Shown here: positions 1 to 43,292 of the stretch, one piece after another | Numbering within the stretch: the stretch's first letter is position 1 | Layout: the number at the start of each line of letters is the position of its first letter | NCBI GenBank assembly: GCA_029264775.1 | Contig: JARHYT010000016.1 | Coordinates: forward strand, 1 to 43,292 | Length of the DNA stretch: 43,292 bases | Direction of reading: 5' to 3' | DNA from: Helicobacter sp. | GTDB taxonomy: Bacteria > Campylobacterota > Campylobacteria > Campylobacterales > Helicobacteraceae | Position numbers and translations under genes: made by a program | Notes under the pieces: model-generated | Seen by the model: the letters and a program-made list of their open reading frames with translations, nothing else | What the model was told of the DNA's origin: nothing | The model's database searches: none

Positions 1-2
1 GT

Positions 3-1952
3 AGGCATGGTCATTTAAATGAGTTTAAAAGTGGTTTTGAAAAAATAGCACAAGGTGTTGATGAAAATAATGCGGTTGTATTGCCATTTTATATACGCGG
101 TATGTGGGGTAGTATATTTAGCAGAAGCAATGAACAATTTAGAGAACGCAAAAAAAGTTTCACAAAAAGAAATGTTAGTATTGCATTTGGAACGCCATTG
201 CCACTACACACACAAAAAGATAAAATTAAGGCTAAAGTTTTTGAAATGAGTTTTAAAGCTTGGGAACATCAATGTCAAAACTCATCAACGCTATCTGGAG
301 CTTTTATAGAATCTTGTAAAAGAGGTGGTGGAGATATAGCTATTATAGATACACAAACAGGCAGTATGTCATATAGAAAACTTTTAACCTTATGCGTGAT
401 GCTTAGTCAAGATATGAAAGAACTAGAGTTTAAACCTTTGCCTAAAAAAACCTCTAGCTGTTCTCTACCAAATGATTGTATAGGCATAATGCTTCCAGCT
501 TCAATTGCTAGTGTAATTTGTAATTTTTCTGCCATTATGGCAGGTAAAATAGTTGTGAATATAAATTTTACTGCTGGACAAAAAGCAGTCAAGAGTTCCA
601 TAGAATCATCAAACTTGAAACACATATATACATCAAAAAAATTCCTAGAAAGATTAAAATCTAAGGGTGTAGAGTTTGATTTCAATGATATGGTGCTACA
701 TTTCATGGAAGATATTGTGGAAAATGTAAAAAGACAAAAAATAGCATTCATAATTAATGCAATATTTGTTAGTATTGCTCCAACATGGCTTTTAAAGCTA
801 TTGTTTGCAAAAGATGGCAATATAAATTCTGTGTGTGCTATATTGTTTAGCAGTGGAAGTGAAGGGATTCCAAAAGGTGTTATGCTAAGCCATTTAAATA
901 TCATGAGTAATATAGCTCAAATTGCCGATGTTATACATGCTAAAAATGATGATACAATACTATCTTCATTGCCACCATTTCACGCATTTGGATTAACCGT
1001 TACTACTTTTATGCCTTTAATTGAAAATATGCTTGTTGTATCCCACGCAGATCCCACAGACGCATTAGGTGTGGCAAAGGCTATTGCACAAAATAAGGTA
1101 ACTATTATTTGTGCTACCTCAACACTGCTTGGCATATATGCAAGAAATCAAAAAATTGATAGAATCATGTTTGATAGCATTAGATTAACTGTTGCAGGTG
1201 CAGAAAAACTAAAACAGGAAATAAGAGAAGCATACACAATGAAATTCAATAAACCAATATATGAAGGTTATGGTGCAACAGAGACTACGCCTGTTGCTAG
1301 CGTAAATCTACCCGATGAGTTTGATGTTACTTTTTGGCAGATTCACAGAGCAAATAAAGAAGGTAGTGTAGGTATGCCTTTACCCGGAACTGCTGTAAGA
1401 ATTGTTGATTATGATACACTAGAAGAGCTGCCCACGGGGGAACATGGTTTAATACTAATTGGCGGGCATCAAATTATGGTTGGTTATCTAAACAATGAAG
1501 AAAAAACTAATGAAGTAATTATTGATTTACATGGCATCAGGTGGTATAAAAGTGGCGATAAAGGATACCTAGATTCCGATGGTTTCTTGCATATAACAGA
1601 TAGATATTCAAGATTTGCAAAAATTGGCGGTGAAATGATAAGTTTATCAAGTGTTGAGGATGAAATTGCAAAGGTATTTAAACTAAAAGATATTTCAAGC
1701 GAAGTAAAATTTTGTGCAGTAGGATTAGATGATACCAAAAAGGGAGAAAAAATTGTTCTGCTCATAGAATCTCCTGAGGATTTATATAAAGGAGCAATTG
1801 AAGCTATAAAAAAATCAGAAATAATAGCACTGAAAAAACCTAGTGAATATTTCGTTGTTGATAAAATACCAATACTTGGTAGCGGTAAAGTTGATTTAAA
1901 AAATACAAAGGAGCTTGCAAAAGACATAGAAAAGCAGAAAAATGGTGCTTAG
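3..1952 (+). CDS. aas: Bifunctional acyl-ACP synthetase / lysophospholipid acyltransferase, 3' part (5' end outside window)
   Basis: The reading frame is open from base 3 with no stop upstream. The track start at 81 is only an internal TTG, and the gene begins outside the window. The first residues (FYIRGMWGSIFSR) resemble the end of a PlsC-type glycerolipid acyltransferase domain. The rest is an AMP-binding adenylating domain: the phosphate loop SSGSEGIPKG near base 855, YGATETTP near 1270, the GDKGYLD/DRYSRFAKIGGE hinge near 1555-1635, and a C-terminal GSGKVD with the usual catalytic lysine. This order (acyltransferase then acyl-ACP ligase) is that of Aas, which activates fatty acids on ACP and reacylates lysophosphatidylethanolamine at the inner membrane. 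Known for the family: a phospholipid repair role. Seen here: only the tail of the acyltransferase half, so its HxxxxD motif cannot be checked. Confidence 0.82.
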   Translation, partial: RHGHLNEFKSGFEKIAQGVDENNAVVLPFYIRGMWGSIFSRSNEQFRERKKSFTKRNVSIAFGTPLPLHTQKDKIKAKVFEMSFKAWEHQCQNSSTLSGAFIESCKRGGGDIAIIDTQTGSMSYRKLLTLCVMLSQDMKELEFKPLPKKTSSCSLPNDCIGIMLPASIASVICNFSAIMAGKIVVNINFTAGQKAVKSSIESSNLKHIYTSKKFLERLKSKGVEFDFNDMVLHFMEDIVENVKRQKIAFIINAIFVSIAPTWLLKLLFAKDGNINSVCAILFSSGSEGIPKGVMLSHLNIMSNIAQIADVIHAKNDDTILSSLPPFHAFGLTVTTFMPLIENMLVVSHADPTDALGVAKAIAQNKVTIICATSTLLGIYARNQKIDRIMFDSIRLTVAGAEKLKQEIREAYTMKFNKPIYEGYGATETTPVASVNLPDEFDVTFWQIHRANKEGSVGMPLPGTAVRIVDYDTLEELPTGEHGLILIGGHQIMVGYLNNEEKTNEVIIDLHGIRWYKSGDKGYLDSDGFLHITDRYSRFAKIGGEMISLSSVEDEIAKVFKLKDISSEVKFCAVGLDDTKKGEKIVLLIESPEDLYKGAIEAIKKSEIIALKKPSEYFVVDKIPILGSGKVDLKNTKELAKDIEKQKNGA

Positions 1953-1976
1953 TTTAACTCAAGTAAAATTAAATTT

Positions 1977-1998
1977 TTGTGTACTTTGTTTTACACAA
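1977..1998 (+). terminator. Possible weak terminator hairpin after aas
   Basis: Seven-base inverted arms TTGTGTA and TACACAA around an 8-base loop lie just downstream of the aas stop. There is no strong T-run after the right arm, so this is a weak candidate only. Confidence 0.25.
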
Positions 1999-2074
1999 CA
2001 TATTTAGCTTTGTTGTTTAAATAATAACAATAAAATTATTTAACAATAAGATAACAACCAAGAAAGGACAATAA

Positions 2075-4546
2075 ATGAATAATAAGGAATTACATAAAGA
2101 AAACTACAATCATGTATCCATAGAATCTAAATGGCAGAAAATATGGCTTGATTCAAAGGTGTTTGAGCCAAGCGATGATTTTTCAAAACCAAAAAAGTAT
2201 ATATTGTCAATGTTTCCATATCCAAGCGGTGCTATTCATATGGGACATGTTCGTAATTATTGTATAGGTGATGCCATAGCTAGATATTATCGAATGCATG
2301 GTTTTAATGTTTTGCATCCAATAGGATTTGATGCGTTTGGTATGCCAGCCGAAAATGCAGCAATTAAGCACAAAGTTCATCCAAAAGAATGGACATATTC
2401 AAATATGGAAGTTATGCTAAAAGAGTTAAATAACTTGGGATTGAGTTTTTCTCAAGATAGAATCCTAGAAACTTGCAATCCAACATATAGCAGGCATGAG
2501 CAAGAGTTTTTTATACAAGCATGGAAAAAGGGGCTAGTGTATAGAAAAAAGGCTTTTTTAAATTGGTGTCCAAAGGATTTAACAGTCCTTGCAAACGAAC
2601 AAGTTATAGATGGTAAATGTTGGCGTTGCGATACAGATGTAGTGCAAAAAGAGATGTATCAATACTATCTTAAGATAACAGATTACGCAAATGAGTTATT
2701 ACAAGATCTAGATACCTTGGAGGGCAAATGGCCACAGCAGGTTCTCAGTATGCAGAGAAATTGGATAGGTAAGTCTGAGGGATTAGAATTTCATTTTGAG
2801 CTAGATTCTAAATCAAAAGAAATGCTTGATAATAAAATATCTCATTTAGGTGTTTATACCACAAGGGCAGATACATTGTATGGCGTTAGCTATTGCGTAG
2901 TTGCTCCAGAACATAAAATAGTAGATATTTTGATAGAAAAAAAACTTTTATCAGATGATTCAATCAAGCAAATAAATATTATAAAAAATCAAGGTGAAAA
3001 AGAGCGTTCAAAGGCGGACAAAGAGGGCTTAGAATTACCACTTTTTGTAATTCATCCTCTAACACAAAAAAAGATTCCATTATGGGTAGGTAATTTTGTG
3101 CTTATTAACTATGGTTTTGGTGCTATTATGAGCGTACCTAGCCACGATGAAAGAGATTTTGAGTTTGCAAAAAAATATAATCTACCTTTTGTTCCAGTAA
3201 TATGTGCTAATGGAGATCATGATGGTATTAATCAAGTAAATACCGATGATGGGATTTTATGTAATAGTGATGTATATTCAAATCTAACAAGCAAAGAAGC
3301 TAGAAAAAAAATTATTGATTTTTTCGAAAAAAATAATATTGGTAAAAGAACTATAAACTACAGACTAAGGGATTGGGGAATATCAAGACAAAGATACTGG
3401 GGTACTCCTATACCATTAATACATTGTGAAAAATGTGGCATTGTAGAGGAAATAAATTTGCCAGTAATCCTACCAGAAGATATAGAAATAACAGGAGAAG
3501 GTAATCCATTAGAAAATCATGCTACTTGGAAGTATGTAAAATGTCCAAAATGTAATTGTGATGCAATTAGAGAGACAGATACTATGGATACATTTATGGA
3601 ATCTAGTTGGTATTTTTTACATTACACCACACCAAAACATTTAAGAGACAGACAAGCATTTTGCAATGATTTTTTAAAATATTTTATGGAAGTAGATGAG
3701 TATATAGGTGGTATAGAACACGCAATATTACACTTATTATATGCAAGATTCTTTACAAAGATGCTTAGAGATCTAGACTATATTGATTTTAGCGAACCTT
3801 TTATGAATCTATTAACACAAGGTATGGTTTTAAAAAATGGTGCAAAAATGAGTAAAAGTATCGGTAATATAGTAGAACCTAGCGACATAATAAATACTTA
3901 TGGTGCAGATACTGCTAGATTATTTACACTTTTTGCTGCACCTCCAACATATGCGTTAGAATGGAATGATGAGGGTGTAAAAGGCTGTTATAAATTTATT
4001 TGTAGATTAATAGATAGAAAAATTAGAGTACAAAAAACAACAGAGATTCCAACAATCAATGTTGGCACATTGTCAAAAGATTCTAAAATAGCAAGAACAA
4101 AGGTATATGAAGCATTACAAAAGCAACAAAATATATTTAGCAAAAAAATAGAGAATTATCCATTCAATGTAATAATTGCAGCGTGTATGGAAGCACATAA
4201 TGCAATATCTGCACAAGATGATGATATGGTATTTACAGAGGGATATTTTGTATTGTTACACATTTTAGAATGTTTTATCCCACACATAGCTAGTGAATTA
4301 AGCAAAGAACTTTTTGATTTATCAAACTTTAAGCCCATACAAATAGATAATAATGCGTTTATAAAAGATGAAATCATATTCATTGTAAGTGTAAATGGTA
4401 AAAAAAGAGGGGAAATATCAGTAGATCCAAATACAACAAAGGATGAAATATTAAGTAAAGCAAAAATATCTGTACAAAAATGGATAACAAGCGATATTAA
4501 AAAAGAAATATATGTTCCAAATAAACTGGTAAATTTTGTTATATAA
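2075..4546 (+). CDS. leuS: Leucyl-tRNA synthetase
   Basis: This is a class Ia aminoacyl-tRNA synthetase that charges tRNA-Leu in the cytoplasm. The 823 residues are normal for bacterial LeuRS. The HIGH motif appears as HMGH at residues 55-58, preceded by the FPYPSG signature. The KMSKS loop is at about 591-595, followed by IGN. The editing (CP1) insert contains TTRADTLYG and the [13 protein letters not shown] stretch, with the conserved aspartate of the editing site. Paired CxxC motifs (CEKCG, CPKCN) suggest a zinc site. The ATG has a clear AAAGGA ribosome-binding site. It stands alone: 122 bases separate it from aas and 255 from the next gene. Nothing looks broken. Confidence 0.98.
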
Positions 4547-4763
4547 GTGAATTGTAAAATGATTTATAAATGCATCTTAGATATTGTATAGCTTAATATA
4601 AAATGGAATCTAAAATTTATCTATTTTTATTATCATCTCAAAATCCTTATAGCTTATAAGTAGTATTAAGATATACAGATACAAGGGTTGTGAATTTAAG
4701 TAAAGTTTATGTTGGTTATCAGATTTCACAATGTTATTATTGGTAAAACACCAAGAATTATTT

Positions 4764-4769
4764 TATAAT
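4764..4769 (+). promoter_or_regulatory. Predicted -10 box of the phosphoramidate cassette
   Basis: A consensus TATAAT lies 38 bases upstream of the first cassette ATG in an AT-rich leader. No convincing -35 is visible, which is usual for epsilonproteobacterial sigma-70 promoters. AAAGGA at 4791-4796 serves as ribosome-binding site. Confidence 0.4.
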
Positions 4770-4801
4770 ACCATTTCGGATTTGTACTAAAAAGGAATTT
4801 A

Positions 4802-7129
4802 ATGTTACCATTTAAAAGTAAAGCACAAAATTTGCAATCTCTTAGCAAAATTTTAAAATCTGCGGAGATTCTACCACTTATTATCATAAAAAAAGATTCG
4901 CTGAAACATGATTTAGAAAGTATATTGCAAGATATTTATGATTTAAATGCAAAAAGGATCATAGTTAGAAGTTCATCTTTAAATGAAGATTCTATAAATA
5001 GCTCTAATGCGGGGGCTTTTTTAAGTATATCTAATATTGATGTGAATAGTAAAGAGTCTGTTGTAAATGCTTTATGTAAGGTAGCAGATTCTATGCCAAA
5101 TGATAATGATGAGATATTGGTGCAACCATATTTACAAAATATTGAACTTTTTGGTGTCGCTTTTAGTGTTGATAAGGATAATTTTGCCCCATATTATTGT
5201 ATAGAATGTGATGATAGTGGCTCTAGTAGTAGCATTACAGATGGTAGTAGCAAAAATAAAATAAGTTATTTTTGTCATAGAGATACTACTGAATATACGA
5301 GCGATATTTATTTAACACAAATAATTGAGCTTATTAGGGAATTAGAATCTATATTTAATCATACCTTTTTAGACATAGAGTTTGCTTTTGTAAATACTAA
5401 CAAAAGAACACAATTATATTGTTTGCAAGTTCGCCCACTAGTAAAAAATGAAATAAATCTATTTCATTCATTGCCATATGATGCACTTTCTAGGCTACAC
5501 AAGAGATTTTGTGGCTTTTCTAAAAAGATGCCAAAAATATTAGGCGATAAAGCCATATTTGGTGTTATGCCAGATTGGAATCCTGCTGAAATAATAGGCT
5601 TGCGTCCAAAGAGATTAGCACTTAGTTTGTATAAAGAAATTGTTACAGATAATATATGGGCTTATCAAAGAGATAATTATGGCTATAGAAGCTTGCATTC
5701 ACACCCGCTTATGCATTCATTTTTAGGGATTCCATATATCGATGTTAGATGCTCTTTTAACTCTTTTATACCCAAAACGCTAGATGATAGAATCTCTGAA
5801 AAATTAGTTAATTATTATATAAACAAATTAATACAAAATCCGCAGTTTCACGACAAAATAGAATTTGAAATTGTGTTTTCGTGCTACGACTTTAATACGC
5901 CAAATGCCCTTTTATCACTGAAAAATCAAGGCTTTAATACAAATGAGATAAAACGAATTGAATTTGCACTATTGGAGCTTACTAATTTGATTATTGATAC
6001 GGATAATGGATATTATGCAAAAGATTTAAAAAAGATAGAAAAATTAAAAGATTCTTATGAGAACATAATAAATTCTAATTATTCTTTAATCGATAAGATC
6101 TATTGGAGTATTGAAGAATGCAAAAGACTTGGAACCCTACCTTTTGCTGGTATAGCTAGAGCTGGATTTATTGCTATGCTTTTACTTAATTCTCTAGTTA
6201 AAATAGGCTTTTTAAGCATAGAACAAAAACAACAATTTTTAAACTCATTAAACACAGTGAGCAAACAATTAAGCAATAGTATAGCACATTTAACAAATGA
6301 TAACAAAGATTTATTTTTGCATAAGTTTGGTCATTTAAGGGCAGGTAGTTATGATATATTATCTCCTAGATACGATGAAGATTTTGATAAATATTTTAAC
6401 ATTAACACAAATACACATGATGTATCAAAAATAGAATTTAATCTAAGTGATGAAAAACTAAAAGAGCTTGATATTATTCTAAATGAGCATGGCTTGAAAA
6501 TAGATTCTAAAAACTTCTTTGCTTTTATAAAAACTGCTATTGAGGGCAGAGAATATGCAAAATTTGAATTTAGTAAATTATTATCATACACTCTTTACTT
6601 AGTTGGCGAGCTTGGAAAACATTATGATATTAGCAAAGAAGATATGGCACATTTAGATATTAATGATATTCTATCATTATATTCTAGTTTATATTCAAGA
6701 AGTCCAAAGCAAAGATTACTAGATAATATCAAATTGCATAAAGAAGAATATAATCTTACGCTGGCAATTAAATTGCCTCAATTAATTAGTAATCCAAATC
6801 AAATATTTTCTTTTAAAACAGATAGCATAATGCCAAATTTCATTACACAAAAATCAATTATGTGCTTAACCGCTAAAGCTGATGATAAAGATTTAGAGGG
6901 AAAAATTGTACTTATTTATGCTGCCGATCCGGGATTTGATTATCTATTTACAAAAAATATTGCTGGTTTTGTTACTTGCTATGGCGGTGCAAATTCACAT
7001 ATGGCTATTCGTGCATCTGAACTTTGTTTGCCCGCTGTTATTGGAGTTGGTGAAGAAAATTATCAAAGATACTTAAAGGCAAAACGATTGAAGATTGATT
7101 GTGAAAGCGAGCAAATAATATGTCTTTAA
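4802..7129 (+). CDS. PEP-synthase-like kinase, predicted L-glutamine (amide) kinase of Cj1418 type
   Basis: The N-terminal third is a PEP/pyruvate-binding ATP-grasp-like domain. It has [10 protein letters not shown] at about 54-63 followed by SNAGAF, and ends in LYCLQVRPL near residue 210. The far C-terminus is a PEP-utilising mobile phosphohistidine domain, [11 protein letters not shown], with the catalytic histidine at about residue 733, then CLPAVIGVG. The middle lacks the PEP/pyruvate TIM barrel of true PpsA, so this is a rearranged family member. Known: C. jejuni Cj1418, of similar size and architecture, phosphorylates the side-chain amide of L-glutamine in O-methyl phosphoramidate synthesis. 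Inferred here from the four following genes, which match the later steps. It overlaps the next gene by 10 bases, implying translational coupling. A generic phosphotransferase remains possible on sequence alone. Confidence 0.85.
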
Positions 7130-7737
7130 AAAAATGTATTGCTATTTCGCAAAGATTATACAAGGTAACAGAGTACTATGAATTAAGAGAAACACTAAGT
7201 CTTGATTGGGGTATATTTTTTAGAAACTATTTAAGTGATTTCTTAATGCTTCCTTTAAGTGTAGAGCAAGATTTTTCATCATATATTCCATTAATAAAAG
7301 GTGTAATTCTCAGTGGCGGTAATGATTTATCAATATTTAGCAATCATATGCTTTCTAAAAAAAGAGATAAATTTGAAACAAATGTAATAGAAGTATGTAT
7401 AAAATATTCTATACCTATTTTGGGAATTTGTCGTGGTGCACAGCTAATAGCACATTATTTTGAATCAACTTTAGAAACATGCAAAGAACATATAGGAAAA
7501 CATGATATACAACAAGGTAGCGAAAGGTTTGTTGTAAATTCATATCATAATTATGGCATAAAAAAATTAGGCAACAATTTAGTGCCTCTTGCGTTTAGTG
7601 ATGATTTCTACATAGAATCTTTTAAACACGAATTGTTACCCATATATGGTATTATGTGGCATATTGAAAGAGATGATGGTATGATAAATGATGGTATTTT
7701 TAAAGATTGGATTAATCTAGTAAAGGATAAAAAGTGA
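7120..7737 (+). CDS. Class I glutamine amidotransferase-like hydrolase, predicted gamma-glutamyl-CDP-amidate hydrolase (Cj1417 type)
   Basis: A 205-residue stand-alone class I GATase fold. The nucleophile elbow GICRGAQ places the cysteine at 104. The partner histidine and glutamate are at 181 and 183 in MWHIERD, replacing the usual [13 protein letters not shown] at 61-70 is the typical oxyanion-strand region. Known: Cj1417 of C. jejuni cleaves the gamma-glutamyl bond of CDP-L-glutamine to release glutamate and cytidine diphosphoramidate. The assignment rests on the family plus its place between the kinase and the nucleotidyltransferase. It starts inside the upstream gene and its stop overlaps the GTG of the next one. 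A gamma-glutamyl-GABA hydrolase (PuuD-like) is the alternative from sequence alone, but the context argues against it. Confidence 0.85.
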
Positions 7738-8498
7738 AAGCAATTATATTAGCTGCTGGTTTTGGTTCTAGGCTTATGCCACTAACAGAAAATATTCCAA
7801 AATGTATGGTGAGATATAAAGGTAAAAGACTTATTGATTATGAATTAGAAGCTCTAAAACATGCTGGTGTAAAAGAAGTTGGCATTGTTGGTGGATACTT
7901 GTTTGAGGTATTAAAAAAATATGTTGATTCTAAATATAATGATATAAAATTTTATCAAAACATAAATTACGATAAAACAAATATGCTTTATACTTTATTT
8001 TGTGCTAGGGAATTTATGGAGAGTTGCATAAGAGATAAAGAAGATATTGTTATATCTTATGCAGATATTGTATATTTTAGCGATAGTGTTTCAAAGCTAA
8101 TAAATTGTAATTTTGATTTAGGCATAATAATTGATAAAAGATGGCAAGAACTCTGGCAAAAGAGGTTTGATGATCCACTTAGTGATGCAGAAACACTAAA
8201 GCTTAACAACAATAATATTATTGAATTGGGTAAAAAAGCAAAAAATTATACAGATATACAAGGACAATATATAGGGCTCTTTAGAATCTCTCATGGCTTT
8301 TTATCTGAAGTATTAAAATTTTATGATGGTCTAGATAGAAACAGAATCTATGATTCTAAGGATTTTAATAACATGTATATGACCAGCTTTTTACAAAGTT
8401 TAATTGATAAATTTCACAATGCCTTTGCAGTAGAAATTTTTGGTAACTGGTGTGAAATCGATTTCAAAAGTGATTTAGATATTGATTATGTGAGGTGA
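7734..8498 (+). CDS. LicC-like nucleotidyltransferase, predicted CTP:phosphoglutamine cytidylyltransferase (Cj1416 type)
   Basis: 254 residues of the sugar-phosphate nucleotidyltransferase fold. The signature LAAGFGSRL is at residues 6-14, with the nucleotide-binding lysine in IPK at 21-23. A metal-binding aspartate is likely at 111 in SYADIVYF. KTNMLYTL near 81-88 recalls the choline-phosphate cytidylyltransferase LicC. Known: Cj1416 couples CTP to L-glutamine phosphate, giving CDP-L-glutamine. The GTG start overlaps the preceding stop by four bases (GTGA), typical of coupled translation. A sugar or choline-phosphate cytidylyltransferase is the alternative, but no choline or sugar genes accompany it. 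Confidence 0.85.
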   Translation: MKAIILAAGFGSRLMPLTENIPKCMVRYKGKRLIDYELEALKHAGVKEVGIVGGYLFEVLKKYVDSKYNDIKFYQNINYDKTNMLYTLFCAREFMESCIRDKEDIVISYADIVYFSDSVSKLINCNFDLGIIIDKRWQELWQKRFDDPLSDAETLKLNNNNIIELGKKAKNYTDIQGQYIGLFRISHGFLSEVLKFYDGLDRNRIYDSKDFNNMYMTSFLQSLIDKFHNAFAVEIFGNWCEIDFKSDLDIDYVR

Positions 8499-8501
8499 AT
8501 T

Positions 8502-9005
8502 TTGGAATACGGATTAATTTTTATTACAGGGCTTAGTGGTAGCGGTAAAAGTACTTTATCACAAGAACTAATTAAGCAACTGCAGATTAAAAACAATATA
8601 AAAGCCATATGGCTTGATGGAGATTTACTTAGAGAATGCGTTGGAAATATTGATTATAGCAAGGAGGGTAGAGAGAATATGGCAATGTATTATGTTAGAA
8701 CGGCTAAAATGCTTGTGGAGCAGGGATTTTTAGTTGTTCTTTCTACAATATCCATGTTTGATTCTGTAAGAAAGTTTAATAGAGATAACATTAAAAATTA
8801 CATTGAAATATATCTAAATGTATCAAAAGATATTCTTGCAAAGAGGGATAGCAAGGGATTTTATAAAAATAATGCTAATAATATGGCAGGGATAAATCAA
8901 GAAATAGAATTGCCAACCAAAAGCGATTTAATATTTTGCGATAATTATGATATTAATGAAGCAATTACGCAAATCTTAAATATATGTAAGGATAAATGTG
9001 ATTAA
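8502..9005 (+). CDS. CysC-like kinase, predicted cytidine diphosphoramidate kinase (Cj1415 type)
   Basis: A 167-residue P-loop kinase of the adenylylsulfate kinase family. Walker A GLSGSGKST is at 10-18, and LDGDLLRE at 38-45 corresponds to the LDGDNVR substrate loop of APS kinases. Next comes GRENM where CysC normally has DR.EN. It starts at TTG, just after GAGGTG, three bases behind the previous stop. Known: Cj1415, annotated CysC, actually phosphorylates the 3'-hydroxyl of cytidine diphosphoramidate, giving the activated donor. No cysDN, cysH or other sulfate-assimilation gene is in the window, so I infer the phosphoramidate role. A true APS kinase is the main alternative. Confidence 0.83.
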   Translation: MEYGLIFITGLSGSGKSTLSQELIKQLQIKNNIKAIWLDGDLLRECVGNIDYSKEGRENMAMYYVRTAKMLVEQGFLVVLSTISMFDSVRKFNRDNIKNYIEIYLNVSKDILAKRDSKGFYKNNANNMAGINQEIELPTKSDLIFCDNYDINEAITQILNICKDKCD

Positions 9006-9936
9006 GATAGATACATCATTTCTTTATGAAATTGTTATGATTGCTATAGAATCTGGTGATATTGTAATGAGTTTTTATGATAATATGGATTTTAGATTAA
9101 AAGATGATAAAAGCCCGATTACACAAGCAGATATAGAATCTAATAATCATATTGCAAGTAGATTAAAGGCTATAAGTGATTATAAGATATGTTCTGAAGA
9201 AGCAATAATGGATTATAATCAAAGATGCAATTTAAAGCATTATTGGCTAGTAGATCCACTTGATGGCACAAAAGATTTTTTAGCTAAAAATGGAAATTTT
9301 ACAATAAATATAGCATTAATTCATTATAATAGCCCAATTTTAGGAGTTGTATATGCTCCTTGCTTGCATGAAATGTATTTTGGATATAAAAATTATGGTG
9401 CATTTAGTTACAATATTGACAGCCTTAAGAATACATTAGCAAGAAAACAAATTAATAAAAAATGGCTTGATTCAAATAAAATAGCACTAAAAGAAAATAA
9501 TATAGCAAAAATATATGGGAATAATTTAGAATATTTATGCTTAATTGATGAAAATATCCGTAACCACATGCTGAATAATATTAATAATTTGCAAAATAAT
9601 TATATAACTATTGCATGTGATTCTATTTTTCACAGCTCCAAAACAACACAGGATTTTATAAAAAAATATGATTTAGCAGTTTTAAAAAGAGGTTCATCTC
9701 TTAAGGTCTGCTCTGTTGCAAGCGGATTGGCTAGTATTTATCCCCGTTTTAATGGAACTAGCGAGTGGGATACTGCTGCAAGCGATATAATACTTAGAGA
9801 ATCTGGAGGCATAATACTTGATTTAGCAACAAAACAACAAATGATTTATAATAAAGAAAATATAAAAAATAATTATTTTATCGCATTTGGTAAAAATCAA
9901 ATAGATAAGATAATTTATAAAGAATGCTTTGATTAA
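8998..9936 (+). CDS. cysQ: CysQ-like 3'(2'),5'-bisphosphate nucleotidase, predicted pCp phosphatase of the cassette
   Basis: A member of the inositol monophosphatase superfamily. The metal-binding motif WLVDPLDGT lies at 83-91, SEEA at 66-69 supplies the upstream acidic ligand, and the C-terminal motif EWDTAASDI is at 256-264. GSSLKVCSVASG and YPRFNGTSEWDTAA closely follow the CysQ pattern rather than that of plain inositol phosphatases. It is longer (312 residues) than usual CysQ (about 250-270), with an extra segment around 150-220. The GTG start lies 8 bases inside the kinase gene, so it belongs to the same operon. Known: CysQ removes the 3'-phosphate of PAP. Inferred: here it removes the 3'-phosphate of cytidine 3',5'-bisphosphate left after phosphoramidate transfer. 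Confidence 0.85.
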   Translation: MIKIDTSFLYEIVMIAIESGDIVMSFYDNMDFRLKDDKSPITQADIESNNHIASRLKAISDYKICSEEAIMDYNQRCNLKHYWLVDPLDGTKDFLAKNGNFTINIALIHYNSPILGVVYAPCLHEMYFGYKNYGAFSYNIDSLKNTLARKQINKKWLDSNKIALKENNIAKIYGNNLEYLCLIDENIRNHMLNNINNLQNNYITIACDSIFHSSKTTQDFIKKYDLAVLKRGSSLKVCSVASGLASIYPRFNGTSEWDTAASDIILRESGGIILDLATKQQMIYNKENIKNNYFIAFGKNQIDKIIYKECFD

Positions 9937-10001
9937 AAATATATTACATTATGCAAAATATTTTGTCATCGTGGTTTTTTGTGTGTTTTAGAATCAGTTT
10001 T

Positions 10002-10024
10002 AATGCTTAGATTAATTAAGCATT
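10002..10024. repeat. Inverted repeat between cassette and trpE
   Basis: Perfect 8-base arms AATGCTTA and TAAGCATT flank a 7-base loop, 65 bases after the cysQ-like stop. It could be a weak terminator or a binding site; there is no T-run on the plus strand. Confidence 0.3.
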
Positions 10025-10071
10025 TATAAATCTATTAAGGTACAATTTATTAAAAAGAAATACAAGTTTGC

Positions 10072-10077
10072 TACAAT
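10072..10077 (+). promoter_or_regulatory. Predicted -10 box of trpE-thiE
   Basis: TACAAT in the context TTTGCTACAATAAAG, 34 bases before the TTG start of trpE. This is a good epsilonproteobacterial extended -10, without a recognisable -35. Confidence 0.4.
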
Positions 10078-10111
10078 AAAGACTAATAAATAATAACTTA
10101 AAGGATTTCAA

Positions 10112-11632
10112 TTGACTTTTGAATATGACTATATAAACGCAAATATGCTTACACCATTGGCGGTATATAAAGGCATAAATGCTAATTTTTTATTAGAATC
10201 AGCACAGCTTGAACGAGGTAGGGGCAGATATTCTATAATAGTTCGTAATGTAAATTTTGCAATTAAAAAAGTTATTGAAAACAAACAATCATCATATATA
10301 TTCGAGAAATACAAAGATTTAAATCCAAAGTCTGATAAATCTAGTTACAACCTAGCAAGACTTAATGATTATGATAATTTACCAGCAATTTTAGAAAAAT
10401 TTCATGATTCTATTGAATCATTGAAAAATGCTAATAATTTAAAATCAAAACACAATGATTTTGATTTTTTAGATTTGATAGCACTATTTAGACAAATATT
10501 CCCGCCATTACCAAAAGATTTAGAATCTTTACCATTACCATTTGGTGGGTTAGGATTTGTTGGATATGAATTTTTTGATGAATGTGAATCTGTAAGATTT
10601 CAAGATACAAGCCTATATGATGCACCGCAAGCATTATTTGTATTCCCTCAAGAATGTATTATATTTGATCATTTTTTTGATTCCATGTACATAGTTATAT
10701 GTGATGGTGATAATGCAAAAGAGCAACTAAAAAAAACAAAAGAACTAATAGATTCTATAACCATATCGCAAACGCCGAAATTTATATCAAATAATGATAA
10801 ATTAGATACTAAGATTATATATGAAGATTCTAAAGAATGGTATGAAAGCAATGTTAAACAAATAAAAGAAGAGATATATAATGGTACTTTTTTGCAATGT
10901 GTTTTAAGCAGGGCTATTGCATTAAAAAGCAATATGAATCCTCTATATTTTTATGAATCCTTAAGGCATAATAATCCAAGCCCTTATATGTATTACTTAG
11001 ATTTTAGTGATTTTATAATTATTGGTGCTAGCCCTGAAGTTATGTTGCAATGTAAAGATAATGTTCAATTATTACGACCAATAGCAGGGACAAGAAAACG
11101 AGGTAAAACACCACAAGAAGATAAAATGCTAGAGCAAGAACTACTGCTAGATGAAAAAGAAAATGCAGAGCATTTAATGCTTGTGGATCTAGGACGCAAC
11201 GATATAGGTAAGAATGCAGAAATAGGACAAGTGAAACTCAACGCATTCAGAGTTATAGAGAGGTATTCAAGCGTTATGCATATAGTATCAGAGGTAGTAG
11301 GAAAAATAGCAAAAGACAAAAGTGTTAATGATTGCTTTAAGGCATGCTTTCCAGCAGGCACTGTAAGTGGTGCGCCAAAGATAGAGGCTATATCTAAATT
11401 AACAAACTATGAGAAACATTTAAGATCTATTTATTCTGGAGCTATTATGTATTTTACATTAGATGGAAATCTAGATTCAGCAATCACACTGCGTTCAGCC
11501 GTATTTAAAGACAATATATATTATTTGCAAGCAGGTGCTGGCATTGTAATAGATTCAAATCCCACTAATGAATATATAGAAACATGCAATAAAATGAAAG
11601 CATTATATGATATTTTAATGCAAACAAATTAG
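10112..11632 (+). CDS. trpE: Anthranilate synthase component I
   Basis: This chorismate-utilising enzyme forms anthranilate for tryptophan synthesis. The N-terminal LLES at 27-30 followed by GRGRYS is the tryptophan feedback-site region of TrpE. The catalytic half shows LRPIAGTRKRGKTP, NAEHLMLVDLGRND and the FPAGTVSGAPK signature. Alanine in PIAGT fits TrpE better than PabB, which often has lysine there. It starts at TTG behind AAAGGA. Its usual glutaminase partner trpG and the other trp genes are not adjacent; thiE follows after 16 bases instead. PabB or another MST-family enzyme is the alternative, less likely given the tryptophan-site motif. Confidence 0.88.
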   Translation: MTFEYDYINANMLTPLAVYKGINANFLLESAQLERGRGRYSIIVRNVNFAIKKVIENKQSSYIFEKYKDLNPKSDKSSYNLARLNDYDNLPAILEKFHDSIESLKNANNLKSKHNDFDFLDLIALFRQIFPPLPKDLESLPLPFGGLGFVGYEFFDECESVRFQDTSLYDAPQALFVFPQECIIFDHFFDSMYIVICDGDNAKEQLKKTKELIDSITISQTPKFISNNDKLDTKIIYEDSKEWYESNVKQIKEEIYNGTFLQCVLSRAIALKSNMNPLYFYESLRHNNPSPYMYYLDFSDFIIIGASPEVMLQCKDNVQLLRPIAGTRKRGKTPQEDKMLEQELLLDEKENAEHLMLVDLGRNDIGKNAEIGQVKLNAFRVIERYSSVMHIVSEVVGKIAKDKSVNDCFKACFPAGTVSGAPKIEAISKLTNYEKHLRSIYSGAIMYFTLDGNLDSAITLRSAVFKDNIYYLQAGAGIVIDSNPTNEYIETCNKMKALYDILMQTN

Positions 11633-11648
11633 ATTAAGGTGTTGTTAT

Positions 11649-12299
11649 ATGATAAATATAAGTATAAGTAAAATCACCAAACATAATAAAGAAATACTAA
11701 AAGGGCTATATGGTATAAGCGACAATAAACTTACACCACACAACACAATATTTAAACAATTACAAATGGCTATAGATGGTGGATTGCGTATTTTTCAATA
11801 TAGAGATAAAATATCTAGCGACGATAACATACAAAGCTTAGTAAAAGAATTGCAAGATTTTTGTAGCTCACAAAATATATTATTTATATTAAACGATAGA
11901 TATAAACTAGCAATAAAATTGAATTTAAGTGGGCTACATTTGGGTAAAGATGAAATAATAAATTTTGATTCTATACGCAATGATTTCAAAGGCATTATAG
12001 GTGTTAGTTGCTATAATGATATATCTATGGCATATGATTTTTCACAAAGAGGGGCAGATTATGTAGCATTTGGATCCATGTTTGAATCTAAAACAAAACA
12101 GAATGCAATAAAATGTCCCCTAAACATATTGCAAGAAGCAAAAAAAATAATACAGATTCCAATATGTGCTATAGGCGGCATAACAAGATATAATGTGCAT
12201 TTGCTAGAATGCGATATGATAGCCGTAATATCAAGTCTTTGGGAAACAAACACAATTACAGATAATGCCAAAAACCTAATAAATTCAAGATTATTATGA
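11649..12299 (+). CDS. thiE: Thiamine-phosphate synthase
   Basis: A TIM-barrel enzyme that joins HMP pyrophosphate and thiazole phosphate to make thiamine phosphate. Visible motifs are QYRDK near 50-54 (usually QLR.K), NDRYKLA near 82, GLHLGKDE, the phosphate loop ADYVAFGSMFESKTK, and IPICAIGGI near 175. 216 residues is the family size. The first 17 residues before LYGISD are a short extension, so a slightly later start is possible. It is probably co-transcribed with trpE. No TPP riboswitch is visible upstream. Confidence 0.9.
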   Translation: MINISISKITKHNKEILKGLYGISDNKLTPHNTIFKQLQMAIDGGLRIFQYRDKISSDDNIQSLVKELQDFCSSQNILFILNDRYKLAIKLNLSGLHLGKDEIINFDSIRNDFKGIIGVSCYNDISMAYDFSQRGADYVAFGSMFESKTKQNAIKCPLNILQEAKKIIQIPICAIGGITRYNVHLLECDMIAVISSLWETNTITDNAKNLINSRLL

Positions 12300-12612
12300 A
12301 GCAAAATTGCATGTTCTAGAATGATATATCTGCAAACTATTATCTAAATTTATAGACACAAAATTAGCTTTTGTTGCAAAACAAAGCTTGCTAGATTTTA
12401 TATTGCTTTTTTGCTATCATTTCGTTATTATTAAGACAAATAAGAAGGATTAGAAGTAAATCACAATAAGTTATGTGTCCAATAAATTATTATCACATTA
12501 AAAATAATAATTATGTTAATTAGCCTATCTCTACATGATACATTGTGTCTAAAATTTAATAATGATTTGTATATTATGTATAGAATCTATCAAACACAAT
12601 AGTGAGTAGTAT
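12300..12612. other. Gene-free stretch thiE-hemD
   Basis: Very AT-rich. It holds the candidate hairpin at 12366-12388, a possible extended -10 (TGCTATCAT near 12412) and one AGAATCT motif at 12582. No ORF with a ribosome-binding site was found. Confidence 0.5.
12366..12388 (+). terminator. Possible terminator after thiE
   Basis: Arms AGCTTTTGTT and AACAAAGCT (one bulged base) close on a GCAA tetraloop. A T-rich stretch with TTTTTT follows about 20 bases later. Confidence 0.3.
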
Positions 12613-13341
12613 ATGATTTATGTATTAAAATCTGATGATAAAAAAATTAGTTATGATAGAGAACTTATGGAAGGTGTGCATATATTGCAAATTTTAAACA
12701 TAAAATACATACCACTTATAATTAAGCAAGATACATTAAACACTATTGATTATGTTTTAGTTACTTCAAAGCATGCTATTAAAGCGATTTTAAACAGCGA
12801 TTATGCAACAACATTTTTGCAAAAGCCTATTATTGCAATTGGAGAGAGTAGCAAACAAGAATGGATAAAATCTGGCGGTATTGTAGCGATGAGTCAAAAT
12901 AAATTAAGTAGTGGAGAAAAATTTGCAGATTCTATAAAAGATTCCATAAGAGGCAAGCATATCTTATACATACACGGAAAAGAGATAGCAACAAATTTCA
13001 AATTACTATTGAGTGATATTTGCAATATAACCGAATTAATAGCATATGAAAGCTATGAAAATAAAAAAGCATTTTTTAATCATAGCTTGAATTGCAAAGA
13101 TTCAAAGCACATGGAATCTAAGATCAACTTTAAAGATGGAACAATATTTATTTTTGGTTCTCCAAAAAATTATGATATTTTTACCAAATATTACACATGG
13201 AATGAAACATGGTATGCCATATCGCTTGGAGATACAACCTATAATAAATTCCCAAAAAATATAAATAAATTTAATGCAAATGGAAATTTTTTATGTGCTA
13301 TAAAACTTGCTAAGAGCATTGACAACAAAGGCTTGCAATAA
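12613..13341 (+). CDS. hemD: Uroporphyrinogen-III synthase
   Basis: The 242 residues fit HemD, which cyclises and inverts hydroxymethylbilane to uroporphyrinogen III in haem synthesis. The family diverges strongly, so the evidence is the pattern. IDYVLVTSKHAIKA near 45-60 matches the YVLFTS.NGV strand, and PIIAIGESSKQEWIKSGG matches the AIG..TA..L...G loop. HILYIHGKEIA and ELIAYESYE match the second domain. DGTIFIFGSPKNYDIF corresponds to the later IVFTSPS stretch. The RDD-family gene follows closely. Confidence 0.82.
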   Translation: MIYVLKSDDKKISYDRELMEGVHILQILNIKYIPLIIKQDTLNTIDYVLVTSKHAIKAILNSDYATTFLQKPIIAIGESSKQEWIKSGGIVAMSQNKLSSGEKFADSIKDSIRGKHILYIHGKEIATNFKLLLSDICNITELIAYESYENKKAFFNHSLNCKDSKHMESKINFKDGTIFIFGSPKNYDIFTKYYTWNETWYAISLGDTTYNKFPKNINKFNANGNFLCAIKLAKSIDNKGLQ

Positions 13342-13369
13342 GACTACAGCTAATCTAAAAGGTAATTAT

Positions 13370-13933
13370 ATGAAGAAAAAAAAATATAAAAATAAATTTC
13401 TTGATGGCAGCAAACATACAAATAGAAATACAAAAAAAGATAAAACAAATGCAATAAATGATAAATTTAATTTTCTTTTTCCTAGATTAAAGGCTTTCAT
13501 AACAGATATGTTTTTGCTAAATATGCCTATATTATATATAACTACATATTTATTATTAGATGGTAAAAATGATTTTTTACATAATCAACTTGCTATTTTT
13601 ATGTGTGAATTTTTATATTGTTTCTTACTATTCTTGTTTTTTGCCTTAAAAGGACAAACACCGGGCTTTCGATATGCAGAGATTATGCTGTGTTCAAATA
13701 TATGTGAATCTGATTCGCATCAGAAACCACCAAAAGTTACACAAGTTATCATCTTTATACTGGTTTGGCTAATTGAATTAAGTTTTTTTCTATGGATTTT
13801 TACTTTTTTTAGAAAGGATAAAAAAACATTGCATGAATTAGCATCAAATACAAAAATAATATATAAAGCAAATCCAACTAAACAAAAATATGAGGAAGGA
13901 TTACAAACATATAACAAATATAAAAATATGTAA
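13370..13933 (+). CDS. RDD-family membrane protein
   Basis: A small inner-membrane protein with about three hydrophobic helices (roughly residues 45-65, 75-95 and 130-155, counted from the chosen start). RDD hallmarks are PRLKAFITD (conserved Arg and Asp), GQTPGFRYAEI, and the terminal TLHELASNT. I chose the ATG at 13370 because it follows AAAGG at a good distance. The track start at 13307 would overlap hemD by 35 bases and adds a non-homologous-looking leader. The N-terminus is very lysine- and asparagine-rich. The function of RDD proteins is mostly unknown; ion or toxin handling has been proposed for some. Confidence 0.8.
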   Translation: MKKKKYKNKFLDGSKHTNRNTKKDKTNAINDKFNFLFPRLKAFITDMFLLNMPILYITTYLLLDGKNDFLHNQLAIFMCEFLYCFLLFLFFALKGQTPGFRYAEIMLCSNICESDSHQKPPKVTQVIIFILVWLIELSFFLWIFTFFRKDKKTLHELASNTKIIYKANPTKQKYEEGLQTYNKYKNM

Positions 13934-13960
13934 ATAAAGAACATTAAAGCAATAGCATAT

Positions 13961-13990
13961 TTGCATTGTATAATTAATTCTTGATATAAT
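13961..13990 (+). promoter_or_regulatory. Predicted promoter of metB-cysM
   Basis: TTGCAT (-35) and TATAAT (-10, 13985-13990) are separated by 18 bases. A strong ribosome-binding site GAGGGAG follows at 14006-14012. Confidence 0.5.
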
Positions 13991-14016
13991 CAAGTAAATA
14001 AACACGAGGGAGTTTT

Positions 14017-15174
14017 ATGCAAAATACACTTGATACAATTTTAATACATGGTGGAACTACAACAGATAAACACACAGGAGCAATTAATGTACCTATTTAT
14101 CAAACCTCTACTTATGCACAAAAGGCTTTAGGACATAATTTAGGGTATGAGTATTCGCGTACTAAGAATCCAACTAGAGATGGCATAGAAAGCCTTATAG
14201 CAGAATGCGAAAATGGCAAATTTGGCTTTGCCTTTTCATCCGGTATGGCAGCCATTTCTACAATTTTAAGTCTTTTTAAAAGTGGAGATTGCATAATTAT
14301 TTCTAGTAATGTGTATGGTGGAACTTTTAGAATCTTAGATAAAGTGTTTTCAAACTTTAATATAAGTTATAAAATTATAGATACAAGGGATTTGAATGCC
14401 CTAGATTCCGCCATTACAAATGAGGTTAAAGCGGTTTTAGTAGAAACTCCGGCTAATCCTTTATTAGGTGTAACACCACTTGAGAAAGTAGCTGAATTAG
14501 CAAAAAAGAAAGGCATTATAAGTATTGTAGATAATACTTTTATGACGCCATATTTACAAAGACCACTAGATTTTGGTATTGATATTGTAGTTCATTCCGC
14601 AACAAAATATCTTGGTGGACATAGTGACTTAATAGCTGGACTTGTTGTTGTAAATGATTGCAAACTTGCAGAAAAAATTAGTTTTTTACAAAATAGCATA
14701 GGTGGCATTTTATCTCCATTTGATAGTTTCTTGCTTGTAAGAGGAATGAAAACTTTAGGATTAAGAATGCAAAGGCATAGTGAAAATGCATTATTTTTGG
14801 CGGAATCTTTACATATGAATAAAGCTGTTAAGAAAGTATATTACCCCGGATTAAAGGATAGTAGAGATTATGAGGTACATAGCAAACAAGCTTTGTTGGG
14901 TGGTGGAATGCTAAGCTTTGAGCTAAAAGATAACTATGACTATAAGAAATTTTTTGAATCTACAAATATTATTGTTTTGGCAGAAAGTTTGGGCGGAGTA
15001 GAATCTCTTTTATGTCATCCTGCTTCCATGACACATGCATCTATACCGAAGAAAATAAGGGAGTCTATGGGCATAGGTGATAACCTCATTAGATTATCTG
15101 TTGGTATTGAATATGTTAAAGATTTACTTGATGATATACAACAAGCAATAGATAAGTCAAAAATTACAGCATAA
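14017..15174 (+). CDS. metB: Cystathionine gamma-synthase/lyase family PLP enzyme
   Basis: A PLP enzyme of the Cys/Met-metabolism family, 385 residues. The cofactor lysine is at 197 in HSATKYLGGHSD. YSRTKNPTR near 46-54 and SSGMAAI near 74 bind PLP phosphate and substrate, and the C-terminus LSVGIEYVKDL is diagnostic. Known: the orthologous pair HP0106-HP0107 in H. pylori serves reverse transsulfuration, with HP0106 as cystathionine gamma-lyase. The direct follow-on of a CysM-like gene after 13 bases makes the lyase role likely here too, although the family name metB is used. Gamma-synthase activity cannot be excluded from sequence. Confidence 0.88.
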   Translation: MQNTLDTILIHGGTTTDKHTGAINVPIYQTSTYAQKALGHNLGYEYSRTKNPTRDGIESLIAECENGKFGFAFSSGMAAISTILSLFKSGDCIIISSNVYGGTFRILDKVFSNFNISYKIIDTRDLNALDSAITNEVKAVLVETPANPLLGVTPLEKVAELAKKKGIISIVDNTFMTPYLQRPLDFGIDIVVHSATKYLGGHSDLIAGLVVVNDCKLAEKISFLQNSIGGILSPFDSFLLVRGMKTLGLRMQRHSENALFLAESLHMNKAVKKVYYPGLKDSRDYEVHSKQALLGGGMLSFELKDNYDYKKFFESTNIIVLAESLGGVESLLCHPASMTHASIPKKIRESMGIGDNLIRLSVGIEYVKDLLDDIQQAIDKSKITA

Positions 15175-15187
15175 ATAAAGGCATATC

Positions 15188-16114
15188 ATGATTTATCATT
15201 CTATTGTAGATCTTATAGGCAATACACCATTGCTTGAGCTATCAACGATATCAATACCAAATAATAATAAGATTTTTGCCAAATTAGAGTTTTTTAATCC
15301 TGCTGGTGGCATTAAAGATAGAATGGCTTTCTATATATTAAATAAGCTGAAAAATGAGGGTAAATTAAGTGAGAATAGTGTTATAATAGAGGCTACAGCT
15401 GGTAATACTGGGCTTGGCATTGCACTAGTTTCAAGCTACTTTAAATGTAAATCAATCCTTGTTGTGCCTGATAAATTTGCTATAGAAAAGCAAATCCTAA
15501 TGAAAGCACTTGGTGCAGAAGTAATTAATACGCCAAAAGAAGATGGTATGCTAGGTGCTGTAGAAAAAGCAAAAATATTAATGAAAAATATTCCAAATGC
15601 CATAAGTATAGATCAATTTAATAACAATGATAATCCAAACACGCATTATTTAACAACAGCTAGAGAAATTTATAATGATATGTTGAAATTTAACAAAGAT
15701 TTAAACAAACCTTGTATTGATTATTTTGTTAGCGGTGCTGGTAGTGGAGGCAGCTTTAGCGGAATTATACGGTATTTAAAGGAACAAGATTCTAAAATAC
15801 AAGGTGTATTATGTGATCCAATTGGCTCAATTATAGGAGGGGGAGAGGTTGGATGTGCTAATATAGAGGGAATAGGAAATAACTTTATTCCAAACACAAT
15901 GGATACTTCATTGATAGATAGAGTAGAAAAAATTTTTGATGATGAAGCATTTAGTGGCTTAAGACTACTAGCTAGTAATGGCATACTTGCCGGTATATCA
16001 TCTGGGGCTTGTTTGAAAGCATGTTTAAAATTAGCAAATAAAGTTACAAATAGCAATATTGTAACAATTTTTGCTGATGGTTTTAGTAGATATTTTAGTA
16101 AAAATCTAATTTAG
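15188..16114 (+). CDS. cysM: Cysteine synthase / cystathionine beta-synthase family enzyme
   Basis: A PLP fold-type II enzyme of 308 residues. GNTPLLEL opens it. The cofactor lysine is at 43 in GGIKDRM (canonical GG.KDR), TAGNTGLG is the substrate loop (canonical TSGNTG, here with Ala), and GAGSGGS binds PLP phosphate. It ends in a shortened DGFSRYFS. The Ala in the TSGNTG loop and the metB neighbour resemble the H. pylori HP0107/MccA type, which makes cystathionine from homocysteine and O-acetylserine, rather than a housekeeping CysK. That role is an inference from context. Confidence 0.88.
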   Translation: MIYHSIVDLIGNTPLLELSTISIPNNNKIFAKLEFFNPAGGIKDRMAFYILNKLKNEGKLSENSVIIEATAGNTGLGIALVSSYFKCKSILVVPDKFAIEKQILMKALGAEVINTPKEDGMLGAVEKAKILMKNIPNAISIDQFNNNDNPNTHYLTTAREIYNDMLKFNKDLNKPCIDYFVSGAGSGGSFSGIIRYLKEQDSKIQGVLCDPIGSIIGGGEVGCANIEGIGNNFIPNTMDTSLIDRVEKIFDDEAFSGLRLLASNGILAGISSGACLKACLKLANKVTNSNIVTIFADGFSRYFSKNLI

Positions 16115-16221
16115 TTATATGTTATTAATGAGTTTTTATATATTCGTAATTTTGAATAATTTTAGGATTTTAACTAGTAATAACACAAAATTTAGATAGA
16201 TATTTTTTTAGTTTTTTTGGG

Positions 16222-16227
16222 TATAAT
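16222..16227 (+). promoter_or_regulatory. Predicted -10 box
   Basis: TATAAT preceded by T-rich runs (TTTTTTTAGTTTTTTTGGG), the typical Helicobacter/Campylobacter sigma-70 layout, 29 bases before the next ATG. Confidence 0.5.
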
Positions 16228-16255
16228 ACGCATTTGCAAATTACAATAAGGAGAA

Positions 16256-17692
16256 ATGATGCTAGAGGGAAAAATTATAAGTTTGGATAAAGAAATGAAG
16301 GAAGGAAAAGTAGAACAAGCTTTAAACAAACGAGTATTTCCATTTTCTTTTAGTGTTTGGGAGGGGGAAGAGGAGGAGCTAACACCAAATATTGATGTTG
16401 AGTTTCTAGTAGAGAATCGTATTGTTGTAAAAATGAAATTTAAAATTTCCCTTGAGGATGAAGAAGCTATACCTGTTACAAAATCACCAGAAGATTGCAT
16501 TAATGAATACTTTTTAAGAGAAAAGTCTATACTTAGTCATCATAAAGATTTTATAGATGGACATAAAGAACTTGATTTTATGCGTATGAAAAGATTTTTA
16601 TTCACTGCCTATAATGATTTATGTGATTTAGATTCTATGCTTGAAAACAAAGAGCTTAAAGCAGTGAAACATGAGGTTTCATCTCTATACAAGGATTTTG
16701 AAGAATATAATAGAAAAATTCAATATCCGTTGTTATATTGCTTCGAAAAAATATTTCTTGTAAGACAAGTTGCCTTTACAAATTTAGAGCAATATATAGA
16801 GGATGTAAAAATAAGTATGGCTAGTGCTAAGTCAGAATGCGAACCTCTTGGTAGGAGACTAGAGGAAGAGGAAAGGAATTTAAAACTAATACCAGATAAA
16901 AAAAGTCGTGAATTTTTAGAATATGAAAAAGAAGTAAAGGTTTTGCGTAGGAGATTTGTTGATTTAATAGATTATATAGCAAAGCAAAAAGATATAATTG
17001 CAAGGGAAACTGCTCGCATGCAAGTTTTTAAGGAAAAACATTATAAGACATTTGCAGATGTATTTGCACCGATGACAGCAGAAATTAAAGCTAGATTTCT
17101 TCAATTACTTAATACAAAAGGATATGATTTAGACAAAGCTATGTGGTCTAGGGCAAAAACAAATCAATATGTAAAGAAATTCTTTAGAGATGCTGATATT
17201 CATGGGGGATATAATTCAAGAACTTATCTGCGATATTTTTTAAAAGGTCTTGATAAAAATAAAGTTGTTTCGCCAAAAACTAAAGAATTATTTGGATTGC
17301 TAAAGGACTTAGAAAAAACTAGCATACAAAATGTTATGGTTATACAAGAAAATGATACAAAATCATTTAAATCACAGCAATTAATAGAGAGAGTAGATTC
17401 GGCATTAAAGATACTAGTAGAACATGATCCATTTAGTGCGCTTACAAAATTAGGGCAAAAACCGCAAGATATAGTAGTTATAGATTACAAAATTAATGGT
17501 TTATTGGCTTTTGATTTTATAAGAGAGTACAACGAAACACCAAATGCAAAAAAAGATATAATTTTTATAGTAGTTACTCCAACACCTTTAGACTATAATA
17601 CTATGGAAGAAGGAAGGAATCTAGGTGTAGAGTATTATGTCTTAGCAGATGATTCTGAATCTTTTTCAGATGCAATAAGAATGGCAATTTAA
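16256..17692 (+). CDS. Unknown protein: OB/cold-shock-like N-terminus, helical middle, degenerate receiver domain
   Basis: I do not recognise a named gene. Residues about 1-70 (MLEGKIISLD, then FPFSFSVWEG and VEFLVENRIVV) resemble a cold-shock/OB fold. About 80-340 is charged and mostly helical, with a likely coiled coil near 190-260. The last 120 residues look like a response-regulator receiver. NVMVIQEND stands for strand 1. VVIDYKING carries the phospho-acceptor-like aspartate (about 410). FIVVTPTP has the conserved Thr (about 441). The lysine of strand 5 is missing (YYVLADD), so phosphorylation is doubtful. AAGGAG at 16248-16253 fits the second ATG (16259) better than the first. It is monocistronic with its own promoter. 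The function is unknown. Confidence 0.75.
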   Translation: MMLEGKIISLDKEMKEGKVEQALNKRVFPFSFSVWEGEEEELTPNIDVEFLVENRIVVKMKFKISLEDEEAIPVTKSPEDCINEYFLREKSILSHHKDFIDGHKELDFMRMKRFLFTAYNDLCDLDSMLENKELKAVKHEVSSLYKDFEEYNRKIQYPLLYCFEKIFLVRQVAFTNLEQYIEDVKISMASAKSECEPLGRRLEEEERNLKLIPDKKSREFLEYEKEVKVLRRRFVDLIDYIAKQKDIIARETARMQVFKEKHYKTFADVFAPMTAEIKARFLQLLNTKGYDLDKAMWSRAKTNQYVKKFFRDADIHGGYNSRTYLRYFLKGLDKNKVVSPKTKELFGLLKDLEKTSIQNVMVIQENDTKSFKSQQLIERVDSALKILVEHDPFSALTKLGQKPQDIVVIDYKINGLLAFDFIREYNETPNAKKDIIFIVVTPTPLDYNTMEEGRNLGVEYYVLADDSESFSDAIRMAI

Positions 17693-18285
17693 TTACCACT
17701 CAACTTAAAAAATTATAACAATAGGAATTATATATAGGCATATAATGATTAAAATTATGTAGTTTCTATACCTTTTTTATATAGATAAAATTATTATAGT
17801 TAGTTATCGGTAATAAAAAACCATTAACAACTATTGATTAGCTTTATATGTTATATAAGTATATATCAAAGTTTTCATGTTATAACACCATATACCACAA
17901 ATCGATATTAAAAAGCAAAAAGTTTTATAATAACTTTGCTTGTAATTAAAGTATGAGCATTATGAATTATGTGTTTATAAATACAAATACTATAAAGAAA
18001 TTGTAATAAAAAAGGCTAAATTGAAAATACAATAAAGATAGAATGCTAGTAAGGCATAGTATGCAAAATAGGATAATTAGAATAAATTAAATACTAAATA
18101 ATAAATATATTCTCATATTATTACAATAGGTATTGACATGAGATTCTAATATAGAAATTATAAACTTCAAACTATTTAAAATATTTTATAATCTATAAAC
18201 AATACACAATCTTGCAATACAAGCAAACGATTAACATAATATAAATTAATATTATTCTAAAAATACTTTAGATAATAATCACAGC
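17693..18285. other. Gene-free stretch between convergent genes
   Basis: 593 AT-rich bases between the convergent receiver-like gene and purH. No ORF, hairpin or RNA gene is convincing. There is a TTGACA at 18133 and one AGATTCT motif at 18141. Confidence 0.5.
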
Positions 18286-19842
18286 CTAATGCAAAAAATG
18301 TCTTTTACCAGAGAAATATAAAGATATTTGATGATTGTTTGCTGATTGTATAACCTCATCATCCCTGATACTACCACCAGGCTCAATAATTGCTTTTACA
18401 CCTATGCTAGCAGCAAGCTCTATGCTATCTTTAAATGGAAAAAATGCTTCACTAGCTAAACTAGCACCATTTAAATCCAATCCCATTTCTTTTGCCTTTT
18501 TTATAGCAGCATGGCTTGCATCAACTCTACTTGTCATACCCATTCCAATTGCAACAAGAGTGCTATTTTTAACAAATGTAACACAATTTGATTTTGTTAA
18601 ACTAGCAATTTTATAGGCTATCTCTAAGTCAAGAAATTGCTCTTTTGTCGCCTTAACATTACTCATAAGTTTTGAATCTAGCACCTCATTTCTTTCTATA
18701 AAGTCACTATTTTGATATACGAAACCACCCTCTACATGTTTGAAATCATGTAAATCTCTTGGAAAATAGAGTTTATCATCATTGGAATCTATATTTCTAT
18801 ATTCAAATATCTTAATACGCTTTTTATTTTTAAAAAGCTCTAATACTTCTCTTTGCACATACCCAGCCACCACAACTTCAATATAACTTTTTAATATCTC
18901 TTCTGCAAGTTTTACATCAAGAGTTCCATTAATAGCAACTACACCGCCATATGCACTAACACTATCACATTTTAACGCCTCTCTGTAAGATTCTATAATA
19001 CTATCTTTTAATGCAAAGCCACATGGATTACCATGTTTTACAACACAAACACAATTTGCATCACCAAATGAAGTAGCAATTTTAATTGCAGCATTCATAT
19101 CTGTAATATTATTAAAACTAGCATTACCTTTTAAGCTTATTAAATATTTTGAATATATATTTTCAAATTCATACAATACACCTTTTTGATGCGGATTTTC
19201 ACCATAACTTGTATCCATAACCTTCTTGCCAACAATGAACTTATCTTCGCCCATAGATTCATTAAATCTATTATTCATATAATTTGCTATCATGCAATCA
19301 TACTTTGCAGTATGACTAAAAGCTTTTATCATTAAATTACGGCGAAAACTAATATCATCTCGGTTATTTCTCAATGTATTTATAACGCAATCATAGTCAT
19401 TAGAATCTACCACAACTATAACATAAGAAAAATTTTTTGCAGCAGCCCTTATCATACTAGGACCACCTATATCTATATTTTCTATGATTGTATCAAAATC
19501 ATCTGTCTTTTGTGTAGTTTCCTTAAATGGATATAGATTGACACAGACAAGGCATATATTAAAAATATCATTATCATTTGCTACTTGTATATCAGATTTA
19601 TTATTTCTCCTATACAAAATTCCACCATGAATCTTTGGGTGAAGTGTCTTTACTCTGCCATCAAACATTTCTTGACTTTTAGTATAGCTACTAACATCTA
19701 ATGCCTCTATATTGTTTTGTTTCAATACTTCCAAAGTTCCACCTGTACTCAGAATCTTATAATCTAGCTTTATCAAATCTTTTGCAAAAGATACTATGTT
19801 TTTTTTATCACTAACACTCAAAAGAGCATATTTTTGTCGCAT
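18286..19842 (-). CDS. purH: Bifunctional AICAR transformylase / IMP cyclohydrolase
   Basis: Performs the last two steps of de novo IMP synthesis. The 518 residues begin with the MGS-like cyclohydrolase domain: [15 protein letters not shown], and [17 protein letters not shown]. The transformylase follows with [17 protein letters not shown], and the C-terminal [21 protein letters not shown] and SGKRHFLH. All are catalytic or substrate signatures of intact PurH. The start has AAGGAATGAA before ATG. It is transcribed away from kdsA. A TACAAT -10 candidate lies at 19878-19883 on the minus strand. Confidence 0.97.
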
Positions 19843-20069
19843 TTCATTCCTTATTATAAAAATACAAAATATTTCTTATTGTATCCTAAACTTAAGAAAA
19901 ATTAGTATTTTAATAGAGTTAAAACAATATTTCATATGCAACAAAGACATAAGATGCCATAATGTATTGAATGATTTTAATAAATTTATAATCAAATAAA
20001 CTAATATATTTTTGTATGAGTTTGTATTTATAAATACAAAATATTTATTTTTTCATAATACCATTAGGT

Positions 20070-20075
20070 TATAAT
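20070..20075 (+). promoter_or_regulatory. Predicted -10 box of kdsA
   Basis: TATAAT in TTAGGTTATAATAATTG, 31 bases before the ATG, within the 263-base divergent purH-kdsA spacer. Confidence 0.45.
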
Positions 20076-20105
20076 AATTGAAACTATAAAAAAGGTGGAA
20101 GCATT

Positions 20106-20933
20106 ATGATATTATTAAGTGGTCCATGTGTCATAGAAAATGAGAAAAATTTATACAAAATTGCAAAAGGCTTAGAATTTGCCAATGATGATGAAGATAT
20201 TGACTTTTATTTCAAGGCTAGTTTTGATAAAGCAAATCGGACAAGTTTAGATAGTTTTAGGGGACCCGGATTAGAAAAAGGATTAATATTATTAGAAAAA
20301 ATAAAAAAAGATTTTGGGTATAAAATAATTACAGATATACACGAAAGCTGTCAAGCAAAGGCACTTGCTGAAGTAGTTGATATTATACAAATACCTGCGT
20401 TTCTATGTAGGCAAACAGATTTAATTATTGAGGTTGCAAAAACTGATGCAATCATTAATATCAAAAAAGGGCAATTTATGAATCCAAATGATATGCAATA
20501 TAGTGTTTTAAAAGCGATAAAAACACGGGATTCTAATATAACAGATTCTGAATTTTCTAAAAATGCAAACGCTCTAAGCATAAAGCATAGAATATGGCTA
20601 ACAGAGAGGGGAAGTACATTTGGGTATGGTAACTTGGTTGTAGATATGCGTTCGCTTGTCATCATGAGAAAGTTTGCACCTGTAATTTTTGATGCAACGC
20701 ATAGTGTGCAAATGCCCGGTGGACTCAATGGCAAAAGCGGTGGAGATAGTAGCTATGTATCTTATTTAGCAAGAGCTGCTAGTAGTGTTGGTGTCGATGG
20801 TTATTTTATGGAAACACATTTTAATCCAAAAGAAGCCTTGAGTGATGGTCCAAATATGATCCAATTAGACAAATTAAAATCATTGATTGTGATTTTAAAG
20901 GAGCTTGATTCTATATCAACAAAGGTAGTCTAG
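20106..20933 (+). CDS. kdsA: 3-deoxy-D-manno-octulosonate 8-phosphate synthase
   Basis: Condenses PEP with arabinose 5-phosphate to make Kdo 8-phosphate for lipopolysaccharide. The 275 residues match the family. Visible signatures are LLSGPCVIE at the N-terminus, [30 protein letters not shown], and KKGQFMNP. In the C-terminal half are [30 protein letters not shown] and FMETHFNP. The latter His/Glu/Asp positions plus the N-terminal Cys fit the metal-dependent class. Its partner kdsB is at the right end of the window, not adjacent. It converges with tatC, with only 31 bases between. Confidence 0.97.
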
Positions 20934-20964
20934 TAAAAATTATAGCATTAATATAAACATTTAA

Positions 20965-21747
20965 TCATTGCAATTTATTCTCTATTCTATCTTGTATCTT
21001 TGTGTTGTTTGCTTCACTATTGATATTTTGCTTTGATTCTGGATTGACAAATTTTAATATAACATATGCCACTCCATATAATACTACCATTGGCATCGCA
21101 AGCAATAATTGAGAAATTACATCTGGCGGGGTTACTATTGCTGCTATAACAAATATAACAACTACAGCATATCTAAAATATTTTTGCAAGGTTTTATCAG
21201 TAATTAAACCTACTTTGCCTAAAAAAAATGCCATAACAGGCAATTCAAAAACAAATCCAAATGCAAGCATAATGCGAATAAAAAATGATAAGTATTCATT
21301 GCTGGCTATATTTGCTTCTAACACATCATTACCGAATGCAAGAACATATTTGATAATAAAAGGAAACACCACCACATAGCAAAAAAGTAATCCTACTGCA
21401 AACATAAAACTACCAAAAAATACGAATGGTAAAACAAGCTTCTTTTCATGTTTATATAGACCGGGTGCAATAAAAAGCCATAATTGCCAAAAAACAATTG
21501 GAATTGCAATAACAAATGCACTAAAAAAACTTACTTTTATAGCAACAAATAGATATTCTGCCGGTGCTACCTGTATTAATTTGCCTTTTACACCCATTTC
21601 AAAAGCATGCTGTATTGGTAACTGAACAAAAAAGAATATTTCCTGATGAAATGCAAAACAAGCAACAAAACAAACAATCACACTAAGTATAGATATAATC
21701 AATCGTTTGCGTAAATCTTGTAAATGAGGTCGCAACTCGTCAAACAT
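20965..21747 (-). CDS. tatC: Twin-arginine translocase subunit TatC
   Basis: A six-helix inner-membrane protein that recognises twin-arginine signal peptides. The N-terminus MFDELRPHLQDLRKRL is the conserved HL.ELR.R region. The FELPVMAFFLG segment holds the conserved glutamate of the signal-binding site. 260 residues is typical. It ends in a charged cytoplasmic tail. It is the last gene of the minus-strand run, 65 bases after tatB. Confidence 0.97.
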   Translation of the reverse strand: MFDELRPHLQDLRKRLIISILSVIVCFVACFAFHQEIFFFVQLPIQHAFEMGVKGKLIQVAPAEYLFVAIKVSFFSAFVIAIPIVFWQLWLFIAPGLYKHEKKLVLPFVFFGSFMFAVGLLFCYVVVFPFIIKYVLAFGNDVLEANIASNEYLSFFIRIMLAFGFVFELPVMAFFLGKVGLITDKTLQKYFRYAVVVIFVIAAIVTPPDVISQLLLAMPMVVLYGVAYVILKFVNPESKQNINSEANNTKIQDRIENKLQ

Positions 21748-21812
21748 AATTAACCTTTTTTATAACCGTATTAATAAATTACACAATATGTGGATTCCAA
21801 AACACTTTATAA

Positions 21813-22241
21813 TCATTTTTGTATATTATTACCCTCTTTTTTTACCTCTGTGATATTTTCTTGAGTATCAGTAGAAACCTTGTCTTCCAACTTAGTATTA
21901 CCATTAGAATCAAACACAACATCTCTTGGTTGATAATCTTGAAACAAATGCTTTATATCATTCATATCTTGTTGTATTTCTGATACTAAATTAGCATCCT
22001 TAATTTCTTTGCTAATATCTACACTATTTTCTAATTTTTCTTTATATTCCTGTGCCTCTCTTTTCAATTCTGCTAGATTCACTTCCCTATCTATTGTTTC
22101 TTTTGCATCTTGAATTGTATTTTTTAATACCTTCCATATTTTAGTAATCTCAATTATGGCGTTTGGTAACTTATCTGGTCCCAACACAATAACAGCAACG
22201 ATTATAATCAGGATAATCTCACCAATACCAAATCCAAGCAA
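21813..22241 (-). CDS. tatB: Sec-independent translocase subunit TatB
   Basis: One N-terminal membrane helix with the FGIGEIILI start and the VLGPDKLP hinge, followed by an amphipathic helix and a long charged tail of about 90 residues. The glutamate after FGIG and the long tail support TatB rather than TatA. It works with TatC as the receptor for folded Tat substrates. It starts 13 bases after motB, so co-transcription with the motor genes is likely. No tatA is in the window. Confidence 0.93.
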   Translation of the reverse strand: MLGFGIGEIILIIIVAVIVLGPDKLPNAIIEITKIWKVLKNTIQDAKETIDREVNLAELKREAQEYKEKLENSVDISKEIKDANLVSEIQQDMNDIKHLFQDYQPRDVVFDSNGNTKLEDKVSTDTQENITEVKKEGNNIQK

Positions 22242-22254
22242 AAAACATCTCCTA

Positions 22255-23019
22255 TTATTGCATACCCTCTAATACACCCTGAACTTCTTTCAAAGAAGTA
22301 GTGGTGGTAGAAAAGAATATTTCAACTCTATTGTTAGCACGACGATTTACTTCACTTGTGTTTGGCACCATTGGGCTATATTGACCAAAAGAAGTATATG
22401 ACAACCTAGCCGGATCAACACCTCTACCTATTAGATAATTCATAACATTTGATGCTCTAGCTGCCGCAAGATCATAATTATCCCTATATCCACTAGGGGG
22501 AGTATTGTCTGTATAACCCTTAATATTTATCATAACCTCTGGTGGAAGTTTATCAATCAAAGTAGCTAATAAATCTAACTCTGTTTTCCTATCTTGATTT
22601 ACAAGCTCTGCTGCCCCGGGTTCAAACAATAAATCAGATGGTAATCTAAGTGTTGTCCCCTGTTCTATTTGCTCCAAAAGCCCACCATCTTGAATTAGAT
22701 TTGACAATTGTGTTATGGTAACAACCGTTGTTGGTGCATTTTGATTTGTTGATGTATTCTTTTGCGTTTCGCTTGTATCTTCTCTAACAGTTCCCGGATC
22801 TGGCGGTATAATCATCACAGGCATTGTCCTTTCTGGCATAGGCGTTGCATCAAAAATTGTAATGAATGCCTCCGTAACTGCCTTAATCTTAGAAGTATTT
22901 GATGCAGAAATCGCATACAGGGCAATAAAAAGTGCTAATAATAATGATAAAAAGTCTGCATATGGAACAGCCCATTTCTCTCCAGCTGGACATTCTTCAC
23001 ATTTACATTTCTTTGCCAT
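22255..23019 (-). CDS. motB: Flagellar stator protein MotB
   Basis: The peptidoglycan-anchored stator subunit, 254 residues. The N-terminus ECPAGEKWAVPYADFLSLLL carries the proton-binding aspartate at residue 22 at the start of the single membrane helix. The short cytoplasmic leader is cysteine-rich (KKCKCEEC). A linker with many Pro/Thr residues follows, then an OmpA-type peptidoglycan-binding domain with IKGYTDN, DLAAARASNVMNYL and NRRANNRVEI. It is intact and lies 54 bases downstream of motA, as in the H. pylori pair. Confidence 0.97.
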   Translation of the reverse strand: MAKKCKCEECPAGEKWAVPYADFLSLLLALFIALYAISASNTSKIKAVTEAFITIFDATPMPERTMPVMIIPPDPGTVREDTSETQKNTSTNQNAPTTVVTITQLSNLIQDGGLLEQIEQGTTLRLPSDLLFEPGAAELVNQDRKTELDLLATLIDKLPPEVMINIKGYTDNTPPSGYRDNYDLAAARASNVMNYLIGRGVDPARLSYTSFGQYSPMVPNTSEVNRRANNRVEIFFSTTTTSLKEVQGVLEGMQ

Positions 23020-23073
23020 ATTCTATTCCTTACAACTAAATTATCTCTACACAAAGTAGAGCAAGCATAATAA

Positions 23074-23844
23074 CTATTCAAATTGTGAAATCTTAGGCTC
23101 TCCGGGTGGAATAAATCCTAACAACTTAGCCTCAAGATTACGAGGGTTATCACCATTAGCAATACCAACTACTGCCTCAAGTATCATAACCTTTTCTATT
23201 ATTATATCATGAGATTTTGCTTTTAATTTATGTCCAAAAGGACCAAAGAAAGCATAAGCACTCATAATACCTGTAACCGTAGCTGTAAATGCACCAGCAA
23301 TACCTGCCGCCATAGCCGCTGGATTATCAAGTAGAGCTAGTGCCAACATAAGCCCCATAACCGCACCAACCAAGCCAAATGTAGGTGAAGACTCACCCAT
23401 AATAATCCAAAAGTGTGCCGCACCATGATAATAGTGTTCTAATTGCTCTATTTGAACTTCCATATCCTCACGCACATCTTTTGCTTCACGACCATCAATA
23501 ATCATTGACATAGCTTCCCTTGTAAAATCATCCTCTAGTTGAGATACCCTAGCCTCAAGAGTCAATAAACCATTTTTACGAGCTTCTGAGCTAAACTCCA
23601 CCATTTGTCTTATTGTATTATTTAAATTAACCTTTGGATTCACAAAAACAAGCTTAACTTCCTTAAAAGCTGCTTTGACAGCCTTTGCATGACTCGAAGT
23701 CATAGCAGAAAACATGGCAGTTGGAATCACTATAAGAACGGAGCTTAAATGGATAACATGCAAAGGGTTACCACCCTCTAATATATCCCCAACCGATATA
23801 CTAACTATCGACAACACAATACCTAAAATACTCGATAAATCCAT
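23074..23844 (-). CDS. motA: Flagellar stator protein MotA
   Basis: 256 residues with four membrane segments. GIVLSIVSISVGDILEGG forms the first. The second lies in SSVLIVIPTAMFSAM. A charged cytoplasmic loop follows. The pair near PTFGLVGAVMGLMLAL and GIAGAFTATVTGIMSAYAF contains the conserved prolines and the torque-coupling region. With MotB it forms the proton-driven stator ring. It is preceded by the ThiF-like gene with 56 bases between. Confidence 0.97.
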   Translation of the reverse strand: MDLSSILGIVLSIVSISVGDILEGGNPLHVIHLSSVLIVIPTAMFSAMTSSHAKAVKAAFKEVKLVFVNPKVNLNNTIRQMVEFSSEARKNGLLTLEARVSQLEDDFTREAMSMIIDGREAKDVREDMEVQIEQLEHYYHGAAHFWIIMGESSPTFGLVGAVMGLMLALALLDNPAAMAAGIAGAFTATVTGIMSAYAFFGPFGHKLKAKSHDIIIEKVMILEAVVGIANGDNPRNLEAKLLGFIPPGEPKISQFE

Positions 23845-23900
23845 AAAAATCCTCTCTATAATCTCAAAGTAAATTTAAAAGCAAAACACATGCCATATAA

Positions 23901-24683
23901 TTATACATGATAATCTATCAATTCTCTAATACCATTTTCATCAGAACACACCCTACATTGAGTATTTCTTTTTATAGCTATTTTCCTAAAGTTCATAGTT
24001 TTTATATCAACACTCAATAGCGTATTGGTTAGCAATTCCCCTATGCCTAGTATATACTTGATAGCCTCACTAGCTTGAATACAACCAACAATACCGGGTA
24101 AAACTCCAAACAATCCAGCCCTAAAAATAGAGTTAAACTCCTTATCTGGTGGTTCATCAAAAGCACATGCAAAACACGCACTTACCTTTGGGATAATAGT
24201 CATTGTTTGTCCTCTATATTTTAATACACCTGCATGACTAAATGGTTTATCTATCATAACACAAGCATCATTTATGAGAAATTTACTAGCAAAATTATCG
24301 GTAGCATCTATTATAAAGTCATAATTTTGTAGAATCGGTATAGCATTTTCTGCTGTAAGTTTCTCAAAATATGTATCAACAATCACATTTGGATTTACAT
24401 TAGTCATTTTCGTTTTAGCTGATAATATCTTGGCTCTCCCAATATCAGGAGTTGTATGGATTACTTGCCTTTGTAGATTGCTAATCTCGACTATATCATA
24501 ATCTAGGATACCAATCCTGCCTATGCCCGCAGCAGATAAATACAAACATATAGGAGAACCCAATCCACCAGTTCCTATTACCAAAACTCTCGCTTTTGCA
24601 AGTTTCTCTTGCCCCTCTTCACCTACATCATCTAGCATTAAATGCCTTAAATAACGCTCTTTCAATACACTTTCTGATTCCAT
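23901..24683 (-). CDS. ThiF/MoeB/HesA-family adenylyltransferase
   Basis: An E1-like enzyme that adenylates the C-terminal glycine of a ubiquitin-like sulfur carrier (MoaD or ThiS). The ATP-binding GTGGLGSP near residue 37 is followed by DYDIVEISNLQRQ, the classic E1 motif. DATDNFASK and the FSHAGV strand follow. Two CxxC-type pairs (CFAC and CRVC) form the structural zinc site. 260 residues is right for MoeB/HesA. MoeB (molybdopterin) and ThiF (thiazole) cannot be told apart here; no moa or thiS/thiG gene is adjacent. It lies 10 bases after the metallo-hydrolase gene. Confidence 0.9.
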   Translation of the reverse strand: MESESVLKERYLRHLMLDDVGEEGQEKLAKARVLVIGTGGLGSPICLYLSAAGIGRIGILDYDIVEISNLQRQVIHTTPDIGRAKILSAKTKMTNVNPNVIVDTYFEKLTAENAIPILQNYDFIIDATDNFASKFLINDACVMIDKPFSHAGVLKYRGQTMTIIPKVSACFACAFDEPPDKEFNSIFRAGLFGVLPGIVGCIQASEAIKYILGIGELLTNTLLSVDIKTMNFRKIAIKRNTQCRVCSDENGIRELIDYHV

Positions 24684-24693
24684 AGCACCACCA

Positions 24694-25302
24694 TCAAACG
24701 ACTATATGTCTTATCCAAGCTAAGACATTATTAGATTCTATACCAACAGAAGTATCCTCACCATGACCGGGGTGTATTGGATAATTATTTTCTATTTGTG
24801 AGAATCTTTGTAGAGACTCTTTCATGTCAGAGGCACTAGAATAAGGAAAATCATATCTCCCTATACTACGATTGAAAATAAAATCACCACTAAAAAAATG
24901 ATTATCAATTTCTATCATACTGCAACCGGGGGTATGTCCGGGAAAATGCCAATATTTTACCTCAATACCCTCTATATCAAGTTTTGCAACACCCTTATTG
25001 TTTTCTACACAAATATCTACTTTAGTAGTTGAGAGACCAAGATCAAAGCAATCAGACTCAAGCATAAAAGAATCTTGCTTTGGGCAATACACCTTTGTAT
25101 TTGTTTTACCCTTTAGCATAGCTACATCCCAAATATGATCAAAATGTCCATGCGTTATCAAGATTGCTTTTAGATTTTTTGAGTTATCCAAAACCCACTC
25201 ACTAGAGTTATATCCGGGATCAATTACAAACTCAAAGTCATCAAATTGCAACAAATAAGCATTTGTAAGATACTCTCCAAAAGCTCTTTTTAGAATCTTC
25301 AT
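24694..25302 (-). CDS. Metallo-beta-lactamase-fold hydrolase (glyoxalase II-like)
   Basis: A 202-residue MBL-fold enzyme with all metal ligands visible: HGHFDH at 51-56, H123 in PGHTPGC, D140 in FSGDFIF and H180 in HPGHGED. The short form without the glutathione-binding C-terminal domain is common in epsilonproteobacteria, so glutathione specificity is doubtful. It is the first gene of the six-gene minus-strand run that ends at tatC. Confidence 0.9.
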   Translation of the reverse strand: MKILKRAFGEYLTNAYLLQFDDFEFVIDPGYNSSEWVLDNSKNLKAILITHGHFDHIWDVAMLKGKTNTKVYCPKQDSFMLESDCFDLGLSTTKVDICVENNKGVAKLDIEGIEVKYWHFPGHTPGCSMIEIDNHFFSGDFIFNRSIGRYDFPYSSASDMKESLQRFSQIENNYPIHPGHGEDTSVGIESNNVLAWIRHIVV

Positions 25303-25394
25303 ACCACTTTACCTTAAATGTTTTCGTATCTCTAATTAATGTTACCCATTCTATCATAAACTTACTTAACTATAAATAAAACACGAAATAAAAA

Positions 25395-26321
25395 TTACTT
25401 TATTTTTTTACGCTTGTTTGCAAGTTTAGATAAATATGTACAAGCACTATCATTTCGTAAATAACAAGCTTTTGTATAATACTGCATAGCATTTGCTATA
25501 TCTTCATTCATATCTTGGGTAACCCCTCGCTCATATATAATGCCAAGATTTAAACATGCATCAGGATAATCATCACCACAAGATTGATTAAAATAATGAA
25601 TTGCTTGTGCATAGTCACCAGCACTCTTTGCATAATTATAACGCAAAACACCAAGATTAAAACAAGCAACACTATCGCCCATACTGCAACTTCTACCATA
25701 ATAGTTTTGTGCTTGTGTTAAATTGTAGCTAGTGTTGTTTTTATCATCAATATCACCACTATATATTAAGCCAAGATTCTGACATGCTTCTTTATTGCCA
25801 GCTTTACAAGACTTAGCATATAATTCAATTGTTCTATCCTTTTCAATCTTATGTTCTTCGTCTCTTTTTTTCTCTTTCTCTCTCTCCTCTTTGGAAACAT
25901 GCTCATAAAATGCTAGATTATTGCACGCATCATAATTACCGCCATTGCATGCTTTAGTATAAAAGCTCATCATATTATTGTAGTACTCAATCTTTTTTCT
26001 CTTTCTTTCAGAACGAGAAAACCTCCTATCAGAATCTATATTCTCTAATATTCTACCCTGAACTATGCCTGCTGATAAACATGCTATATAGTTATTAAGC
26101 TCGCATAATTTTGCAAAAATAGGTAAAGATTCGTCTAATTTACCAAGTCTATATAGATTATAGGCGGTATCATAATCTACTTTTTGATTATATGTATCAC
26201 TATGTGGCTTATAGTAATTACTATGCGTGTTTCCTTGCCACCAGTAATTATTACTTTTAGCTAAGGCACAATGAAAAAACATTATAATGCAAACAGAAAA
26301 TAGCCAAACTACACTCTTCAT
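25395..26321 (-). CDS. Secreted cysteine-rich Sel1-repeat protein (Hcp family)
   Basis: A signal peptide is clear: KSVVWLFSVCIIMFFHCALA then KSNN. Six repeat units follow, each with a C-x7-C pair, for example CNGGNYDAC, CKAGNKEAC, CSMGDSVAC, CGDDYPDAC and CYLRNDSAC, in Sel1/TPR helices such as NLGLIYSG. This is the Helicobacter cysteine-rich protein pattern, in which the paired cysteines form disulfides across each repeat. Known: some H. pylori Hcps bind penicillin weakly and provoke host immune responses. A lysine/glutamate-rich insert (EREKEKKRDEEHKIEKD) breaks the repeats near residue 150. It is divergent from the lipoprotein gene next door. Confidence 0.9.
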   Translation of the reverse strand: MKSVVWLFSVCIIMFFHCALAKSNNYWWQGNTHSNYYKPHSDTYNQKVDYDTAYNLYRLGKLDESLPIFAKLCELNNYIACLSAGIVQGRILENIDSDRRFSRSERKRKKIEYYNNMMSFYTKACNGGNYDACNNLAFYEHVSKEEREKEKKRDEEHKIEKDRTIELYAKSCKAGNKEACQNLGLIYSGDIDDKNNTSYNLTQAQNYYGRSCSMGDSVACFNLGVLRYNYAKSAGDYAQAIHYFNQSCGDDYPDACLNLGIIYERGVTQDMNEDIANAMQYYTKACYLRNDSACTYLSKLANKRKKIK

Positions 26322-26416
26322 AATATGAGCTCCTTTTTTAATATTTGATTTTTACATAGAATTATATTAATATTTCAAATACTTTAGTCAAAAAATATCA
26401 TAGTATCGAGGAAAAC

Positions 26417-27901
26417 TTGAAAAACTTTATATTTCTTATACTCATAGGATTATTTTTAAGTGCATGTTCCAAGTATAATGCAAAAATTACAAAGGAATAT
26501 GACAACCAACATTATACACAAGCTTATAAAACATTGCAACACGCTACAATGAAAGAATCAAATGACTGGCTTTTGTGGAAAATGCAATCGGCTTTTATCA
26601 CTTTTAGCTATTTTGGTCCTCATTTTAGTCTAATTGATTTAGAAGAGGCAGAACAAAAGTTTAAAATAAATGAAAGTGAAGGATTATTGTCTAGTGTTGG
26701 TGAAAATATTGGTGCTACACTTAGTAATGACTTAGCAATACCATACAAGGGCTTGGTTTTTGAAGGAGTTTTTTTAAATTTTTATAAAGCGTTAGCATTC
26801 TCTAGTATGGGAGATAGTGTTCAAGCAAGAATTGAATTTAACAGGGCAAATGATAGACAAAGAAGAGCAAAAGATTATTATGCAAAAGAGATAAAAAAAT
26901 CACATGATAAAGCAATAAAAGCAGCAAGTGAAAAAAAGAAAAATACAAACTATGAAAAAAGCACAACAGATTATGAAATAAACAAGATTATTAATGAAAA
27001 ATATACAACACTTCGTGAATTTGCAATATACAAAGATTTAATAAATCCAATTGTACCTTATGTTTCGGGATTATATTTCATGATTGAGGGAGACTTTATT
27101 AAATCCATAGATTTATTGAAAGAATCTTATGGTATTAGTGGTGCTAATATCATAGCAAAAGATATGCAATTACTTGAATATAGAAAAAATAAAGCAAACA
27201 AACAAACCTACACATGGATTATTATAGAGGATGGGGATATGGCAAGAAAGGATGGCATTGAAATTTCAATGCCGTTTGCTTTAGAAAACGGAGTTAATGC
27301 TATTAATATGGCATTACCACATTTAAAAGAGGGCAAAAACACATATATCTCATATAGAGTTAATGATGCACAAGCGGATATGGTTAGCAGTGTAAGCAAT
27401 CTATTTGCAAGCGAATTTGAAAAACAATTAATGCCAATTATTACAAGAGCTATTATAAGCACATTGCTAAAATATAGCATTACATATTCTGCTAATGAAT
27501 TTGGTGGGGATTATGGTGTATTAATGGGTCTTGTTACAACGATTGCATTTAGTGCAATAAATCAAACGGATACTAGGACTAGCCTTATGTTGCCAAGTAG
27601 CATATGGGCTACTAGGGTAAAAAACACAGATTCTAATATAAAAGTTTTTGGAAATAACATAGAGTTGCTAAATCTACCGATAACAAATGATTGCAATATA
27701 CTAGATAAGAAATTATCAAGTGCAAAAGAGTTTGAGAAAGTCGTTAAAGCAAAATCTAAAGATTTATCTGCTAGAATCCACATATTCCAAAATTACTATG
27801 AAAGTGGCAACGAGGATAAGGTATGTGCAAAAACAGATAATATAGTTTATGTTAGGGTGCATCATGGAACTATAACTCACGCAATTATTAAAGGAGATTA
27901 A
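26417..27901 (+). CDS. Large lipoprotein, COG3014-like
   Basis: It starts at TTG and carries a lipoprotein signal, LIGLFLSACS, so the mature protein should be lipidated on the cysteine. The body resembles the COG3014 family. A TPR-like N-terminal half contains FLNFYKALAFSSMGD and NDRQRRAKDYYAKE, and a later domain holds ALPHLKE and a hydrophobic stretch near 340-375. The partner LpoB-like lipoprotein begins one base after its stop; this pairing is known in other proteobacteria. The inferred role is cell-envelope assembly, perhaps regulation of a penicillin-binding protein. No catalytic motif is visible. Confidence 0.75.
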   Translation: MKNFIFLILIGLFLSACSKYNAKITKEYDNQHYTQAYKTLQHATMKESNDWLLWKMQSAFITFSYFGPHFSLIDLEEAEQKFKINESEGLLSSVGENIGATLSNDLAIPYKGLVFEGVFLNFYKALAFSSMGDSVQARIEFNRANDRQRRAKDYYAKEIKKSHDKAIKAASEKKKNTNYEKSTTDYEINKIINEKYTTLREFAIYKDLINPIVPYVSGLYFMIEGDFIKSIDLLKESYGISGANIIAKDMQLLEYRKNKANKQTYTWIIIEDGDMARKDGIEISMPFALENGVNAINMALPHLKEGKNTYISYRVNDAQADMVSSVSNLFASEFEKQLMPIITRAIISTLLKYSITYSANEFGGDYGVLMGLVTTIAFSAINQTDTRTSLMLPSSIWATRVKNTDSNIKVFGNNIELLNLPITNDCNILDKKLSSAKEFEKVVKAKSKDLSARIHIFQNYYESGNEDKVCAKTDNIVYVRVHHGTITHAIIKGD

Positions 27902-28510
27902 ATGCAATTGTTATTAAAATTCGTAGCAGTAAGTTTTATAGGTGTTAGCATTATTGGTTGTGGTGGAAAGGTTGAATATGTTGATAATCAAGATTCAGCA
28001 CAATACACAAGCACAGGAATAGATTATCATGACATAGAATCAGCAATTTATAAAAGTGTACAAAGTTTGCTTGAAAGCGATTATATTATGGGCTTAGATA
28101 ATAAAAAGGTGCTTGCAATCTCAGATGTAGTAAATGATACAATGCAACAAGTAGATGTAAGGGGATTAACAACAAAAATAGCTAGAGCAATGAGAAAAAG
28201 TGGAAAATTCGAGCTTACAAATGCTATTAGCGGTAGTGGTGGATCTGTTGATAATATGATATATAATTCTAGAGATTTAAGAAACAATGATGAATTTAAT
28301 CAATACACAACGATAGAGAAAGGCAATTTAATAGCACCTAATCTATCACTATCTGGTATAATCGTGCAAAAAAATACAAAGATTGGTAAAAAACAAAGAG
28401 TTGATTATTCTTTTATACTTACACTTACAGATTTAAAAACAGGTATAGTAAAATGGGATGAAAGCACACACATAATAAAAGTAGCACCCAATAGCAAAGT
28501 ATCATGGTAA
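27902..28510 (+). CDS. LpoB-like lipoprotein (penicillin-binding protein activator family)
   Basis: 202 residues with a lipobox at SIIGCGG. The mature domain fits the LpoB/CsgG-like fold: KKVLAISDVVNDT, then VDVRGLTTKIARAMRKSGKFEL, NLSLSGII and the terminal SFILTLTDLKTGIVKWDES. Known: E. coli LpoB reaches from the outer membrane to activate PBP1b; whether the partner PBP exists here cannot be seen. It is translationally linked to the COG3014-like gene. Moderate confidence in family, lower in function. Confidence 0.78.
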   Translation: MQLLLKFVAVSFIGVSIIGCGGKVEYVDNQDSAQYTSTGIDYHDIESAIYKSVQSLLESDYIMGLDNKKVLAISDVVNDTMQQVDVRGLTTKIARAMRKSGKFELTNAISGSGGSVDNMIYNSRDLRNNDEFNQYTTIEKGNLIAPNLSLSGIIVQKNTKIGKKQRVDYSFILTLTDLKTGIVKWDESTHIIKVAPNSKVSW

Positions 28511-28715
28511 GCAATAAATCGTTTTAATTGCAAATGTATCATACCCTAATTATTTGCGTGACTCTATCAATAGTTTTTAATAAGATACTAAGTTGTAAGG
28601 TAATAAATGAAAATTTCAAGTTATATATTATTAACTACTAAGGCTAAGGTGCTATATATTTAGCTACATTAAACTTCATTGTGTAATAAAGTTTTTATCT
28701 TGTATCGGAGTGATT

Positions 28716-29180
28716 ATGTTTCATATTGTGCTTGTTGAGCCAAGGATACCACAAAATACAGGTAATATAGGTAGGCTTTGTGTGGCAACAGATTCAACAT
28801 TGCATTTAATATATCCAATAGGTTTTAGCACCAAGGATAAAGATATTAAAAGAGCTGGGCTTGATTATTGGCAGCATTTAAAGATATTTGAATGGGAAAA
28901 CTTAGAATCTTTTTGGAAAAAATATCCATTTAATGATAAACATTTTCTATTCAGCACTAAAGCAAATAAGTTATATTTTACAGCGGATTTATCCAATGGT
29001 GGTTTTCTGTATTTTGGTAGAGAAGACGCAGGACTTAAAGCCTCGCTATTAGATTCTAATGCAAATCATGTTTATAAACTACCAATGAAAAAGGGAATAA
29101 GAAGTATCAATCTAGCAACAAGTGTTGGAGCAGTATTATATGAGGGCATAAAACAAAGTAATATATATACTGAATGGTAA
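28716..29180 (+). CDS. trmL: tRNA (cytidine/uridine-34 2'-O)-methyltransferase
   Basis: A compact SPOUT-family methyltransferase that modifies the wobble base of some leucine tRNAs. The N-terminus HIVLVEPRIPQNTGNIGR is diagnostic. The SAM-binding trefoil knot is YFGREDAGL and the PMKKGIRSINLATS strand. I chose the ATG at 28716, behind CGGAG; the track GTG at 28710 is inside that ribosome-binding site. The length of about 154 matches the family. It stands alone. Confidence 0.95.
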   Translation: MFHIVLVEPRIPQNTGNIGRLCVATDSTLHLIYPIGFSTKDKDIKRAGLDYWQHLKIFEWENLESFWKKYPFNDKHFLFSTKANKLYFTADLSNGGFLYFGREDAGLKASLLDSNANHVYKLPMKKGIRSINLATSVGAVLYEGIKQSNIYTEW

Positions 29181-29420
29181 TATTTCTAAGATCCTACGAA
29201 GTAATAAGATATATCAATTTAATTTAATCTGCAAAAAATATACAACAAGATAAGTATTTTTACATCAATAAGTTTTAATAATAGTTTTATCAAAAGTTAC
29301 AGGTGTGTAATATTAAAAAATATCAACATGTCTATATATTTTATTATAAACATGGTATTTATTAATTTAAATTTTATTAAAATGATAATTCTATGCTTTA
29401 AAATTACGCTCCTAGCAAAG

Positions 29421-29435
29421 TATATATATATATAT
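29421..29435. repeat. TA dinucleotide repeat
   Basis: Fifteen bases of alternating TA, about 190 bases upstream of the DUF262 gene start. It could be length-variable. Confidence 0.7.
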
Positions 29436-29589
29436 GATAATGGTAACAAATCGAGATACATAAAAGATTATATGTCCTTTTTAAGCCAAAAACAAAATTT
29501 AAAATCATAAATATATAAAAACTTTAAAAAATATTATGATTTTTAATATGATAATTTATACAATAGAGAACTAATTCAAATAGTTATGA

Positions 29590-29595
29590 TACAAT
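29590..29595 (+). promoter_or_regulatory. Predicted -10 box of DUF262 gene
   Basis: TACAAT in GTTATGATACAATATA, 30 bases before the GTG start. AAGGA at 29614-29618 serves as ribosome-binding site. Confidence 0.4.
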
Positions 29596-29625
29596 ATATA
29601 TGAAAGATATGTTAAGGATAGCATA

Positions 29626-31338
29626 GTGAAAGCCAATGAAAATAATTTTAGTTTTATGCAAAATGAAGAGATAATCGAGATTCCATTTTTTCAAAGACCA
29701 TATGTATGGAAAGAGGATCAATGGGAGCAGCTTTTTGATGATTTGTTAAATAGTTATACTAATAAAACAGAGCATTTTTTAGGTTCTATTGTTTTGAAAC
29801 AAGTTTCAACCAATGCAGGTGAAGGTTCGAAAAGAAACCTGATTGATGGGCAACAAAGATTAACTACATTTTCAATTTTGGTAAAATCACTATATGATAA
29901 GCTAGAAGATGATTCTAAAGTGGATTATGCAGGCTATCTTTTTAAGAGACCCACAAAAAACAAAGAACCAAAAATCAAACATTCTAAGTATGATGAAGCC
30001 ATTTTTTCTAAAATTTTAAAAGCAAATTGCTATGATGATATAATGAATGGTAAGGAAAAACTTATCTCTGCATATAAATATTTTGTTGAAAAAATTAAAG
30101 TTTTAGACAATTACTCAGAATTTTTGCAATTTATTGTCAATTCCAACTTATGGGTTGTTATTAATCTTGATTCTAATGAAGATGAGCAGAAGATTTTTGA
30201 TTCAATAAATACTGCGGGTTTAAAACTAACAGCAACAGATATTATAAAAAATGCTCTTTTTGCGAAAGCCATATCCCTCAACTGTGATTATGTAACTTTG
30301 TATCAAAAATACTGGGAAGAAGTTTTTGAAAAAGATAAACATCGTAAATTTTGGGAACAAGAGGTTGCTACAGGAAGGATTAAGCGTGTACAAAGTGAGA
30401 TTTTTTTACATGCTTTTGCAATTATTCAAGGATTTTTTAGCTTAGAAGATAATTTAGAAAGATTGAGTGAGGTTTATAAAAATTATTTTAAAGACTTTGA
30501 TAAAGAAAAATTAGAAAATTTTATCAAAGATATTCATAAGTATGCTATGGTTTATAAAAACTTTCCACATATTACAGAAAAAACAATTTTTAGTTTTGAA
30601 AAATTTGAATTAAGATTATTTCATATCCTCCATCAAACAAGCACGAATACAATCATCCCCTTAATACTATATTTAAAGCTTTCTTTAATTAGTAGAGATA
30701 ATGATTTGGAGAAGAGTTTTTTTCTACTTGAGACTTTTATTCTTACTAATTGGTTATGTTGTCAATCAACAAAAGATTACAATAAACTTTTTGCTGGCAT
30801 TGTTGGAAAACTTAAAAATTGTAATAATATTTTTGAAACCCTTAAAGAATCTTTGCAAGATAGAATGCCGGGGGCAAAAGAAATAGAACAAGCACTTTTT
30901 TCTAATGGAGATCATTGTTTAACAAATAACCGTGCAAAATTGATTTTATTTTGGATAGAATTATACAGAAGACATAAAAATCAAAACAAACAAGATATTG
31001 TGGAGTTGAACTATATTTATACTTTAGAACATTTAATTCCACAAAGTTGGGAAACATATTGGAAAGATGCATGTTTTAATGAAGAAAATGTAGAAAAATT
31101 GATTTATCAAATTGGCAATATGACACTTCTTAAAGGTTCACTTAATAATTCTATAAAAAATAGAGAATGGATAATTAAGCTTAATGGCGATGGAAGTAGA
31201 AAAAACAATATTACATCTTGTGCAGATTTATTAATTACAAAAGAACTATTGGATAAGCAACAATGGGGAGAGAAAGAGGTAGATAAAAGAAGTAAGCAAT
31301 TGATAAAAGAATTTTTTGAAATATGGCAATTTAAGTAA
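29626..31338 (+). CDS. DUF262/DUF1524 protein, putative GmrSD-type modification-dependent nuclease
   Basis: Residues 1-90 are a DUF262 (GmrS-like, ParB-related NTPase) domain: EIPFFQRPYVW near 18-28 and the hallmark IDGQQRLTT at 73-81. The C-terminus is a DUF1524 HNH-type nuclease (GmrD-like): TLEHLIPQ with the catalytic histidine at about 469, then GNMTLLKGSLN at about 497-507. All key residues are present, so it looks active. Known: fused DUF262-DUF1524 proteins act in anti-phage defence, including restriction of DNA with modified bases (type IV) and the SspE effector. Here it is alone, with no methylase or dnd/ssp genes beside it. It starts at GTG. Transfer from elsewhere is plausible but not proven. 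Confidence 0.88.
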   Translation: MKANENNFSFMQNEEIIEIPFFQRPYVWKEDQWEQLFDDLLNSYTNKTEHFLGSIVLKQVSTNAGEGSKRNLIDGQQRLTTFSILVKSLYDKLEDDSKVDYAGYLFKRPTKNKEPKIKHSKYDEAIFSKILKANCYDDIMNGKEKLISAYKYFVEKIKVLDNYSEFLQFIVNSNLWVVINLDSNEDEQKIFDSINTAGLKLTATDIIKNALFAKAISLNCDYVTLYQKYWEEVFEKDKHRKFWEQEVATGRIKRVQSEIFLHAFAIIQGFFSLEDNLERLSEVYKNYFKDFDKEKLENFIKDIHKYAMVYKNFPHITEKTIFSFEKFELRLFHILHQTSTNTIIPLILYLKLSLISRDNDLEKSFFLLETFILTNWLCCQSTKDYNKLFAGIVGKLKNCNNIFETLKESLQDRMPGAKEIEQALFSNGDHCLTNNRAKLILFWIELYRRHKNQNKQDIVELNYIYTLEHLIPQSWETYWKDACFNEENVEKLIYQIGNMTLLKGSLNNSIKNREWIIKLNGDGSRKNNITSCADLLITKELLDKQQWGEKEVDKRSKQLIKEFFEIWQFK

Positions 31339-31962
31339 TATTTTTTGTCTAAATTAGAACTTTTAACTTAGCTAATCTAGCAATAACCTATATTTTTAAA
31401 TGATTTTTAGCATTAAAGTACAGATTATAGCAAGTTATATGTTTTATAACAGAATCTATTAATTACAATTAAAACACAAATTAAAAAATTAATACATTAG
31501 CTTATTTTTTAATAACATCACTTATCGATTATCTTTTCTTAAAGTAGCTATTACTCAATTACAAGTAATAAAGTTTTACAAAACACGATAGATTCTGCAA
31601 AATAAATATACAAAGTTTATCCTAAATAATAAAGATTTGATACCTTTATTGCCTAATATTTTAATTTGACATAAAATTGTCATATCCACTAATGTATGCT
31701 ACTCAATTACTTATACATTTTTAATATCCAAATATTACAACCTAATGCTTTTCCAAATTTTTGTACGCACAATTTTCATAATCATGTTTCTAGAATTTAG
31801 TTTTATTGCCTGTTGTTAATAAAGAAAATATTAACAAAGACTTTTATAGTATTAAAACAATTGATTCTTTACTTGAATGTTGAAATTATTTAATTTTTAC
31901 TATATTTCACATACAGGAATCTTAGCTATTGCTTACAATAAAATAACTAGCATGGATTAATC
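31339..31962. other. Gene-free stretch
   Basis: 624 AT-rich bases with no credible ORF or RNA gene. Two AGAWTCT motifs (31451, 31590) and a short inverted repeat TGACA-6-TGTCA at 31668-31683 are present. Confidence 0.5.
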
Positions 31963-32613
31963 TTATGGATACTTCGCATAATATTGCTGCGTATCTCTCA
32001 TGTAAGAATTGTTTTCTATTTCATACACTAAAGCATAAAAAGCCATCATTATATCAATGTTATACAAAAATGGCTTACCATTTATAGCAATTAAACTAGA
32101 TTCATTATAAAAATCACCTAATTCTATAATTGTAGAATAAACTTGAGGTTGCGTCATGCTTTTATAATACGCAACTATCTTTGGCTGAATGGGCTTATTA
32201 GAATCTATATTCGCATCTTGCAATACTAAATTAGCACCTTTCAATGTTGATAATATAGACCAATATTGATATGGTTGTAACACAAAATAACTTAAACCCT
32301 TATCATTCCTGTAGCATCCACTCATTAGTTCCTCTTTTGTGTTATATTGATACATTTGTGTGTCTGTTATAGCACAAATTTCCATTAACATGGGAGTATC
32401 TGGTAAAAAAGGATTTTTTTGCCATTCAGAAACCGGTGCGGGATAATATTCCCATTCACTTGGTAACTCTATACCATAATTTTGAGGAAGTGCTGGTGGC
32501 TCACTAACAACATGAGTAGATAAAGAAAAATCAGTTTCATACGGAGTCCCCGCATAAACAAGAGAGATTAGACACAAACTATATGCTATACATTTTACTA
32601 TATTTTTCATCAT
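31963..32613 (-). CDS. Secreted protein of unknown function
   Basis: I do not recognise it. A signal peptide is clear: KNIVKCIAYSLCLISLVYAG, with probable cleavage after VYA. The mature part of about 195 residues is rich in Tyr, Pro and aromatic residues (PSEWEYYPAPVSEWQKNPF, QQYYAKYP). It has two cysteines (EICAI, SGCYR) that could form a disulfide. No repeats or membrane segments follow. AGGGGA in front favours the second of two adjacent ATGs (32610). It is isolated, with 624 empty bases on one side and ilvH on the other. Confidence 0.75.
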   Translation of the reverse strand: MMKNIVKCIAYSLCLISLVYAGTPYETDFSLSTHVVSEPPALPQNYGIELPSEWEYYPAPVSEWQKNPFLPDTPMLMEICAITDTQMYQYNTKEELMSGCYRNDKGLSYFVLQPYQYWSILSTLKGANLVLQDANIDSNKPIQPKIVAYYKSMTQPQVYSTIIELGDFYNESSLIAINGKPFLYNIDIMMAFYALVYEIENNSYMRDTQQYYAKYP

Positions 32614-32746
32614 ATCCCCTAATGCTAAGTTATCACTACAAGATCGACAATTTGCATTTTACATGTAGTCAATAACTACTTTTTGATACATAAAATGAAG
32701 TTTCTTATGGATATAAACTTTCATAGAATCTGCAATCTAATACTAA

Positions 32747-33211
32747 CTACTTTTCAATAGCTACAATACCGCTGCGTATAATTTCCTTTGGCATAAAATT
32801 CTTTAAAGAACTTATAATATCTTTTATTTTTTGTGTATCCCCGCTAACACTAAAAACAATATTCTTTTCACTCCAGCTTACAATACTTCCTCCAGAAGCA
32901 TTAATTAAAGCACTAATTGCACCAATCTTTTCATTATTTTCAAATTTAATAAGCATGATTTCTTGCGTAATAATCTCATTGTTTTCACTTACATTTAGCA
33001 CCGGGATAAGTTTGTGTAGTTGCTTGATGATTTGTTCAAGTACCTTTTCATCCCCACGAGTTGCTATTGTGATTTTTGATAGATTATTATCAGGCAATGG
33101 TGCAACAGTTAAGCTATCAATATTATAACCTCTACCGGCGAATAAGCCAGAGATTCTTGCTAGAACGCTATGTTCATTAATCACTGTTATACAAATAATT
33201 CTTTTTTGCAT
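32747..33211 (-). CDS. ilvH: Acetolactate synthase small (regulatory) subunit
   Basis: The ACT-domain subunit that activates acetolactate synthase and gives valine feedback. The N-terminal ACT domain shows TVINEHSVLARISGLFAGRGYNI, the characteristic start of IlvH/IlvN. The second domain follows with ALINASGGSIVSWSE. 154 residues is normal. AAGGAG precedes its ATG, nine bases after the ilvB stop, so the two are one operon. Confidence 0.97.
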   Translation of the reverse strand: MQKRIICITVINEHSVLARISGLFAGRGYNIDSLTVAPLPDNNLSKITIATRGDEKVLEQIIKQLHKLIPVLNVSENNEIITQEIMLIKFENNEKIGAISALINASGGSIVSWSEKNIVFSVSGDTQKIKDIISSLKNFMPKEIIRSGIVAIEK

Positions 33212-33220
33212 TATCTCTCC

Positions 33221-34990
33221 TTATTCCAATATCATTTTATAAAGCGGATTGCCACCGGGCACCATAGGCAAAACAATTTCATCTTGATTAACAAGCACAT
33301 TAATTAAACTCACTTTTGGGCTATCAATAGCTATTTTTAATGCTTCTCTAAAACCCTCTTTCGTATCTGCCTCTAATCCTAATGCACCAAAACTTTCTGC
33401 TAAAAGCTTAAAATTTGGTTGAGTAAGTAGCACATGGGATAATCTTTTTTCATAGAAAAATTCCTGCCATTGCTTAACCATGCCTAAGTATCCATTATTT
33501 AACACTATGTTTATAGTTTTTATATTAGATTCTACGCAAGTCATTAATTCTTGTATATTCATCAATATGCCACCATCACCGCTAAAGCTAACTGCATATC
33601 TTTGTTGATTATCATTATTTGATTCTTGTAACGCAAAGAACACGCCTGTATTTGCAGGCATTCCAAACCCCATAGTACCAAGTCCGCCACTTGTTATAAA
33701 TTGCCTTTTTGTTTTAAATGGATAGAATTGTGCCACCCACATTTGATGTTGTCCCACATCTGTTGTGATCACTGCTTTATCACCTAAAATCTTACCTACT
33801 TCTTCAATTACCCATTGAGGCTTTAAAGATTGTTGTAATGAACAATCCCTAATCCTTACTTCACTTGTATCTTGTGCATACTCTATACAATCTTGATATT
33901 TCAATGGATGAATGCTCATCCATTTTTGAAGTTTTGTAATCCATGCCTCTCTTTCTTTGAGAACTTCTTGAGATAATTCCTTATCCCTTAATTCTTTAAT
34001 TAATTCTTGCAATACAAGTTTTAAATCACCAACGATAGGATAATTAACATCAATAATCTTGCCAATTGAACTAGGATCAATATCAATGTGTGCGATTTTT
34101 GCAAATTTTGCAAACTCACTCACCTTACCTGTTACTCTATCATCAAACCTTGCACCAAGACTCACTAACAAATCGCATTCACTTGTTGCCATATTAGCAG
34201 CATAAGTACCATGCATTCCAAGCATACCCAAAAAGTTTTTACTATCTTGAGATATACCCCTTGCCATGAGAGTTTCAACACTTGGAATTTGCGTAATCTC
34301 TAAAAGCTCTTTTATTTCATCATAACTATTTGATATTACCGCTCCGCCACCGATATAAAAAAGTGGATTATTTGATTGTAACATAACTTGTGCTAATTTT
34401 TTTATCTGTCTTAAATTGCCCTTAGTAGTCGGTTTATAACTTGCTAAAGAAATGCTTTTTGGATAATCAAAATCACCTACTTGAGCACTAATATCTTTTG
34501 GTAAATCTATTAGAACAGGTCCGGGTCTGCCACTCCTTGCTATATAAAATGCCTCTTTTAAGATTCTAGGTAATTCCTCAATACTTTTTACAAGATAATT
34601 ATGCTTAGTGCAAGGGCGAGAGATTCCCACTGCGTCAATTTCTTGAAAAGCATCTGTACCAATTTGTGCTAAAGGTACTTGCCCGCTTATAACAACAAGA
34701 GGAACAGAATCTGTAAAAGCAGTAGCAATACCCGTAATTGCATTTGTAAAGCCCGGTCCAGAAGTAATAATTGCCACGCCAACCTTACCAGATGCTCTAG
34801 CATAACCATCAGCAGCATGAACGGCTGCTTGTTCGTGCCGTGTTAGAATATGTCGGAAATAGTTTTGTTTATAAATTTCATCATATACATTTAAAACTGC
34901 CCCACCCGGATAACCAAAAATCACTGACACATTTTCTAAATGCAATGCTTCAACAAGCATCATTGAACCATTCATCTTTTGTTTTGACAT
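33221..34990 (-). CDS. ilvB: Acetolactate synthase large subunit
   Basis: A thiamine-diphosphate enzyme making acetolactate or acetohydroxybutyrate for valine, leucine and isoleucine. YPGGAVLNVYDEIY and LTRHEQAAVHAADGYAR hold the catalytic glutamate. The ThDP motif starts at FSGDGGILMN and ends at NNGYLGMVKQWQ. The 589 residues are complete. Its presence means this organism differs from H. pylori, which needs branched-chain amino acids. A minus-strand TATAAT lies just upstream. Confidence 0.97.
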   Translation of the reverse strand: MSKQKMNGSMMLVEALHLENVSVIFGYPGGAVLNVYDEIYKQNYFRHILTRHEQAAVHAADGYARASGKVGVAIITSGPGFTNAITGIATAFTDSVPLVVISGQVPLAQIGTDAFQEIDAVGISRPCTKHNYLVKSIEELPRILKEAFYIARSGRPGPVLIDLPKDISAQVGDFDYPKSISLASYKPTTKGNLRQIKKLAQVMLQSNNPLFYIGGGAVISNSYDEIKELLEITQIPSVETLMARGISQDSKNFLGMLGMHGTYAANMATSECDLLVSLGARFDDRVTGKVSEFAKFAKIAHIDIDPSSIGKIIDVNYPIVGDLKLVLQELIKELRDKELSQEVLKEREAWITKLQKWMSIHPLKYQDCIEYAQDTSEVRIRDCSLQQSLKPQWVIEEVGKILGDKAVITTDVGQHQMWVAQFYPFKTKRQFITSGGLGTMGFGMPANTGVFFALQESNNDNQQRYAVSFSGDGGILMNIQELMTCVESNIKTINIVLNNGYLGMVKQWQEFFYEKRLSHVLLTQPNFKLLAESFGALGLEADTKEGFREALKIAIDSPKVSLINVLVNQDEIVLPMVPGGNPLYKMILE

Positions 34991-35603
34991 AAGATTCCTT
35001 TAAAAATGTTTGAGTTAAAAGTAATATTATAACAATTTTTTATAATGATTGTAATTTATTCATGATATTTTATATTTTATTACTAATCTTTTTTATAACT
35101 ATATTAGTATGATTGTATAATTTTATATTTTACTTTGTAAGTAACCTCATATGATATAATTTAAACATCACATAATTAGCTTATTTATAGTCATTACCCA
35201 CAATTCACAATATCCTTAAATCTATTATTAATTGAATATTAACTAAGTTTTTTATACAGAATCTATTTTGCTATATCCAAAATATTCTCTTATAAATTAC
35301 TATCATTTGCATGATTAAAGCATATAAACCTTTGTTTAGGATACTTGCAACTTATAATCTATGGTACATTATAAGTTTGTATATGCGATAGACGATATAA
35401 GTGCTATTTAGAATCTAGTGTATTTATTATGAGGTTATATTGCTATATTATACGCTTTTTCACTTCTCTAGCTTTTATATAAAGGCTAAAAAGCAAAACT
35501 AAATCATGTATATAAAATTAATTAATATGTATTGTGGGAATTTAAGATTTTAGGATTTGTGTATTATTAAATAATCAATAATACTGAAATATTTATACAT
35601 ATA
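34991..35603. other. Gene-free stretch upstream of ilvB
   Basis: 613 AT-rich bases between the nuclease gene's 3' end and ilvB. It holds the ilvB promoter candidate and AGAATCT motifs at 35258 and 35410. No ORF or RNA gene is supported. Confidence 0.5.
35026..35031 (-). promoter_or_regulatory. Predicted -10 box of ilvBH
   Basis: On the minus strand AATTGTTATAATATTAC contains TATAAT, 35 bases before the ilvB ATG. No leader peptide or attenuator is visible. Confidence 0.45.
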
Positions 35604-36335
35604 CTACATTAGTTTTTGTAATTTATGTATTAGTCTCCATATAAATATCTGCTTAATTGCCCTATCTCTTTGTATTTCATATTCATCTTTTGGATACATT
35701 TTGTCCCATGCCTCCATTAGTTTTCTTTCTTGATTTGATAACCTAATATTATATTTATCGCTCATGTGTAGATAAGCTCTAGCTATAAGCCCCTTTGAAT
35801 AGTTTGCTGGATAGAATCTTTTTGCCTTAAAATCTGTATAAACCTCACATTTTCCATATTGATTATACACTATATTTTTTGGTGCTTCTGCATATTTAAA
35901 GTTACTTCTATCAGCATTTATTTCCCCAATTGCTGGGACTAGATTATATGGATCAGCCTCCATTTCATTAAAAATTTTATCATTTTTACATTCTTTCCTA
36001 CCGCCTTTTTTCCAACATGCTAAATGTTGTCCAAAGCTATGAGCTGGCATTATGTGTTCAAACTCTATATTTTTTACCCTCTCATTTTCTTTTTTATTGC
36101 TTGTAAAAGGCTTTCTTGGTTTATATTGATCTGATTGCACTAGTTTTATACCATAATCTGTTATATTAAAAGGGGCTTTACAATAAAACTCTGTTGTGAA
36201 ATTGCTATATTTCCATGCTTTTGCCAACACTGCTTTTGTTTCATGAAATGTTTTTGGTGGCTGCATGCTATCTATGATTATAAATGCAAAAAATACTAAA
36301 ATAGACAATGCAGAAGTAATCTTAATTTTCCTCAT
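35604..36335 (-). CDS. EndA/Dns-like secreted endonuclease I
   Basis: A 243-residue endonuclease I family protein with an N-terminal hydrophobic export segment (ALSILVFFAFIIIDS). TEFYCKAPFN, the catalytic FEHIMPAHSFG, then DPYNLVPAIGEINADRSN and YGKCEVYTDF match the family core. ARAYLHMSDKYNIRLS and EYEIQRDRAIKQI match its C-terminal part. The final QGNxNP segment of EndA is absent, replaced by FIWRLIHKL, so the tail may be degraded. The paired cysteines expected for an exported enzyme are present. Known: Dns nucleases in Campylobacter integrated elements reduce natural transformation. A similar role here is only inference. Confidence 0.85.
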   Translation of the reverse strand: MRKIKITSALSILVFFAFIIIDSMQPPKTFHETKAVLAKAWKYSNFTTEFYCKAPFNITDYGIKLVQSDQYKPRKPFTSNKKENERVKNIEFEHIMPAHSFGQHLACWKKGGRKECKNDKIFNEMEADPYNLVPAIGEINADRSNFKYAEAPKNIVYNQYGKCEVYTDFKAKRFYPANYSKGLIARAYLHMSDKYNIRLSNQERKLMEAWDKMYPKDEYEIQRDRAIKQIFIWRLIHKLQKLM

Positions 36336-36523
36336 AAATCACAACCTAATAAATATCTTGTATTTGTTTAGAATCTAAAACAGCTATAATGTAATATTTT
36401 AAACAAGCTAAAAATTTAAAAATAGGAAACATGCTAAATTTTGTATAGCTAAACCTTAAATACATAAATAATAATGAAAAATTACACATAATTATACAAA
36501 TTAATTAAAAATATAAATAAAAT

Positions 36524-37723
36524 CTATAACTCATTAAAGTTAATCAAAAAATCAAAGAAAATCTTACATAAATTTTCAATATCATCAATAGATACCCTTT
36601 CATTTATAGCATGGATTCTATCGTTACAAACACCAAACTCTACAACCTTTGTACCATACTCACTAAAAAATCTTGCATCGCTTGTCCCTCCGCTTGTACT
36701 AAGCTCTGCATTTAGGTTAGTTATCTTTTTGACACTATCTTTCAACACATTAGCCAATGTTGGGTCTTTTGTGATAAAGCTTTTTGAGCTTTGATTCAAG
36801 CTGAGGTTATATGGTATGTTTTGCAACACAGAATCTATGTAGGATCTAATTGACTCTATTGTTGTAATTGTTGAATTTCTAACATTAAACATAATTTTTA
36901 AGTCATTTGGAGTTACATTGACTGCCTCTATACCACCTCTAATATCTGTTATCACAATCTTTGAAGAACTAAAATATTCATCACCATTATCAAGATTATA
37001 TCCTGCTATTTGCCCTAACCTATCACCTAACAACTCTACTGGATTTATACATTTTTCAGGATATGCAACATGTCCTTGTTTGCCCTGTATTGTTATAACT
37101 CCATTTATAGAGCCTCTCCTGCCTACCTTAATTGTATCTCCCACACTATTTATATTTGTCGGTTCTGCTACTATTGAATGTGTTGGAATCATTTTCTTAT
37201 CTTTTAGAATTTCAAGCATATATCTTGTACCATAGATTCCATCTCCTTCTTCATCACTAGTAAGCAACACAGAAATCACAAAATTCAATATATTGCTTTG
37301 CAAAAATTGCTGTATTGACTTTATAAAACAGGCTATCCCCCCTTTCATATCCTGCGTTCCCCTACCATATATATATCCATCTTGTATAATAGGTGCAAAT
37401 GGATTGTGTATCCATCCTCCTTTATCGTATGTATCTAAAGTATTGCTAGATTCTAGCAGTGGATAGTCTGGTATATCTGCCCCTCCACCCGGAGGCACAA
37501 CATCAATATGCCCTGCAAAACAAAAATGAAGCAATTTATCAAATGCTTGTCTTTCTGTATAACCTTGAGGTATCTTGTATAAAAACAAATTCTTTACGCC
37601 GTTCTTTTCTATACTTATTGCCTCAAAATCTGGCAACAACTCCCTTATATAACTATATATGTTGTGTTCTAGTGGTGTTACAGTTGGATATTGAATCATT
37701 CTTTTTAGTATCTCTATTGCCAT
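36524..37723 (-). CDS. dapE: Succinyl-diaminopimelate desuccinylase
   Basis: An M20-family zinc hydrolase for lysine and meso-diaminopimelate synthesis. Zinc ligands are visible: H72 and D74 in FAGHIDVVPPG, D125 in GRGTQDMKGG, E158/E159 in TSDEEGDG, and a late His in CNDRIHAINE. At 399 residues it is about 25 longer than usual, from an insert between residues 80 and 105 (DIPDYPLLESSNTLDTYDKGG). AGAGG precedes the ATG. It follows a small unknown gene by 13 bases. Confidence 0.95.
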   Translation of the reverse strand: MAIEILKRMIQYPTVTPLEHNIYSYIRELLPDFEAISIEKNGVKNLFLYKIPQGYTERQAFDKLLHFCFAGHIDVVPPGGGADIPDYPLLESSNTLDTYDKGGWIHNPFAPIIQDGYIYGRGTQDMKGGIACFIKSIQQFLQSNILNFVISVLLTSDEEGDGIYGTRYMLEILKDKKMIPTHSIVAEPTNINSVGDTIKVGRRGSINGVITIQGKQGHVAYPEKCINPVELLGDRLGQIAGYNLDNGDEYFSSSKIVITDIRGGIEAVNVTPNDLKIMFNVRNSTITTIESIRSYIDSVLQNIPYNLSLNQSSKSFITKDPTLANVLKDSVKKITNLNAELSTSGGTSDARFFSEYGTKVVEFGVCNDRIHAINERVSIDDIENLCKIFFDFLINFNEL

Positions 37724-37736
37724 ATTACCTCTTAAT

Positions 37737-37985
37737 TTACTGCTTCTTTAAATGTGTGCTCACTATTACTACAAGTTCTTTTTTTATAAACTCTTTATCT
37801 AGCTGGCTTTCATCAAAAAATTTATTATCTATTGCATTTACAGCTTTTTCTATTTGCTCCATATCTGATAAATAACTTAAATGGCTGAATGCTATATCAA
37901 GGTGCTTTCTCACTTTATAAAAATTCTCATGTCTATTGCAATGTAGCGTCCTAAGCACGACAATTACTAAATCTAACGAGGGCAT
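37737..37985 (-). CDS. Small protein of unknown function upstream of dapE
   Basis: About 82 residues from the ATG at 37985, which follows AGG at 8 bases. The track GTG at 37994 overlaps that ribosome-binding site. The sequence (MPSLDLVIVVLRTLHCNRHE, then KHLDIAFSHLSYL) looks mostly helical, without signal peptide or known motif. The tight 13-base spacing to dapE suggests co-expression. I cannot name a family. Confidence 0.6.
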   Translation of the reverse strand: MPSLDLVIVVLRTLHCNRHENFYKVRKHLDIAFSHLSYLSDMEQIEKAVNAIDNKFFDESQLDKEFIKKELVVIVSTHLKKQ

Positions 37986-38463
37986 GAGAAACACCTATAC
38001 TCAATATGATACAAAAAGTTATCTACAATATTTCTAAACAATGCACTTATATATGCCTTGTGAAAGCAATAGGGGTATATACTAATATCTTTAAGTATCG
38101 CTAACAAACACAAGATATATAGCAAAATACTCATACTAGCTCCTTCTAGCACTTCGTTTCATCAAACAAATTTAAAAAGTATATTTTTAAGCACAATAAT
38201 TACTATAAGTATAGCATAAATAAAAGATTTCATATAAATTTAGTACAATATAATATTTAAAATATCTTGTTGATTACTTAATTTACCTTCACTCATATGC
38301 AAAGCAAATAAACTTATAAAAAATATTAAGTAAATGTAATTTTATTGGCAAAATATAGCTTAAAAGTTACATCTAGACAATAAAATGCTAAAATTACATT
38401 TTCAAAGACTATAATAACAATAGACTTTTATAACTAAACTTGTTTGAAATTAAAAGGGTTTAT
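37986..38463. other. Gene-free stretch between divergent genes
   Basis: This region separates the divergent dapE unit and pssA. Apart from the TATAAT at 38410-38415 I see no ORF, hairpin or RNA gene. Confidence 0.5.
38410..38415 (+). promoter_or_regulatory. Predicted -10 box of pssA
   Basis: TATAAT in AAAGACTATAATAAC, about 48 bases upstream of the chosen pssA ATG. Confidence 0.4.
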
Positions 38464-39261
38464 ATGAAAATTAATCCAAAGTATATATTGCCAAATCTTT
38501 TTACAGCCGCAAGTATTTTTTTAGGTATGATGGCAATTTTTGTGGCTCATAGGGGGCTATTAGATCATGATTCTAATGATTTTATAAGAGCTTGTTGGTA
38601 TATTTTATTCTCAATGGTTTTAGATGGGCTTGATGGGAGAGTTGCAAGGCTGACAGATACTGCTAGTAAATTCGGTGTTGAGTTTGATTCTCTTGCTGAT
38701 GTTGTTGCGTTCGGTGTGGCTCCTGCTGCATTATTATATTTTTATGTAGGGCATAGCTATGGTAGCTATGGTATTGCCATAAGTGGATTATTTGTGGTGC
38801 TTGGTGCGATCCGTCTTGCAAGATTCAATATAACAACAAATGTAGAAACAAATTCCTTTATAGGCTTACCCATTCCTTCAGCAGCTGCTATTTTATGTCT
38901 ATGGATTTTAGTTGCAGAATATAAGAAAGTTAGTTTTTTTGGATTTTTAGATTTTCTACACAATAACACATATATGTTCTTGTTTTTAGCATTTTTTGTA
39001 GCAATATTGATGGTCAGCAATATAAGGTATCCAAGCTTCAAAAAAGTACAATGGAATCTTAAATATTTTATACTATTACTAATATTACTAACACTTATTA
39101 TAGCTCAACCATCTTTAACACTTTGTATCCTACTTAGCATTTATATTATCTATGGCGTATTGAGATGGCTATTTATAATAATATTCAAAATACCACAAAA
39201 AAGGAAGAATGGTGAGTCAAATACAATACCAAGAGGTAATGATGACACACCAAAAGAGTAG
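38464..39261 (+). CDS. pssA: CDP-diacylglycerol-serine O-phosphatidyltransferase
   Basis: A membrane enzyme making phosphatidylserine, the precursor of phosphatidylethanolamine. The full CDP-alcohol phosphotransferase motif is present: DGRVAR at 57-62, Gly 71, then Asp 75 and Asp 79 in GVEFDSLAD. Several hydrophobic helices follow. AAAGGG places the start at 38464; the earlier track TTG has no ribosome-binding site. About 265 residues, usual for the bacterial integral-membrane type. It overlaps the start of the MATE gene. Confidence 0.95.
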   Translation: MKINPKYILPNLFTAASIFLGMMAIFVAHRGLLDHDSNDFIRACWYILFSMVLDGLDGRVARLTDTASKFGVEFDSLADVVAFGVAPAALLYFYVGHSYGSYGIAISGLFVVLGAIRLARFNITTNVETNSFIGLPIPSAAAILCLWILVAEYKKVSFFGFLDFLHNNTYMFLFLAFFVAILMVSNIRYPSFKKVQWNLKYFILLLILLTLIIAQPSLTLCILLSIYIIYGVLRWLFIIIFKIPQKRKNGESNTIPRGNDDTPKE

Positions 39262-40693
39262 TAGTATAGATTTAGCAAACGATAATATCAATAAACTTTT
39301 TTTTACATATTTTATACCAATGCTAATCTCTATGCTTGCAATAGCTAGCTATATCACTGCTGATGGAATCTTTGTTAATAAAAAACTTGGTGATGATGCT
39401 ATGAAAGCAATCGCTATTGTTTGGCCAATATTTCCTGCAACAGGAGCTTTCTCTTTCATGTTTGCACTTGGAAGTTCAAGCCTTATTAGTTACTATTTAG
39501 CAAAGCAAAAGGTACAAATCGCAAGGATAATTTTTAGTAGCACATGTTATGTATTATTCCCTTTGTCTTTGTTAATTGGTGTTCTAGGGTACATTAATGC
39601 GGAATTTATAATCAATATTCTTGTAAAAGATGTTTCACCAAATATTCATTATATGGCGACTGAATACTTACGCGGTATCTGCATTGGATTTTTTGGTATA
39701 ATCTTGCACCCTGTTTTGGATTATTGCGTAATAAATGATAAAAGACCAAAATTCGCAATGTTTGCAATGTTTGTTGGTGCTAGTTTAAATCTTGTATTTA
39801 ACTACTTGTTTTTGTATGTATGGGAATTTGGAATAATAGGCAGTGCTATTGCTACGACACTTGCCCATATTATCGGCTCATTGATATTATTATGGCATTA
39901 CATAGAAACAAGACATAGATTATTATTGCTATCACTTTTTAATAAGAATCTTGTTGGCAGTGTGCAAAACAAATTAAGCTATATATGCAATAAGCAAGGA
40001 GATTTATACTTTGTATTAAATTTCAAATGGAGCTTTATTGTAAGGGTTATGAAGCTAGGTTCGCCCTATGCTGCTAGTGAAATAAGCGTTAGCATTGTAA
40101 TGTGGTTTTACAATCAGATTCTAAATGGCGTAGGTGGGGGAGATGCTCTAGCAATTTATGGCTGTTTGCTTTATGCTGGATATAATTTTTTTACAATATT
40201 GCTTGCATTGTCAGAATCTGTTCAACCTATTGCAAGCTTTAATTATGGTATGCGTAATTTTATGCGTCTTAAAAAAATTTTAAGTTTTTATATGTGTGCA
40301 ATGCTTATCGCATCATGTTTATTTTATGTAATCTTTTTTATATTCAGTGATTTTGTTGTTGCTTTGTATTTGAAGGACATAACATTAAAAGAACAAAGTG
40401 TAAGTGCTTTGAAAATATACTTTATAGGCTTTTTATTTTTAGGATTCAATATGCTTATCGCATTGTATTTACAGGCATTACAAAGGGCATTAGCTTCACT
40501 AATCGTAACCTTTTCATATACATTTGTTTTTATAATTATATGGTTACCTATTCTAACAAAATACTATGGTTTAAATGGTGCATGGATAAGCTATCCTGTA
40601 TCAGAAATGTGTGCTTTAACTGTAAGTATTATTGTGCTATATGTAACAATAAAAAATGGACTTTATCGCCATGCTAATAAAAGATTGCATTAA
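39209..40693 (+). CDS. MATE-family multidrug/sodium efflux transporter
   Basis: About twelve membrane helices over 494 residues. The N-terminal pattern KLFFTYFIPMLISMLAIASYITADGIFV is typical of the MepA-like MATE branch. ALGSSSLISYYLAKQK in the first half and ALSESVQPIASFNYG in the second are the matching pseudo-repeat loops. It probably exports cationic or aromatic compounds driven by Na+ or H+; the substrate cannot be read. The ATG at 39209 overlaps pssA by 53 bases; an ATG at 39242 behind GAGG is an equally good start. Confidence 0.88.
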   Translation: MVSQIQYQEVMMTHQKSSSIDLANDNINKLFFTYFIPMLISMLAIASYITADGIFVNKKLGDDAMKAIAIVWPIFPATGAFSFMFALGSSSLISYYLAKQKVQIARIIFSSTCYVLFPLSLLIGVLGYINAEFIINILVKDVSPNIHYMATEYLRGICIGFFGIILHPVLDYCVINDKRPKFAMFAMFVGASLNLVFNYLFLYVWEFGIIGSAIATTLAHIIGSLILLWHYIETRHRLLLLSLFNKNLVGSVQNKLSYICNKQGDLYFVLNFKWSFIVRVMKLGSPYAASEISVSIVMWFYNQILNGVGGGDALAIYGCLLYAGYNFFTILLALSESVQPIASFNYGMRNFMRLKKILSFYMCAMLIASCLFYVIFFIFSDFVVALYLKDITLKEQSVSALKIYFIGFLFLGFNMLIALYLQALQRALASLIVTFSYTFVFIIIWLPILTKYYGLNGAWISYPVSEMCALTVSIIVLYVTIKNGLYRHANKRLH

Positions 40694-40904
40694 TCAAATG
40701 TTAAGGTGCTATATAGACTAAAACAACAATAAGTTTATGTATGCAATAAAAAATATTTACCATATTATAATTATACGAACTAATAAATTCTATTACTATT
40801 TATAATATTTTTCATATAATTTTAATTTATACAATTATTGTTTTAAATTATTTTAAAATTTGCATAAAAACCACTTATAAAAGTAGAAATTAATCTTATT
40901 ATGT

Positions 40905-40910
40905 TATAAT
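40905..40910 (+). promoter_or_regulatory. Predicted -10 box of exbB-exbD-tonB
   Basis: TATAAT in TTATGTTATAATCGC just before exbB. The region upstream is very AT-rich, so iron (Fur) control is possible, but I cannot define a Fur box with confidence. Confidence 0.45.
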
Positions 40911-40942
40911 CGCAAACCTATATCTTAATTTTGGAGAATATT

Positions 40943-41383
40943 TTGCAAGGTTTTATGGAATTTTTAAAGATTTATCTAGATCCTTTAATATTTAGCATTC
41001 TGGGTTTTATGGCTTTGTTAGCAATTTTTTTTAGCATAGAAAGAATGTTGTTTTTTCTTAGACTAAAATTTGATAAATATAAAGATGAGAAAGAGTTAGA
41101 GGAAGATGTAAGCAAGAATCTTACATTATTGTATGTGATTTTTTCAAATGCACCTTATGTAGGATTACTTGGAACTGTTGTTGGGATTATGATTGTTTTT
41201 TATGATATGGGAGATAGTGGCAATATAGATGTAAAGAGTATTACTCTAGGTCTTTCTATGGCACTTAAGGCTACTGCTTTAGGTCTTGTTGTAGCTATTC
41301 CAACATTGATGATTTACAACGCATTTTTAAGAATGGCAGACACAAGGGTAAATAGGTTTAGAATCTTAAAAGATAAGTCATAG
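40943..41383 (+). CDS. exbB: TonB-system energiser ExbB
   Basis: An inner-membrane proton-channel subunit with three helices. The first is in LIFSILGFMALLAIFFSIERM. The second and third are NAPYVGLLGTVVGIMIVF and MALKATALGLVVAIPTLMIYN, the MotA/TolQ/ExbB signature region. It is short (about 146 residues), like H. pylori ExbB. I place the start at TTG 40943, six bases after GGAG. The track TTG at 40931 has no ribosome-binding site. Confidence 0.93.
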   Translation: MQGFMEFLKIYLDPLIFSILGFMALLAIFFSIERMLFFLRLKFDKYKDEKELEEDVSKNLTLLYVIFSNAPYVGLLGTVVGIMIVFYDMGDSGNIDVKSITLGLSMALKATALGLVVAIPTLMIYNAFLRMADTRVNRFRILKDKS

Positions 41384-41385
41384 GT

Positions 41386-41392
41386 GGGGGGG
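41386..41392 (+). repeat. G7 homopolymer in the exbD ribosome-binding region
   Basis: Seven consecutive guanines between the exbB stop and the exbD TTG start, with a 5-base spacer (TTGTC). It overlaps the likely Shine-Dalgarno sequence. Confidence 0.9.
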
Positions 41393-41397
41393 TTGTC

Positions 41398-41793
41398 TTG
41401 AAAAATATAAAAAGAGGAGATGGCTTAAATATAGTCCCATTTATTGATATTATGTTGGTGTTGTTGGCACTAGTTCTTTCTATATCAACTTTTGTTTCTC
41501 AAGGTAAGATTAAGGTAGATGTGCCAAATGCTAGTAATTCTAAGCAAGAAAATCAAGATGAAGATAAGCCTATTTCCATTGTTGTTGATGAAAACAATGT
41601 GATATATGTTGATGATAAAGAAATGAGCGAAGAAAACTTAGAAGCTTTCGTTAGTGAGATACCAAACGACAAAATGGTAAATTTCAATGGCGATAAAAAG
41701 TGTAGTCTTGATAGACTTGTTTTTGTAATTGATCAGCTAACAAAGAAAGGTCATGAACATGATAAATTTAGAATTAATACGCAACGCAATTAG
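41398..41793 (+). CDS. exbD: TonB-system subunit ExbD
   Basis: 131 residues: a short cytoplasmic leader, one membrane helix with the conserved proton-pathway aspartate (D17 in VPFIDIMLVLLAL), then a periplasmic domain with PISIVVDENNVIYVD and the terminal helix LDRLVFVIDQL. It starts at TTG, 14 bases after exbB. It overlaps tonB by about 35 bases, so the three genes are one translationally linked unit. Confidence 0.94.
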   Translation: MKNIKRGDGLNIVPFIDIMLVLLALVLSISTFVSQGKIKVDVPNASNSKQENQDEDKPISIVVDENNVIYVDDKEMSEENLEAFVSEIPNDKMVNFNGDKKCSLDRLVFVIDQLTKKGHEHDKFRINTQRN

Positions 41794-42496
41794 AAATCCT
41801 AGTTTCTATGGCGTTACATTATCTTTTGTGGGTGCCGTGGGAATTTTTATCTATAGTGGATATACTAGCTCTAATCTATGGAAAGAAAATGAGGTTGGGG
41901 AAAATTTTGTTACAATACAATTAGCAGCGTTTGCACCTCCAAGTAAGGATAAAGTAGCAGAAAAAATACAAAAGCCAAAACCATTAGTAAAAAAGCGTGA
42001 GGTGCATAAAAAACAAATACAAGCCCCACCTAAACCTGTCATATCAGAGTTACAAGCTATCGAAAAACCACAAGAGGAAGTAAAAGAAGTTAGCAAAGAA
42101 CAAGAAGTTATTAAAGAAGAGGTGCAAGAAGCTAGTGAAGCCACCACTATTAAATCAAGTCCAGACGCATTTGCACAAGAAAATATAAAGATAATGCGTT
42201 TTTCAGAGGGTATGGATAATGAATTTTTAAGGGCTATAAGACTTGCTATACAAAGAAGGCATGAGTATCCACACCTAGCAAGACAAAGAGGCTATGAGGG
42301 AAGAATCATAGTAAAATTTTTACTTGATATGAAAGGTAAAGTATCTAAAATTGAAGTGGTGAAAGCGTCAAAGCATGATATACTTAATAAAGCTGCTGTT
42401 AAGGCAGTTAAGAGAGCTTGCAGAGATTTTCCAAGACCAGATGAGATCACATTCATAGAGATACCCATTGTATATGAATTAAACGCAATGCAATAA
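41759..42496 (+). CDS. tonB: TonB energy transducer
   Basis: An N-terminal membrane anchor (VTLSFVGAVGIFIYSGY) leads into a Pro/Lys/Glu-rich periplasmic spacer (KPKPLVKKREVHKK, QAPPKPV, EEVKEVSKEQEV). The TonB C-terminal domain follows: EYPHLARQRGYEGRIIVKF, GKVSKIEVVKASKHDILN and FPRPDEI...IPIVYEL. It couples ExbBD to outer-membrane receptors for iron, nickel or cobalamin. The ATG at 41759 has AGAAAGG at 8 bases; the track ATG at 41753 is too close to it. Confidence 0.95.
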   Translation: MINLELIRNAIRNPSFYGVTLSFVGAVGIFIYSGYTSSNLWKENEVGENFVTIQLAAFAPPSKDKVAEKIQKPKPLVKKREVHKKQIQAPPKPVISELQAIEKPQEEVKEVSKEQEVIKEEVQEASEATTIKSSPDAFAQENIKIMRFSEGMDNEFLRAIRLAIQRRHEYPHLARQRGYEGRIIVKFLLDMKGKVSKIEVVKASKHDILNKAAVKAVKRACRDFPRPDEITFIEIPIVYELNAMQ

Positions 42497-42505
42497 TTTA
42501 TATTA

Positions 42506-42538
42506 TATGTCTTATTTGTAGCAATATCAAATAAGACA
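42506..42538. terminator. Perfect 12-bp inverted repeat after tonB
   Basis: ATGTCTTATTTG and CAAATAAGACAT, separated by 9 bases, just beyond the tonB stop and between the convergent tonB and kdsB. It is the strongest hairpin in the window. It lacks a T-run, but its position suits a transcription end or mRNA 3' stabiliser. Confidence 0.5.
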
Positions 42539-42696
42539 TTATAGACATATTGCTATTATGTTTGATTTGTAAAATCACTATACTGCAAACAAGCAAAATC
42601 ATACAACCAATAATTGAAATATTTTTATGCAATTCAATGAAATAAAATTAATTAACATGATACATAGCAATAATGGAAAATATATAACATAAATAA

Positions 42697-43292
42697 TCAA
42701 AATTTATAAAACTGCTTAGCCTTGTCTAAATCTTGTTCTGTATCAATGCCTATGCTATCACTTTTCACAATAGCAACCTTTATAATCTTATTATAAAAAA
42801 TAGCCCTTAATTGTTCTAATTTCTCTATATTTTCTAATGCAGTTTCAGGTAACTTAGAAAATTCTTCAAGACTATGTTTAAAAAATCCATATAAGCCTAA
42901 ATGCCCTAAATAGCTTTGCTCTGTTAAATCTTTTACATCTCTATGATATGGTATAATAGATCTAGAAAAATATATTGCTTGTTGAGAATTATTTAATACT
43001 ACCTTTACTAAATTGGGGCTTTGTGCTTCATCATATGTAATCTTTTTGGCACATGTTGCCATAAATACATCTTGTTTCATGCAATCTTTTAACGCAAGTA
43101 TTACGCCTTTCTCCAAAAATGGCTCATCAGCTTGTATATTTATAATCACTTCATTATCATTTAACCCTAAAATTCTACTTGCTTCAAGCACACGCAAACT
43201 ACCATTTGGTATATTAGGATCTGTTAATACAGCTTTAATATTATACTTTTTTGCTATATCATAAGTTTCTTGCGAATCTAATGCTAACACTA
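42697..43292 (-). CDS. kdsB: CMP-Kdo synthetase (3-deoxy-manno-octulosonate cytidylyltransferase), 5' end outside window
   Basis: The frame is open to the window edge; the track GTG at 43290 is not the true start. Most of KdsB is present: INIQADEPFLEK (canonical QGDEP), FMATCAKKI, KVVLNNSQQAIYFSRSIIPYHRD, LGLYGFFK, and the C-terminal EKLEQLRAI and SIGIDTEQDLDKA. It activates Kdo with CTP for lipopolysaccharide. Oddly, the usual SGT(E/D)R loop reads NGSLR, and VATDD reads LALDS. These changes could alter substrate handling. The N-terminal nucleotide-binding residues are outside the window. Confidence 0.92.
   Translation of the reverse strand, partial: VLALDSQETYDIAKKYNIKAVLTDPNIPNGSLRVLEASRILGLNDNEVIINIQADEPFLEKGVILALKDCMKQDVFMATCAKKITYDEAQSPNLVKVVLNNSQQAIYFSRSIIPYHRDVKDLTEQSYLGHLGLYGFFKHSLEEFSKLPETALENIEKLEQLRAIFYNKIIKVAIVKSDSIGIDTEQDLDKAKQFYKF

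Follow-up and report, generated by a model that had tools for sequence, protein, structure and literature searches.

Pseudo-receivers are common, their mechanisms are largely unknown, and the bacterial representatives characterised so far often work through dimerisation or protein-protein contact (PMC12632262). The closest described counterparts of the protein presented here include the atypical response regulators FrzS and HP1043, which likewise display the receiver fold minus several of its five active-site residues, and FrzS also couples its pseudo-receiver to a coiled coil (PMC12632262). For the other end of the protein, likeness was found with the non-canonical cold-shock domains (CSDs) of Unr/CSDE1, which adopt the cold-shock fold but lack both the FGF and the (F/Y)FH motif for RNA binding; those of Drosophila Unr do not bind RNA independently and touch neighbouring domains (PMC7383231). 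Overlapping domain types (cold-shock-like, coiled coil and receiver) are also found in CnuA and CnuB of the type I CoCoNuT systems, which are McrBC-derived defence systems (PMC11090510).

The window analysed here, a stretch of 43,292 nucleotides from Helicobacter sp. (contig JARHYT010000016.1), encodes an atypical response regulator whose domain architecture is new and whose core domain is unnamed. In contrast to the FrzS/HP1043-type regulators, its pseudo-receiver is C-terminal and shares the chain with a cold-shock-like domain as well as a helical core; unlike Unr/CSDE1, where Unr is a chain of nine domains (PMC7383231), it carries a single cold-shock-like domain within a bacterial protein. 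The open literature searched, with subscription papers mostly outside its scope, returned neither a paper on this protein or its architecture nor bacterial non-canonical CSDs of a like kind, and a term search of the pseudo-receiver review (PMC12632262) found no cold-shock or RNA-binding terms. The features of the locus were as follows, with residues numbered on a 477-aa protein (adding one gives the 478-aa numbering of an earlier sequence-only reading of this DNA).

16222–16227, + strand: -10 box TATAAT, probably of the gene's own promoter (from the sequence; nearly all orthologues shown have a similar box upstream)
16248–16253, + strand: Shine-Dalgarno AAGGAG, best spaced to the ATG at 16259
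16259–17692, + strand: 477-aa protein, listed as ORF 16256–17692 (ORF and orthologue starts)
16259–16441, + strand: non-canonical cold-shock (OB) domain, residues 1–61 (AlphaFold2, Foldseek, HMMER, HHalign)
16481–17320, + strand: conserved helical core, residues 75–354 (conservation; nothing convincing in Pfam, NCBIfam or the PDB)
16769–17155, + strand: long coiled-coil hairpin inside the core, residues 171–299 (AlphaFold2)
17330–17689, + strand: pseudo-receiver domain, residues 358–477 (AlphaFold2, Foldseek, alignment)
17345–17350, + strand: Gln-Glu replacing the Mg-binding acidic pair, residues 363–364 (receiver alignment)
17483–17485, + strand: Asp at the phosphoacceptor position, D409 (D410 in 478-aa numbering; receiver alignment)
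17576–17578, + strand: Thr at the receiver Thr/Ser position, T440 (T441; receiver alignment)
17645–17647, + strand: Ala replacing the strand-5 Lys, A463 (A464; receiver alignment)

The ORF at 16256–17692 encodes 478 aa as listed. Orthologues begin with MLEG and the Shine-Dalgarno stands at a better distance from the ATG at 16259 than from that at 16256, so that the second ATG is the more likely start and the protein more likely counts 477 aa. Orthologues were 27 to 85% identical to the window protein, and dN/dS against the nearest relative (L002) was 0.07, which at the level of sequence indicates a real gene under purifying selection rather than a chance ORF. The gene likely has its own promoter, since the TATAAT-type box was kept upstream of nearly all orthologues shown though their flanking genes differ. 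A strong own promoter had been claimed from the sequence; the promoter itself was supported, but its strength was not, as a generic sigma-70 promoter scan gave no excess of sites over shuffles.

The gene stands alone, as had been read from the sequence, with a cysM-like gene 141 nt before it and a purH-like gene facing it in convergent orientation (neighbour names were read from the sequences, save where a family search was made). Neighbours varied between groups when the loci of Helicobacter orthologues were compared; guesses at function based on operons were dropped, because the flanking genes differ between Helicobacter subgroups. In H. pullorum-type genomes (L054, L064), the orthologue came shortly before a hisC-like gene, behind which lay fliF-, fliG- and fliH-like genes.

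AlphaFold2, run on a 20-sequence alignment, yielded a full-length model with a mean pLDDT of 86, ordered as a cold-shock OB barrel (residues 1–61), a helical core (75–354) and a receiver fold (358–477); with a pTM of 0.59, the placement of these domains relative to each other is uncertain. Structure prediction and fold search, the check proposed with the sequence-only reading, thus recovered both the OB fold and the receiver topology, neither being missing.

The N-terminal domain formed a five-stranded barrel (strands 2–10, 15–20, 26–30, 46–52 and 55–61) and reached a pLDDT of 89 when folded alone. Foldseek matched the isolated domain to CspE (3i2z, TM 0.79–0.80) and also to CspB (3pf4), the E-values being modest (0.003 at best), which is to be expected of a 68-residue query. 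A HMMER profile of 22 N-termini searched against PDB chains retrieved Unr fragments as top matches (E=1e-7, a total that sums several weak domain matches) and bacterial cold-shock proteins at E of about 0.01–0.1. When HHalign compared the N-terminal domain with canonical CSDs taken from related genomes, the probability was 90%, compared with 1.7% for the best of 30 column-shuffled controls. The resemblance to a cold-shock fold first seen in the letters was therefore recovered by all four methods. With regard to PF00313, a CSD-type five-stranded OB barrel and a profile relationship to CSDs were both present, and the family was not matched at the Pfam gathering score in the protein or in its own genome.

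The RNP1 motif G[FYW]G[FYW] was found in none of the 22 N-termini; the positions of CspB W8, F15 and F17 are occupied by S, E and K in the window protein, which retains one Phe at an RNP2 position, and the domain is acidic (pI 4.8). Because the RNP aromatics are absent and the domain is acidic, the sequence gives no indication of nucleic-acid binding by this domain, although such binding is possible, and the earlier proposal that the protein links nucleic-acid binding to a pseudo-receiver found no support.

A regulator that contacts RNA through a non-canonical face of its cold-shock fold, perhaps together with the basic core, while the pseudo-receiver modulates this binding, nevertheless constitutes the main rival to the scaffold role set out below, though we consider it rather unlikely. 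The cold-shock fold itself favors it, as do the pI of the core (8.7), the basic N-terminus of the type II paralogue (described below) and the lack of any PF00313 cold-shock protein in all 37 Helicobacteraceae genomes searched. In Sulfurospirillum-type genomes (L086, L081, L155, L163, L164), moreover, an RNase Y-like gene immediately precedes the orthologue. This neighborhood was not retained in Helicobacter, however, and along with the missing aromatics and the acidity of the domain, the inability of Unr domains of like type to bind RNA alone (PMC7383231) also argues against RNA binding.

Residues 358–476 were modeled as alternating strands and helices, and Foldseek searches with the whole model found receivers such as Spo0F (1srr, TM 0.87 by target length, rmsd 1.7). 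At the five active-site positions, the alignment displayed Q-E-D-T-A, compared with D-D-D-T/S-K in intact CheY-type receivers, so that the canonical response regulator set (acidic pair, Asp, Thr/Ser, Lys) is incomplete. A receiver with D410 and T441 but lacking the strand-5 Lys had been predicted; fold and residues proved right, the Lys being replaced by Ala464, and the acidic pair, which had not been commented on, is also gone. The (beta-alpha)5 fold with QE for DD and A for K fits pseudo-receivers as defined in the literature (PMC12632262). The Pfam Response_reg gathering score was not reached (15.3 bits against a cut-off of 30.2), a cut-off that is no part of this definition, some pseudo-receivers being placed in other Pfam families.

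A true response regulator, in which D410 would still be phosphorylated with E364 and T441 sufficing, appears improbable. Both D410 and T441 were retained in 9 of 9 sequences sampled from the nearest genus, and some distant relatives kept a full or nearly full active site (DDDAK in L028, DEDSK in L077). Against phosphorylation, the acidic pair was absent from the whole type I group of orthologues (0 of 20) and the Lys from all but one of the 20, while Asp was replaced by Glu in 5 and Thr/Ser by Val, Met or Ile in 9. Since L028 and L077 keep all or nearly all active-site residues, decay of the receiver probably took place inside the family.

Judged by conservation, the helical core that separates the end domains, missed in the sequence-only reading, is the defining and best-conserved part of the protein. 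Mean identity over 20 orthologues was 51.8% in the core and 41.2% and 38.1% at the ends, and near-invariant residues fell in the core, including the motifs RF..TA.N.L..D and W..A..S..I..FF...I.G...S.KT...Y.L..D. Two very long helices (171–209 and 217–299) were modeled within its helical stretch (77–354), forming a hairpin at about 171–299 that bears out the coiled coil suspected earlier. Pfam, NCBIfam, PHROGs and PADLOC assigned no family to the protein or its core, and the core profile retrieved only generic coiled coils from the PDB. The best family matches, vanR-C and LmuB among them, were rejected as far below cut-off or as coiled-coil matches. As no comparable family was found, the core motifs could equally form an enzymatic or ligand site.

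Strong matches were obtained in 84 of 299 genomes across Campylobacterales, the close relatives picked up in a scan of GTDB genomes all belonged to Helicobacter or other Campylobacterales, and no relatives were found in the plasmid records or viral contigs searched. Type I orthologues were distributed in the Helicobacteraceae genera g1, g4, g7, g8, g10, g11 and g13. A second CSD-bearing paralogue (type II) occurred in most of these genera as well as in g2, g3, g5 and g12, with a copy in the genome of the window itself (L090:1245-2711, G000:C49); in related genera, the type II copy adjoins an ftsK-like gene (L160-L162). Being present in most Helicobacteraceae genera, the protein does look like the regular cellular component it had been taken for, at least in this lineage. 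Only weak matches were found in g6 (34 genomes), which probably comprises the gastric species, and in g9 (6 genomes), those listed corresponding to the receiver part. The N-terminal profile, run against 60 relatives, matched almost exclusively in long ORFs of 472–539 aa, the size typical of this family. A sulfur-cave metagenome contig (L069, DZAZ01000008.1) carried a distant CSD-less relative, and its title 'Helicobacter cetorum' looks doubtful.

The collected loci were dominated by the CSD, core and receiver-like architecture (85), followed by core with receiver-like domain (8), core alone (7), another N-terminus (5), a receiver ahead of core and receiver-like domain (3) and CSD with core (1). 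In the three loci with an added receiver (L026, L096, L030), an intact CheY-type receiver (DDDSK) replaces the CSD. Intact receiver and pseudo-receiver thus stand in one chain, as in PleD (receiver, pseudo-receiver and GGDEF; PMC12632262), but GGDEF is absent and the helical core sits between both receivers. Core-only genes (about 270–310 aa) were directly followed by a small-protein ORF in 6 of 7 loci (L146, L147, L148, L150, L151, L152). Four of the five small ORFs tested matched a cNMP-binding domain, those of L151 (E=1.3e-10) and L146 (5e-07) above the Pfam cut-off and those of L150 and L147 below it. Core-only and cNMP-binding-like genes may possibly form a conserved two-gene module.

Membership in a CoCoNuT-type defence system, of which the protein would be a subunit, seems highly improbable. 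Type I CoCoNuT proteins do use cold-shock, coiled-coil and receiver domains, but these are divided between CnuA and CnuB, that is, on separate proteins, and accompany a McrB GTPase and McrC that are absent here (PMC11090510). Type I membership was rejected on this McrB/McrC basis: McrC (PF10117) was not found in the genome of the window (87% complete) and was patchy in relatives, PADLOC gave no match, and the orthologues shown lie outside defence operons.

Both end domains look like pseudo-domains; they are variable and degenerate, whereas the core persists, so that function would reside in the core. Chances appear about even that the protein acts as a phosphorylation-independent cytosolic scaffold or adaptor; the lack of conserved neighbours among Helicobacter orthologues counts against this role, as does the alternative of an enzymatic or ligand site in the core. 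Such a scaffold is more likely than an ordinary RNA-binding switch, as both ends have lost most working residues of their folds, and true phosphorylation control and a CoCoNuT-type role are unlikely. The core may dimerise or hold a partner through its coiled coil, with both pseudo-domains serving as protein-docking surfaces that would tune this dimerisation or partner holding. The N-terminal slot would then be a replaceable input module, because in relatives this slot is either occupied by an intact CheY-type receiver or empty.

More tentatively, the family may represent a Campylobacterales-specific signalling module built on an undescribed helical core with pluggable input ends (the non-canonical CSD, the CheY-type receiver or the separate cNMP-binding-like partner), which could provide an undescribed second-messenger or RNA-linked control; a connection with RNA or with cyclic nucleotides is our inference. 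The protein offers a testable case of a bacterial protein with two pseudo-domains around a conserved core. Its hosts are enteric Helicobacter species, in which gene function is little studied, and the lack of strong matches in g6 and g9 provides a natural comparison.
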